Source: Mesostigma viride | Taxonomy: Eukaryota > Streptophyta > Mesostigmatophyceae > Mesostigmatales > Mesostigmataceae | NCBI GenBank assembly: GCA_009746045.1 | Contig: RPFO01000050.1 | Location: 2,220,368 to 2,284,367 of the forward strand | Direction: 5' to 3' | DNA length: 64,000 bases | Part shown: piece by piece, positions 1 through 64,000 of the stretch | Layout of the letters: the number at the start of each line of letters is the position of its first letter | Position numbering within the stretch: the first letter of the stretch is position 1 | Position numbers and translations under genes: made by a program | Notes under the pieces: model-generated | What the model saw: the letters and a program-made list of their open reading frames with translations, nothing else | The model's database searches: none | Told to the model about the DNA's origin: nothing

Positions 1-198
1 GTCTCCCTGCCGCCGCCATGTTTCAGCCCGGGTCGTGATTGTTTCTCAATTTATTTTTTCCCTTCACCGTACCCTGACATGTTGTGGTGCTGCCTTTGCA
101 ACTGCCTGCCCCCCGTCCGCGTCGCCTTCTCCTCCTGCTTCTGTTCACTCATCTGCTGCTTGGGCGGTTGCCTTCATTGCGGTTGCGTCCGCTGGCAG

Positions 199-948
199 CT
201 ACGTGCGCGAGGGCGGCACCTTCCACGTCACGTCCGTGCTGGAGAAGCGGCTGCACTGCCCCGCGCTGCTCATCCCTATCTCGCAAGCCACCAACAACAG
301 CCACATCCATGTGAGTGAGGGGATATGTGAAGGCCATCTGTGAGAACCGTCATGAACAGTCTACCCGTGATGCATGCACAAGTGACTCCTAGACCTGGGC
401 CATGCGACCCCCGTCGTATAACTGGTGGCAATTGAGGTCCTGTGTTCGAATCCAGTATCGTACAAAATATTTCAGTGGTGGCACGCGTGGAGCATAGTTT
501 GTCTGCTTCACCTTTCCCACATACTGGGTCCGCAGGGGTGGCGCACGCGGAGCATAGTATGGCCCAGTTAATGACCGCGTCTAGTCCTCCTCGGGAGAGA
601 ATGTGCTTTGCTTGGGTGGAACTTTGAACAGGGATAGGGTGCTGTAGAATGCAAAAGCAACAATCATGTTGATAATAATAATATTAGTAGTAATCATATT
701 GCCTGGTAAGGTCACAGAAACTAGGGGCAATTGTGTCAAGGCGGGCGGGTAGTTGAATGATATGGGGTATGGCGTGGGTGTGGCTGCTTGCGACTTGTAG
801 AACTGCTCAGGTGCTGCTCTCACGATAGTTGGGTACCTCTCCCGTGGACGCCCAACCACCCTTCCAACCTACCAATCTACGTACCCAACCAACCAACCAG
901 CCAGCCAACCAACCAACCAACCAACCAACCAACTAGCCGGCAAACCAA

Positions 949-1019
<71 letters not shown>

Positions 1020-1020
1020 A

Positions 1021-1115
<95 letters not shown>

Positions 1116-1402
1116 ACCAACCAACCAACCAACCAACCAACCTGCCCCAGTCTTTCTGACTGCTTTGCCTCATGCCTTACTATCCCTCCTTTGCACTCCC
1201 TGTCCCTCCACCATCTGGGACGGCCACCGTGACGGCGCACATGTGACAATGTCTTCCCCCCCTCAGGACGAGCGGCTGCGGCTTGAGAACCTGGTCAAGG
1301 GCAAGGACACGGTGAAGCAGCTGCTGCTCAACATCGGGGAGCTGGACACCAAGGCGGCGATGTTCAAGGAGCAGGCAGCCCGCAGCTGGCAGACGGAGAA
1401 GA
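199..1402 (+). CDS. Unrecognised gene, two internal exons (199-310, 1267-1402); 5' and 3' ends not seen
   Basis: Two GC-rich stretches read as exons. The first follows a CTGGCAG acceptor, encodes ...YVREGGTFHVTSVLEKR... and ends at CAT/GTGAGT (after 310) in phase 0. The second starts after CCCCCCCTCAG (1266), reads DERLRLENLVKGKD... in phase 0, so the two join without a shift, and ends at a GTGAGC donor after 1402 in phase 1. The second exon is charged and leucine-rich and could form a short helix or coiled coil. The 956-bp intron contains the (CCAG/CCAA)n array. No start, stop or further exon could be placed. I do not recognise the family. Confidence is moderate for the exons and none for function. 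Confidence 0.4.
841..1143. repeat. Tetranucleotide array (CCAG/CCAA)n
   Basis: About 300 bp of nearly uninterrupted CCAG units with CCAA variants at both edges, lying inside the intron between the two exons of the unrecognised gene. The long GWLA- and QPAS-repeat reading frames across it come from the repeat and are not proteins. Confidence 0.95.
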
Positions 1403-2849
1403 GTGAGCGTCCAAGGAGAGCTAGCACACAGGAGACAGGCTATCACGCAGAAGAAGAATAAGAGTGAGCATCAGAAGGTTGAGAAGAAGTGCACTGTAGG
1501 ACAAGTGCTATTGCACAGAAGAAGAGCGAGCGCTTTGTTGAGCTCTAAGCGCGTTCTCGGGCTAGCACGGACGTCGGACGGCTCGATGCGATTAAGAGAC
1601 TGCCAGCGTGGCACTATTCCTGACAGCAGTAGACTTCCAACGGGGGGGAAGGATTTTTAGTGGTTTGTACCCGTTGAGACAGCCTTGCGATGTCAAAAGA
1701 TGTCGAGCAAAGGGCGCGCTGGCCATCAGCCATGAAGGAGTTAGGCGTGCAGCTCTCGTTTCATTTGTACCCATCAAGACACAGCAGAGCGTGCGGAATG
1801 GCCGCCTGTTGAGTAGGTTCTGCCCTGAAGATAACTTGATGCTGCAGTAGTTGGCGGGTTCTCGCTGACTGCGCAGGACATTGCCAGGGAGCGTGCAAGC
1901 CTTTGCACTCACTTTTGCAGCTGTCACTGCTTCGTCCCTGCTTCCTGAAAAATGGCCGGTAGTTCTGCTTCCTGAAAAATGGCCAGTAGTTGGCTTGTGT
2001 GTTTAGACACAACGAGGCCTGGCAGTGAAAAGACCGTTCTGGACTCTGTTGTTGCACGGATGCAACATGTTATGGCTGGGTTACATAGGACATGCCAACC
2101 CAGAGCCTTGGACCCTGTGGCTCATCTGGCCTCGATTTTGCATACTTGTAAGGACTAAGTTATTGATAGCTGTGGTACATTTTTTATTCTACTTTTAATG
2201 GTACATGCCGGAGCAGGCGACGTCAGTGATGCGCTCGTGGCACACCCGCGTCTGTGCAAGCTAACAGCTCTCAGGGTGTTCTCTTGCTTGCTGCTGTAGA
2301 ATTGGCCGGCCAGCTAGCTAGCTGCATGGAGGTCGTGAATATCAGCCGGTGTGTACTACATACATGCACATTGCAATTCCCTGCAATGGCTGATCAAATT
2401 CCATGCAGAGGAGACTACGGTGTTTTGATAATGTACTAAGTATTTCTCTGGTTCATAGTTACATGGTTTATCTATATGTACAAGAATGGATTAATCAATT
2501 TACATGTCTAGACTGTGAGCATAAGTCCTCAGTGGAATGGATATGGATGAGGTGGATGTATCTAGCTGATCGAATTACAGGTTTGTGGGCGCTGCAGCTG
2601 TAGCTGTAGCTGCAGCTGCCTGGTTGTTAGACCTGCATGGTTACATAGGCAACCGGGGTTGGTGGTTGGCCCTGGGCCGGCTTGCCTGTAGGCTGTAGCT
2701 GTAGCTGCCTGGTTATTAGACCTGGGTACATATGTTAGACAGTAACCCTGGCCGACCCCTACCCACCTTCGTGCTGTACATCTGATATAACACCGGCCTG
2801 CGCTGGTTGTCTCCTTGATAGTTAACACCCCGGATTTGAAGTGCATCTT
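1403..2849. other. No gene seen; small local duplications
   Basis: No exon is convincing here. A roughly 28-bp direct duplication (CTTCCTGAAAAATGGCC core) sits near 1940-1990. A GCTGTAGCTGTAGCTG-rich segment followed by CCTGGTTRTTAGACCTG is present twice (about 2590-2635 and 2690-2735). At 2793-2822 lies one copy of the dispersed GCCTGCGCTGGTTGTCTCC motif. Confidence 0.5.
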
Positions 2850-2948
2850 TGATCGCATGGGCCTTCTTGGTGAGATTCAGCTGGTCGCCCACCGCCTTCC
2901 CCGCGCGCGGGGTAAGGCAGGGGCGCCCCCGCTTCTTCTCATCTTTAA

Positions 2949-4697
2949 CCCGTGTTTTTTTACAACGCGATGTATCGCGTTGTAGGGTTAGAACGCGATG
3001 TATCGCGTTGTAATCTGACACGTGGCAGGCACAGTAGATACGAGATTTTCGGTCTGAAACTCGGTGGACGGCCTCCTTACATCCCGTAGAACTCAAGAAA
3101 AAATCCTGGTATTTTTTGGATTTTTTTTGTGACAGCTGCAAACAAATATGTACCACTGAAATCAGGCATTTTCGCGGGACGAAGGTGAAGACGACGGCGA
3201 TGGCGGCAGGTAGATCTCGCCAGTTTTCGCGCGAATTTCAGTGGCTGTTGGGTGGCACGACCATGATGATGCGTTCAAAGGTTGATAATTAGGTTTCTAC
3301 GAGTTTGTTGAGGTACTGGGGCAAAGGAAACGTAGATTTTTCCAGTTTCTCACCCAACTTTCATGCGGAAACCCTGGAAACCGGCATACATATTATTACG
3401 TCAAGACTCGGGTCTGCTGCGGCACCATGCTTGGTATTTCCATGGTGTTTCGAATTCTTAACACATGTTTATTCATTCCGAACGCCCGGACTCTCGGCTA
3501 AACCGAGATTTGTGCAGACTTTTATTGGGTAGCTCCGGGCATGATGGTGCCTGCAAATAGCGTAAGGCGTGACCGTGGCTATTGCTACGGTATGCTGTAT
3601 TTTCCTGGAAATGGCCTCTGCCACCGGCTCAATAGTGCTTGCAGGCGTAAGTATATCGTGTTTCTACCTAGTTTCTGCCAGTTTTCCACATATTTCTACC
3701 GACCTCTGCCCAGCCTCTCTAAGACCGCCATCCTACTCGACGTTGCTTGCATGTCAGCCATAGCAGGTTGCAGTTGTGCAGTATTTAGGTGCTGTATACG
3801 TCGTCAAGCCGTGAATGTATCGTGAGGATTGGATATTGATGGTTTATACTGCGTTGATTGTGGAAGAAGATCAGCTAGGTGCCCATAATCATGGTGTATA
3901 ATCATGTGTTGTTAGCATCTTGCCACCATTTGCTAGCATGCATTCGATCCAGCGTCATCTTTGCCTGCATGTAAGCTCATGGATCACTCAACCTATCCAA
4001 GCCTAGCTTGCATTACACGTGCCTCTTTCTTTCAGTATTGCATGCGTTACGGAAGAAAACCCAGTGCCTCCCTTCCCACGAGGCATGTGCTTAACACGTT
4101 GTGAGAGTGGATGATGCTTTGGCTATGGCTGCCTGATTCAGTCATATTAGGTGATCCAGTCATGATGTTTGATGCATGTTTGATGCTGTATAACTTATAC
4201 AACTCCTATTTTCAACGTGTTGACCCTCCTAGCTCATGATATCCCCGTTTATGGGGCTCGTGTCGTTGTGTCATGTTGTGAAGGGCTCTCATTTTTCCCA
4301 CTGCGTTGTACTGCGTTGTAATTGTAATGCTGATAAAAAATAGCTCCAGTACGTGGCCCAATGGGCCTGAGTTTTGTTTCACAGAGCCTGTATATGTTGC
4401 CCATAGCTCGTGCAAGAAGCCAGATTTTTTTCATGAACCATTTGCGAATAAGCACATGACTTGTGACCTAGGGTCAAGAAATTGCGGTCATGGTCAGACC
4501 CCCCTGTATTCAAACCAGTGTATCTCTCTAATGAATGAGCATTTTGTAGGTCTGAGTAGCTCAAAAAATCCTTTGATTTATGGGCTTTCAGGAAAGTATA
4601 CACATGACTATGAAAAAAAATTTTCCCTAGATGTTATGACGTGTTCTATAAATAGCTTACAACGCAGTATATCGCGTTCTAAAAAAAAAAACACGGG
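2949..4697. mobile_element. 1.75 kb TIR transposon, CCCGTG-T(n) ends
   Basis: The left end reads CCCGTGTTTTTTTACAACG and then GATGTATCGCGTTG; the right end, reverse-complemented, begins CCCGTGTTTTTTTTTTT followed by AGAACGCGATATACTGC. The ends are therefore long imperfect inverted repeats carrying CGCGAT..TCGCG palindromes. Its boundaries are set by the interrupted ORF1-A copy on both sides. No clear TSD was found, and about 12 bp of host ORF1 are missing. No transposase-like reading frame is visible, so it is non-autonomous or dead. A second, broken, reversed copy occupies parts of 50699-54280. Confidence 0.7.
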
Positions 4698-5093
4698 CAA
4701 GATTTCGTTTCTCAGACGCCGCAAGCGGCTCGAGAACACTCCCTTCACCGTGGACGACGACTTGACCCTGGCACAGCAACAACGGCGACGGGAGCTATGG
4801 CCGACCTACCTCCAGCTCCGGCAGACCAAGGCGGGACAGCCGGTGTACTGGAAGGGGGGGGCCATCTACGTCGGCCACAAGCCCTGGCACGGGACCCCCG
4901 CGGCCCCCGCGGCCCCAGTGACTCCAGACGCCCCAGCTTAGGGGAATACAGCAGTACTTAGTAGCGTAGAGTAGTTAGACAGTGGCCTTGTACATGCACG
5001 CCTACTACATGCACTATACCAGCTGACTCATGAACATTACTTAGCTAGTCATGTACAACATGTGTGCCCATGACGCGCCACACACCAGATGAT

Positions 5094-5654
5094 TAATTAA
5101 TTAATTAATTATCAACATCACTCCGTTGGGAGTCAATGTAGCACATATCCCTGAGAAGGGGCATATGGCTTTAAATACATCCTAGGCTACTTCATGCAAG
5201 GGTGGGAATGTAAGCAACACTTGCTCTAGGTGCCGCAAGGGCACCGGCACCACCATGCTGTCTCAGGTTCAACCCAGCTAAGGGGATCCTGGCACGGGGG
5301 AGGAAGATCATCATGGCTATGCAAGGGCTAGGGCATGGCTTCTCGACAGAGAGCATCTCTCTGCATGGCATAGCATGGCTAAGTTCTTAATGCAACATCC
5401 ATGGGGGTCCCATTATAGACAAAGCATGGCTAAATGTTGAAGGCATCATCCATGGGGGCCATTATGGGCGCACATGCGCGTGGGCCACATGCTAGGCTAA
5501 GCCTTACTAATCTACACTACTGGTATATATATTCCTAGTCTGAGGTGGCAGGAGGGGGCTGCCAGGGCTTGTGGTCAACGTGGATGACCGCCCCCCTCCA
5601 GTATACCGGCTTCCCCCTTGCGCTCTGCCGGAGCTGAAGGTAGGCCGGCCATAG
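5094..5654 (-). mobile_element. 5'-truncated ORF1-A element inside another ORF1-A 3' UTR
   Basis: This 561-bp insert is flanked by an 11-bp direct repeat CACCAGATGAT (5083-5093 and 5655-5665). Read on the minus strand it is the ORF1-A C-terminus and 3' UTR ending in the conserved hairpin (CTCCCAACGGAG type) and an (AATT)n tail at the left. The TSD, 3' tail and 5' truncation are the signature of target-primed reverse transcription. Confidence 0.85.
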
Positions 5655-5880
5655 CACCAGATGATGCCTAGCTTTATTATTTAGTTAAATGCTGTGCCTA
5701 CGCAGAGAGCTACTCTCGATCTGCTGAGAAGCCATGCCCTGGCTTTTGTATAGCCATGCTGATCTTCCACCCCATGACGGGCCCCCCTTAGTTGGGCTGG
5801 GTCTGTAGATCATGGTGGTGCAGGTGCCCTTGGTGTACCTCCCATTATTGTAATACATTAAAAAAGAAAAAAAAATTCGG

Positions 5881-6399
5881 GGACTTGCTGAAAAGTTTGT
5901 TGAGCCCTTGATCGCCAACCAACCAGGCTACTTTATCCAAGTGCTTGTCTCAACGAGCTCTTTCATTTGACGCGTGGGTTCCATTTGGCTTCCTTCTTGC
6001 CCCCCCCCCCCCTGATATCTGCGCTGGTTGTCTCATTGATACCTATATCCACTATACTCTCCAATGCCAATGCAGGGTAGAACGTAGCCATGCATGCCTA
6101 TAGCCTAACCATACTTTCTTGAGCATTCTAGATGTTTGGCCCCTATGATGACCATAGAAGCACCTTATTATTGATTGAAAAGGAAAATTTTCACCCTTTC
6201 GTGAATGGTAGTTCTTGCTCCGTAAAGACGAGCTACAACCAGTCGGCTCGGGGTGGCAGGAACGTGATCCAACCGAAGCAAGGGACAAGCAGGATTGTAA
6301 TTTAGCCCGTCCGATCACTGGTCATTCTACAACTCACCACTCATCTTAGTGGTAAACGCCCAGTAAAACATAAGCATGTGCAATACAAAGAACGGAGTT
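5881..6399. other. Intergenic, 3' flank of the translocator gene
   Basis: No coding exon is seen. A C-run (6001-6012) is followed by a TGCGCTGGTTGTCTC copy of the dispersed motif at about 6020. The rest is presumably 3' UTR and spacer of the minus-strand translocator that ends at 6400. Confidence 0.4.
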
Positions 6400-9300
6400 T
6401 CATTTGGCTACAGAGGAGACTATAAGGGGCTGCTGGCTTTCCTCATCTATTTCCTTCTTCTGAACCACCCTGCCACGTTTCTTGGCTTCACCATACAAGA
6501 TCACCCCTGTTACGGCGATGCCATAGCCAACCATGCCCACCAGGGTCACTGGGTTGCGGAACAACAGGATCGATATTACGACCGCCACGGCTCCCTTGGC
6601 GTTCCCAAGCACCTGCATGGCAAAGTGACCCCCCGCAAACAATGCAGAAAATTATCATAAAATTTCTGATTTGGCAAAATTATCCCCACCACCCTCACAA
6701 CGCACTGAACAACACACCTAGTAATTGTGTATATCGCTATAACTATAGCTATAACTGTACTATAACTATGTGTTCCCGTGGGGGGGCACAGAGCATCCAA
6801 TCTTCGTGATGGTGATGGAAGCACCACCCGTCCCATCGACTACAAAGCCAACGAGACGAAGTGTCTGGGAATCACACGGGTGTTTGCAGTGCGTACCTGA
6901 GTGAAGTGACACTTTTGAAGGTCACTTTTGTGGGGCCTGTCGTTGAATCTAAATGTTACTCACACGCTCATCATGTTAGGACTACGAGTGGGTGGGCAGT
7001 AGTGTAAGGACACAACCATGTGTGGGTAGCACTGCAGATGAGATAAAATCGCTTTACTCGCATCCACCCTGGGGTAGGGAAGCCAGGCACACCCAACCCA
7101 TTAAGCTGTTGCCCCGATGCGGAGCCCAACTGGCCGAACACACAGCAATTACCAACCCCAATAAGCTGTTGCCCCAAATGCGGAGCCCAACTGGGCAAAT
7201 TCACAGCAACCACTAAGCCTGCAACCCTGGTTCAGGCAAAGAGTGCAGCCCAGTAGATTCAGTGCGTGCCTGGCAACGGCTCTGTGGGCCGGCTCACCCC
7301 GCGCCAAGATGAGCAGACGTAGCCACACTGGTTGGGAAACATTGGGCGTGATGACATCTAGCCAACTAGGCGACATCCTTTGGTACCACCAGTGCATGCA
7401 GCATACGCTGCTTGGGTGTTCTCCCCTGCAGCTCTCACCGTTGGCTGCACCGCATGCCCCCGCCCCAACAACCCCACCCAACGCTCACACAACCCAAGCC
7501 CCCACAACTCTACCCAATGTCAAGATGAACGACTTGTTTACCACAATCCTGCAAAACCTGCTCCCCTGAGCCGCCCTCACCGCTACCTTCCCAAGGACCG
7601 AGAGCACCTTCCAAAGCCGCTAGCTTCCAAGGTCTTTCCGAAATTCCTACCTTCCATAGCCGCTAGCTTCTAAAGTCCTTCCCAGGGCCTGAGCGCACTA
7701 CCAGCTCTCACCGTTGACTGCACTGCATGCCCTGCCCTCGTCCAGGCCAGAAAGAAACACTACAGTGATCCCAATCCTGCTATACCTGCCCATGAAACAC
7801 TGACCTTAACCCGATCCTGCAAAACCTGCCCCCCTGCCACCCTCATCGCGAGTGAACACCCTCTACACGCGCGTGCTTGCCCACCCCCAAGCAACCATGA
7901 CTAAAGTAAGCAAGAACTTGCATGCCATGCGCAAACGGCATGGCACGCAAAGTTCTCGCTGACAATACACGAGCAGCACGCCCAAGTTCTTGCTCAGCAC
8001 TATGCTGGCAACCAGAAGCAAACTCCTGCCCAGGTCCTGCAAAACCCGCCGCCTCACCTACCCAGGTCCTGCAGACCCCACAGCCTCACCAGCAGTGTAA
8101 TGACATCTAGCCATCAATCTAGCCTCACCTGCAGCGTGATGACACCTAGCCATCAATCTACCCTCACCTGCAGTGTGATGACATCTAGCCATCAATCTAG
8201 CCTCACCTGCAGCGTGATGACATCTAGCCATCAATCTAGCCTCACCTGCAGTGTGATGACATCTAGCCATCAATCTAGCCTCACCTGGAGCGTGAGCGGG
8301 CTGGTGTGGCGCGTGACAAGGAAGTTCGTTATGTTGCCGCAGTAGGCGATGAGCGAGTTGAGCGTGAGCAGCAGCAGGATGGTCCCGTCCTGCCGCGTGC
8401 GCGCGATGAGCACAGCCGCCACGTTGCCCTCCAGCACCAGCGACGCGGGCAGCAGGATCATGCACGCGATCGGGGCGATGTACATGAGCAGGTTGATGCT
8501 GTTGAGCTTCTCGCTGGCAGCCGCCGCCGCCGCCGCCGCCGCGCGTGGTGAGCGTGGGGTGGGGCAGCGTGTGGGTTGGGGTCGTGCGTGTACGCATAGT
8601 TGCGTATGTGTGCATTAGTGTGTGTGTCAGTGTGTGTGTATGTGTGTGCATGTGTGTGTATGTGTGTGTGCATGTGTGCTTGTACGTGTGTGCGTGTGTA
8701 TTTGTGCATGTGTGTGTAAGGTGTGTTGCTATCGCCAGTATGTTGTGAAAGTTTGTGCATGTTGTTATCGCCAGTCGTGGAGATGCATTGGGCGGTGGTG
8801 GTGAGAGGCGGTTGGGGTGGGGTGGTGGGCGACAGGGCACAGCCGGGGGGATGGCACAGGCAGGGGAGGTACCACAGGGACGGAACACGCCGAGCTTTAT
8901 TAGTAGTTGCATACTACTATAGGGTGGCCACGGTGGACCGTGCGGAGCTTTCTCTTGGGGTCCCCACTGGGCTACGAGATACCGGATGCTATGTGTGGTT
9001 CCCCGTCATTCACCGCCTGCTACATATAATCATCCATCATTCACTGCCTGTGGGGCCCCCGTGATCGAGTGACCAGGGAGAGACGGTCACGGCAGGTAGC
9101 ATCCGATCAGAGGGGGAACAGGGTGATGGCAAGCAAAGGAAGACACAAGGGGAGGAAGACACGCACGAGGGCCGAGTGCAAGGGGAGGAGCACGCACGCA
9201 CGAGGGCCAAGGCAGCCAAAGCAAGCGACTGAAGCAAACAAGAGAGGGCACATCGAGCGGGAGCATGACTAGAGAGGGGATACCTCCTGAGGGCACGCCC

Positions 9301-11963
9301 AGGCAGGGCACAATTAGAGAAACTTCAAGCGCACTCAGGCGGGGCACGATTAGAGAGACTTCAAGCGCACGCCAAACAAGCGCACTGTTAACAAAACAGT
9401 AAAATGGAAGAGGGCACAGCATGGAGCCCGACGCCTTACGCCTTTTGCCTCGCAACCTAGGGGCGCCTAGATTGCTCACCCTTCATTCGTCAGCAGAAGA
9501 CCCTGCAGCACCGTCTTGAGTGCTCGCGCTGACGTGGCGAAGAGGCACATGCAGAAGCCGAGCAGGTTGAACAGAGGCTCGTGCTGGTGGCAGGCAGGCA
9601 AGCAGGCCAAATCCCCACAGCGCGGAAAAGAATCAATAATCAATCAAATAAAGCGGGAGTGGTGCTTAGCGCCACAGCTGCCAAACCGAGGGCAGCCCTC
9701 CTGTCAAAGTCCACAGGAAGCTAGCACGAGGCACACACCAACAGCCACAGGCCAATGGCCAGCCCAGGCAATTGCAAAGGCGAGCCCGACCAACACGTCG
9801 GTTACCAAGGCCGTGAGAGATGCGCAAACGAGTTAGAGACATTTGGCAACGTGACATGGAAAGATGGCAACGGGACAGGCGAGTCCCTGTGGTTGACCGC
9901 ACCACCATGGAGCATGATGTATAAGAGGGTATAGTTACGACACAGCAGGACATGCAGACCCACAAGCTAGACACAAAGACGAGTCAGGGGAAAAGAACGA
10001 GATGGCACAGGGAGAGGCACAGCAGGGCACGTTAAGTCGTTCAAGATATCGTAGACACAAGAACGGACCACAATGAGAGCCGTGAATCATGCCACGTCAC
10101 GGTTAGATGCAGGCTGGTGGAACATGGAAACCATTGCTTGAATCCAAGATCACAGGATGGTCAGCATCCATCGACCTATTCACAACCTGCTGAGGAAGAG
10201 AACAGTACGGCATTGAGTCCCAAAGAGACCCAAGCGACATGAAACTTGTGTACCAAAAAGTGTCGTGGACAAGAAAAGGCGCGGCCGAAAAAAAAAAAAA
10301 GAAAAAAAAAGCAAAGCCCGAGTCCAAGAACCAAGGGGTTATCATCTAATCTTGCTTTCTGGCCTGCACTGGTCCGAATTCTTCCAGATTGCTGGCCTGC
10401 GCTGGTTGTTTCTTTCAGATCTTAATTTCCAACGCAGGGGAATGTGCTTGCCGTAGGTGCATGGTCTTAATGAGCTTCTGATGCCCCATTACAACAGTAA
10501 TGATTTATGATTAGTGCTGGTAATGATAAGTACTGGTAATGATTAGTAATGGTTTATGATTTGCACTGGTAACAGATTTAACTTGGGATGCGTTCATAGA
10601 CACTAAGCCATCCTGTTTCTTGTCGCTACAGTTAAAACGTAGGCCTCCCTGACGGTATCTTAACGGGCACCACATGTGGACCTACACCTTGACAGGTACC
10701 ATAGTGTACCTCCAGTAAAGCATTTCTCCAGATTTGCAAATGGTTTAATACTTCGGCCTCCCCGTGCGTACCTCAGACGCAATAGCCACTCCCATGACAA
10801 CAGGAATAGGCGCTATAAATAGGCCTCCCAGAGCGTACCTCGGACGCGATGACCACTCCCATAACGACTGGGATGAGCGCTAAATAGGTGGCAAACGTCT
10901 CCTTCTTCATTGTTATGAGCGCCGAGAACAGCGCGGTGAAGAAAGGGGTGGTCGCGCCGATGGCCTGGTTGAAGGAGACGGGGATGTAGCGCAGCGAGAC
11001 GTTGCCCGCGACGATCGAGAAGACAAAAATAGTCGAGAGGCAGCCGATCTTGAACGCCTGCTGGCGCGACTTGATTGACTCACGCGGCACGATCTTGATG
11101 ATGTGGACAAAAAGGTAGCCGAGCGCGGTCGCCATCGTCATGTGGCAGAGTGTCAGGAAGACCGGGTACTTGAAGTGGTACACCCTGGGGGATGGGGAGA
11201 GGCCGGGGATGGTCGGGGTGGGGAGGCGAGCGGGGCAGGGATGGGAAACGAAAAGTGCATGCCAGAAACTTGAGAACGCAGGCAGGGAGAAAAGTGGCGA
11301 GAACCTGGCGCTGCGTTTGAGGCATATCCAATAAAATTTTCAGCAAGGTAAGCTTCCTGAGCTGTCGGAAATAATGATCATTATTTTATGTCAGCCTTAG
11401 TGTGTCAGGCATAAAAGAACGGATGCATAGCTTAGCATATAAATTGTTAATTTTGGCTGCCCAGGAGTAAAGAAAAAAGGTACTAAGAGCCGGAGCTTGC
11501 TGGTTAAAAAACACGACCGAGATCGCTCCGAGGACTAAAACCAGTCGAATAGCATAAATAATTGTACAACGCCACTGGTTGCTGGTCCTGACTGACGGGT
11601 TGTAATGTGCATGAAAAACGCCTGACATGGAAAGGGATGGCGAAAACCTCGAATGGACTCCATGTAGCGTCGCACTTACGTCAATAATGCCTTGTTCAAA
11701 AGCAGCACTCCAATATTTGAAGAGTACCACGCGCAGACAAGTAACACTTTAAACCAGCTCTTTGCCATTCTTCCTAGCAATGATGTCGACAATGTGAACA
11801 AAAGCTTATTCACGGCCGATTTCTTTCCAATTTTGTCCTCCAGCTGTTGAGAAGGATCGGCCTCTCGCGGGCGATCTTTGAACGATTCCAGGTCTTCAGC
11901 TGTATGGTCGTGTTTAATATGCTTGCTTAAACCCTCGCCGTAGGGCATCTCATCAGTTGGCAT
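6400..11963 (-). CDS. Sugar-phosphate/phosphate translocator (TPT/NST, KD-KVAG type), five exons, 391 aa
   Basis: Exons in reading order: 11963-11680, 11184-10839, 9583-9480, 8513-8285, 6612-6400. Lengths 284+346+104+229+213 give 392 codons with every junction in phase and GT-AG borders (for example GAC/GTAAGT, CCCCAG/G). The product is a polytopic membrane antiporter of the drug/metabolite-transporter superfamily, expected to exchange sugar phosphates or organic phosphates for phosphate across a plastid or endomembrane. Diagnostic stretches are [36 protein letters not shown], a [15 protein letters not shown] segment split over two exons, [14 protein letters not shown] and [12 protein letters not shown] with the final GEAKKR. 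The first 60 residues are hydrophilic and acidic and lack an obvious transit peptide. The start is the first ATG of the open exon. Substrate cannot be read from sequence. Introns are repeat-rich (39-bp array at 8097-8284, GT-rich run, 64-bp and 38-bp duplications). The fold and family are near certain. Confidence 0.93.
7080..7215. repeat. Two-copy tandem duplication, about 64 bp, in translocator intron 4
   Basis: The segment containing AAGCTGTTGCCCC..ATGCGGAGCCCAACTGG occurs twice in a row with a few substitutions. It lies wholly within the last intron of the minus-strand translocator. Confidence 0.75.
8097..8290 (-). repeat. 39-bp tandem array recopying the exon 4 splice donor
   Basis: CCTCACCTGCAG, which on the minus strand is CTGCAG/GTGAGG, recurs every 39 bp (about 8123, 8162, 8201, 8240), ending at the real exon 4 donor (CTCCAG/GTGAGG at 8285/8284). 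Each unit also carries CATCTAGCCATCAATCTAG. Reading past the real donor reaches a stop within a few codons (VRLD then TGA). Confidence 0.85.
8585..8725. repeat. (GT)n-rich microsatellite in translocator intron 3
   Basis: Imperfect TGTGTG-rich DNA with GCATG and GTATG interruptions lies between exons 3 and 4 of the minus-strand translocator. The Cys/Val-repeat reading frames across it are artefacts. Confidence 0.9.
9293..9385. repeat. Two-copy tandem duplication, about 38 bp
   Basis: GGGCACRATTAGAGARACTTC followed by AAGCGCAC is present twice in succession within translocator intron 3. Confidence 0.75.
10769..10895 (-). repeat. Tandem duplication of the end of translocator exon 2 with its donor
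   Basis: The last part of exon 2 ([11 protein letters not shown] plus the GTACGC donor, 10839-10895) is repeated 67 bp downstream on the minus strand (about 10772-10830) as [11 protein letters not shown] with its own GAG/GTACGC. The two copies differ by scattered substitutions. The copy is not needed for the gene model. Confidence 0.8.
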
Positions 11964-12261
11964 GGGCTGCCCAGAGTGCCATTACACAGCAGGAAATTGG
12001 AAGTGCGACAACCAGTGCGTGCTGTTTCTACACTGCACTAGAAAAAGTTAACTTCGTATAATGCGAAGTCATCTTCGAGGCACCACATATGTCAGGTAGT
12101 CGTCCAACTCTCTCCTCTTGTTTTTTCCGTAAACTAAAATGAAATGCCAGCCATGGCTGCTGCACTTTCTGGTGCTCGTCGCGGTGTGCAACGTTGACGG
12201 GTCATTTTGTTGTAAACCCCCACCCGCTTGCTGGTAGCTGGCAGTCGCAAACTAGGAAAGA

Positions 12262-12480
12262 AGTCTTACCTGGCTGTCCGCGACTCCCGGAGCATGTGTA
12301 TAGAGGTGGTGGTGGTGGTGGGGGGGGGGGGGGGGGGGGGGGGGGTAGACCCCTCCCCCCCAAAAAAACTGGGGGGGCGGGGGGTAAAGGGTCGGACCCC
12401 CCCCCCCTCCACACACAGAAAATGGTGGGGTGGGGTGGGGGGGTCGCCAGCCAAATTCCGCTTTATTCTGGCTAAGGGAG
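12262..12480. repeat. G/C-homopolymer element, copy 1
   Basis: Long G runs (about 12320-12345), C runs and then more G runs surround CAAAAAAACTGGG. One edge carries CTCCCGGAGCATGTGTATA. An inverted partner lies at 17395-17550. The runs could form G-quadruplexes or hairpins. Confidence 0.7.
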
Positions 12481-12594
12481 CGGGTCCGAGAACACATCCG
12501 TCGCACCCATTCTCCTAGCCCTGGCCGGCTATGCTGGTCGGTAGGCTGAGCACAGCACCTCAGCCATTTGTGGCATTGGAATTAATTGGAACCT

Positions 12595-12780
12595 TTGACA
12601 ATTTAAAAAATTTAATTACATTAAATTATAACATGACTCCGTTGGGAGATCATGTAGCACATATTCCCTTGCTTGATGGATGGAGGTGGGCAGAGCCGCG
12701 AAACCGAACTAATCTAACTCTAGATTAGATTAGCTTAGAGTTAGACAATGCACCTACTTTATATTAGCCAATCACATTAG
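12595..12780 (-). mobile_element. LINE-A 3' end fragment
   Basis: On the minus strand this is the LINE-A 3' UTR ending in TGCTACATGATCTCCC..ACGGAGTCATGTT and an A/T-rich tail. The ORF2 portion is absent or degraded, so it is a short 5'-truncated copy. Confidence 0.65.
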
Positions 12781-13782
12781 ACAACTCATACATTCACCAT
12801 ACGGCTAACTGGCCCTCCTGCCAAACGCGGCCTGTTAACTGGCCGTCATCATCCTCCGGGTTATAAGACTGCAGCCGCACATCGTCGTCGTCGTTAATAA
12901 GACTGACCGGCGTTGAGGCCGACATGATGAAGAGGGATGAGTGAGCGGCAGTGGCCGAGGAGGCAGTCGGTGATGAGCGGCTGACCCTCCGCACCCCTTT
13001 ATGAGTTCTTGAGTGACAGCAGTGACTGAGCTGCAGAGCCCGGGAGCAATTCCCTTCAGAGTGCAATCGTACGTTATACGCGTTATACGGTCACGGTGGA
13101 GTATAATGTATAATACGGTATAATACGGTATAATACGGTATTATACGTTTTCGTACGGACACACTCAGAATACTCTGATTTTACACATTTTAAGACACCC
13201 ACCATCAATCCACATGTTTTTAACACTGTTTTGGACATAATCCAAGGTTGCCCTACCCTCGGCTATACTCTATACGGTGGATATTGTGGACACGATCGAT
13301 ATATTGCATGTAATACTGAGAATGTAAACGTGCGCATGCATAATTGTGTGTATGTGTATAACTGTATATATGTGGCTTTATATTGGTTATGTTTACTTGG
13401 GTGCCTTCACTTTGATGCAAGTAATTATATATGGTAAAAAGGCCAGCAATAACTAGGGGACCGTGCAGTGGGCCAGCAAGGGGCCAACATGTTAAACATG
13501 GCTAAACAGGTGGGGATGTGATAATAAGTAACTCACATATTCTCACCTTCCATACAGCAACCTTGTTTTCCAGCAGGCTGAAGAGCATGACAGGCGTCTA
13601 TGAGCTCGCCAGCTCCTTGCAACGGTGATGCCGCTCCCAGGCAGCTAGGGTCCTTGACTACGCAATATAGAATGTCTACCGTGTGAAAACCTCCATACAG
13701 GAAGCGTAGCAAAGCCAGATAACTGCCCGATCAATTCTGGGTAGCTTTAGGAAGCATGGCATACGCAGCGTAAGGAAAACCA

Positions 13783-14253
13783 TTGAAAGCTGCGGAAAAT
13801 CTGATAGCACAACTGCAACAAGTGGAGAACAAAATAGCAAGAAAAACCCAGAAACGGCGCAAAAAGTTTCATGCCAGGTTCATTAAGAGCGCAAACAGAC
13901 TGGGCGGTGACATGCGGCAAATCAACGTACCACGGCCGGCATTATTTCCTACCCAGGCGCGCAAGAAAAGCCAGCCAGCCATGGATGGATTAACCGCGGA
14001 TCGCGCAGGCCTGAACGAAATCATTTTAGAAATGACAGGAAATGGCCGCAGATCGAAGATGCTTAGGTTATTTTCATGGTGTCCGTTACTACACGGCTCT
14101 TGCTTCATCAAAATAACCCACGAATATCGAGTTCTACCGTCGCAGGCACACATGCTAGATTATTCATCGCGGCCAAATTGTTGGATGAGACCCCCGTGCA
14201 AATCTGTACCAACAAAGGCAGCGAATTTGCAAATAGTGCAGATCTTGCTATGA
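13783..14253 (+). CDS. hAT-element-borne ORF of unknown function
   Basis: The 156-codon frame starts MKAAENLIAQLQQVENK and is lysine/arginine-rich (KTQKRRKKFHARF). Its first ~120 codons recur almost unchanged in the second hAT copy (25024-24626, minus), then the frames diverge by an indel. The conserved basic N-terminus could be a transposase remnant or a cargo gene. No catalytic motif is visible and no family is recognised. Confidence 0.4.
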   Translation: MKAAENLIAQLQQVENKIARKTQKRRKKFHARFIKSANRLGGDMRQINVPRPALFPTQARKKSQPAMDGLTADRAGLNEIILEMTGNGRRSKMLRLFSWCPLLHGSCFIKITHEYRVLPSQAHMLDYSSRPNCWMRPPCKSVPTKAANLQIVQILL

Positions 14254-14781
14254 AACATCATAATAGAACATCACTTTTAACCATCGGCTTAATTTTTTCG
14301 CCTGTCGCCCGCCGGATTAGCCATATTTTAACGGAACGCACGTCGCCATGGCCACCTCCGCACGGTGCGCGCACTGTGCACCACAATTTTTTTTTTTTTT
14401 TCGGGGAAATGGGTATATTTTATTAGCCAATTATGGACCAAAGAGGTGAGAGGGGAAATGAGTATCAGCGAATCCTAATGAAGGTGGGCACACACACGTG
14501 TGGCGGTGACAGGTGAAAGGCTGTGCACCACAATTTTTCCGGGTAAATGGGTATTTTTATTAACCAATAGGAATATCATTAGGTGAAGAGGTACCACGTA
14601 TCGACCAGCTGGTTACCCTCTGTGCACCACAATTTCAAAATAAGATCGCGTCGAATTGTGAAAGTTCAGACGGGTCAGTACTTAGTGGAGATACGAAATC
14701 TGTTGCTTCAAATCGTTGCCCTGTCGTTCTGGCATCCTAGCCGCGCAAAACGTAAAAAAAACGCGGAAAACACGGCATTAT

Positions 14782-16480
14782 CCCCTAAATGGTCTGGCTG
14801 CCGATTTTCCGCCTAAAACTGAGTTACAGCCGACACGTCGGCCCCTTCTCGGGGGACCAAATGCCGCGAAAACTATTGAGAATTAGGAAAAGTTTAGCTG
14901 AGAAGATCGAAAGTTTATAATTTTCCTCACAGCATGGTACTAGGGTTTGCATACTTCTGACAAAGTTATAGAGGTGTTCTGGCCGGTCAAAGTACAAGGG
15001 GTCAGGGTACTTTTTCACGTCCAACGTGCATTCCGGAAAACGACGACCTGGCCATGGCGGCTTGCGCCCACGCATGGCATTTACGTTTTCGTTCGAATTT
15101 TCTGACCAAACTTAGGAAATTGATTTTATACGTCCTAAAGATCACACAGGCCAATTTTTGGACCGCGGGAATGCCATTTGATAGGTGTCGGCAGCGTTCT
15201 TGCTGGAAAAAACTGCGATCAGGCCGGACGATAGAAACGTTGACAGCAATACCTTTCCGGCGTATTTTAAAGGATATATTGGTTTCTTTGTACTTTTTAT
15301 GATACATAGTAGTCGTAAACGTGCAAGGGTGGCCAGAAATCGCCGAATCCAGCGACCATGCTGCACAACTTTGGTGTGCCGAAATGCGCCATTTTGCGGC
15401 CACCGCCTGGGCCAAGGTAACGCCATCCATGCCTGGTAAAGCTTCAGCATCGTTTTCCTATCGATGTTTGACGTTTATATATACGTTCTAGCTGGTGTAG
15501 CACATTCTTTTTGCATTATTCATGCTCTTTCTTGACCCTGGCCTGGCCCCTTTCTAAAACACCCTTCTTAGATGCTTCCCTCAGTCAGTTGACCTGCCAC
15601 AGTGTGATGGTGATAAGTTTTAGAGGCTGTATGGGTTTGAATACCTCCATATATGTTTGTTATACATTTCCCACACACATATTGCATGAGTGTGAGGCAG
15701 TTGGCTGGTCTCTGTGGCATCATCAAGCATGTAACCGGTGAGTAGAAGCTTCCCATTGTCAGCATGTGCCACCAGGTGTGCTGGCCATCACCTGGCAAGC
15801 TATAGCAGCTTAGGCCTAGTTTATCCTTGCTAGGGCAAGCTGAAATAGGCTTAAAATCACTAGTTTGTTGGTGGCTGCCTCCTAGAATGCATGCCTTACG
15901 TAGGGTATCCGTACCACGTTACCTACGTGCATGGACAAGGTGGCACCTGCACATAGGTGCCATGTAAGGGCAGTGTGATGATGCAGTTATGTTTCCCCAT
16001 CATTGTGGAAGGGAAATGTATTGTGTGGCATGGTTGGGGGCCATATTAGTAAGTATTAGTAGGTAGTATGCCCACTCCTACCCCCTTGGTTGCTTTTTAC
16101 CAACGGTACCCCTATGGGCTGTACTGGGTGTAACTGCTGGCATACCCACCCAAATGATGACCCCAATGGCTCAAACTGTTCAGCAACTAATTGTTTATCA
16201 TCCCTGAAGTGGTAGGTGCCTAGCTCTTACAACATAATTCAAAATGCACATTCTACCAAAAATGAAAACGCTCGTCTTGACCCCCCTGACTTTGACGGCA
16301 GTTATACATGGCCTACCCTGCATATATGTAAGGTTGTGATATACCAACCCGAAGGGCAACTCATGGACATGCTTGGCCCCCAAGGACAGCCATTGGATAT
16401 GGGTGGGTTGGATGGCATCTGGTTTGCAAAATTGTGAAGTTACAGCCGATGCATCGGCAGTATTTCTGCCCATTTAGGGG
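14782..16480. mobile_element. 1.7 kb TIR element, CCCCTAAATGG ends
   Basis: Both termini are CCCCTAAATGG in inverted orientation, followed inward by GTTACAGCCGA..TCGGC palindromes on each side. Removing it from hAT copy 1 restores the arrangement seen in copy 2 (GGCATTATACGG), with TTAT duplicated at the borders (14778-14781, 16481-16484). No transposase frame is seen. Superfamily is unassigned. Confidence 0.7.
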
Positions 16481-16624
16481 TTATACGGTATAATACGGTA
16501 TAATACGTCATTATGCGCTAAAACGTATTACGTATGAAAAATCATACGCTCAAAGCCAGCGTATTACGTATTATACCGTATTATACCGTATTATACGGCG
16601 TATGACTTTACACTGATTCCCTTC

Positions 16625-17316
16625 AGGCGGCTCCCCCACCAGTCCTGCTCACCTTCCCCTCCCCTCACGATAAGCAGCGGTTCCTCTCTCGTCGCAAGAG
16701 GTTGCACGACCTCACCTGGACGCTGGATGACGACCTGACCCCCGCTCAGCCGAGCAACAGCAGCGACGCGACCTGTAGCCGGAATACCTCCGCCATAAGC
16801 AGGACCCCCAGAAGCCCAAGGTGTTACTACTGGAGGGGCGGGGACCTGATGATCAACCACAAGATGTGGACGCCCCCAGCGGGCTAGAATAGCAATAGCC
16901 CTAGCTTGTAACCAATGATTGGCGTCACTGCCGCTAAGGCAGCCATGCCTAGAATGTTTGCCTAGCTGTGCCAACATACCTAGTCACGTGCCGCCAACGC
17001 ACGGTACACAACAACCAGCCATAGCCTTAGCCTAGTCCTAGTACAGCCATGCTACGCCCTGGCTATGTTCAGATTCCTTGCCCACGCTACTTGTTATGCC
17101 ACGCTCACATGGGTCTTATTGCACCCACAGTTTGCCGGATCGGTAGCATGTCCTTTTAGCTACTGAGCGCGCCCGAATGCAGCTGTGGCATGCCTTTGGC
17201 ATGAAGGAGACTGGGGGTCTCTGCCCTTTCTCCTGTTGTGCACGCACAGGGATTAAAAGCACCTCGGTGCTCCGTGACTCCCCAACGGGAGCACGTGTTT
17301 AATTAATTAATTAATT
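16625..17316 (+). mobile_element. 5'-truncated ORF1-B element
   Basis: It starts in the ORF1-B C-terminal coding region (PPPVLLTFPSP.., KRLHDLTWTLDDDLTPAQ, with a frameshift after AQ) and continues through a ~430-bp 3' UTR to the hairpin GACTCCCCAACGGGAGCACG and a (TTAA)n tail. A 10-bp TSD AATTCCCTTC flanks it (17317-17326 on the right; the left copy is where the hAT element later landed). No reverse transcriptase lies between ORF1 and the 3' UTR. Confidence 0.8.
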
Positions 17317-17394
17317 AATTCCCTTCAAAAGTGCCCGGGAGAATTCCCGCTTTGTAGCAATTCTTGCGCAATTCCCGCGGTGAACCCCAATTGA

Positions 17395-17550
17395 AATTTA
17401 GTTTTTTTGGGGGGGGACACCCCCCCCCCCCCTTACCCCCAAAACTGGGGGGGGGTGTCGGGGGTCAAGACCCCCCCCCCCCCCCCCCCCCTCGGAAAAC
17501 GGGGGGGCGGGGGGTGGTATACACATGCTCCGGGAGTGTCGCGGACAGCG
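17395..17550. repeat. G/C-homopolymer element, copy 2 (inverted to copy 1)
   Basis: C-runs, CAAAACTGGG, further C and G runs and the edge TATACACATGCTCCGGGAG match the 12262-12480 element in reverse orientation, 5 kb away. Confidence 0.7.
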
Positions 17551-17959
17551 AGTTACTACTTATGGCAAAATTGGCCCGCATGAATTTGAGGTTCATGGAG
17601 AGGGGGGTCTTGCGGCATCACAGTTGTCAGGCCATCACGCCAGCACACGGTGTCCGAAAGAAGCCTAGTCATACGGACGCATGGTAGTATCGTATAGTGA
17701 GGTAAACCAGTATGAAGTAACGTGCGTTCTAACTTGCCCGTTGACCATAAGTGGCTGCCCATGTGCGGCGTGCACAAACAACAACAACAAGTAAACAACA
17801 AGGCGATAGCGGCGGAGCACATTTCGCAAGCCGCCCTTTTGCTTGCCAATACATATATAATATGCAACGAATTCGGTGGATGGATGGATGGATCTTGAGG
17901 ATGGATCTTGAGGATGGATAGGTTACATGATCAATGGACGACGGCTAGCTTGACCCTGG

Positions 17960-18165
17960 CCGGGCGCCTGGCGACTCAATGACGGGACGGCGGCTCTGGC
18001 CGACCTACCTCCGTCCAGGGCCCGTCGTGAATGCACTGAGCAGGGAAGAAGCCTGCCGCTTTACTAGCTGGAAGGGGGGGGAGCCCTGCCATGCATGATC
18101 TACGTCGACCACAAGCCATGGCAGGCGACGGACCCCACCACCCCAGCCACCCGGTAGGGGGACTA
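17960..18165 (+). pseudogene. Degraded ORF1-A C-terminus
   Basis: Fragments reading LWPTYL, YWKGG and IYVDHKPWQAT in different frames correspond to the ORF1-A end, scrambled by indels. A stop follows at about 18160. Confidence 0.6.
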
Positions 18166-18254
18166 GCTAGATACTATTGCATCACTGCCCGGATAGGAGA
18201 ACTTTTGCGGATGCCTGTAGGTGTAAGTTGGCGATGCCCTAGGATCCGGAGACG

Positions 18255-18315
18255 TCCGTCCTATAGTCAGCGAAAGTTGGTGCGAGAGGTCCCCAGTTCG
18301 ATTCCGGTCGGATTC
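18255..18315 (+). pseudogene. tRNA-like relic (B-box)
   Basis: TCCGTCCTATAGTCAG, then GCGAGAGGTCCCC and AGTTCGATTCCGG, followed by CGGA, resemble a tRNA lacking most of its anticodon arm. Stem pairing is imperfect, so it is a relic or SINE head rather than a working tRNA. Confidence 0.35.
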
Positions 18316-18458
18316 ATTTGCAGATCGCGTTTTCCGCGTTTTCCGCGGACCGGCACTGAACGCAAATGGTTTTCACCTTTGCGGCGTGCCAAATCAGGAG
18401 ATACTAGTGTACTGTGTAGCATAGCCACTCTTAGTAGCTTCAATGGCCCATTAACTAA

Positions 18459-18630
18459 TTAATAAAACACGTGCTCCCGTTGGGGAGTCGTGAACGGAGC
18501 ACCGGAGTGCCGGCTTTTAATCCCTGTATATAATTTGCACAACAGGAAGAAAGGGCAGAGACCCACCAATGGCCCATTAATTAAATAATTAATTAAACTC
18601 GTGCTCCCGTTGGCCCAATGGCCCACCATG
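18459..18630 (-). mobile_element. ORF1-B 3' ends, nested pair
   Basis: Two minus-strand copies of the type-B 3' end (ACACGTGCTCCCGTTGGGG and CTCGTGCTCCCGTTGG, each preceded by AATT-type tails) lie one inside the other, separated by AATGGCCCATTAA duplications. Confidence 0.65.
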
Positions 18631-18652
18631 CCCCAGTGTATGTATAGTGCCA

Positions 18653-19615
18653 CATCACGCTCATCGAGAAGCCGGAGTCTGCCCGGCCATGCAACTTTGG
18701 CTGGACTGCCTGCATGAGGCTCGGGCGGTTGGTCTCGAAATCAGCCCCAAAACAGAGGCCCTGGCCCTCGGCATATGGCAGGGCCGGCCCCCGCCCACAC
18801 TCCGCCTCTTAGACGACACCGAGGTCAACTACCCTACTTTAGGCCGCTTCAAGCTGCTCGGCAGCTGGCTTCCCGACTGCGAGGACGACCTGACGACACG
18901 GATAGGCATGGCGTGGGCGCACCTCCATGACCACCGCCGCTGGGGGAGCAACCCCGCCCTACCCCGGATCGTCAAGCGCGGTGACCTCTTCAAGGTCGTC
19001 ATTCTGACGATCTTGACCTACGGCGCCGAGACCTGGACACCGAGCTGACGCAGGAGCTGGAGCAACGACTCGACGGCAACGTCACCAAGATGCTATACGC
19101 AAGGCCCTTAACATACCCTTTGGTTTGCACATTAGTAATGAGGATTTGTACGCTGATTTGCCCTATGTTTCCCACATTGTTAGGCACAGGCGCCTGGGCC
19201 TAGCCGGGCACCTGGCCCGCACAGATCAGGTAGACAATGCATCAGGTAGACTAGCTGGCACCAAGCCCGCCCAGCCTGGGCGTTATGTCCTCACCTGGCG
19301 TGCCCCTGAGGCCGCGCGCGGCAGGGCCGCCACCCATATGGACTTTTCGTGATAGACTCGGCATGGACATGTGCTCTGGACACTAGACGTGACGGGCTCA
19401 CACCCGGGCAGCCTCCTGGTTACTTGTCTGTCATATTATGGAGGCAGATGGTACGCAAGGATAACTAGCTGGCAAGTAGTGATGAAGGAGACCACACCCA
19501 AGTCTGCATGTGGGGGCTCCGCGTGTGACCACGTATGCATGGCATTCATAGCGATAATTCGGGCCGTGGTGCCCACAACCCTGTAACTAGGACCTAGATA
19601 GCTTACCTCATCCAT
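18653..19615 (+). pseudogene. LINE ORF2 (reverse transcriptase C-terminal half), broken copy
   Basis: The translation reads LWLDCLHEARAVGLEIS, KTEALAL, LLGSWLPDCEDDLTTRIGMA and DLFKVVILTILTYGAETW, the region following the YADD motif of non-LTR reverse transcriptases. Several indels and a stop after the AETW motif break it. The 3' part aligns with 26510-27420. It is a dead 5'-truncated copy. Confidence 0.8.
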
Positions 19616-19625
19616 TCCATGCCAT

Positions 19626-19853
19626 GTCCACTGCAGACCGGCGTCTGGCAGGGTTGCGTCCTGTCGCCGTACCTGTTTATTATTGTAGTGGATTATGTAT
19701 AATGCGCCAGGCACGTGCTCGCTTTGCTAGCATTGCAGGCCGTGCCCCTGGCCTAGCGATAACGAACGAGCTTGGAGAAGGGGGGCCGACTAACAAGCAG
19801 AATTTACTAGCTGACCTCATTTATGCCGACGACATCACGCTCATCGAGAAGCC
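19626..19853 (+). pseudogene. LINE reverse transcriptase core fragment (YADD)
   Basis: TGVWQGCVLSPYLFIIVVDYV, RFASIAGRAPG and LLADLIYADDITLIEKP are RT motifs 4 to 5. The fragment stops at ATCGAGAAGCC (19843-19853), which is repeated at 26505-26515 where the rest of the ORF continues. It is therefore the left half of an ORF2 split by a 6.65 kb composite insertion. A frame break lies near VDYV. Confidence 0.8.
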
Positions 19854-19888
19854 ATGGTACTTAGACCAACGAAAATGGCTGACGGCGG

Positions 19889-21982
19889 TATTAATTAATT
19901 AATTAATTAAACTCGTGCTCCCGTTGGGGAGTCGCGGAGCACCGAAGTGCTTTTAATCCCTGTGTGTGCACTACAGGAGAAAGGGCAGAGACCCCCAGCC
20001 GTCTCCTTCATGCCAAAGGCATGCCACTGTCAGCTGCAATCGGGCGCGGCTAGCTAAAAGGACATGCTAACGATCCGGCAAACTGTGGGTGCAATAAGAC
20101 CCATGTGAGCATATCATAGCAAGGAGCGTGGGCAGGTAATCTGAACATAGCCAGGGCGTAGCATGGCTGTACTAGGACTAGGCTGAGGCTATGGCTGGTT
20201 GTGTACCGTGCGTTGGCGGCACGTGACTAGGTGTGTTGGCACAGCTAGGCAACATTCTAGGCATGGCTGCCTTAGCGGCAGTGATGCCAAATTGCCAATG
20301 GTTACAAGCTAGGGCTAATAATTGCTATTCTAGCCCGCTGGGGGCGTCCACATCTTGTGGTTGATCATCAGGTCCCCTGTCGCGTTTGCGTGCCATTATA
20401 TCCTAGCCTATCACTTGGAAGGCATATCCATAGCAATAGAGTACTCTTGTGTGTGATCCACTATATTGTCCCAGTTACTGGCACACTGGCCAACGACGAA
20501 CCGGCCCTTTCCCGGGACTGTTCCCGGGTCAGCAGAACGTTTCTCGTCCACAATGCCAACAACATCCCAACCGGATCAAACCATTGTCAATCTTATCAAC
20601 CATCGTCATGGCAACGACATGCAACCACTCACGGGGGCTGCTCCGGGCTGTTCGAGAAGTTTAACCCCATGAAGACAACAAACTAGTTGTGAGGGAGAGA
20701 AACGAGCGAACAACGACCACCATGGCCGCTGCGCTGCTCCTAAATACCTCCAAAAATCCCGGCATCCATGCGCTGTCGCATTTGCCAGCAAGCCGCCTGA
20801 CGTGCAGTTAGACTGCCAGCAAAATGCAGAGCAAGTCTGTTCGACAACCACGTGCGAGCCAGCACACCGCACACTACGATCTGCGTATCTAGCTTTGTCA
20901 GATGGACTGAACATCATTCCGTCTGGACAATACAAAAGATTCATAACTGCCAAATGTCACGCACCGGAATATTGCGCAAGCCACCAAGGCTTTGCGCCCC
21001 AAAGTCTTGCGCCTGAACCTAAGTCAGGTCACCTAAGACTGTCACTCTAGAAATTCAGGCCTTTCCGGCGCGGCGCTCCACACCGGCCCAAGGAACAAAG
21101 CCTGCGGCCTACTGAATCGGAACCAACCAAACGTCGGTAACGATTCCGATTACGGCAACCGCGTAACTTCTTGAGTGCACGGACGTAAATGATCACGGAC
21201 GTGACACCCCGCCCCTCCAGTACACCTTGCATGGGCTTCTGGGGGTCCTGCTTATGGCGGAGGTATTCCGGCCACAGGTCGCGTCGCTGCTGTTGCTGAG
21301 CGGGGGTGAGGTCGTCATCCAGCGTCCAGGTGAGGTCGTGCAACCTCTTGCGACGAGAGAGGAACCGCTGCTTATCGTGAGGGGAGGGGAAGGTGAGTAG
21401 GACTGGTGGGGGAGCCGCCTTGTCCCGTGAGTGGGGAAGGCGGTGGCACCCACGCAGTTCTACCTCACCTACCAGGCCCATGAGGGTAAGAAGCTGGTTC
21501 TTGAGCTCGTCAGCCGTGAAGAGAGGTTGACGTCTCACCTGGCTTCTGGGGGAAGCGACGTCATAGCACCACTCGGCACTCGCGGCGAGCGCGGTCGGTG
21601 ACCTCCCGTTGCTGGGCCTGGCGGTGGTCCTCCAGCTCCTGCATGGAGCTTTGTGGCGATGGCGTCGGTGGTGGAGGCAGTCGCTGACCGCAGCAGGTCC
21701 GCGTAGGAGAGCGGCGGGAGGTCGCCAGCATCCTGCATGCCGGGGTGGCTCGGGATGCAATGGTGGCCGTCTGCTCCGCTATCTTGGGGACCTGTGTGGC
21801 CAGGGCCTCGGTGTGGGCGGTGATGGCCTCAAGCTTCTTCAGGAGCACGCCACACTTGCCCTCCACCTGGTTAAGGCGAGAGACAAGTGCCGCATGCGTT
21901 TCCGAAGCCTGCGCCGCGGTGTGTAGCGCCGTGAACTGGGGTTGTAGCTTGTGGACGACCTGTATAGCTTATGGACGGCGGT
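19889..21982 (-). mobile_element. ORF1-B element (minus), interrupted by a small TIR element
   Basis: A 14-bp TSD ATGGCTGACGGCGG (19875-19888, 21983-21996) brackets it. From the left it has a (TTAA)n tail, the type-B hairpin and 3' UTR (to 20377), an 829-bp insert, then ORF1-B coding sequence on the minus strand (21207 to about 21960). Motifs include FLSRRKRLHDLTWTLDDDL, AQQQQRRDLWPEYLRHKQ and a region with LLKKLEAITAHTEALATQ. Frameshifts (for example near 21560) break the ORF. Confidence 0.8.
20378..21206. mobile_element. 0.83 kb TIR element with TGTCRCGT ends
   Basis: The left end is TGTCGCGTTTGCGTG and the complement of the right end is TGTCACGTCCGTGATC. CCCC appears at both borders whereas the uninterrupted ORF1-B copy (near 16850) has it once. 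No coding capacity is seen. The inverted repeats are short, so the call is tentative. Confidence 0.5.
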
Positions 21983-21996
21983 ATGGCTGACGGCGG

Positions 21997-22648
21997 AGCT
22001 CAGATCTTTTGCGTCTGAGCCCCAAATTCGGTCAGACCACTTGCATTCGATGCGCTTTTTTCAGACGCACACGCCAGTATAATCGGTTACGGCTGAAACG
22101 CAGTATTGCCAAAGTTACGCACGTGACCAGCTATGACGACTACCAAAGCAAAACGAGGGCTGGAAAAGGAGCTGGCACAGCTTGAATCCCAGCGCCCAGC
22201 CCAACCCTCTCGCCCTCGCCATTGTTCAGCCGACAGGCTTACCCGCCAAACCCTCGCCAAGCGCCTCGCCTGAACCCAAGAAACCATGCCACGATCGCCA
22301 CAAATGGAGCCAATACTTGCCCGGCGACGGAATGTTCTCCATCGTCGAGTGGCAGAGACTGTCGCCGCAGGAATGCGTCGAGGTCCTCGTACAGGAACGG
22401 AAGCTCTTCGTGACCCTGAAGGGGGGGGCGGCTATCGACTACCGCGACACGTCCTGGCTCTACACCTTTGACGAACCAAGCCAACGCCTGTTTATCTTGA
22501 CCAGCCACTACCAGCGCTGCGTCGGCGACATCACCAGAGCGATCAACACCAGCCTCGCACAGCCGGCTGCATGCCCCATCGGCTCCCTCCCTCTGCAAGG
22601 ATGACATCCGCGCAGTGCTGGAGGAGCACGTGACCTGGCCGCTGGCAG
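21997..22648 (+). pseudogene. ORF1-B 5' region, copy 1
   Basis: The 5' UTR (CTGAGCCCCAAATTCGG ... CAGACGCACACGCC ... ATAATCGGTTACGG) leads to an ATG at 22133 (MTTTKAKRGLEKELA). A frameshift follows, and the ORF continues as LPAKPSPSASPEPKKP, DRHKWSQYLPGD and SWLYTFDEPSQRLF. It stops abruptly at 22648. Confidence 0.65.
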
Positions 22649-22735
22649 ACGGCCATCCACGTCATGCTGTACAAGAAGGGCTCTGCTGCTGACCCCGGTA
22701 ACTATACCGGGGTGTCTGCCTCCAGAGCGCAGCGC
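22649..22735 (+). pseudogene. Short reverse-transcriptase fragment (ORF2)
   Basis: WQTAIHVMLYKKGSAADPGN followed by YTGVS matches the finger region of LINE reverse transcriptases (typical I..LYKKG..DPGNYRG..L). It lies directly after the truncated ORF1-B, so a rearranged ORF1-ORF2 junction is possible. Confidence 0.6.
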
Positions 22736-24135
22736 TGAAGGTCTTCATGCGCATTCATGATTTTGCATCTGAGCCCCAAATTCGGTCAGACCACTTGCAT
22801 TCGATGCGCTTTTTTGAGACGCACCCGCCGGTATAATCGGTTACGGCTGAAACGCAGTATTGCCAAAGTTATCACGTGACAAGCAGCTATGACGACCCCT
22901 AAAGCAAAACGGCCGGGGTTTGGAAAAGGAGCTTACCGGCTCCCAGCCCAACCCTCTCGCCATCGTTCTTGCCCAGCCGCCTGGGCTCGCCAACTCACCG
23001 CCAGCAGACCCATCGCCAAGCGCCTCGCCTGAGCCCAAGAAACCATGCCACGATCGCCACAAATGGAGCAAATTCTTGCCCGGCGACCAACTGTTCACCC
23101 TCCTCGAGTGGCAGAAGTTGTCGCCGCAGGAAGTCGTCGAAGTTCTCCAGTTCCTCACACATGCAGGAGCGGAAGCTCTTTGTGGCCTGGAGAGGGGGGA
23201 CGGCTATCGACTATACCGCAACACGTCCTGGCTCTACACCTGTGACGAATCCCGCCAACGCACGGTTATCTTGACCAGCTACTACCAGAGCAGCTTCGGC
23301 GACATCACCAGAGCACTTTGGAACGCACTCCACGCCCCAGCCCCCGCACAGCCGGCAGCCCCATCGGATTCCTCCCTCTGCAAGGATGACATCCGCGCAG
23401 TGCTGGAGGAGCACGTGACCTGGCCGCTGGCCGAGAAGCTGACATCGCTGAACACCACGCTCAACACGGTGGAAGCCCGGGTCTCCAACGTGGAAACCAA
23501 GGTCGTCCACAAGCTACAACCCCAGTTCACGGCGCTACACACCGCGGCGCAGGCTTCGGAAACGCATGCTGCACTTGTCTCTCGCCTTAACCAGGTGGAG
23601 GGCAAGTGTGGCGTGCTCCTGAAGAAGCTTGAGGCCATCACCGCCCACACCGAGGCCCTGGCCACACAGGTCCCCAAGATAGCGGAGCAAACCGCCACCA
23701 TTGCATCCCAGCCGACCCGGCAGGATGCTGGCGACCTCCCGCCGCTCTCCTACGCGGACCTGCTGCGGTCAGCAACCGCCTCCACCACCGACGCCATCGC
23801 CACAAAGCTCCAGGAGCTGGAGGACCACCGCCAGGCCTAGCAACGGGAGGTCACCGACCGCGCTCGCCGCGAGTGCCGAGTGGTGCTACGTCGCTTCCCC
23901 CAGAAGCCAGGTGAGACGTCAACCTCTCTTGCTGACGAGCTCAAGAACCAGCTTCTTACCCTCATGGGCCTGGTAGGTGAGGTAGAACTGCGTGGGTGCC
24001 ACCGCCTTCCCCACTCACGTGGGACAAGGCGGCTCCCCCACCAGTCCTACTCACCTTCCCCTCCCCTGAGGATAAGCAGCGGTTCCTCTCTCGTCGCAAG
24101 CGGTTGCACGACCTCACCTGGACGCTGGATGACGT

Positions 24136-25928
24136 CACAGTGTGAGATCATACGCCGTATAATACGGTATAATACGGTATAATACGTAATACGCTGGCTT
24201 TTAGCGTATAATTTTTCATACGTAATACGTTTTAGCGCATAATGACGTATAATACCGTATAATACCGTATAATGCCGTGTTTTCCGCGTTTTTTTTACGT
24301 TTTGCGCGGCTAGGATGCCAGAACGACAGGGCAACGATTTGAAGCCACAGATTTCGTATCTCTACTAAGTACTGACCCGTCTGAACTTTCACAATTCGAC
24401 GCGATCTTATTTTGACATTGTGGTGCACAGTGCGCGCACCGTGCGGAGGTGGCCATGGCGACGTGCGTTCCGTTAAAATATGGCTAATCCGGCGGGCGAC
24501 AGGCTAAAAAATTAAGCCGATGGTTAAAAGTGATGTTCTATTATGATGTTTCATAGCAAGATCTGCACTATTTGCAAATTCGCTGCCTTTGTTGGTACAG
24601 ATTTGCACGGGGGTCTCATCCAACGTCAATTTGGCCGCGATGAATAATCTAGCATGTGTGCCTGCGACGGTAGAACTCGACATTCGTGGGTTATTTTGAT
24701 GCAGCAAGAGCCATTTAGTAACGGACACCATGAAAATAACCTAAGCATCTTCGATCTGCGGCCATTTCCTGTCATTTCTAAAATGATTTCGTTCAGGCCT
24801 GCGCGATCCGCGGTTAATCCATCCATGGCTGGCTGGCTTTTCTTGCGCGCCTGGGTAGGAAATAATGCCGGCCGTGGTACGTTGATTTGCCGCATGTCAC
24901 CGCCCAGTCTGTTTGCGCTCTTAATGAACCTGGCATGAAACTTTTTGCGCCGTTTCTGGGTTTTTCTTGCTATTTTGTTCTCCACTTGTTGCAGTTGTGC
25001 TATCAGATTTTCCGCAGCTTTCAATGGTTTTCCTTACGCTGCGTATGCCATGCTTCCTAAAGCTACCCAGAATTGATCGGGCAGTTATCTGGCTTTGCTA
25101 CGCTTCCTGTATGGAGGTTTTCACACGGTAGACATTCTATATTGCGTAGTCAAGGACCCTAGCTGCCTGGGAGCGGCATCACCGTTGCAAGGAGCTGGCG
25201 AGCTCATAGACGCCTGTCATGCTCTTCAGCCTGCTGGAAAACAAGGTTGTTGTATGGAAGGTAAGAATATGTGAGTTACTTATCACATCCCCACCTGTTT
25301 AGCCTCCGTGGTCCCCCAACGGGGACACGAGATTAATTAATATTAATTAATTAATTCAGTTAATTAATTAATTAATGCACACCACGAGTCACACACCTGT
25401 AGTCACATGCAGCTCAGTATATTCACATAGCATCGCACCATGCAAACATACTACATGCATTAATTGTATACTACTGTAGTATTTGCGTGCATGCACAGCC
25501 ACATATATATATTAAAATTTCACTCTGCTGTAAGTAATTATATTTTTAATATATATATTAAAATATATAATTACTTGCATCAAAGTGAAGGCACCCAAGT
25601 AAACATAACCAATATAAAGCCACATATACACATACACACAATTATGCATGCGCACGTTTACATTCTCAGTATTACATGCAATACATCGATCGTGTCCACA
25701 ATATCCACCGTATAGAGTATAGCCGAGGGTAGGGCAACCTTGGATTATGTCCAAAACAGTGTTAAAAACATGTGGATTGATGGTGGGTGTCTTAAAATGT
25801 GTAAAATCAGAGTATTCTGAGTGTGTCCGTACGAAAACGTATAATACCGTATTATACCGTATTATACCGTATTATACATTATACTCCACCGTGACCGTAT
25901 AACGCGTATAACGTACGATCTCACTCTG
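24136..25928 (-). mobile_element. hAT-like DNA transposon, copy 2 (1.79 kb)
   Basis: It is the reverse complement of the copy at 13057-16615 without that copy's nested insert. The ends are CACAGTGTGAGATCATACG and CTCACTCTG, flanked by GATGACGT/GATGACGA (24128-24135, 25929-25936), an 8-bp TSD with one mismatch. It carries the same ORF (25024-24626, minus). A short hairpin/TTAA retroelement end (about 25315-25375) is inserted in it. Confidence 0.8.
24626..25024 (-). CDS. hAT-element-borne ORF, copy 2
   Basis: 132 codons starting MKAAENLIAQLQQVENK, differing from the copy at 13783 by only a few residues (for example LHGSCF versus LNGSCC). The shared frame in two elements shows it belongs to the element. 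Function unknown. Confidence 0.4.
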   Translation of the reverse strand: MKAAENLIAQLQQVENKIARKTQKRRKKFHARFIKSANRLGGDMRQINVPRPALFPTQARKKSQPAMDGLTADRAGLNEIILEMTGNGRRSKMLRLFSWCPLLNGSCCIKITHECRVLPSQAHMLDYSSRPN

Positions 25929-26509
25929 GATGACGACCTCACCCCCGCTCAGCAACAGCAGCGACGCGACCTGTGGCCGGAATACCTCCGCCATAAGCAG
26001 GACCCCCAGAAGCCCAAGGTGTTACTACTGGAGGGGCGGGGACCTGATGATCAACCACAAGATGTGGACGCCCCCAGCAGGCTAGAATAGCAATAGCCCT
26101 AGCTTGTAACCAATGATTGGCGTCACTGCCGCTAAGGCAGCCATGCCTAGAATGTTTGCCTAGCTGTGCCAACACACCTAGTCACGTGCCGCCAACGCAC
26201 GGTACACAACCAGCCATAGCCTTAGCCTAGTCCTAGTACAGCCATGCTACGCCCTGGCTATGTTCAGATTACTTGCCCACGCTCCTTGCTATGATATGCT
26301 CACATGGGTCTTATTGCACCCACAGTTTGCCGGATCGTTAGCGTGTCCGTTTAGCTAGCGCGCCCGAATGCAGCTGGCCGGGGCATGCCTTTGGCATGAA
26401 GGAGACTGGGGGTCTCTGCCCTTTCTCCTGTAGTGCACACACAGGGATTAAAAGCACTTCGGTGCTCCGTGACTCCCCAACGGGAGCACGTGTTTAATTA
26501 ATTAATCGA

Positions 26510-27480
26510 GAAGCCGGAGTCTGCCCAACTTTGGCTGGACTGCCTGGCGCTTGAGGCTCGGGCGGTTGGTCTAGAAATCAGCCCCAAAACGGAGGCCCTG
26601 GCCCTCGGCATATGGCAGGGCCGGCCCCCGCCCACACTCCGCCTCTTAGACGACACCGAGGTCAACTACCCTCCTTCAGGCTGCTTCAAGCTGCTCGGCA
26701 GTTGGCTTCCCGACTGCGAGGACGACATGACGACACGAATAGGCATCGGGCGTGGGCGCACCTTCATGACCACCACTGCATGCTGGTGGAGCAACCCCGC
26801 CCTACCCCGGATCGTCAAGCGTGACCTCTTCAAGGTCGTCATTCTGACGATCCTGACCTACGGCGCCGAGACCTGGACACTGACGCAGGAGCTGGAGCAA
26901 CGACTCGACTCGGCGCCGTCACCAAGATGCTGCGCAAGGCCCTTAACATCCCGGCCCTTTGGTTTGCACATTATAGTAATGAGGATTTGTACGCTGATTT
27001 GCCCTATGTTTCCCACATTATTAGGCACAGCTAGGCGCCTGGGCCTAGCCGGGCACCTGGCCCGCACAGATCAGGTAGATACATCAGATAGACTAGCTGG
27101 CACCAAGCCCGCCCAGCCTGGGCGTTATGTCCTCACAGCTGGCGTGCCCCCGGCCGCGCGCGGCAGGGCCGCCACCCGTGGACTTTTCGTGATAGACTCG
27201 CCATGGACATGTGCTCCACTAGACGTGACGGGCTCACACCCGGGCAGCCTCCTGGTTTGTCTGTAATATTATGGAGGCAGATGGTGCGCAAGGATGGCTG
27301 GCAAGTTGTGATGAAGGAGACCACCCCCAAGCCTGTGGTGGCTCCGCGTGTTCACGACCAAGTATGCATGGCATTCATAGCGATTCGGGCCGCGCGGTGC
27401 CCACACCCCTGTAACTAGGACCTATAGATAGCTTACACCATCCATTCCATCCCATGTTCCCCTCCCACTGAGGACTTAAT
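26510..27480 (+). pseudogene. LINE ORF2 C-terminal half with 3' end
   Basis: It continues the ORF2 interrupted at 19853: LDCLALEARAVGLEIS-like, DLFKVVILTILTYGAETWTLTQELEQRL, ADLPYVSHI.RHRRLGLAGHLARTDQVD and finally RKDGWQVVMKETTPK before a stop near 27418, scattered over frames by small indels. The 3' UTR ends in the palindrome CACGTGACGCAGTCACGTG and an A/T-rich tail at about 27480-27530. Confidence 0.75.
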
Positions 27481-27539
27481 TATGCTCACGTGACGCAGTC
27501 ACGTGTATATTAATAAATTAATATACTACTAACATAGTG

Positions 27540-28830
27540 CCTATGATGGGACCACATCCGATGTTAAAATTGAATTGAATGATGTAAAAATTAAACTATA
27601 ACACGACTCCGTTGGGAGATCATGTAGCACATATTCCTTGCTGGGTGGGTGGAGGTGGGCGAGGCCGCATATAATCGAACTAACCCAACTCTATAAGCTA
27701 TAGTCTAGCTAGAAAATCGCAACTACACTACTCACTCAGCAAAGCGCCCCTTCCGCTTGGGGGGAGGGGGCATGCCCACAGGGGCTGGCGTGTGAGCCCA
27801 GGTGGACAATCTTCTGCCACCTCTTCTTAAGTAAGTAAGTACTTGCGTGTCATGCGCAAAGGCATGCCATGGAGTACTACGATAATCTCATTAGGAAAAC
27901 ATAATTACAAAAAGTTTAAACAAATATCACCTCTTCTTGTTCTGCATAATAGCAGTCCAAAGAAGAGAGAGGGAGTGAATGCGGCACCTGTTCAAACTGA
28001 GCTGGGACCACTAGGTCGCCCAGCAACATCTGGGTGTAGTTCATGGCAGGTTTACCTAGCTTTCTAGGAATGTCCTTGGGGCCAGGCCAGCTGTCAGGAT
28101 GTGCCGCCCTGGTTGGCCAAGCCGCTGGGGGCCGGCTGCAGACCAAGGGCGGTGTCGACCTGACTGGTGCGAGCAAGATGGCCTACAAATGCTATATCCT
28201 ACGCTGCCTAATCTCGTCCGAATTGCGAGGTATACCCTGATACAAAGACTCTAATGACCTGCTTAGAAAACCCTACATTCAGGACCTGTCGGAGCATCCT
28301 ATAAACCGTGCCGTCGAGCTTGGCCGCCAGTGTGTCCGTGAGTGTCCATGCCTCGGCGCAATACGTAAGCACCTCGAGGACCTAGCTTGAAGAGCACGCG
28401 CTTGCAGTGCTTGCGCAGGCACTTCGAGCGCCAGTAGGTGTTGACTGTTGAGCGAACGAAGCCTATAGCCCAGGCCAGGCGCGGATGTCCACATCGTCGG
28501 CGGTGTCGGGGAGCATGCTCCCCAACAGTTTAAAGCGATGACGGAACGGGACCTCCGTCCCGTCAAGCAGTCGCGGCAGCGGCGGGTGACTGGAGGCCCC
28601 AATCACCAATATCACCTCAGTTTTGACACTAGCTGATCTCCAACCCCACCGCCTGCGCCTCCAAGCCCAGACAGTCCAGCCAGGTCTGAATGCACATGCT
28701 GGGGGCGCGCGAGGAGGGTGGTGTCATCCGCATAAATCAGGTCGGACAGGCGGTACGTAGCCAGTGCCACCTCCGCCGTGCTCGCGCTCGTTAACCCATA
28801 AGGATGTCCAAGCCGGGCTCGAGCCCCTTA
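27540..28830 (-). pseudogene. LINE-A ORF2 fragment with 3' UTR (minus)
   Basis: From the right: DLIYADDTTLL (28740-28715 region), then YCAEAWTLTDTLAAKLDG-type sequence, LGRPTRAAHPDSWPGPKDIP and NYTQMLLGDLVVPAQFE, the 3' UTR, hairpin (ACTCCGTTGGGAG on the plus strand) and tail near 27590. It is shifted by many indels and interrupted by a 99-bp insert (27829-27927). Confidence 0.75.
27829..27927 (-). mobile_element. 99-bp LINE 3'-end insertion
   Basis: Flanked by an exact 11-bp duplication CACCTCTTCTT (27818-27828, 27928-27938). Content on the minus strand is only the last ~90 bp of the LINE found at 50867-51405 (GGCATGCCTTTGC.., CGCAAGTACTTACTTAC tail). A 5'-truncated insertion of minimal length. 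Confidence 0.85.
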
Positions 28831-28831
28831 A

Positions 28832-29110
28832 CTAGTCACGTGCACCGCTAACGCACGGTACACAACCAGCCATATAGCCTTACGACTCGAACACGCGGAC
28901 AAGATAACGGCAGGCTCGAGCTACCATGGTCCGGATTCTCCCGATTTGGCCGGTTTTTCTAGATAGATCAGATTAGAGTTAGATTAGTTCGGTTTCGCGG
29001 CTTCGCCCACCTCCATCCACCCAGCAAGGGAATATGTGCTACATGATCTCCCAACGGAGTCATGTTAATTTAATTTTAATCTATCCGGTTCACCCTTTAT
29101 GTGGGGTCAG
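28832..29110 (+). mobile_element. LINE 3'-end fragments and dispersed motif
   Basis: Short pieces in a row: ORF1-B 3' UTR (28832-28880), the dispersed GCGGACAAGATAACGGCAGG block with CCATGGTCCGGATTCTCC (28886-28950), then a LINE-A 3' end with CTCCCAACGGAGTCATGTT (about 28970-29080). Confidence 0.55.
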
Positions 29111-29538
29111 TGACAATTCGATCAAGGGGAAAGCTTGATTCAATTCAAGCAAGGCAGGGGGTAGGGCCAGTGCATCACATAGACCAATCAAAAGGTTTCT
29201 TAGAACCTCCGCGCGATAGAATAGACTGACTTGAAAGTGCTGTCCTCCGGATTTTTGCCTTTGCACCATGTGCAGTTCTTGGACGTTTGGAAATATGGCA
29301 TGGCTAACGTAATGACTGACTAGCTAGACCGGTTCAGTGGTTTTCCATTTGCGGGTATTTCCTCGTAAATGGTGGGAGAGCGATCGATCGCAGCAATGGT
29401 GCTCACCACGTACTAGACACTCCCGGCCAGTTAGGCTCGAAACACACGCCCTGATCAAGCAAGCTGTTTCCGGCCCCACCGTCTAGGTCATTTAGTCGCT
29501 CTACACGTAAGCCAGCCATTATTTCAATGCACAAGGCT
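29111..29538. other. No gene seen
   Basis: Unannotated DNA between a LINE-A 3' fragment and the TSD of the ORF1-A element. No recognisable repeat or exon. Confidence 0.4.
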
Positions 29539-29550
29539 ACACATTTCCAT

Positions 29551-31515
29551 TGAATTGAATTGAATTGAATTGTAACATAACTCCGTTGGGAGTATATGTA
29601 GCACATAGCCCAGAGAAGGGGCATATGGCCTATCATACATTCTAAGCTACTTCCTGCAAGGGTGGGAATGTAAACAACACTTGCTCTAGGTGCACTAGGG
29701 CACCTGCACCACCCAGAGTTTCAGGCAGCACCCAGCGAAGGGGAGCCTGTCATAGGTGGGGAAGATCATCATGGCTATACAAGAGCTAGGACATGGCTTC
29801 TCTACAGAGAGCATCTCTCTGCATGGCATAGCATGGCGAAATTCTTAATGCAACATCCATGGGGGTCCCTTTATAGGCAGGGCGTGGCTAAATTCTGTAG
29901 ACAACATCCATGGGGGCCGTTATGGGCGCACATGCGCGTGGGCCACATGCTAGGCTAAGCCTGACTAATCTACACTACTGGTATGAATGCCCTAGTCTGG
30001 GGTGGCGGGAGGGGGCTGCCAGGGCTTGTGGTCAACGTGGATGACCGCCCCCCTCCAGTATACCGGCTTCCCCCCTGCGCTGTGCCGGAGCTGAAGGTAG
30101 GTCGGCCATAGCTCGCGTCGCCGCTGTTGCTGGGCCAGGGTCAAGTCGTCGTCCAGCGTGAAGCGAGTCCTTGAGAGCTTCTTGCGGCATTTAAGGAACG
30201 ACAGCTTGTCCGCCATGTACTTAAAGGTGAGGAGCACGGGTGCCGGGCCAGCCTTCCCCCGCGCGCGGGGGAGGCGGACAGCCGACATGTCCAGCTCACC
30301 AGTGAGTAGCATGGGGGCAAGAATGTCGCGCTTAAATGCCTCAAGAAGGCTCGTGGAGGTCTCACCTGCCGGCTGGTCGAAGTGCTTGACGATGACATTG
30401 TGGCTGCGCCGGGCGATGTCGGTGTCCTCGCGAAGGTCGAGGGCTTGTTGCTTGAGTTGTGCCGAGATGGTGGAGGTGGTGGAGGTGGTGTGCTGCTTAA
30501 GCAAGTCCGCCCAGGTGGAGGGAGCATCGCCGGCCGGGCCAGCAGGCGTCGGCTGGGCGGCGATGTCCTTCACCGCTTGGGCGGTGAGGCCGGCGGTGTC
30601 ATGCAAGCTCTCAAGGGCGTTGGCGGTGGCTTGAAGGCGTTGGTCGAGGTCGAGGAGCTGGGCTTTGATGTCGGCAGTGGAGGCGGAAATGGCCGTGGAG
30701 GTGGAGGCGGCGGCGGTGGAAATGTGAGGAAGTTCAGCAGTCAGCGTGCCGCCGATTGCTGCTATGTCGGCAGCAAGGGGGGTCACGTGCTGCTGAAAGG
30801 CTTCCGTGAGGATGGAGCGGAGGGTGGGGACGGAAAGGGGTGGAGCCCAGATCTCGCCGTCAGAGCGCTGGAGAAGGGAGTTGAGGATGGCGTGCTGGAG
30901 ATGGGGGCGGACGCAGCCGGACAGCCCGTAGAGGTTGTCCCAGCGGCGGCCGTCTGGGCAGAGGAGGCGATTGATGGAGTGGAAATGGAGGCACAGGTCG
31001 TAAAGCGAAGCGTAATCCCCGAAGAAGATGCAGCGCATAGCATCGGTCGGAGAAATGGTGGCCCAGTCGTAATCTGCGACCTTGAAAGGCCGGGGCCGAA
31101 AGCTCGGTTCTGGGCGTGAAGACCCTCCTGTGTCGTCGGCTGGGCGGGTGCGCTTGGGGTCAGGCGATGCAGATGGCGAGGCGTTAAGCCCGGGGGGTTG
31201 CTGGACGACCACCAGTGCACGACTAGTGTCATCGCCGCCTGCCGGACCTGAAGGCGAAGCTGCAGCCTGAGCTGCAGACGTATTTTCATTGCCGAGCGCA
31301 GCCGCCAGGCTGCGTTGCGTCGAGGCGCGTTTGTTCGCCATATATTGCGTTTTAGATTCGGAAAATTATATCAGCATGTGCGTCTTAGAAAGACGAAGCG
31401 ATAGTGATATTCACGGCTAAATTCGGTGCTCAAACGTGAAAGTTATGAGCTCCGACAGCCATGGCTACCTCGTGGCTCGTGGCTCGTGGTGCCACCCCTG
31501 GGTTTAGGGTAGACA
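29551..31515 (-). mobile_element. Complete ORF1-only retroelement, family A (HAL1-like)
   Basis: A 12-bp TSD ACACATTTCCAT (29539-29550, 31516-31527) brackets a 1965-bp unit. From its 5' end (right) it has a ~170-bp 5' UTR ending in the ORF1 ATG at 31341, an intact 449-aa ORF1, then a ~440-bp 3' UTR, the hairpin (ACTCCCAACGGAG), and an (ATTGA)n tail at the left. There is no endonuclease or reverse transcriptase. Intact TSD and ORF suggest a fairly recent insertion. Mobilisation must use proteins from another LINE. Confidence 0.9.
29992..31341 (-). CDS. L1-type ORF1 protein, family A, intact 449 aa
   Basis: The product is predicted to be an RNA-binding chaperone of a non-LTR retroelement. It begins MANKRASTQRSLAAALGNEN, has a proline/serine-rich N-terminal region, then a long alanine/threonine-rich stretch likely to form a coiled coil (residues ~180-270; LLDLDQRLQATANALESL). 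The C-terminal third looks like the L1 RRM-plus-CTD arrangement: NVIVKHFDQPAGE, RLPRARGKAGPAPVLLTF, FTLDDDLTLAQQQRRRELW and YWRGAVIHVDHKPW. The DDLT..Q..RR.LWP..L pattern is characteristic of L1 ORF1 C-termini. The GC-rich composition differs from its AT-rich UTRs. It is the only unbroken family-A ORF1 in the window; copies lie at 32093-33469, 47755-50548 and 51756-54041. Confidence 0.85.
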   Translation of the reverse strand: MANKRASTQRSLAAALGNENTSAAQAAASPSGPAGGDDTSRALVVVQQPPGLNASPSASPDPKRTRPADDTGGSSRPEPSFRPRPFKVADYDWATISPTDAMRCIFFGDYASLYDLCLHFHSINRLLCPDGRRWDNLYGLSGCVRPHLQHAILNSLLQRSDGEIWAPPLSVPTLRSILTEAFQQHVTPLAADIAAIGGTLTAELPHISTAAASTSTAISASTADIKAQLLDLDQRLQATANALESLHDTAGLTAQAVKDIAAQPTPAGPAGDAPSTWADLLKQHTTSTTSTISAQLKQQALDLREDTDIARRSHNVIVKHFDQPAGETSTSLLEAFKRDILAPMLLTGELDMSAVRLPRARGKAGPAPVLLTFKYMADKLSFLKCRKKLSRTRFTLDDDLTLAQQQRRRELWPTYLQLRHSAGGKPVYWRGAVIHVDHKPWQPPPATPD

Positions 31516-31548
31516 ACACATTTCCATCTCCATTCATATTCATCATCC

Positions 31549-32082
31549 TGAACGACTCGAAAACGCGGACAAGATAACGGCAGGCTCGAGCTACCATGGT
31601 CCGGATTCTCCCGATTTCTGGCCTGCGCTGGTTGTCTCCTTGACAGAATATCTAGACTGGTAGGATTGCATGCACCCATTAATTAATTAATTAATTAATT
31701 AATTAATTAATTGGAACATAACTCCGTTGGGAGTATATGTAGCACATAGCCCAGAGAAGGGGCATATGGCCTATCATACATTCTAAGCTACTTCCTGCAA
31801 GGGTGGGAATGTAAGCTACCCCTGCTCTAGGTGCACCAGGGCACTTGCATCCCCATGATCTTCAAGCTATGCCCAGCGAAGGGGGAGCCTGTCATGGGGG
31901 GGAAGATCAGCATGGCTATACAAAAATGCACCCATCCATCCATCTAATTAATTAATTCATTAATTAATTAATCCATCCATCGGGGTTGACTACCCAACGG
32001 GAGCACGAGTTTAATTAATTAATTAATTAATTAATTAATTAATTAATTAATTAATTAATTAATTAATTAGTTAGTTAGAACC
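31549..32082 (+). mobile_element. LINE-B 3' UTR remnant with (TTAA)n tail
   Basis: GACTGGTAGGATTGCATGC.. and the (CCAT)n-ATCGGGGTTGAC segment match, in reverse, the 3' UTR of the LINE at 48918-50080. It ends CCCAACGGGAGCACGAG and a ~80-bp TTAA tail (32012-32078). The dispersed motif block (31549-31645) precedes it. It is interrupted by the insert at 31680. Confidence 0.65.
31680..31925 (-). mobile_element. 246-bp ORF1-A 3'-end insertion
   Basis: Flanked by an exact 10-bp repeat ATGCACCCAT (31670-31679, 31926-31935). Contents are tail, hairpin and partial 3' UTR of ORF1-A on the minus strand. Confidence 0.85.
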
Positions 32083-32092
32083 TTCCACATCT

Positions 32093-33469
32093 GGACGCTC
32101 CATGGAGGAGCTTTGGCCCCCAAAGCCCCTCACCACCACCTTAACCGAATCCTCCATCCGCTCACTCCTCAAGGAGGCCCTCGAGCAGCACGTGGCCCCC
32201 ATTGCTGCAGATGTGGCGGCCATGGGCAGCACGCTGGCTGCCGAGCTCCCCCTCCTCTCCACCATCCCCACCGCCACCGCCACCCTCCTCGCCTCCTCCA
32301 CCGCCATCACCCCCACCTCCGACGCCATCACCGCCCAGCTCCGTGAAATCGACCAGCGTCTTAAGGACAACGCAATCGCCATCGAGGTCCTGCAGAACAC
32401 CGCCGGCCTCACCGCCCAGGCGGTGAAGGACATTGCCGCCAAGCCAGCCCCTGCTGGCCTGGCCGGCGATGCTCCTCCCATCACGACCTGGGCGGACATG
32501 CTTAAGCAGCACACCACCTCCACCACCTCCGCCGTCGCAGCACAGCTCCAGAGGCAGACGCTTGACCTCCGCGAGGAGGCCGAGCTCGCCAAGCGCAGCC
32601 TTAACGTCATTGTCAAGAATCTCAAGATGGAGGAAGGTGAGAATTCCGAGAAGCTTGCGCGTGCTTTTGAGAGAGAAATCCTTGATCGCATGGGCCTTAC
32701 TGGTGAGATCGAGCTGGCCGCCCACCGCCTTCCCCGCGCGCGGGGTAAGGCAGGGCCGCCCCCGCTCCTTCTCACCTTTAAGACCCCGGCGGACAAGATT
32801 TCTTTTCTCAGACGCCGCAAGCGGCTCGAGAAGACTCTCTTCACCCTTGATGACGACCTGACCCTGGCGCAGCAACAACGGCGACGGGAGCTATGGCCGA
32901 CCTACCTCCAGCTCCGGCAGACCAAGGCGGGGCAGCCGGTGTACTGGAAGGGGGCGGCCATCTACGTCGGCCACAAGCCCTGGCAGGCGACCCCCGCGGC
33001 CCCAGCGACTCCAGACGCCCCAGCTTAGGGGAATACAGCAGTAGTAGTGTAGAATAGATAGACCGTGGCCATGTACATGTACGCCTCCTAGAGGCCCTAT
33101 TCCAGCTAAGCCACGCGCTTTATGTAATCATGTACATGTGTGCCTATGATGAGCCACACTCCAGACGATGCCTAGTTTTATTTAGTAATGCTGTGCCCAT
33201 GCAGAGAGCTGCTCTCTGCTGAGATGCCACGCTCTAGTTTTTGTATAGCCATGATGATCTTCCCCCTCACAGGCATGCTCCCCCCTTACCCGGGCATAGC
33301 GTGATAGACCATGAGGGTGCGGGTGCCCTGGTGCACCTAGAGCAGGGGTAGCTTACATTCCCACCCTTGCATGAAGTAGCCTAGAATGTATTAAAAGCCA
33401 TATGCCCCTTCTCAGGGCTATGTGCTACATCTACTCCCAACGGAGTGATGTTGATAATTAATTAATTAA
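32093..33469 (+). mobile_element. 5'-truncated ORF1-A element
   Basis: A 10-bp TSD TTCCACATCT (32083-32092, 33470-33479) flanks a plus-strand copy. It holds the C-terminal two thirds of ORF1 as one open frame (32102-33028, 308 codons: LKEALEQHVAPIAADVAAM ... VGHKPWQATP), a 430-bp 3' UTR, the hairpin ACTCCCAACGGAG and an (AATT)n tail. It inserted into the TTAA-rich tail of another element. Confidence 0.9.
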
Positions 33470-33479
33470 TTCCACATCT

Positions 33480-33788
33480 AATTTTAAAAAAGAAATTTCA
33501 CAATTTTCCCCTGCGGCCCATTCACACAGTTGCACCTGCCGAACATTACGGGCCTGCAGATTGTTTGCTTACAACATGTGTGAATGCGCCAAGTGATCCA
33601 AAGTTGTTGGCATAGCAGCCATGCGTCTGGACAGGATTAATTAATTAATTAATAGACACGTGACGCGTCCAGGATGCTTTAATAAAATCAGTTTAGTTAC
33701 TATACAAAAGCCATGCAGCGAACATTAAGTCTCCCATCGTAATCAATACCTAATGCATGACAACAACCAAGGCTCACAGCTCCCCCGC
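33480..33788. other. Intergenic, downstream of the MATH-BTB stop
   Basis: Contains an A-rich run, a TTAATTAATTAATTAATAG tail followed by ACACGTGACGCGTCC (a short 3'-end relic near 33638-33675), and the presumed 3' UTR of the minus-strand MATH-BTB gene. Confidence 0.45.
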
Positions 33789-36700
33789 TCACACAAAACG
33801 CTGCCGCACCCGCCGCCCGGCACCATTCTCCACGTCACCCTCGTTCTGGGGGACAGGTGGCGGCCGCATGGCGGCGTTTGGTGGCGGCGCCGCCTGCGGG
33901 ATCGGCACCCCGATGCCCATGCCTCCCACTGCCACCATCCCCGCCCCCACGCCGCCTCCCCCCTGGCGCTGATGCCCCAGCACCATATGCCCATGCCCCT
34001 GCATCCCCTGGACACCCCCTCGGTCCCCCACATTTCCCCCCCCATGCCGGTTCCCGCCCGCCCCATGCACCACGGGTTGTGGCGGGGGAAGCACCGCGGG
34101 CGGGCCGGGCTGTTTGTGCGTCCTCGGCCCGTCCTGCTGGATCGCCACTGTCCATGGCCTCCTCGCCACCTCCTTGAGCAAATCCGCATGCAACGAGGGG
34201 CACGAGGACGACATGTGCGCCCACCCCTCCGACGCCATCACCTCCTTGAGGTGCAGCGCCGCATACTCGATCCCCTCCTTGCGCAGCTGTCCCGCGTTGT
34301 GCTGCTCAGCCAGGGCCAGCGTGATGGCCACCGTCTGAGGGTCCAGCACGTCGGCCAGCTTCTTCTCGCAGATGACGCGCAGCCGGTCGAGGCCAAACTG
34401 GTCAGCCGCCGCCAGCAGGTGCTGGGTCATCGCCGTGTCCAGCTCCTCGTCCACTTGGCCAGTATATACAAAGCGGAGCAGGATCTGTGGTGTGTGCGTG
34501 TGCGTGTGTGCGTGTGCTTATGCGTGCGTGTGCGTGTGTGCGTGTGTGCGTGTGTGCGTGTGTGCATATGTGTGCGTATGTGTGTGTATGGTAGGGAAAA
34601 GGGGCGTTAACTCCATTTGGTCAGTACATACACAGCGGAGCAGGATCTGTGGTAGTTGTGGTGGTGGGAAAAGGGGTCGCATGGCGGGTAAGGGGGGGTA
34701 AGAGGAGGTAAGAGGAGGTAAGAGGGTTTAGACAGGTTAAAGGGGATTATGGGGGTTGAAGGGGGGGAGATAAATAAACCCGGCCCCCCCACAGACCCCT
34801 CCATTTAAAATCCTCAAAGCCACTATAAAGGTCAAGAGTAATTGCCTGACAAAGCTAGAACATATAAAAATTTGGTGTTTGCTCCGTACCCTAGCGCGCC
34901 ACCAACAAATGCCTCCCCATCGTGGTCCCCCGCCACCCACCTTGAAGACCTCCATGCGCACTTCTGGGATGGTGATCCGGTTCTCTGAGCCCTCGCGCAT
35001 CGGGCCCGTGAGCATGGCCTGCACAAACACACACAAACAAACAACCGCGCACGCACACACAGGGCGACCACACAGGACAATGTCAGGCCCATCAACATGG
35101 CCTTGAACATGATGGGCTTCAACCACCATCAGCACGGCCTGGAACATGACAGGACGGCATGGCCTTGAGCATGCCGTGTCTTGAACACAAACGACCCACC
35201 CGTAACATGCCTGCCCACGTTGGGCAAAACGCCCCACCTGAAACACTCGACTATCTGCCAGCAACGTGACTTGATACAGCTCCCAAGCTTTCTCACATGA
35301 CCTGTACCTCCCACCATTCCCAGTAACACACATATTTATGACCTTACCTGGGCGACCACCTTCACCACGGCGAGGAACCTTGAACAAAAGGAGATAAGAC
35401 ACTGCCCATTTTTGCACTGTTGTTGTGGCCTTGCACCCAAGACACCTTTCCTTGAACCCACCCCACCTTCAACGCGACAAAACACCTTGATCAACTGCTC
35501 ACCTTGAACAGCAAGGGCACCCTCCCCCAATATGCCCCGGGGCAAGCTCACCTTGAACACAGGCGAGCGCGCACACAGGATCAGCTTGTGCGCGCTCACG
35601 GTCTCCCCGTCCACCAGAAACGTCACGTCTTTGAACTCCTCGCTGTCAAACAGGCTGCCCAGGTCGGTGCTCAGGCTGCAAGGGGGGATGACCACGGGCG
35701 GCGCACGCGGCGCGGTCGTCCTGCAGGTGACCACCCCGACCGTGCACCGCAGCTCCAGCGTGTCGTCCTTGAGGTAGATCGAGTTCTCCAGGCTCACGCG
35801 CTTGAAGAAACGCTTGTAGCCCCTGGAGTGTTTAAAAATAGAGCGCAAGTGCAAGACATGCAATTACAATAAATGACTTGGAAGGCATCCTGAAAAACAA
35901 AAATACTGAGAAATGTATGGAAACGGGATGATAAGACATGTTGTGAAAATATGTCTTCTTGAAAACAGCGCTGCCACGTGGGGACAGAGACGGACGCGGG
36001 AGCGGACGGTCAGTTTATCTATTGTTTTGCTGTCAACCTTTCGAATCCCAAGCTGAACAAAACCACATGGGGTTTAATGTCATTCCGAGGATCTCGCTTT
36101 CAAAATAATATTTTTAAAATACTCACAATAAATACGTTTTTTTTTTTTTGGTTGATGGGGAAATCAGCATGTGGAAATGGAGGATGCAACCTAGTAGAAA
36201 GAGACGCAGACTTCTGCAACTTACCACATGCTCCCTTTGTACTTCAAGTTGTACGGCCCGGTTTCCAACATGCGCCCGAAATGGCTGTGGATTTTGTGGT
36301 TGCCTTTGTCACTCCGGTCAAGCATGGCCAGCTCAAACAGGGCTCGAACATCGTTGCCCTCGCTCGCCAACGCGATGAATAGGGAAACACATTCCGCGTT
36401 GTCCTCCTCGTTCTTGCCATCCGGATAAAAATACATGGCCCAGTCGTACCTGTGCCACAAAAACAAGGAGAGGGGCGATGCCATAACGCTATCGGTGAAT
36501 CGTATTTCAAACTTCTCGCGATTGAGGGATACCCATGCGATGGCCTGTCCATCATGCCCTGGCTTCGCGAACACGACGATCGTGTAACATGCAATCCTGT
36601 ATAGCTCTTTGACAGGAAAAATTAGCGATGAAGAGGGCATAATGAAGCTAAATTGCTGTAAAATTTGGATAGAGACTGAAGTCCTTGCAAGGCGAAAGCA

Positions 36701-36943
36701 ACATGCTGAAGGGAGCGGAAAGTATAAGAAAAGCCTGAAACCGCTTGTCGGTACGTACCCGCCGACGTGAAACGTTTCACTTGAGACATATTTTCCATAT
36801 CCGATCCCTTTCATAAGGGAGTACCCCGTAATCGTGAATTTGTGGCTGCCCTTGATAGTGTCCGTCGAGCACAAAGACCGTGACGTTTCAAGGTCCGTGT
36901 CAGCCGTGATAACTCCAGCCACGTTGACAGGCCTGGACGCCAT
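33789..36943 (-). CDS. MATH-BTB (BPM-like) protein, five exons, 484 aa
   Basis: Exons in reading order: 36943-36759, 36449-36225, 35822-35552, 35018-34941, 34484-33789. Lengths 185+225+271+78+696 make 485 codons, all junctions in phase with GT-AG borders. Such proteins are substrate adaptors of CUL3 ubiquitin ligases: MATH binds the target, BTB binds cullin. MATH spans about residues 28-160 (GSHKFTITGYSLMKGIGYGK, YDWAMYFYPDGKNEEDN, ALASEGNDVRALFELAML, KIHSHFGRMLETGPY, GYKRFFKR). BTB starts near residue 190 (LGSLFDSEEFKDVTFLVDGE, AHKLILCARSPVFK, ILLRFVYTGQVDEE) and is followed by a BACK-like helical region. The last ~100 residues are rich in Gly, Pro, Gln and His and not typical of plant BPMs. 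A duplicated exon 5 acceptor lies upstream in intron 4. Confidence 0.92.
34461..34660 (-). repeat. Duplicated acceptor of MATH-BTB exon 5 around a CA-repeat
   Basis: On the minus strand ACCACAG/ATCCTGCTCCGC occurs at the true exon 5 start (34484) and again about 157 bp upstream in the intron (34642). The copy continues TGTGTATGTACTGACC with changes and reaches a stop inside the intervening (CA)n-rich microsatellite (34495-34590). Confidence 0.8.
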
Positions 36944-37906
36944 TCCTTCCGGACGATAAATTAAGGGTAATCAGGCCGATACACAGCAAGCCGCACCTTC
37001 GCAAACGCTTTCAGCGAACCATGACCTACAAATATGTCGAAAGTAGCTGCTCGTTTTCTTCGGCGCTACAACATATATGTCTAGAAATCATGTTCTCTCT
37101 AAGAACATCCATGGCGTGTTCGGCTGCGTTTCGGACATACGAAAGTTCTGCACTGCGAAAGTTTCAAAACGTGGGCAGGCTCGTCGCTCAACACGTTCCT
37201 GTAGAACAGAAGTCGTTCCTGCTAAAGAACATAAGTCGTTCCTGCTAGAAATGTCGCAGAAGGCCACGTAAACCGCAACCATGGGGAATGCCGCGCGAAA
37301 ATTTGTGCCTGTCTGTGGTGGGATGAGCGCTTTGCTGTGGTGGGCACTGCTCGCGCTTCTTTCTTTCGAGTGCCACTTACGTACTGTACCATCTCCAGGG
37401 TGAGTACGGATAATGAACACCGGTTCGTCATGCAGTTCAGGGATCCTTGATTCACCAATTATTGACGTAACAACAACAACAACTGTACAACAACTCGGTT
37501 ACAGTACAGTACTGCTTGCTGTCTTCATGACATTCCTGGCGGCATCTCGAGCGCACAGCTGCAGCTGTACTCGCGAGTCGCGACAACGCATACCGGTACG
37601 TGGGAGTTCGCCACACACCACGTTGTACGGATCGTTGATTATTGTCCTCCAGAACCTAAGTATCAGGTATGCCCGCAATCCACCAACCTCCACCAACTAG
37701 TAACAAGACCTATCCGTCCTTTGGCCGTTTTTGCCTTTTACGCAACATGTGAATCATGCGGCACGGTAATTATGGAGGACAAGACTATGAGGTCCGCCAT
37801 TCCAGCCGGTTCTTCATGCCCCGGGTCCTCCCTGCCTCATGATGGCGTGGGATCAACGTACTAACCTCTAATTTTATGGGAATTCGTTGACGAGCTGTCT
37901 GCCACA
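36944..37906. promoter_or_regulatory. Divergent intergenic region between MATH-BTB and PDK
   Basis: The two start codons face away from each other across 963 bp, so both promoters must lie here. A short direct repeat (AAGTCGTTCCTGCTA) occurs twice at 37209-37250. No TATA box or other element can be assigned with confidence, and no gene is seen. Confidence 0.4.
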
Positions 37907-40900
37907 ATGGCTGCTGCTGCAACGGCTGTGAGGCGTCTGGTGGATAGCGTCCCCAGAAGTGTTGTGGACGACATTTACAGATGTTCTTTCCAAAAGCAGA
38001 CAGGCGTCACCCTCAAATACATGTAGGTTCCCGTTTCAATATATTCCTTCGGTTGCCATTCTGCACGTCACCAGCCGTTGTTTTTTGCATGATGACGATG
38101 TCGTCAGTAAAGCATTCCCCAGTCTTATTGCTGGCGCATGCCTATGGCTTTCTCGTCCACGTTTGCGCGTTCAGGCTGGGCTTTGGGGCCCATCCTACGG
38201 CAGAGACACTGGTTCAATCAGGCCAGTTTCTGCATAGAGAGCTCCCCGTCCGACTGGCGCACCGGGTTACTGATTTAGAAAACCTGCCATACGGATTGTC
38301 CAGTAAACTTCCAGTCCAGAGGGTGAGTTGCAAGATCGGTTGTAGCACCATTCCGTCCACCCTGTCGGACAACCGGCGCGGGAATAAACTCAACTCAACT
38401 CAACTCTACTCGCCATTCCGTCCTTTGCACCTCTAAACGTTGCTCTGCCGTCGATTTTCCTTGGAGCGTACAGACTGCCTCAAAAGCATATGGCAATGCT
38501 TTGAATGTGGTATCTTTATGCACGTTGTGTGGCATGGTGCTCGGTCTACCATGGGATCGGCGCTGACCAACTTGGGTGACTTGACGATCTTATTATACCT
38601 GGGAATCTGGACGCCACCGCTTTTGCGGATGTGATGCCAGTTACTGTTGGTTGGATGCTATAACATGCTCTCAGGCATGTGGGGGGGTTGCTATCTATGT
38701 GCATGCATGGACCAGCAATGAACGATGAGCGTATATACTGTTCAATAATCTTCTGCTTGGGCACTTCAGGTTAGCTAAGTCTCCATGGTTGGCACCCACC
38801 AATCCATACAATAACCCACTTACTGATTAAGCCACCCACCCACCCACCCACCCACCCACCCACCCACCCACCCACCACCCACCCACCCACCCACCCACCC
38901 ACCCACCCACCCACCCACCCACCCACCCACCCACCCACCCACCCACCCACCCACCCACCCACCCACCCACCCACCCACCCACCCACCCACCCACCCACCC
39001 ACCCACCCACCGACCCACCCACCCACCCACCCACCCACCCACCCACCCACCCACCCACCCACCCACCCACCCACCCACCCACCCACCCACCCACCACCCA
39101 CCCACCCACCCACCCACCCACCCACCCACCCACCCACCCACCCACCAAGTCATTTACTCACTTGTGGATCCCATGAAGAAGACATTGACCAGCCCCTCCC
39201 ACACCCAGCGGCCCAGGAAAGAGGGAACTCTCCGCTGTATGGCCATGCACCCAGTTTGCTGATGTATGGTATGCTCCTGTACAGCATTCTAAATTCTACA
39301 ACAATATACAGTGACATAGTGATGTAGTGATGTATTGATATAGTGATACATCGCTATGCTGATATATCAATATAGCTCTGGAGGCGCGCATTTTATTGTT
39401 TGCATTCCTGGGGGGGGGTGAGATTTTCCGACAGCTTGGTTGTATGCCCCCGTCGTCTTAAGCCTCCCTGGCCCCCTTCCCAAATGCGAGGAAATGAAAC
39501 ACACGATGCATCCCATGGACCCCGCTGTCCGGCCCCACGGCAACCTACTCGGTCCCTCTCCTCCCCACTCGCAACCCCCCACGCGCTTCTCTACCCGTCG
39601 AATTCCACGCTTACACCCCCAACCCACCCGCAACGTGCAAAACCCTCCAACCTTACCGCATCTCTATCCCCATCTCCCCACCTACATGCATATGGCTTGA
39701 TTCCTAACTGTATCTCCCCCTTGCCTCCCTACCTTCCCTCCATCATCTCTCCTCCCTATCGTTCACCCCATCCTGCCCCTAATTCCCCCCCCCCCCTTCC
39801 CCACGCCCGCAATCACCCTTGACGCTCCCCAAACAACCCCCCCCCACAGGTGCGTGACTGGTACGTGGAATCATTCCGCGACCTGCGCAACTTCCCCCCC
39901 ATCAAGGACAGCGCGGACGAGCGCGCGTTCACGCGGCTCATCCAGGTCATCAAGGACCGCCACCGCGACGTGGTGCCCACGCTCGCCATCGGTGTGGCGC
40001 AGCTCAAGGCGGAGCTCAGCCGCAAGAGCATCACGCACCTGCCGGATGTGCACCACTTCCTGGACAAGTTCTACATGTCCCGCATCGGCATACGCATGCT
40101 CATAGGTGGGGTGGATGTACGCATGCTCATAGGTGGGTTGGATGTACGCATGCTCATAGGTGGGGTGGATGTACGCATGCTCATAGGTGGGTTGGATGTA
40201 CGCATGCTCATAGGTGGGGTGGATGTACGCATGCTCATAGGTGGGGTGGATGTACGCATGCTCATAGGTGGGTTGGATGTACGCATGCTCATAGGTGGGG
40301 TGGATGTACGCATGCTCATAGGTGGGTTGGATGTACGCATGCTCATAGGTGGGGTGGATGTACGCATGCTCATAGGTGGGGTGGATGTACGCATGCTCAT
40401 AGGTGGGGTGGATGTACGCATGCTCATCGGTGGGGTGGATGTACGCATGCTCATAGGTGGGGTGGATGTACGCATGCTCATCGGTGGGGTGGATGTACGC
40501 ATGCTCATAGGTGGGTTGGATGTACGCATGCTCATCGGTGGGGTGGATGTACGCATGCTCATAGGTGGGGTGGATGTACGCATGCTCATAGGTGGGTTGG
40601 ATGTACGCATGCTCATAGGTGGGTTGGATGTACGCATGCTCATAGGTGGGGTGGATGTAGGCATGCTCATAGGTGGGTTGGATGTAGGCATGCTCATAGG
40701 TGGGTTGGATGTACGCATGCTCATAGGTGGGTTGGATGTACGCATGCTCATAGGTGGGTTGGATGTACGCATGCTCATAGGTGGGTTGGATGTACGCATG
40801 CTCATAGGTGGGGTGGATGTACGCATGCTCATAGGTGGGTTGGATGTACGCATGCTCATAGGTGGGTTGGATGTACGCATGCTCATAGGTGGGGTGGATG

Positions 40901-43767
40901 TACGCATGCTCATAGGTGGGGTGGATGTAGGCATGCTCATAGGTGGGGTGGATGTACGCATGCTCATAGGTGGGTTGGATGTACGCATGCTCATAGGTGG
41001 GTTGGATGTAGGCATGCTCATAGGTGGGTTGGATGTACGCATGCTCATAGGTGGGTTGGATGTACGCATGCTCATAGGTGGGGTGGATGTACGCATGCTC
41101 ATAGGTGGGTTGGATGTACGCATGCTCATAGGTGGGTTGGATGTACGCATGCTCATAGGTGGGTTGGATGTACGCATGCTCATAGGTGGGGTGGATGTAC
41201 GCATGCTCATAGGTGGGGTGGATGTAGGCATGCTCATAGGTGGGGTGGATGTACGCATGCTCATAGGTGGGGTGGATGTACACATGCTCATCGGTGGGTT
41301 GGATGTAGGCATGCTCATAGGTGGGGTGGATGTACGCATGCTCATAGGTGGGTTGGATGTACGCATGCTCATAGGTGGGGTGGATGTACGCATGCTCATA
41401 GGTGGGGTGGATGTACGCATGCTCATCGGTGGGTTGGATGTAGGCATGCTCATAGGTGGGGTGGATGTACGCATGCTCATAGGTGGGGTGGATGTACGCA
41501 TGCTCATAGGTGGGTTGGATGTACGCATGCTCATAGGTGGGGTGGATGTACGCATGCTCATAGGTGGGTTGGATGTACGCATGCTCATAGGTGGGGTGGA
41601 TGTACGCATGCTCATAGGTGGGGTGGATGTACGCATGCTCATAGGTGGGGTGGATGTAGGCATGCTCATAGGTGGGGTGGATGTACGCATGCTCATAGGT
41701 GGGGTGGGGGAGGAGGGCAAGGGGGGAACTTGGGTGGGTGGCGCATTAGAACACGCATGCTCGCAGGTGGGTGTTCGGGGGTAAGGAGGTCCCAGAGGGG
41801 GGGACTAGGTGAGACGAAGGCACACGGAGGACAGGTCTGGGCTAGGTTAAGGGCATGTGCCTAGCATTTTTTGCGCTCACTTAAAAGAAGAGCGTGCGGG
41901 GGGGGGTGCACGTGTGGGTGATCAAGGTTTATCTCTCTCTGAGCACATGTGGCCTGGCTCATGTGCGGCGTATGTGCGGCTCCCCCCTCCCCCCCCCCGC
42001 CAGGTCAGCACGTGGCGCTCCATAACAAGGACCCTCCTCCCGAGTTCATCGGCCTCATCTCCACGCGCACGCGACCGGTGACGGTCGCCAAGGACGCGAT
42101 CGATGATGCACGCGCGCGCTGCATGGCCACCTATGGGGAGGCGCCCGAGGTGCACATCTACGGCGACCCGGACTTTGGATTTCCGTGAGTTTGTATATCA
42201 GGGCTTTCCTTTATGGGAGAGCAATCTAACCAACTGCGCAAGCCTACGGAAGGGCCTGTCTCGCGAGTCTAGTGATATGCTACTAAAGCCTGTGCTAGCA
42301 TGGCCATCATGAACCCAAGCCACTCAATCGCAGCTCACAAGGCACCGTCACGAATGCACAGATCGCGCTTTTATCTCGCATAGCGCACCGCTTCAACCCC
42401 GGACGTATGAGCGCCCGCCATATTCTCTTCTCCCTCCCCACCCCCACCATACTGTCCGCTTCATTCATTTCCCGCGCCCCCCCCCCCCTGTCCTGCCCCT
42501 ACCCTTTCAACCCCTACCCACCCACCCACCCACCCACCCACCCACCCACCCGCCCGCCCGCCCGCCCGCCCGCCCGCCCGCCGCCCGCCCGCCCGCCCGC
42601 CGCCCGCCCGCCCGCCCGCCCGCCCGCCCGCCCGCCCCGCCCGCCCGCCCGCCCGCCCGCCCGCCCGCCCGCGCCGCCCGCCCGCCGCCCGCCCGCCCGC
42701 CCACCCACCCACCCACCCACCCACCAGGGACTCCGGCACCCTTTTAATGCTCACCTTTCTATCGGACTTGGGGTTTGGTCACCCTCCCTGTTGTGTGCCC
42801 CCCCTGCCTCCCTCCCCCTTTTCCTACACATTGCTACGTTCCGGCCGTCTGCACCCTTGTAATGCTCACCCTTGGAATGGACTGTTCCCCCTGTTCCCGT
42901 GACCCCACACGCAGCTACGTACCCGGCCACCTCCACCACATCATCTTTGAGCTGGTCAAGAACTCGCTGCGCGCGGTGCAGGAGCGGTTCCAGCACACGA
43001 GCGCCGAGCCGCCGCCCATCCGTGTGATCGTGGCCAACGGGGACGAGGACGTGACCGTGAAGGTGAGTGCGGGAGCAGTGGATGATGGTTGTGTGTGTGG
43101 GGGGGGGGGGGGGGGGGGGGGGGGCGTGGATGGGTGCATGTCTGCCCATCCGCGTGAAGAGGGTCGAGGGATCAGTCCATGGTTGTTGTGGGGGAGGGGG
43201 AGGGGGGGTATGGTACATGTCTGCCCATTCGTGTGAAGATGGGTGAGGGGTAAGGGAGGAAGGGAAGAGTAGATGATGGTCGTGTTGGGTGGTGGTGGTG
43301 GTGTTGGTGTGGGGGGTCAGTATTCAGTCACTAATATCCAGCCTTTTGTACTAGTCTTTTTTGTACATACTGAGTACTTATGTGTACGGTTTGTACTTGC
43401 GGAGTAGTTTCGTGGACGGTGTACTTTAGTCGCTGGCCATGCTTCTTATTCCGTGCTTTTTATCCCTCCCCCGCCCCCCGCCCCCCACCCGCAGATCTCG
43501 GACGAAGGCGGCGGCATCCCCCGCAGCGGCATGCCCAAGATCTGGACGTACCTGTACTCGACCGCTCACGCACTGCCATCCAACGTGGACCTGGAGACGA
43601 CGGAGCTGCCCGCGCTGCTGGCCGGGTACGGTTACGGGCTGCCGCTCTCGCGCCTCTACGCGCGCTACTTTGGGGGCGACATGCAGATCATCTCAATGGA
43701 AGGGTACGGGACCGACGCGTACGTCCACCTGCACCTGCTCGGCAACGCGGTGGAGCCGCTGCCGTGA
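37907..43767 (+). CDS. PDK: Pyruvate dehydrogenase kinase (mitochondrial), six exons, 373 aa
   Basis: Exons: 37907-38022, 38175-38322, 39850-40105, 42004-42184, 42915-43062, 43495-43767. Lengths 116+148+256+181+148+273 equal 374 codons, in phase throughout with GT-AG introns. The enzyme phosphorylates serine of the E1-alpha subunit and switches off the mitochondrial pyruvate dehydrogenase complex. Visible features: QTGVTLKYM, QFLHRELPVRLAHR and WYVESFRDLRNFPP in the helical regulatory half; then the GHKL ATPase with N-box HHIIFELVKNSLRA (residues ~240-255), G1 box DEGGGIP (~286) and G2 box GYGYGLPLSRLYARYFGGD (~327). Length fits plant PDKs (~366). The start is the first ATG after the divergent spacer; a strong presequence is not evident. 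Exon 3's donor begins a 59-unit minisatellite. Introns also hold (ACCC)n, CCCG/CCCA and G-run arrays. Confidence 0.95.
38828..39147. repeat. (ACCC)n tetranucleotide array, about 320 bp
   Basis: Almost pure CCCA repeats with two CCACCA slips and one CCGA variant, inside PDK intron 2. Gly-Trp-Val reading frames across it are artefacts. Confidence 0.95.
40106..41698 (+). repeat. 59-unit, 27-bp minisatellite recopying the PDK exon 3 donor
   Basis: Every unit ends GCATGCTCATAG and is followed by GTGGGG or GTGGGT, reproducing the exon 3 end and 5' splice site. From the first donor (after 40105) to the last copy (after 41698) is 1593 bp, exactly 59 x 27, so there are no indels. Variation is confined to three positions per unit (G/T, C/G, A/C). 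27 bp is nine codons (about RMLIGGVDV) and no stop occurs in the exon's frame until 41784. Confidence 0.97.
42515..42725. repeat. CCCA-CCCG tetranucleotide array
   Basis: CCCA units pass into CCCG units and back to CCCA, within PDK intron 4. Proline/arginine-rich frames here are artefacts. Confidence 0.95.
43098..43124. repeat. G homopolymer in PDK intron 5
   Basis: A ~25-base G run shortly after the exon 5 donor. Confidence 0.9.
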
Positions 43768-46200
43768 GGTGACGGGCGACAGTGGTGGTGGTCAGTGAGG
43801 GGATGGAGGGAAGGGGCGGGGAGTTGACGGGCGACAGCGATGCGCCGTGAGGGGATGGAAGAAAGGCGGGGGTAGGTGACGGTCAAGAGTAGCCGTCGGT
43901 GGAGCTGCTCTTGTGGGATGGGGGGGGGCTGGCCATGGCGGGCCGTGATAGTCGAGGTGATAGGTGCTGGTCGGTGAGGGGTGACGGGCGCAAGTGGACG
44001 ACGAGGTGACAGGCGATATTGAGGGCAGGTGGGGGGTGACGGATGGGAGCGAGAGGGATGGATGGAGATGTGCCCACGTGGCCGGCATTTGGCAGACTGA
44101 TGCGGTCCTGAGCCGTGCAGCTGTCCCATTATGTGACGGGGGCCAGTGGCGGGAAGTGAGTTGACGGCATGCCGCAAGTGATGGGGCGCAGGGGGTGGGG
44201 CGCAGACGATCAGACGCACGCGGCTTGCCAGGCACGATTCCCTGGTTGGGTGCAGGCCTTTCCAGTGAATACGGGAGCAGGTGCCAGGTTTGGCGTGCTA
44301 GTTGCCATGTGGCGCATGGGCTAAATGAACAAGGCAGAGTGACCCTTGTGCCAACGTGGGACGCCCGGGGTGTGCGACAGTTTGAATGCGTAAGGGGTGC
44401 GAGTGGCTTGGCCCGGACCAGTATAGCGCGCGCGTTGATTGGCCACCTGGTGCGCTCACTGGCCACCTGGCAGGAAGAGGGTGAGCACAATCTGTTCTAC
44501 GGAGAAGGGGTCTGACTCCCCAAGAAGTAGTTTGGGCAAGTCAGCAGCGTGGCCACCATGCGTGGGCGGCGAGGCGGGTGCTGCCATGGGGAAGGTGATC
44601 CTGGCGGCGTGACGGGCACCAGAATGTGGGGTAAGCTGGGACATGGGTAGAGTGCGGTCCTACCAGGCGCAGGCGCAGGCTGAGGCTGAGCCCGTTGAAG
44701 GACAGGCCCTGGGCTGAGGGCCAAGGTGGGCCGTGTGTGGGACAACATGGGTCGTACGTGGGTCAAGTTGGACCGCGTGTGGACCAGTATGGGTCATCAA
44801 GTTGGGCCAAGGTGGGTCAAGTGTGGGCCAACACGCTTGTCAACGGGGCCTCTTGTGTGCCTGGGAGGCGGGCCATGCGTGGAAGGGTTGCGTGGAAAGG
44901 TTGCGTGGAACGGGTGAGGCAGGCATCGCGGATATCGAATGGCCTGCCCTGGGGGCCACCTGGCTGGGTTGGTGCCGATTGCCCGCCACGGGACCTTGGG
45001 CTGTCCTACCGTCATCGATAAGGGCCACGTCTGGAGTGCTGGCTGGCTGGTTGCCCTTAACATACCCCGTATTCGCATCCATGCCTCGATCCTAGCTCTG
45101 TAGCGTCTAGCGAGGCGGGCGCCCATGCGACGTGGCGAGCATTACACCGTGCGTGAAGTGGGAGCATCGAGCGCGAGCGCCCAGCGGTAGCTGGCCGAGA
45201 ACAAGCCCGATGCGCGCTCAGTAGCGTGCGCCGCGGGGCTAGGGCATGCCAGGTGCTCAGCCCTCTGTGCCATGCCGCATCGCACGGTGCTGGTTACTGG
45301 ACTGTTTACTGTTTACTGGCACGGCAAGGCAGTGCTGGGTTGCAAGGTGGCGGGAGCGACGTCGCACTGAGAAGCCCCAGAAGCATGCCTGTGGCATGGA
45401 GTGGGCCGGTGGGTAGCCTGGGCCGATCCAAGTTGCAGATGCCAGCGGTGGCGTGGGCGGTGGTGGTGTTTGGGAGGAAAGGGTACTGCCTAAGGCTCTG
45501 CGGCGAGGACGTGCCATGGAAGCAATGTGGCGGCCACGATCTGTTTCCTTCGTGAAGCATAATTCCTTCTGAGTAAGGGTACGCAAGGGACATCTAGTAT
45601 CTTTTCTTCCCCAGCTACCATGGTCCGGATTCTCCAGATTTCTAGCTGGCCTGCGCTGGTTGACTCGTTGGTCTTTTCTTTCCCAGGCTAGGTCGCTTTC
45701 TCACATAATAGTTATGATGTAAGCCTAGTCCATTACCGGCCGTGCATTAATTCTCAGAGCAGGTTTCTAGGGTTACCGTGTGTGTGTTTCTCTTCTCTGA
45801 AGCGTAGACTTTAGAGATGTACTTAGCTTTTGTTACCGGCCAGGAAGGTGTGTTTGTGTGTGGTGTGGCATTGGGGGCCATGCACACATGCAGAGGGTGG
45901 AGGTTTTTTCCCTTCAACTTCTGCTGGCACATGATGGGCTGATTCTGGGGTGTACCATTTCATTTTCCCATGCCTGCTTTCATGGTTTTCTTTAATGGGG
46001 TCGCTCACTTGGGTAGCGCATCTGGCTAGGAGAAGGATGCCGTGGCATGGACCTGTGTGCGTGCACGTTGTAATCGTGCTGTTTGCAGCACTCTTGTCTG
46101 CAACTACTTATTCGTTGATCTACCACAATTGGATTAACACAATTTGCATCTGGCCTCTGAGAAGTGCTGTTTAGAAAATGCATCCACAGCTTCACACATC
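43768..46200. other. Intergenic region with degenerate repeats
   Basis: No exon is convincing in 2.4 kb. Degenerate GGTGACGGGCGA/GTGAGGGGATGG units begin right after the PDK stop (43770-44060). GTGGGTCAAGTTGG-like units occur at 44720-44830. The dispersed motif (CCATGGTCCGGATTCTCC then GGCCTGCGCTGGTTG) sits at 45617-45665. The rest shows nothing. Confidence 0.5.
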
Positions 46201-46204
46201 TTGC

Positions 46205-46695
46205 ATTAACTAATTAGTTAAGAACATAACTCCGTGGGGAGCTTATGTAACACAAAGCCCTGAGAGGGGGCATATGGTTTGTAATACATTCTGAGCTACA
46301 ACCTGCAGGTGTGGGGATGATTAAATTATAACATGACTCCGTTGGGAGATAATGTAGCACATATTCCTTGCTGGATGGATGGATCGGGTGGGCGAAGCCG
46401 CGGAATCGAACTAAGCTAACTCTAAGCTATCTAGCTAGTCTAGAAAATCCTAACTACGCTACTCAGCAAAGCGCCCCTAGCTTCTGCTTGAGGGGAGGGG
46501 GCTTGCCCACAGGGGCTGGCGTGTGAGCCTGGACAATCTTCTGCCACCTCTTCTTGTTCTGCATAGCAGTCCAAGCAAGAGAGAGGGAGTGAATGCGGTG
46601 TTCAAACTGAGCTGCCCAGGACCACTAGGTCGGCCAGCAACATCTGTGTGTAGTTCATGGCAGGTTTACCCAGCTTTCTAGGAATGTCCTTGGGG
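46205..46695 (-). mobile_element. LINE 3' fragments: ORF1-A end plus LINE-A ORF2 end
   Basis: 46210-46318 matches the ORF1-A 3' UTR and hairpin (minus). 46321-46690 is a LINE-A ORF2 C-terminus with 3' UTR (minus): ...KLGKPAMNYTQMLLADLVV.., AQFE.RIHSLSLAWTAMQNKKRW-type sequence, then hairpin and AAATTATAACATG tail. Indels are present. Confidence 0.65.
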
Positions 46696-47056
46696 CCACG
46701 CTGCCTTAATTAGAAACATAACTCCGTTGGGAGTATCTGTAGCACATATCCCTGAGAAGGGGCTTATGGCCTATAATACATTCTAGGCTACTTCCTGCAA
46801 GGGTGGGAATGTAAACAACACTTGCTCTAGGTGCACTAGGGCACCTGCACCACCCAGAGTCTCGGGCAACTCCTGGCAGCGAAGGGGAGCCGGTCATAGG
46901 TGGGGAAGATCATCATGGCTATACAAGAGCTAGGGCATGGCTTCTCAACAGAGAGCATCTCTCTGCATAGGCATAGCATGGCTAAATTCTTAATGCAACA
47001 TCCATGGGGGTCCCATTATAGGCATGGCTTGGCTAAATTCTGAAGGCAACATCCAT

Positions 47057-47754
47057 TAGCGCACAGCGTTATAGTACCTTCAATTAGCTCTGGCACCTTG
47101 TGGCCATCAGCTTGCGCCTTAATTAGCCGACGTCTTGAGCCCACCTCACATTTGTAGCATAAGCTATTAAAAATTAAATTAAATTATAACATGCCTCCGT
47201 GGGGAGGTCTTGTAGCACATATTTCATGATGGATGGGGTGGAGGAAGCCGCGTGATCGAACTATCCTAACTCTATCTAGAAAATCCTAACTACACTACTC
47301 ATCAAAACGCCTCCTCCGCTTGGGGGGAGGTGGCTTGCCCACAGGGTCGGGCGTGTGCGCCTTGACAATCTTCTTCCACCGCGTCTTGTCCTGCATGGCA
47401 GTCCAAAGACGGGAGAGAGAGTGGATGCGGTGCTCAAACTGGGCTGGGACCACTAGGTCGTCCAGCAACATCTGAACGTAGTTGGTGACAGGTTTCCCTA
47501 CCCTTTTGGGAATGTCCTTGGGGCCAGCATAAGCTATGCGTCAGCCTACCTATGGTATTGCACTGGTTGTATTGCACCCACAGTGTTGCGCCCCGGCACC
47601 ATGCCGTGGAGAGAGCGCTCTGTGGCCTGCCCACCTGCGGCAGTGAGAGAAGCTAGGGCGCCCTCCCTCCTTCTCACTGTGTATATAGGGTTGAAGGTTC
47701 CTTTACTCTGTATTGGCACCCACGTGACGCAGTCACGTGCTTATTAATTAATTA
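47057..47754. mobile_element. Composite insert: LINE-A ORF2 end (-) and a CACGTGACGCAGTCACGTG-type 3' end (+)
   Basis: Flanked by ATCCAT (47051-47056, 47755-47760). 47170-47525 reads on the minus strand as LINE-A C-terminus (NYVQMLLDDLVVPAQFEHR, LWTAMQDKTRWKKIV, PDPVGKPPPPKRRRRFDE stop) with 3' UTR and hairpin CTCCGTGGGGAG. 47525-47752 is a plus-strand 3' UTR ending in the CACGTGACGCAGTCACGTG palindrome and a TTAA tail. Confidence 0.65.
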
Positions 47755-48917
47755 ATCCATGGGGGCCATTATGGGCGCACATGCGCGTGGGCCACATGCT
47801 AGGCTAAGCCTGACTAATCTACACTACTGGTATGTATTCCCTAGTCTGAGGTGGCAGGAGGGGCCTGCCAGGGCTTGTGGTCAACGTGGATGACCGCCGG
47901 CCCCCCTCCAGTATACCGGCTTCCCCCTTGCGCTCTGCCGGAGCTGAAGGTAGGTCGGCCATAGCTCGCGTCGCCGCTGTTGCTGGGCCAGGGTCAAGTC
48001 GTCGTCCAGCGTGAAGCGAGTCTCCGAGAGCTTCTCGCGGCATTTGGGTTAAGGAACGACAGCTTGTCCGCCATGTACTTAAAGGTGAGGAGCACAGGTG
48101 CCGGGCCAGCCTTCCCCCGCGCGCGGGGGAGGCGGACAGCCGACATGTCCAGCTCACCAGTGAGTAGCATGTGGGCAAGAATGTCGCGCTTAAATGCCTC
48201 AAGAAGGCTCGTGGAGGTCTCACCTGCCGGCTGGTCGAAGTGCTTGACGATGACATTGTGGCTGCGCCTGGCGATGTCGGCTTCCTCGCGAAGGTCAAGG
48301 GCTTGTTGCTTGAGTTGTGCCCATGATGGTGGAGGTGGTGGAGGTGGTGTGATGCTTAAGCAAGTCCGCCCAGGTGGAGGGAGCATCACTGGCCGGGCCA
48401 GCAGGTGCCGGCTGGGCAGCGATGTCCTTCACCGCGCTTGGGCGGTGAGGCCGGCGGTGTCATGCAAGCACTCAAGGGCGGTGGCGGTGGCTTGAAGGCG
48501 CTGGTCGAGGTCGAGGAGCTGGGCTTTGATGTCGGCAGTGGAGGCGGAAATGGCAGTGGAGGTGGAGGCGGCGGTGGTGGAAAGGTGAGGAAGTTCAGTG
48601 GCCAGCGTGCCGCCCATTGCGGCCACATCGGCGGCAAGGGGGTCAGTCACGTGCTGCTGAAAGGCTTCCGTAAGGATGGAACGAAGTGTGGGGGCGGAGA
48701 TGGATGGAGCCCAGATCTCGCCGTCAGAGCGCATGAGAAGGGAGTTGAGGATGGCGTGCTGGAGGAAGGGGCGGTTCAGTGCACCCGAACAGAACGCTGA
48801 TGTTGTGCCACCAGGTGCCGTCCGAGCAGATGAGGCGGTCGATGCTGCATGTGGAGATGGAGGCACAGGTCGTAAAGCGAGGCGTAGTCCCCGTAGAAGA
48901 TGCAACTCAGGGCAGTT

Positions 48918-50080
48918 AATTAATTAATTAATTAGACTCGTGCTCCCGTTGGGGAGTCACGGAGCATTAACCCCGATGGATGGATGGATGGGTGCAAACA
49001 TTCCTACCGGTCTAATCTATCTACATTGGCTACATGCTACATCTATCTAACAGCATTCTAACTACAACATCTATCTAGGCAGCCGCACGCTGCCCGAGGG
49101 GGAGCTATCTGGCGTGCCTCCCGCGGGATTGCACACGCGGGCGCTTCCCCACTGGGGGGGGCTCATTGTCCTCTATGACCTGGGCCCACTTGGCCTTGTC
49201 CATCATCTTCTTCCAAATCACGGAGAGGCCGAGGCCCCCCATGTCCTCTACTAGCTGTTCCTTGAAGGTGCGGGCCTTGCGGCGTCTAACATCACTAGGC
49301 CCAGCCCACGTCAGGAGGTGCCGGCCAGGCTGGGCTGGTCGCAGTCCTGCGGGGGGGCCACGTGAGGTGTCCGACCTGGTCATGGTGCGAGCTAGGTGGG
49401 CACCCTACAAGCTGCAGGCGGCGTTGCTTAATGGTGCTGGTGATATAGGGCATGCCCTGGTACAGGTCCTCATTGCGGACATGAGCAGCATATCCTACTC
49501 TGAAAATGGAACGCAGCATGTTGGTGACCGCGCCGTCCAGCTTGCGGGCCAGGTCGGCGGTGAGGGTCCACGTCTCGGCGCCATACGTGAGAACAGGAAG
49601 GACGAGGACCTTGAACAGGTCCTGTTTCTCGATCTTGCCCAGGGGCTTGCGCCACAGGGCCCGGTACTGGCGTAGAGCGTGCCAGGCGAGGGAGATGCGA
49701 TGGTCCACATCAACCTCGCAGCTAGGGAGCAGGCTGCCCAGCAGCTTAACGCGGTCCCGATACAGGACTCGAGAGCCGTCTAGGAGATAGAGGGGCGGCG
49801 GTTGGTGGGTAAGCCCAACCGCCAGGGCCTCTGTCTTCTTGCTGACCTCAAGCCCCACTGCACGGGCCTCGAGAGCCAGGCAGTCAAGCCATGTCTGCAC
49901 GTGCTCAGTGTCCTCGAAGAGGGTGGTGTCGTCTGCGTAAATGATGTCTGCTAGCCGAATCTCCGTGTCCGCACCGCCATGCCAGAATTTGTTAGCAACC
50001 TGCACTCCTGGTTCCCTGCCCACGATGCGTGCAAATCGCTTGCGCGCCTGAATCATTACGTATTCGACAACAATCAACGA
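48918..50080 (-). mobile_element. 5'-truncated LINE-B with reverse transcriptase
   Basis: An exact 11-bp TSD TCAGGGCAGTT (48907-48917, 50081-50091) brackets 1163 bp. The frame 50077-49295 reads RFARIVGREPGVQVANKFW, ADIIYADDTTLFEDTEHV (YADD active site), LDCLALEARAVGLEVSKK, LLGSLLPSCEVDVDHRISLA, VLPVLTYGAETWTLTADLAR and NEDLYQGMPYI. A shift then leads to the C-terminal frame (49383-49105; LSVIWKKMMDKAKWAQVI). The 3' UTR ends GACTCCCCAACGGGAGCACG and a TTAA tail at the left. The best preserved RT in the window, though truncated and frameshifted. Confidence 0.88.
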
Positions 50081-50552
50081 TCAGGGCAGTTGCCGGGGGC
50101 ATGTTTATCCAGTCGTGATCATCGACCTTGAAAGGTTCAGGCTTAAAGCGCGGTTCTGAGGGGCGTGAAGACCCTCCTGTTTTGTCTGCTGAGCGGGTAC
50201 TTTAGGGTCAGGCGATGCCGATGGCGAGGCATTGAGCCCGGCTAGGGTGCGGGGCGACCACCAGTGCTTGACTAGTGTCACCGCTGCCTGCCGGACCTGA
50301 GGGCGAAGCTGCAGCCTGAGCTGCAGACGTATTTTAATGGCCGAGCGCATCCGCCCGAAACTGCGTTGCGTCGAGGAGCGTTTGCTCGTCATATATTGCG
50401 TAATAGATTCGGAAAATTATATCAGCATGTGCGTCTTAGAAAGACGAAGCGATAGTGATATTCACAGCGCTGAATTCGGGGCTCAAACGTGTAAGTTATG
50501 AGCGCCGCCGTCAGCCATGGCTACCTCGTCGCTCGTGGCTCGTGGACATCAT

Positions 50553-50698
50553 CCACTGGCGCACCTAGAGCAAGTGTAGCTTACATTCCCACCCTTGCAG
50601 GAAGTAGCCCAGAATGTTTTAAAAGTCATATGCCCCTTCTCAGGGATATGTGCTACATGCACTCCCAACGGAGTTATGTTCCTAATTAATTAATTAAT
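50553..50698 (+). mobile_element. ORF1-A 3'-end insertion
   Basis: Ends in ACTCCCAACGGAGTTATGTT and an AATT tail. GACATCATC occurs just before it (50548-50556 region) and again after the tail (50706-50714), a likely 9-bp TSD. Confidence 0.65.
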
Positions 50699-50769
50699 AG
50701 TCTCTTGACATCATCATGGTCGTGCCACCCCACAGGCACTGAAATTCGCGCAAAAGCTGGCGAGATCTA

Positions 50770-51514
50770 CACCCCCCCTTTGTGAATGATGTCTAAGATT
50801 CTCAGGTTGAAGATCATGAGACCCTGGATTTGACCTATACTAGTAGTATAATTGTAGTAGATTGTACCGATGTGGGCCCTGCCGGGGGGGACGGGCCAAC
50901 CAGGTAGACACCTCCTCCTATGGCAGGGTCCCGGCCCTTGTCCCATGGCAACCCACTGGCAAACTTGCGCGCGCCGGGCACCGGCGCGGCGCGACCCGGA
51001 CCTATGTGACACAACTGCTTGAAGATGCAGGGCTTCCGGGACTATCCATACTCCGCGCCCGCATGATTGACAAGGAGAAATGGGCTGCCATCTGCGATAT
51101 AAGCACCGGCTTCCCGAGGGGTATGCTCCTGTTTTCTCCCCACGGGCCCCGCGGCCCGTTGCTAGCCAGGGTAGAAGTCCGCAGGTCGAGGTTATTGGTC
51201 CTGAGGATAGCCGCTACACTACCGCCTCGTCTGCCATTACAGTAGAGGACAGCTCGGATGAGGATTACATCCCCATCTAGTGCTTAACGGTTTGGGGATG
51301 ATGCAGACGATATTTGTTTAAACGTTGTGTAATTTTTTTTCTAATGAGATTAGCATAGTACTCCGTGGCATGCCTTTGCTCATGACACGCAAGTACTTAT
51401 TTACTTAGTAGATTGTAGTAGAACTTTGTATAATCGAATCACAGTAGTAAGATTCTTTAAGATCGTGAGCCCTGGATTGGTCGGACCCCTTTCTTAAACA
51501 TCGAGGCGGGGGTG
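50770..51514. mobile_element. Small TA-flanked MITE (CACCCCC ends) carrying a LINE insertion
   Basis: Inverted ends CACCCCC..GGGGGTG are flanked by TA on each side, and removing it rejoins GAGATCTA with the CCGCCATCGCC segment of the host transposon. Its own sequence is about 195 bp; the remainder is the LINE at 50867-51405. Fits a Stowaway/Tc1-mariner-like MITE. Confidence 0.55.
50867..51405 (+). mobile_element. 539-bp LINE 3' end (ORF2 C-terminus)
   Basis: A 12-bp TSD TAGTAGATTGTA (50855-50866, 51406-51417) flanks it. The frame to the stop at 51280 reads THVTQLLEDAGLPGLSILRA-like sequence and MIDKEKWAAICDI, then a serine/acid-rich end (EDSSDEDYIPI). The 3' UTR ends CATGACACGCAAGTACTTAT, a third 3'-end type. 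Confidence 0.85.
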
Positions 51515-51755
51515 TACCCGCCGCCATCGCCGTCGTCTTCGATCACCTTCTTCCCGCAAAAATGCCTGATTTCAGTGGTACATGTTTGTTTGCGCCCGAC
51601 CCTGTGGGCAAGCCACCTCCCCCCAAGCGGAGGAGGCGTTTTGATGAGTAGTGTAGTTAGGATTTTCTAGATAGCTTAGAATTAGGATAGTTCGATCACG
51701 CGGCTTCCTCCACCCCATCCATCATGGAATATGTGCTACATGACCTCCCCACGGA

Positions 51756-54041
51756 ATTGAATTGAATTGAATTGTAACCTGATAACTCCGTTGGGAGTAT
51801 ATGTAGCACATAGCCCTTGAGAGGGGGCGTATGGCCTATCATACATCCTAAGCTACTTCCTGCAAGGGTGGGGATGTAACGGACCCTTGCTCTAGGTGCA
51901 CCAGGGCACTTGCATCCCCATGATCTTCAAGCTATGCCCAGCGAAGGGGGAGCCTGTCATGGGGGGGAAGAGCAGCATAGCTATACAAAGAAGCTACTGA
52001 TGGCGTCTCAGCAGAGAGTTATTCCCTGCATAGCTAGGCACAACAGAACTAAATAAAGCTAGGCATCATCTGGGGTGTGGCTCATCATAGGCACACATGT
52101 ACATGATTAAGTAAAGCGCGTGGCTTAGCTGGGATAGTGCCTCTGGGAGGCGTACATGTACATGGCCACGGTCTATCTATTCTACACTACTACTGCTATA
52201 TTCCCCTAAGCTGGGGCGTCTGGAGTCGCTGGGGCCGCGGGGGGGGGGTGGTGCATGGGTCGCCTGCCAGGGCTTATGGCCGACGTAGATGGCCGCCCCC
52301 TTCCAGTACACCGGCTGTCCCGCCTTGGTCTGCCGGAGCTGGAGGTAGGTCGGCCATAGCTCCCGTCGCCGTTGTTGCTGCGCCAGGGTCAAGTCGTCAT
52401 CAAGGGTGAAGAGAGTCTTCTCGAGCCGCTTGCGGCGTCTGAGAAAAGAAATCTTGTCCGCCGGGGTCTTAAAGGTGAGAAGGAGCGGGGGCGGCCCTGC
52501 CTTACCCCGCGCGCGGGGAAGGCGGTGGGCGGCCAGCTCGATCTCACCGTTAAGGCCCTGGCTATGTTCAGATTACTTGCCCACGCTCCTTGCTATGATA
52601 TGCTCACATGGGTCTTATTGCACCCACAGTTTGCCGGATCGTTAGCCTGTCCTTTTAGCTAGCCGCGCCCGATTGCAGCTGTGGCATGCCTTTGGCATGA
52701 AGGAGACTGGGGGTCTCTGCCCTTTCTCCTGTAGTGCACACACAGGGATTAAAAGCACTTCGGTGCTCCGTGACTCCCCAACGGGAGCACGAGTTTAATT
52801 AATTAATTAATTAAGGCCCATGCGACCAAGGATTTCTCTCTCAAACGCACGCAAAAGCTTCTCGGAATTCTCACCTTCCTCCATCTTGAAGTTCTTGACA
52901 ATGACGTTGAGGCTGCGCTTGGCGAGCTCGGCCTCCTCACGGAGGTCAAGCGTCTGCTGTTGAAGCTGGGCTGCGACGGCGGAGGTGGTGGAGGTGGTAT
53001 GTTGCTTAAGCATGTCCGCCCAGGTGGTGATGGGAGGAGCATCGCCGGCCAGGCGGCCCAGGCCAGCCGGGGCTGGCTTGGCGGCAATGTCCTTCACCGC
53101 CTGGGCGGTGAGGCCTGCGGTGTTCTGCAGAACCTCGATAGCGACGGCGTTGTCCTTAAGACGCTGGTCGATGTCGCGGAGCTGGGCGGTGATGGCGTCG
53201 GAGGTGGGGGTGGTGGCGGTGGAGGAGGCGAGGAGGCTGGAAGTGGCGGTGGAGATGGTGGGGAGCTCAGCAGCCAGCGTGCCGCCCATTGCCGCCACAT
53301 CTGCGGCTAGGGGCGTCACGTGCTGTGAGATGGTTGCTTGGAGGTGGAGGAGGAAGGTGGATTCGGTCAAGGGGGAGGGGGTCCAGAGGTCCGTGACAGA
53401 GCGGTCAAGGATGGAAAAGAGGGCGCCGAGCTGAAGACGGGGGCGAGACCAGCTGGCCAGGTTCTCAGCATGTTGTCGCATTGTGAACCGGCCGTCAGGT
53501 CCATTGCGGAAGCGGCAAAGGCGTTGAAGGCGTTGGCACATGTCGAGAAGGGAGGCGTATGACCCATAAAACACGAACTCCAGTATCTTGAGGGGTGGCA
53601 TGTCGAAATAGCTGGGTCGGGCATCGTTGAAGGTGGAAAATAACCCGTCAACGTCAAAATCGCGCTCAGACCAGCTCGGTTCGGCTGGGCGGCTGCGTTT
53701 TGGCTCAGGCGAGGCTGAAGGCGAGGCAGGAAGCCCGGGAGGGTGCTGGACGACCACCAGTGCGCGACTAGGGGCAGCACTGCCTTCCGGCCCTGATGGC
53801 GAAGCTGCAGCCTGAGCTGCAGACGTATTTTCATTGCCGAGCGCAGCCGCCAGGCTGCGTTGCGTCGAGGCGCGTTTATTCGCCATATAGTGCGTTATAG
53901 CTTTGGAAAATTATATCAGCATGTGCGTCTAAGAAAGACGAAGCGATTGTGATATTCACAGCTGAATTCGGGGCTCAAACGTGAAAGTTATGAGCTCCGA
54001 CAGCCATGGCTACCTCGTGGCTCGTGGCTCGTGGCTCGTGG
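51756..54041 (-). mobile_element. ORF1-A element inserted in the LINE-A 3' hairpin
   Basis: An 11-bp TSD CTCCCCACGGA (51745-51755, 54042-54052) brackets it. It has an (ATTGA)n tail and hairpin at the left, ORF1 from the ATG at 53886 (MANKRASTQRSLAAALGNEN) running 359 codons to the point where a 252-bp insert cuts it (52559-52810), then the C-terminus (52550-52208 region) with the LTLAQQQRRRELWPTYLQLR motif. Without the insert the ORF would be nearly intact. Confidence 0.88.
52559..52810 (+). mobile_element. 252-bp ORF1-B 3'-end insertion inside ORF1-A
   Basis: TSD TTAAGGCCC (52550-52558, 52811-52819). Content is the end of the ORF1-B 3' UTR, hairpin GACTCCCCAACGGGAGCACG and (TTAA)n tail. Confidence 0.85.
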
Positions 54042-54280
54042 CTCCCCACGGAGGCATGTTATAATTTAATTTGATTTAATTTTTTTAATGTTTGTTTGCA
54101 GCCGTCACAAAAAAAAATCGAAAAAATGCCAGGATTTTTTCTTGCGATCTACGGGATGTAAGGTGTCCGTCCACCGAGTTTCAGACCGAAAATCCCTTAT
54201 CTACTGTATCTGCCACGTGTCAGCTTACAACGCGATGAATCACGTTCTAACCCTACAATGCCGTTGCAAAAAAACACGGG

Positions 54281-54496
54281 TTAGAATGTATCAAAAACAA
54301 TACACCCTTCTCAGGGATGTGCGTTACATATCCTTCCCACAGAGGTATGTTATTAATTAATTAATTAATACTTAGACAGATCTCAAGGAGACAACCAGCG
54401 CAGGCCAGAAATACTTAGACAGATCTGCTTCAAAGGAGTACTTTCTCATGGCTCCATCCAGTGTTTTCCTGCTCCAGCACGAAAAAGAAGCAACCA
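54281..54496. other. ORF1-A/LINE-A 3'-end relic and dispersed motif
   Basis: 54281-54365 resembles an ORF1-A 3' UTR end (TTCTCAGGGATGTG..., TTAATTAATTAA tail). 54378-54405 is a reversed copy of the dispersed GGAGACAACCAGCGCAGGCC motif. Then 3' flank of the next gene. Confidence 0.45.
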
Positions 54497-56210
54497 CTAC
54501 GCACCAAAGCCCCAGCCCAGGCCGCCGGAGATAATTCCTTCAGGAGCGTTAAACGGCTCAGCTGACTCGCGGGAGGCTTTCGCTTTCAGTGGCCCTCCAA
54601 TGGAACCCACGGACAGCGAAAAGGGTGCACGGAGGTCACCAGTAGATACCGCCAGGTAATAAACGCCCTTCTTAAGCCTCACGATCTTGGTCGCAAATCC
54701 CTTGCGTGACAGGCAGGTAAGTCCATCACAGCTGCCATCATCGCTCGCGTACAGGTAGACACGCGCGCCCTCGTACGGGGAGAAGACCTGGATGGGGTAC
54801 ACACCGCCCTTGTCCAGCTTGAGGCGGTACCTGCAGTTAGCGAAACCCATGCAATGGCAATGCAGTTTAAGGGAACGGTCCTATGCCAAGCTCAAAATTC
54901 CCATATCATGGAATAGCATGCATGGATGGACTGGGGCAGCCCAGGAAACAAAAGGGAATGAAATAGGATAAAATAAGCTTTTCTGGAAACTTTGCAGGCA
55001 TACACATGCCTTGTAGTAACCATTAATACGCAAAGTGCGCTAAAAAAGGCCACATAACACATGTGCCACCAGACAAGGGAGTCAGTTTTCTCCGCGCTTG
55101 TGCATTGTTCTAGCGAACTTACTGGGCAAACTGGTGTCAATCCTGGGAGGAGATGATGTTGACGTAATGTATGATTTGTTGGGGCGGGAAACATATGATT
55201 AATTAATTTGGCATGTGAGATCTGGCCAAACTAATAAACATCAAATACTAGACAGGTCAAAGCAGAGGGCCAACAGGTTTGGCAGCATTCTGACAACAAG
55301 TGTGAGAGGAGGGAATGCATTTGCCAGCCAGGCACCGGGCCGTACCAGAGCCCTTTCATCCCTGCATCATCATCACCTTAACACTTGCCTGATCCTCTCA
55401 GGGGCTCCACAACATGTCTTGTACAACCACACACAGTGGGGAAGAAGCCGGGCCCCCTTACGAGCCCTTGCCTTCCCTCAGCAGCATTCAAACTAAAAAA
55501 CAACGCTAGCAAGCTTGCATACCATGATACCTAGCACGGAATCGTCTATTCCAGATATACTCTGGGATGCTTGCCCAAGCATCTCTCTTATCAATGCGCA
55601 GTGTGTGGAAAACTGCTGCCCACCATGTGTACCGAATACCGAGAAGCAAGGAAAACGAGCGCACATACCTGAGCCGCGTAGCTCAGCTGAAAGAGTTATA
55701 GAGAGAGCTACAGCTTTTATGGAAATTGGAATGGCAGTTCGCAAGGCACATCCTGCATACGCTCTGTAGCCGTCAGCCATGGCCAGTGTACCTTCTCAGC
55801 GTCTAAGGACGCCTGACTCCCTGCGGCCCTGCAAGCAATAAAACAACCTACCTGAAATGAATGGAATCTCCGCATAATCACAGAGCAAATTACCATTCTT
55901 AGAATGGCCAATATGCTTAGAGAAGAAAATGGCCGGAACCACAACGGGTCGGCATTACCTAGACTCTACCTCACCTCCATCGGCCTTATCATGGTGCCCT
56001 TGAATTGCAGGGACCCAGCTTAATCACCACACTGGCAAGAAGTTCGATTTCCACATGGGAACAAATACTAGTACGCGCACTAATTACCTGAGTCCTACAC
56101 AGAATTATTGCAACAGAAAGAGGTAGAGGGACAGGGAGGGGGGGGGGGGGGAGGGAGAGCGAGCGAGGTAGAGCGACGTAGAGCGAGGTAGAGCGAGAGC
56201 GAGCGAGTGA

Positions 56211-56242
<32 letters not shown>

Positions 56243-59200
56243 CCGTGGTGTGCTAGCCGTGCATGCGCGCAGACAATGGCGTGCTGACCATGCTCAAGGG
56301 TCCAGCCCATACGATGTTTCCCAAGCCAACCGCAGCCAAGGAATGCACTGACAAGGTATCGGGCGTGCAGTCAGTCAGGGAGAGCAGAGCCCTTGCGGCC
56401 AAAGGGGGCGAAAGTGCCAGCCATGAACCGCTCCATCCAAGCACATGCCTAGCTACAAGGCTCCTTTCCCAAGCACCAAAAGGAATGAACCCAGCTTATC
56501 TCATGTAGTACATAGCTCATCTAGAACCGAGACGCAAGCAGGCCAGAGTGTTACCAGCTGAGGCTGCTCGCGTCGGCTTCGCAGGGGCCCAGAGACGTGC
56601 GCCAGTCGTAAGTCATGCCATAGTACATCTGGTCAACCACCATCCCGGTGAACGCGCTTTGGCATGTGCCTGCAACAGCCCAAGTCCATGGCCACCCCAT
56701 AGCACATCCCCATGTGGTGTGATGTTAGGCGGCACCAATCGAGGTGAAAAACAAAGCAAGAGGAAAAAAGGAGGCCAGATGGGCATGGGGTGGCTAACGG
56801 AGACATTGATGGGCAGGCCAGTGTCTCAGATCCGCAAACACTTACAAATCTAATGGGGTGGCAAACACTGAAAAATCGCTCCCAACATGGGGCTGCCTTG
56901 CGCGGAGACTACACCCAAATGGTGACGAACAGATTTAAGGTTCTTGAGGTGACCCAGAGATTTGTGTACACTGTATACTAACTACGCTCTACTAGCTACA
57001 CTGTGCAGTGTACCGATGTAAGGTTCTTGAGGTGACGCACAGATTTATGGCAGTTGTCTCTGCTATGACAGTAGAGGGGACTAACACCACCGTGGGGGGC
57101 GGACACTTGTGCAATTTCACCCCAGAGGTGAGGAAATCGCATTGGCATGGCCTGCTGGCAAGAAGACAAGCACGGTTGACTGGAACCCGCCAACCACAGC
57201 ATAACACACAGCACGTTCCAGCTGCACCGACGTCCCCTGTCTACCGGAGAATAATGCACTCCGTGATGAGCTGTGGTAGGCCCAATCACAGCAACCCGTG
57301 GAACTCCAAAACCTGGCGGCACGTGCGTGACAAGGCATGAGGGCTGGAAAACAGGCGCAGGGAAAGCCACTGGTGGCCTGGCCTCCACCCATCATTATGG
57401 CCACCCATCCTCACAACCCCACACATTTGATCCAAATTACATCAAATTAGAATGTGTGCCCGAGACGCCATGCATGCACCGCCAGCACCCACCTAAGTTC
57501 CCGTCCGACAGCATGGCGTTCAGCCGCCGCCCAAGGCCACATTGGTCAGCCAATGCCTGGTAGCGCCGAGCGGGGCACATGCCCAAAAGGCCGCGGAGCT
57601 TGGGACAGAACTCATAGACCGGGCCCACTTTCAGACCGGACATCTCCAGAAACTCGCTCAACGGGAACATGCCTGCTTGCGACACGTTTTCACCGCGGTG
57701 GGCAGGGATGACGGAGAAAGGTGCGCCACAGAGGAGTGAGGGTTTAGGGTTTAGGGTCGAGGGTTGATGTTGAGGGTTTAGGGTTGAGGAGTGAGGAGCC
57801 AGTGAGGAGGTTGGGCTAAGGTATTAGAAGTATGTTCATGGGTAGTCAGTAAGAAAGGTGGGCTCGACCTATACACTGTTTGTTTAAACATAGTTTGTCA
57901 TCAGGCAGTCAGGAACATAAGCTCAACCTGTCCATATTTGTTTATAGATAGTTTATCAACAGTCAATAATAAACGTGGGCTCAACCTATGCCCATTGGGC
58001 AATTCTGGGCAAGGGGAAAGCCAAAGAGCGTTCCTGCATCAACGGTGGTTAACAAAAGTATGCTTCTGCACTCCTAACCAACCGGCCGACTCACCAAGTC
58101 CAAGACACAAGCACTGTTGCTTCCTGAGCTTCTTTCACGCAGCATATACATTGTGTGTGTCGTCTGTGTTGTGTGTATTGGTAATCGTTCACGATGCGCC
58201 GGCTTTTCCCCGCGCATCGATCCAGGAAAGCCAGCCGAGGTGCAATCAACCACGAGCAGATGGCAGAGCTGATCCACGCGGAAAGGGTCACGGGCAAGAA
58301 GTGTGAAGACATTTAGAGAAGTTTGAAAGCAGAAACGTCCAAGGACCAACGCTCCCATGGGCGCGCGAAAAAGGGGTCTTCATGCGACGTGGGTATCCGA
58401 ACCAACAGCCACACAACTGCCAGACAACGCCAGTGTCACACGCTTGACCAACACGCGCCGCATGCATACATACAGGGCGCTTGAGTGGCACGTATAACGA
58501 GAGCGTGGGCAGTACACCCCAGTCTCGAGCTGCTTTGACTTCTTACGGTGTAAAGCCTCGAAATTCCACGCATCCATGATACAGGCAGCTTTCTTGTTTA
58601 GTGCCCCCCTCCCCCCTCCCCCTCCGCCCTCCGCCCTCCCCCCTGCCCCCTCCCCCTCCAGCCCCCCTTTTCCCGCTTCACAACACATGCGGCCTCACAT
58701 GGACAAGGGTCGGTGATGGACGCGGATGGGCAGCGCTGAGGGTCCGACGTGTCGATCGCGAACGACGCGTTACAGGGTGGGATCTGGGCCACAACTCCTT
58801 CCAGAGCTTGCTGAAAGTTCTCCATGATTGGTTGAGTGCAAAGCGTGGCTGCCAGGGACACCAGCCGCCATCAGTGTTGGGGAAGCCAGGGTGAAAGGGA
58901 GGGACGCGAGCCACGAGGCACGCGCAGGCCAAGAGCCGTGCGCGAAAGATGGGGCACACGGCATGAGGGGACACTTCGCTCAATCACTCACACACTGGGA
59001 TAGGAACACACCGAAAAAATTGTCTCCACTGGATCTAATGGCCACAGTACAGGTAAGCGGAGAGAGAGGTTGACAACGCACACGCTGACTGCACAGATGG
59101 CTCCACCACCATCCCAAGTCCTCCAAATGTTGCGGGCGCCAGTACATGATACGCGGGAGGGAAAAGTTGGTTGTCGCACACTCTATTTGATTGTCGTTGT

Positions 59201-61532
59201 CGCACACCTGATTAGCGGTCGTTGCAAACCCAATTTAATGGTAATTGTCGCACACCCTATCTTATGGATGTTGTGGCAACCCCGGACTCTACCGAGGTCT
59301 CCCCTAGTTGACTTCTACTACGTCTACAGACATCTTCCAAACGTTGCCAGCGCCAGTAAAGAATATGCAGGTGGGGGAAGGGGCAGTGACCCCGGACACA
59401 CAGCGACCATGACGTCCCATCTCAATTCACGAACACACAGTCAAATGTAGTTCAGGGTAGCATTCCTTTATGGGAATGGGAGACTTGCTAATGCGGAAGC
59501 GCTAGTGCGGAAGCGGAGGAGAGGAGAGGAGAGAGGAGCACAGGAGGGGATGGCGAGATGACAGCAGAGCAGGGGAGAGGGGACGAGGGCGGGCGAAGAG
59601 AGAGAGGAGGGGACGAGATAAGGTAAAATGACAGAAGAGACACATGGACTTGTACAACGTCCCTTGGATCCCACCCACGACATACTCGCTTTCGGTCACC
59701 CAGGAGAACTTCGCCTCCCCAGGCCCCTATGATTATAACTATAACTATTATTATTATGGTGGTGGTTGTTATTGGTCACCGAAGAGACAGGGATGGTCGC
59801 ACTCACCACCATAATACGGGAAGTCCTCCTCGTAAACTGCTCCTCGCCCCCCAGACAAGCATCCAAGCCAGTTCACGGTCCACGGGGCACGGCCAGCCAT
59901 GGTGAAGGAAGCACGATTGGGAAAGGACGAAGAGCAGTCCAGTCAATGTCAGCTCAACGATGACCATGGATGCGTCCACCAGCATTCTGCCAAGCGTATG
60001 CAAAGCAAATTTGTTTAATTCACTTAAAGCGCGCGCCCCTATCCAGAGGTCATGGGGCGTTCATGGGAGCACTTTCCAGAACTTTGCGGCGGAAGCTCTC
60101 GATGGATGCTCTTGATGCTAGGTTCGCAGAACCTCCCCCCTCTCTCCATCGGCAGTTGCACAGGATGTTGCCTGCCTGGTGTACTGCAAGGGCTGGTCTT
60201 CGACCCAAAGGAAAGGGAGGGTGACAGTGACACTCCTGTCAACAGGTTGGCACTTGGCGGCGGCATGGAAACTTATGGACTCGTGGCATCTGTGACTCGC
60301 TCAGGAAGCAGTGGCGTATGCAAGCAGCCCTACTGCCACACGCAAGTAGCCCTGCTGCCACGCGCAAGCAGCTCTGCTGCCACATGCAAGCAGTGGGTAA
60401 GATAATAGAGCCTTTACCGCACTGTGAACTGCAGTGGCGTCATGGGAAGCAACAGAGCTATGATTTCCCACCTAGCAAGCCACCGAAGCGCTTGTAACAA
60501 ACATTTTCTACAAAACTATTGCCCTTGCAAGAAAAGTGTTGGGTGCAAGCCCCCGACAAGCTACAACTGTGAGCATGCCACGCAGAAAGGGGTGCAAGTT
60601 CACAAGATGGTGCGGTGCCGTTTTCCACTATCCACCACAGGAATTAAAAAAAAAGTAAGACTAGGGAAACGTAAGATTAGGCATGATTAAGAACAGGAGA
60701 AATTGATAATTTGATGGCCACAGGAAAGTGGGTCCGCCTGAGCACAAAATACACCGCAAACCAAAGGGTGCTTTTGCGAGGTCTACTGAAAAGTGCCGCT
60801 TGCAAATTGCTATTAAGGGGTACTGAAAAAGGGGGCCCACCTAAAAGAGGCGGTAACGGGGGCACTCTGGCAGTCGCACGCTAGCGTGTCGTCACTTTGC
60901 GTGCAACACAGGGCCCACGCGAGGGATACGTACTCGTTATGTTTAGAGTGAAGTCTGCTTTCACAGTCCCCGTTGACACCACGAGGTAAAGGAAGCCATT
61001 AATCGAAATGCCACCATCAAGCCCCGGGGCCCGGAGTGCTAAGCAACGTAACGCCTCGCACGGCGATTCCGTAGAGGACTGAACAGCGGACCAGGTCGCA
61101 TTGACTGATGATGTGACTTGAAACATGGTTGCCACTGTGGGACCCTCCAACTTCAACCGGTACCTGCGAGGTTAGAAAGTCCACACCACGCACGTGGGTC
61201 ATAATTACGCCGGCGGCCATGCTCGTAGTTGCTGGCAACTACGACTTTGGAAGAACGAGACGGGAAAAGAAGCGCGAGAAAAAAGCTTACCAAGTGTTAT
61301 AGGTTGTCTCGTTATCAGCAGCACCGCATGAGCATGAGCATGGGATGGTCTCCATGCTGCTGCGCGACATTGTCGTGCCCTCGACCGTCTGGGTCTTGAC
61401 TGGCAACCGGATGGCCGACGAGCAGTCCGCGCCGCTATCAGCATTCACGGTAACGATCAACGCCAGTGTTACGGCAATCGCCACGAGCATCCGCCCGTGA
61501 GGAAGGCGCGCGTTCGCCATAGCCGTTCCCAT
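54497..61532 (-). CDS. Secreted two-domain protein, four exons, 306 aa, family not recognised
   Basis: Exons in reading order: 61532-61291, 61163-60934, 56669-56555, 54830-54497. Lengths 242+230+115+334 give 307 codons with all junctions in phase (TG/GTAAGC, CGCAG/G, ACGA/GTACGT, TTGCAG/GC, CTG/GTAACA, CTGCAG/G). A signal peptide is evident (MLVAIAVTLALIVTVNA, cleavage near residue 31). Two tandem domains follow, each with an early CxSA motif (CSSA, CQSA), a middle cysteine pair, a tryptophan codon split by an intron, then YRLKL, and a closing VVSTG/AVSTG strand (FLYLVVSTGTVKADFTL; VYYLAVSTGDLRAPFSL). The beta-rich pattern recalls PPC-type extracellular sandwiches, but this is a guess. N-terminal domain cysteines suggest disulfides. 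The C-terminus is Gly-rich. Intron 2 is 4.26 kb and repeat-rich. Confidence 0.75.
56130..56245. repeat. (GA)n / GAGCGAG-rich low-complexity tract
   Basis: A G-run, GAGCGAGGTA units, GCGCGC and a pure (GA)n stretch, inside the last intron of the secreted-protein gene. Confidence 0.9.
57736..57792. repeat. Interstitial telomere-like repeat (TTTAGGG)
   Basis: GGGTTTAGGGTTTAGGG followed by degenerate GAGGGTT and GGGTTTAGGGTTGAGG units; plant-type telomere sequence in the long intron. Confidence 0.6.
60295..60400. repeat. 22-bp minisatellite, 3-4 units
   Basis: Units around CAAGCAGCYCTGCTGCCAC recur with small changes, in intron 2 of the secreted-protein gene. Confidence 0.75.
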
Positions 61533-62457
61533 CAACGTGCTTTTTTTTTTTTGGTCGAGCTGGGTCTACCCAGTCAGTGGTGGTAGGAAGAGAAATTTAT
61601 GGCATTTCTTTCGGTCAACCGGCAACCAGAATGAGCGAACACTCCAACCTTGAGGCTTGAGCACGTGCACACGCGGCGCAGTGTTATTGTTCCGTTCAGT
61701 TCAGATCAGTTCAGTTCAGTTCAGTAGATTCGCACGCCCCTTATCCGATATGGTGGAACAGAATCTCTACTGTACAGGTGGAGCACCAGCTTCTCGGTTC
61801 GAAGATGCTCGCCAAGATCCGGGGTCGGGATGCAAAGAGTCGAAACAGGTGTTCGATCTTTCAACCGAGAGATCTTTCAACCAGATCGAACAGGTGTTTC
61901 GACCTAATTTGCGCCCAGGATGCGCCTCACCCTTTTGAAACCCCTTTTTTTTTCCGAAGTCCATTTTTCCGGCCAGATATTTACCGAAAGGTGGGCGGTG
62001 AGGTATACGGCGCCCAACTTACCAGCGGCGCAACTTAACGCGGTAGCGCAACCTCAAAGAAACGCAACTTAACGCGGTAATGACTGTAGATGCCTGGGCC
62101 GTCTACTGAACAGTGCCGTAAGGGGAACCACCCACACTGTAGATGCCTGGGCTGTGTGGGCTCCCGTCACCTGAAGTTACAAATGGCAGCATATGCCAGC
62201 TGTTCCGGGACAAAAGTAGGGAGCAACCGTGGCCACTGGCTTGTGGGCTTGTGGCTTCCGCTCTAGGTGGCCGCAATGCCTTGCTTTGCCAGCAATGACT
62301 TCCAGCGTTGAGAGCAACTTCTTTGCTCGCTGCGTTTACGGCGCCCACGTGAGCATTTTTTACAGGACTTCCGCACGAGCCCTGCCATTACAATTACGGT
62401 GCGCACAAACCGTAAACTAACTAGTTCACTTAATTTATTACATCGATTATTCTTTAA

Positions 62458-63501
<1,044 letters not shown>

Positions 63502-64000
63502 CCGCACGCGCCGCGCGCAAGCGCCTGAGCTGGTGGCTGTGTTTTTGAGGCAACGTATTAATGAGATAACAAGCGCATGCTAGAGAACCTGGAGAATGTA
63601 TGGCTGAGAATCAACGTAAGGGTTGATGCTCCGCGGCTCCCCAGCGGGACTGCGTGACTTATTCACTCAATAATGGCTGAGAGGCGGTGCATTGGATGTT
63701 CGGCATGTATTTTCTGACAAGTGCCTGCCATATGCTATTTGCTGGTGCCTGCCGCGATAGCCCTGTGATTCAAGTGTTGGCAGATGGATGCTCTTGATGG
63801 TAGATTGGCAGAGCGTCCCTCTGCCTCCCTCGGCAGTTGCATGGTATGTTACCTGCCTGATTTAGGTAGATATTTGATGGAGATGCGGAAGCACGCATAC
63901 GAGGGTGTGCAATATGCAAGGAAGGCGGGGGCTTGGCGCTTATAGCGTGCCAACGAATAAATGACCAAAATAAATTTGGCAGGGAGTCAGGTTCTTTAAT
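63502..64000. other. ADK 3' flank with hairpin-like and repeated segments
   Basis: 63624-63660 holds TGCTCCGCGGCTCCCCAGCG, similar to the LINE-B 3' hairpin. 63778-63860 (GATGGATGCTCTTGATG.., CGGCAGTTGCA.., TTACCTGCCTG) repeats a segment at 60098-60182. No gene is seen. Confidence 0.5.

Follow-up and report, generated by a model that had tools for sequence, protein, structure and literature searches.

A 27-bp minisatellite carrying 60 copies of a splice donor at the exon 3/intron 3 junction of a pyruvate dehydrogenase kinase gene in Mesostigma viride

RESULTS

The PDK gene and its third junction

The window (the whole 64-kb stretch of Mesostigma viride DNA that was analyzed) contains a gene for pyruvate dehydrogenase kinase (PDK) with six exons and with a minisatellite at its exon 3/intron 3 junction. 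Exons were placed by tblastn of an M. viride gene model, P0001 (EukProt jgi/Mesvir1/21618/Mv04041-RA.1); in the features below and in the text, a slash marks a splice point.

37907..38022, plus strand: PDK exon 1, donor AT/GTAGGT
38175..38322, plus strand: PDK exon 2, donor at 38323
39850..40105, plus strand: PDK exon 3, ending ...SRIGIRMLI-G/ (also Pfam BCDHK_Adom3)
40106..42003, plus strand: PDK intron 3, containing the array (P0001 join RMLIG/QHVALH)
40091..41707, plus strand: 27-bp minisatellite, 59.9 copies, with 60 donor copies (TRF and exact-word positions)
41754..41772, plus strand: decayed 61st junction copy, first donor base 41767, phase 2 (predicted U1 energy, -13.5)
42004..42184, plus strand: PDK exon 4 (QHVALHNK...)
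42915..43062, plus strand: PDK exon 5
43495..43767, plus strand: PDK exon 6, including the stop codon

The gene had initially been annotated as PDK from its sequence, and this identity was confirmed. Exon 3 matched Pfam family BCDHK_Adom3 (3.4e-24), exons 3 to 6 were 100% identical to P0001 over 285 amino acids, and P0001 matched structures of PDK isozyme 2 (6e-71), identifying the product as mitochondrial pyruvate dehydrogenase kinase. Exon 3 ends in phase 1 inside the conserved motif RMLIG/QH, and residues I169, R170, L172, I173, G174, and Q175 were invariant in 25 of 25 rows of an alignment of P0001 with 24 relatives hand-picked from the best 120 of 4,790 matches. In a structure model of P0001 computed from a shallow alignment of 25 rows (mean pLDDT, 72; 70 for residues 161 to 170 and 87 for residues 171 to 180), residues 153 to 179 form a single predicted helix. 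The exon join falls at G174/Q175, placing the insertion point of any array-encoded peptide within that helix and in no linker. In human PDK2, the corresponding helix presumably borders the pyruvate/dichloroacetate pocket. Each array unit resupplies RMLIG ahead of QHVALH; in the model, an insert of GVDVRMLIG units would nevertheless disrupt the helix.

Long tetranucleotide tracts (CCAG, CCAC, and CCCG) were also present in the window at 885 to 1139, at 38832 to 39146 (within PDK intron 2), and at 42517 to 42722 (within PDK intron 4). Rfam and tRNA scans of the 64-kb window returned no matches.

Anatomy of the 27-bp array

Tandem repeat analysis of the PDK array gave a period of 27 with 96% matches and 0% indels. 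The exact word CATGCTCAT occurred 60 times between 40095 and 41688, with all 59 spacings equal to 27, and the first intron base of the donor copies lies at 40106 + 27n (n = 0 to 59). Exact-word spacing and TRF thus agree with the initial annotation, which had described an indel-free span of 59 x 27 bp (1,593 bases, 40106 to 41698) beginning at the donor of exon 3 (first intron base, 40106). Each unit consists of an exact copy of 15 nucleotides of exon 3 (TACGCATGCTCATAG) followed by 12 nucleotides of intron, meaning that the copied segment straddles an existing exon-intron junction. The 16-mer CATGCTCATAGGTGGG had 55 matches in the 440-Mb genome (searched as the 439.9-Mb assembly), all of them inside the PDK array. 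In that assembly, the window occupies C446:2220368-2284367.

Four columns of the unit vary (column 6, G/T, 33:26; column 15, C/G, 51:8; column 16, G/A, 58:1; column 26, A/C, 54:5), rather than the three sites per unit proposed earlier. Columns 6 and 26 correspond to positions +6 and -2 relative to the donor. It had also been proposed that all units restore the same donor. This held for GTGGG on the intron side and failed on the exon side, where 5 of 59 units end in CATCG: 55 of the 60 donors read CATAG/GTGGG, and the other 5 read CATCG/GTGGG, with CG/GT instead of AG/GT. A G-rich intron stretch at the end of the array is followed by the decayed junction copy at 41767 (CGCATGCTCGCAG/GTGGGT), which is out of phase and whose use would shift the frame. 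Intron 3 extends approximately 300 bp beyond the array.

The assembly is very likely that of strain NIES-296 by Liang et al. (PMC6947507), for which the excerpted text describes PacBio reads with an N50 of 11.2 kb, assembly with Canu, an optical map, and short-read polishing with Pilon. Canu and Pilon could in principle misjudge copy number or homogenize units, but reads of this length easily span 1.6 kb, the junction copy that stands apart at 41767 shows decay, and the unit variants are scattered, with no significant higher-order block structure in the array and with a longest repeated run of 7 units (P = 0.19 versus shuffles). Copy number or regularity created by the assembler or by polishing is therefore considered very unlikely; the exact PDK copy number is given as it stands in this one assembly.

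Donor strength and the form in the gene model

Donor strength was scored as predicted pairing with the 5' end of U1 (in kilocalories per mole). Among the 60 array donors, the energy was -9.5 in 31 (including the first donor), -10.1 in 24, -8.6 in 2, and -8.0 in 3, which bears out the earlier description of 60 near-equivalent donors (-8.0 to -10.1); the other four PDK donors ranged from -5.7 to -11.8. All 60 donors would join exon 4 in phase, and translation of the PDK frame through the array, in which 27 bp make nine codons, met no stop until the one ending at 41784, both as the initial annotation had stated.

From these properties, the initial annotation had proposed a ladder in which many of the 60 donors are used, yielding a series of PDK proteins in 9-residue steps as functional or noisy diversity. 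In its favor, 55 of the 60 donors are near identical and most of the downstream ones match the first in predicted U1 pairing. The strongest predicted donor of the gene is nevertheless that at 41767, in the wrong phase, and the M. viride PDK gene model P0001 joins the first donor to 42004 and so represents the zero-repeat form, with the array skipped. P0001 is the sole member of its cluster. No second M. viride PDK form or longer isoform was found among the best 120 of 4,790 protein matches, in which no other entry exceeded 69% identity, and a protein search with residues 70 to 190 of the array ORF gave no passing match among the 7,998 scored candidates sharing the most words. An insert after residue 174 would fall inside the predicted 27-residue helix, next to invariant residues. 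The proposed ladder is thus not supported by the protein entries and appears unlikely as a main output of the gene; the extra donor copies are probably mostly unused. Use of the first donor is read here from two gene models, that of PDK and that of a transporter described below, together with protein conservation.

Other donor-spanning repeats in the genome

A second minisatellite that begins at a donor was found in the same window.

8082..8295, minus strand: 39-bp minisatellite of 5.5 copies across the donor of a triose-phosphate-transporter-type gene (TRF and Pfam TPT)

This array starts at the donor CTCCAG/GTGAGG of an exon ending ...TSPLTLQ. Intact donor copies lie at 8284, 8245, 8206, 8167, and 8128, and decayed or off-spaced copies lie at 8089 and 8057. 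The joined exons matched Pfam TPT (1.7e-17), and the gene (at 6 to 11 kb of the window) was 87% identical to gene model P0121 (Mv04039-RA.2) over 95% of the query, in which one exon is missing. P0121 joins LTLQ/VLGN, which corresponds to the first donor, and the 39-bp unit carries an in-frame TGA. The transporter and PDK models differ by two in number (Mv04039 and Mv04041).

The genome was further interrogated with a loose search (triple AGGTGAG at unit-like gaps), for which the approximately 100 matches listed fell at 14 distinct places, 9 of which were fetched, and with a strict search (paired CAGGTGAGT), which gave 51 matches at 18 places, 17 of which were fetched. Four of the 9 loose-search places begin at a coding exon. 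They were a kinase (L039; Pfam, 1.1e-26 jointly with the following exon), an RNase PH-type exonuclease (L041; Pfam, 4e-14), a sulfotransferase-like gene with 36 bp x 13 (L044; Pfam E of 0.0048, below the cutoff, with a matching next exon recognized by eye in L059), and a second kinase with units mostly of 36 to 42 bp (L046; no Pfam match, with a glycine-loop motif and a next exon recognized by eye in L058). Seven of the 17 strict-search places were kept because a long coding-like frame reached the first copy, a choice made by eye and partly a matter of judgment, and each had two or three copies. These included an ABC1 kinase (L062; Pfam, 1.7e-8), a leucine-rich repeat (LRR) protein (L066; Pfam, 1.8e-5, below the curated cutoff), and Prp8 (L073, C1768:83800-84400; Pfam, 1.1e-21), where a duplicated donor of 26 bp is no multiple of 3; L064, L072, L075, and L076 were coding-like by open frame alone. 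In total, 11 of 26 other fetched donor-bearing repeats started right where a frame, coding or coding-like, ended (4 by open frame alone). Of the coding-exon cases found, PDK has the most donors. Stops or nontriplet units occurred within the same anatomy in both loose-search kinases (L039 and L046), the RNase PH-type gene (L041), the LRR protein (L066), and Prp8 (L073), and such stops in comparable arrays argue against the proposed ladder of isoforms.

Places that were not counted comprised 5 of 9 from the loose search (L040, L042, L043 [a long satellite], L045, and L047) and 10 of 17 from the strict search (L060, L061, L063, L065, L067 to L071, and L074). Five of these 10 had an open frame of at least 60 amino acids at the first clustered donor (L060, 92; L063, 232; L065, 70; L067, 60; and L071, 170 amino acids).

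Several of the uncounted repeats had features of their own. L040 (C1:1305009-1307017), with dozens of listed matches, shares a 34-bp donor-bearing repeat with C2:4514432, as a dispersed satellite family. In L043 (C2:499000-502600), almost all of the 3.6 kb is taken up by a donor-bearing satellite of approximately 34 to 37 bp (TRF, 98.8 copies). L045 (C14) contains, at 689 to 790 and 1061 to 1189, 27-bp repeats that end in a C-run and CAG/GTGTTCAT beside a coding-like frame and resemble duplicated 3' splice sites, together with, approximately 300 bp further on, a duplication of 63 bp that crosses a possible donor. In L063 (C1424:2264900-2265850, at approximately 670 to 930), a 37-bp unit recurs at the end of the 232-amino-acid open frame, with six donors spaced 37 bp apart; its units, each with GTGAGT, a T-rich tract, and CAG, resemble mini-introns in tandem or a series of recursive splice sites.

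The last of these repeats bears on the possibility that each array unit serves as donor and acceptor alike and that pieces of the array are spliced from one unit to another, in the manner of intron gain through tandem duplication of AGGT segments. The L063 units contain the elements that such splicing would use, and AG and GT adjoin in each CATAG/GTGGG copy of PDK (AG/GT in 55 of 60). In the excerpted account of fission-yeast genes with 24-bp AGGT repeats, introns lie across the duplicates (PMC4974935). The PDK unit, however, has no pyrimidine tract ahead of its AG, and unit-to-unit splicing in this array is considered very unlikely.

Reading frame and unit length

The openness of the array frame is weak evidence of coding use, because each strand has two open frames of three through the array, and a 9-codon unit drawn at random with the window's composition would be open in 69% of draws. 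In the PDK frame, three variable columns are nonsynonymous (V/L, R/G, and R/H) and the fourth is silent (I/I). The columns give no sign of constraint on the array peptide, at least as judged from its sequence, and this too weighs against regular use of many donors. Growth by whole units would keep the 27-bp register without selection. Selection on length, as suggested by the initial annotation, or on frame is thus unnecessary, given the nonsynonymous columns and the comparable arrays with stops or irregular units.

Unit length and frame were compared across 13 cases (PDK, the transporter, the 4 loose-search places, and the 7 strict-search places); all groupings were made post hoc. The gene frame was open in 5 of 13 (PDK, L044, L062, L064, and L072) versus approximately 2.7 expected (P = 0.12), a result on which selection on frame was likewise judged unnecessary. 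Unit length was a multiple of 3 in 8 of 13 cases (P = 0.035 versus one-third, post hoc, with the two irregular arrays counted as negative). Without PDK, the count was 7 of 12 (P = 0.066, post hoc); with the five left-out open-frame places added, it was 11 of 18 (P = 0.014, post hoc); and for all strict-search places, it was 8 of 17 (P = 0.17, post hoc; 4 among the 7 retained and 4 among the 10 excluded). Because of this excess, selection on frame is still alive as an explanation, and some use of downstream donors is possible. The excess counts against a reading in which the first donor is mainly used, as downstream donor use would produce it, and the counts of 8 of 13 and 11 of 18 accordingly stand in favor of the isoform series. 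Where there are two copies, the repeat may be a genuine in-frame extension of the exon.

Representation of donors among repeats

Minisatellites were common, with 24 in approximately 149 kb (9 in the window and 15 in a sample of approximately 85 kb made up of 10 stretches at round coordinates on three large contigs, one stretch being all N and one half N). A donor score of at least 4, a threshold chosen afterwards, was reached by 2 of 24 minisatellite units versus 1 of 24 read backwards (4.0 as rounded); the PDK unit scored 2.9. The triple word AGGTGAG outnumbered its backward control 4,599:1,313 (3.5), compared with 45:12 (3.75) for the single word in a 147-kb sample, and AGGTGAG is not clearly overrepresented in arrays. 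For the strict word, the paired CAGGTGAGT gave 51:11 versus the control (4.6) and the single word gave 2,583:1,831 (1.4). This ratio hints at enrichment at donors; the strict-word counts are lower bounds, and the 51 matches (18 places) come largely from a small number of large arrays. A special mechanism seeding repeats at donors was therefore unsupported by the loose word test and hinted at by the strict one, and a modest donor bias of repeats is compatible with the word counts.

DISCUSSION

The PDK array is likely a donor-spanning minisatellite in which the first donor is mainly used, the later copies being intronic and drifting and the protein normal. For donor choice in RNA, for the mechanism of growth, and for neutrality, we infer the following course. 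Tandem duplication would have started from a segment across the end of exon 3 (15 bases) and the beginning of intron 3 (12 bases), and the copies would have expanded to 59 by whole-unit steps. Splicing would mainly run from the exon-side donor at 40106 to the acceptor at 42003/42004, and because it mainly takes the first donor, the downstream copies would be free to drift as intron, leaving the protein normal. The peptide frame would be open since the founding unit happened to be open. The simplest account of the wider set is that repeats arise broadly in the genome and are tolerated even where they run across a donor, the first copy keeping splicing intact. By their frames and unit lengths, we take the donor-spanning arrays to be mostly neutral, and we see a weak hint of occasional use of downstream donors.

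By analogy, the nearest precedent for the PDK array is the minisatellite of human IFI6. That minisatellite reportedly consists of about 26 copies of a 12-bp unit in frame, and an in-frame, stop-free unit is what we take to be the defining trait of the case. The PDK unit has the same character (27 bp, or nine codons, open to 41784). As excerpted from PMC4526556 (citing Turri 1995), two downstream repeat units of IFI6 serve as donors and three mRNAs result, a small-scale counterpart that speaks for the ladder in PDK. In both, a minisatellite offers multiple donors; the PDK array starts at the true exon donor and carries a donor copy in each unit. According to the same excerpt, IFI6 is known from mRNAs, whereas the PDK case, with a 27-bp unit and 60 donors in an alga, is known here from sequence. 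With IFI6 as a guide, it would be plausible for the one or two donors after the first to be used at a low level (+9 or +18 residues), and use of the distant array donors would be unlikely.

Other systems are less similar in the excerpted texts of their reports. In genes of human segmental duplications, internal repeats of approximately 30 bp at exon-intron boundaries can alter splicing (PMC2812944); novel introns and longer exons are described there in primate paralogues, whereas the PDK gene model is unchanged. Introns from AGGT tandem duplication (PMC4974935) share with PDK the tandem copies of an AG/GT segment, but the copied segment in PDK straddles an existing junction and the gene model has no new intron. 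The intronic minisatellite CeRep25B of Caenorhabditis elegans lies near alternative exons and is linked to splicing (PMC4039745); it differs in its proposed action through regulatory motifs, and the word "donor" is absent from that text. No paper on donor-spanning arrays in Mesostigma was among the matches listed in the open-licence literature, and the terms "tandem repeat," "minisatellite," and "alternative splicing" are absent from the main text of PMC6947507.

It is conceivable, if improbable, that a share of the recurrent donor-spanning minisatellites of M. viride feeds downstream donors into mRNA, so that repeat number would set protein length in many genes, with PDK as the extreme. The 60 near-identical donors within one intron amount to a natural experiment on competition among 5' splice sites, and the graded series in the genome (2 to 60 copies, in and out of frame) would make the rules of donor choice readable from existing RNA data. 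As far as the gene models show, tandem duplication can cross a splice junction in this alga without breaking the gene.
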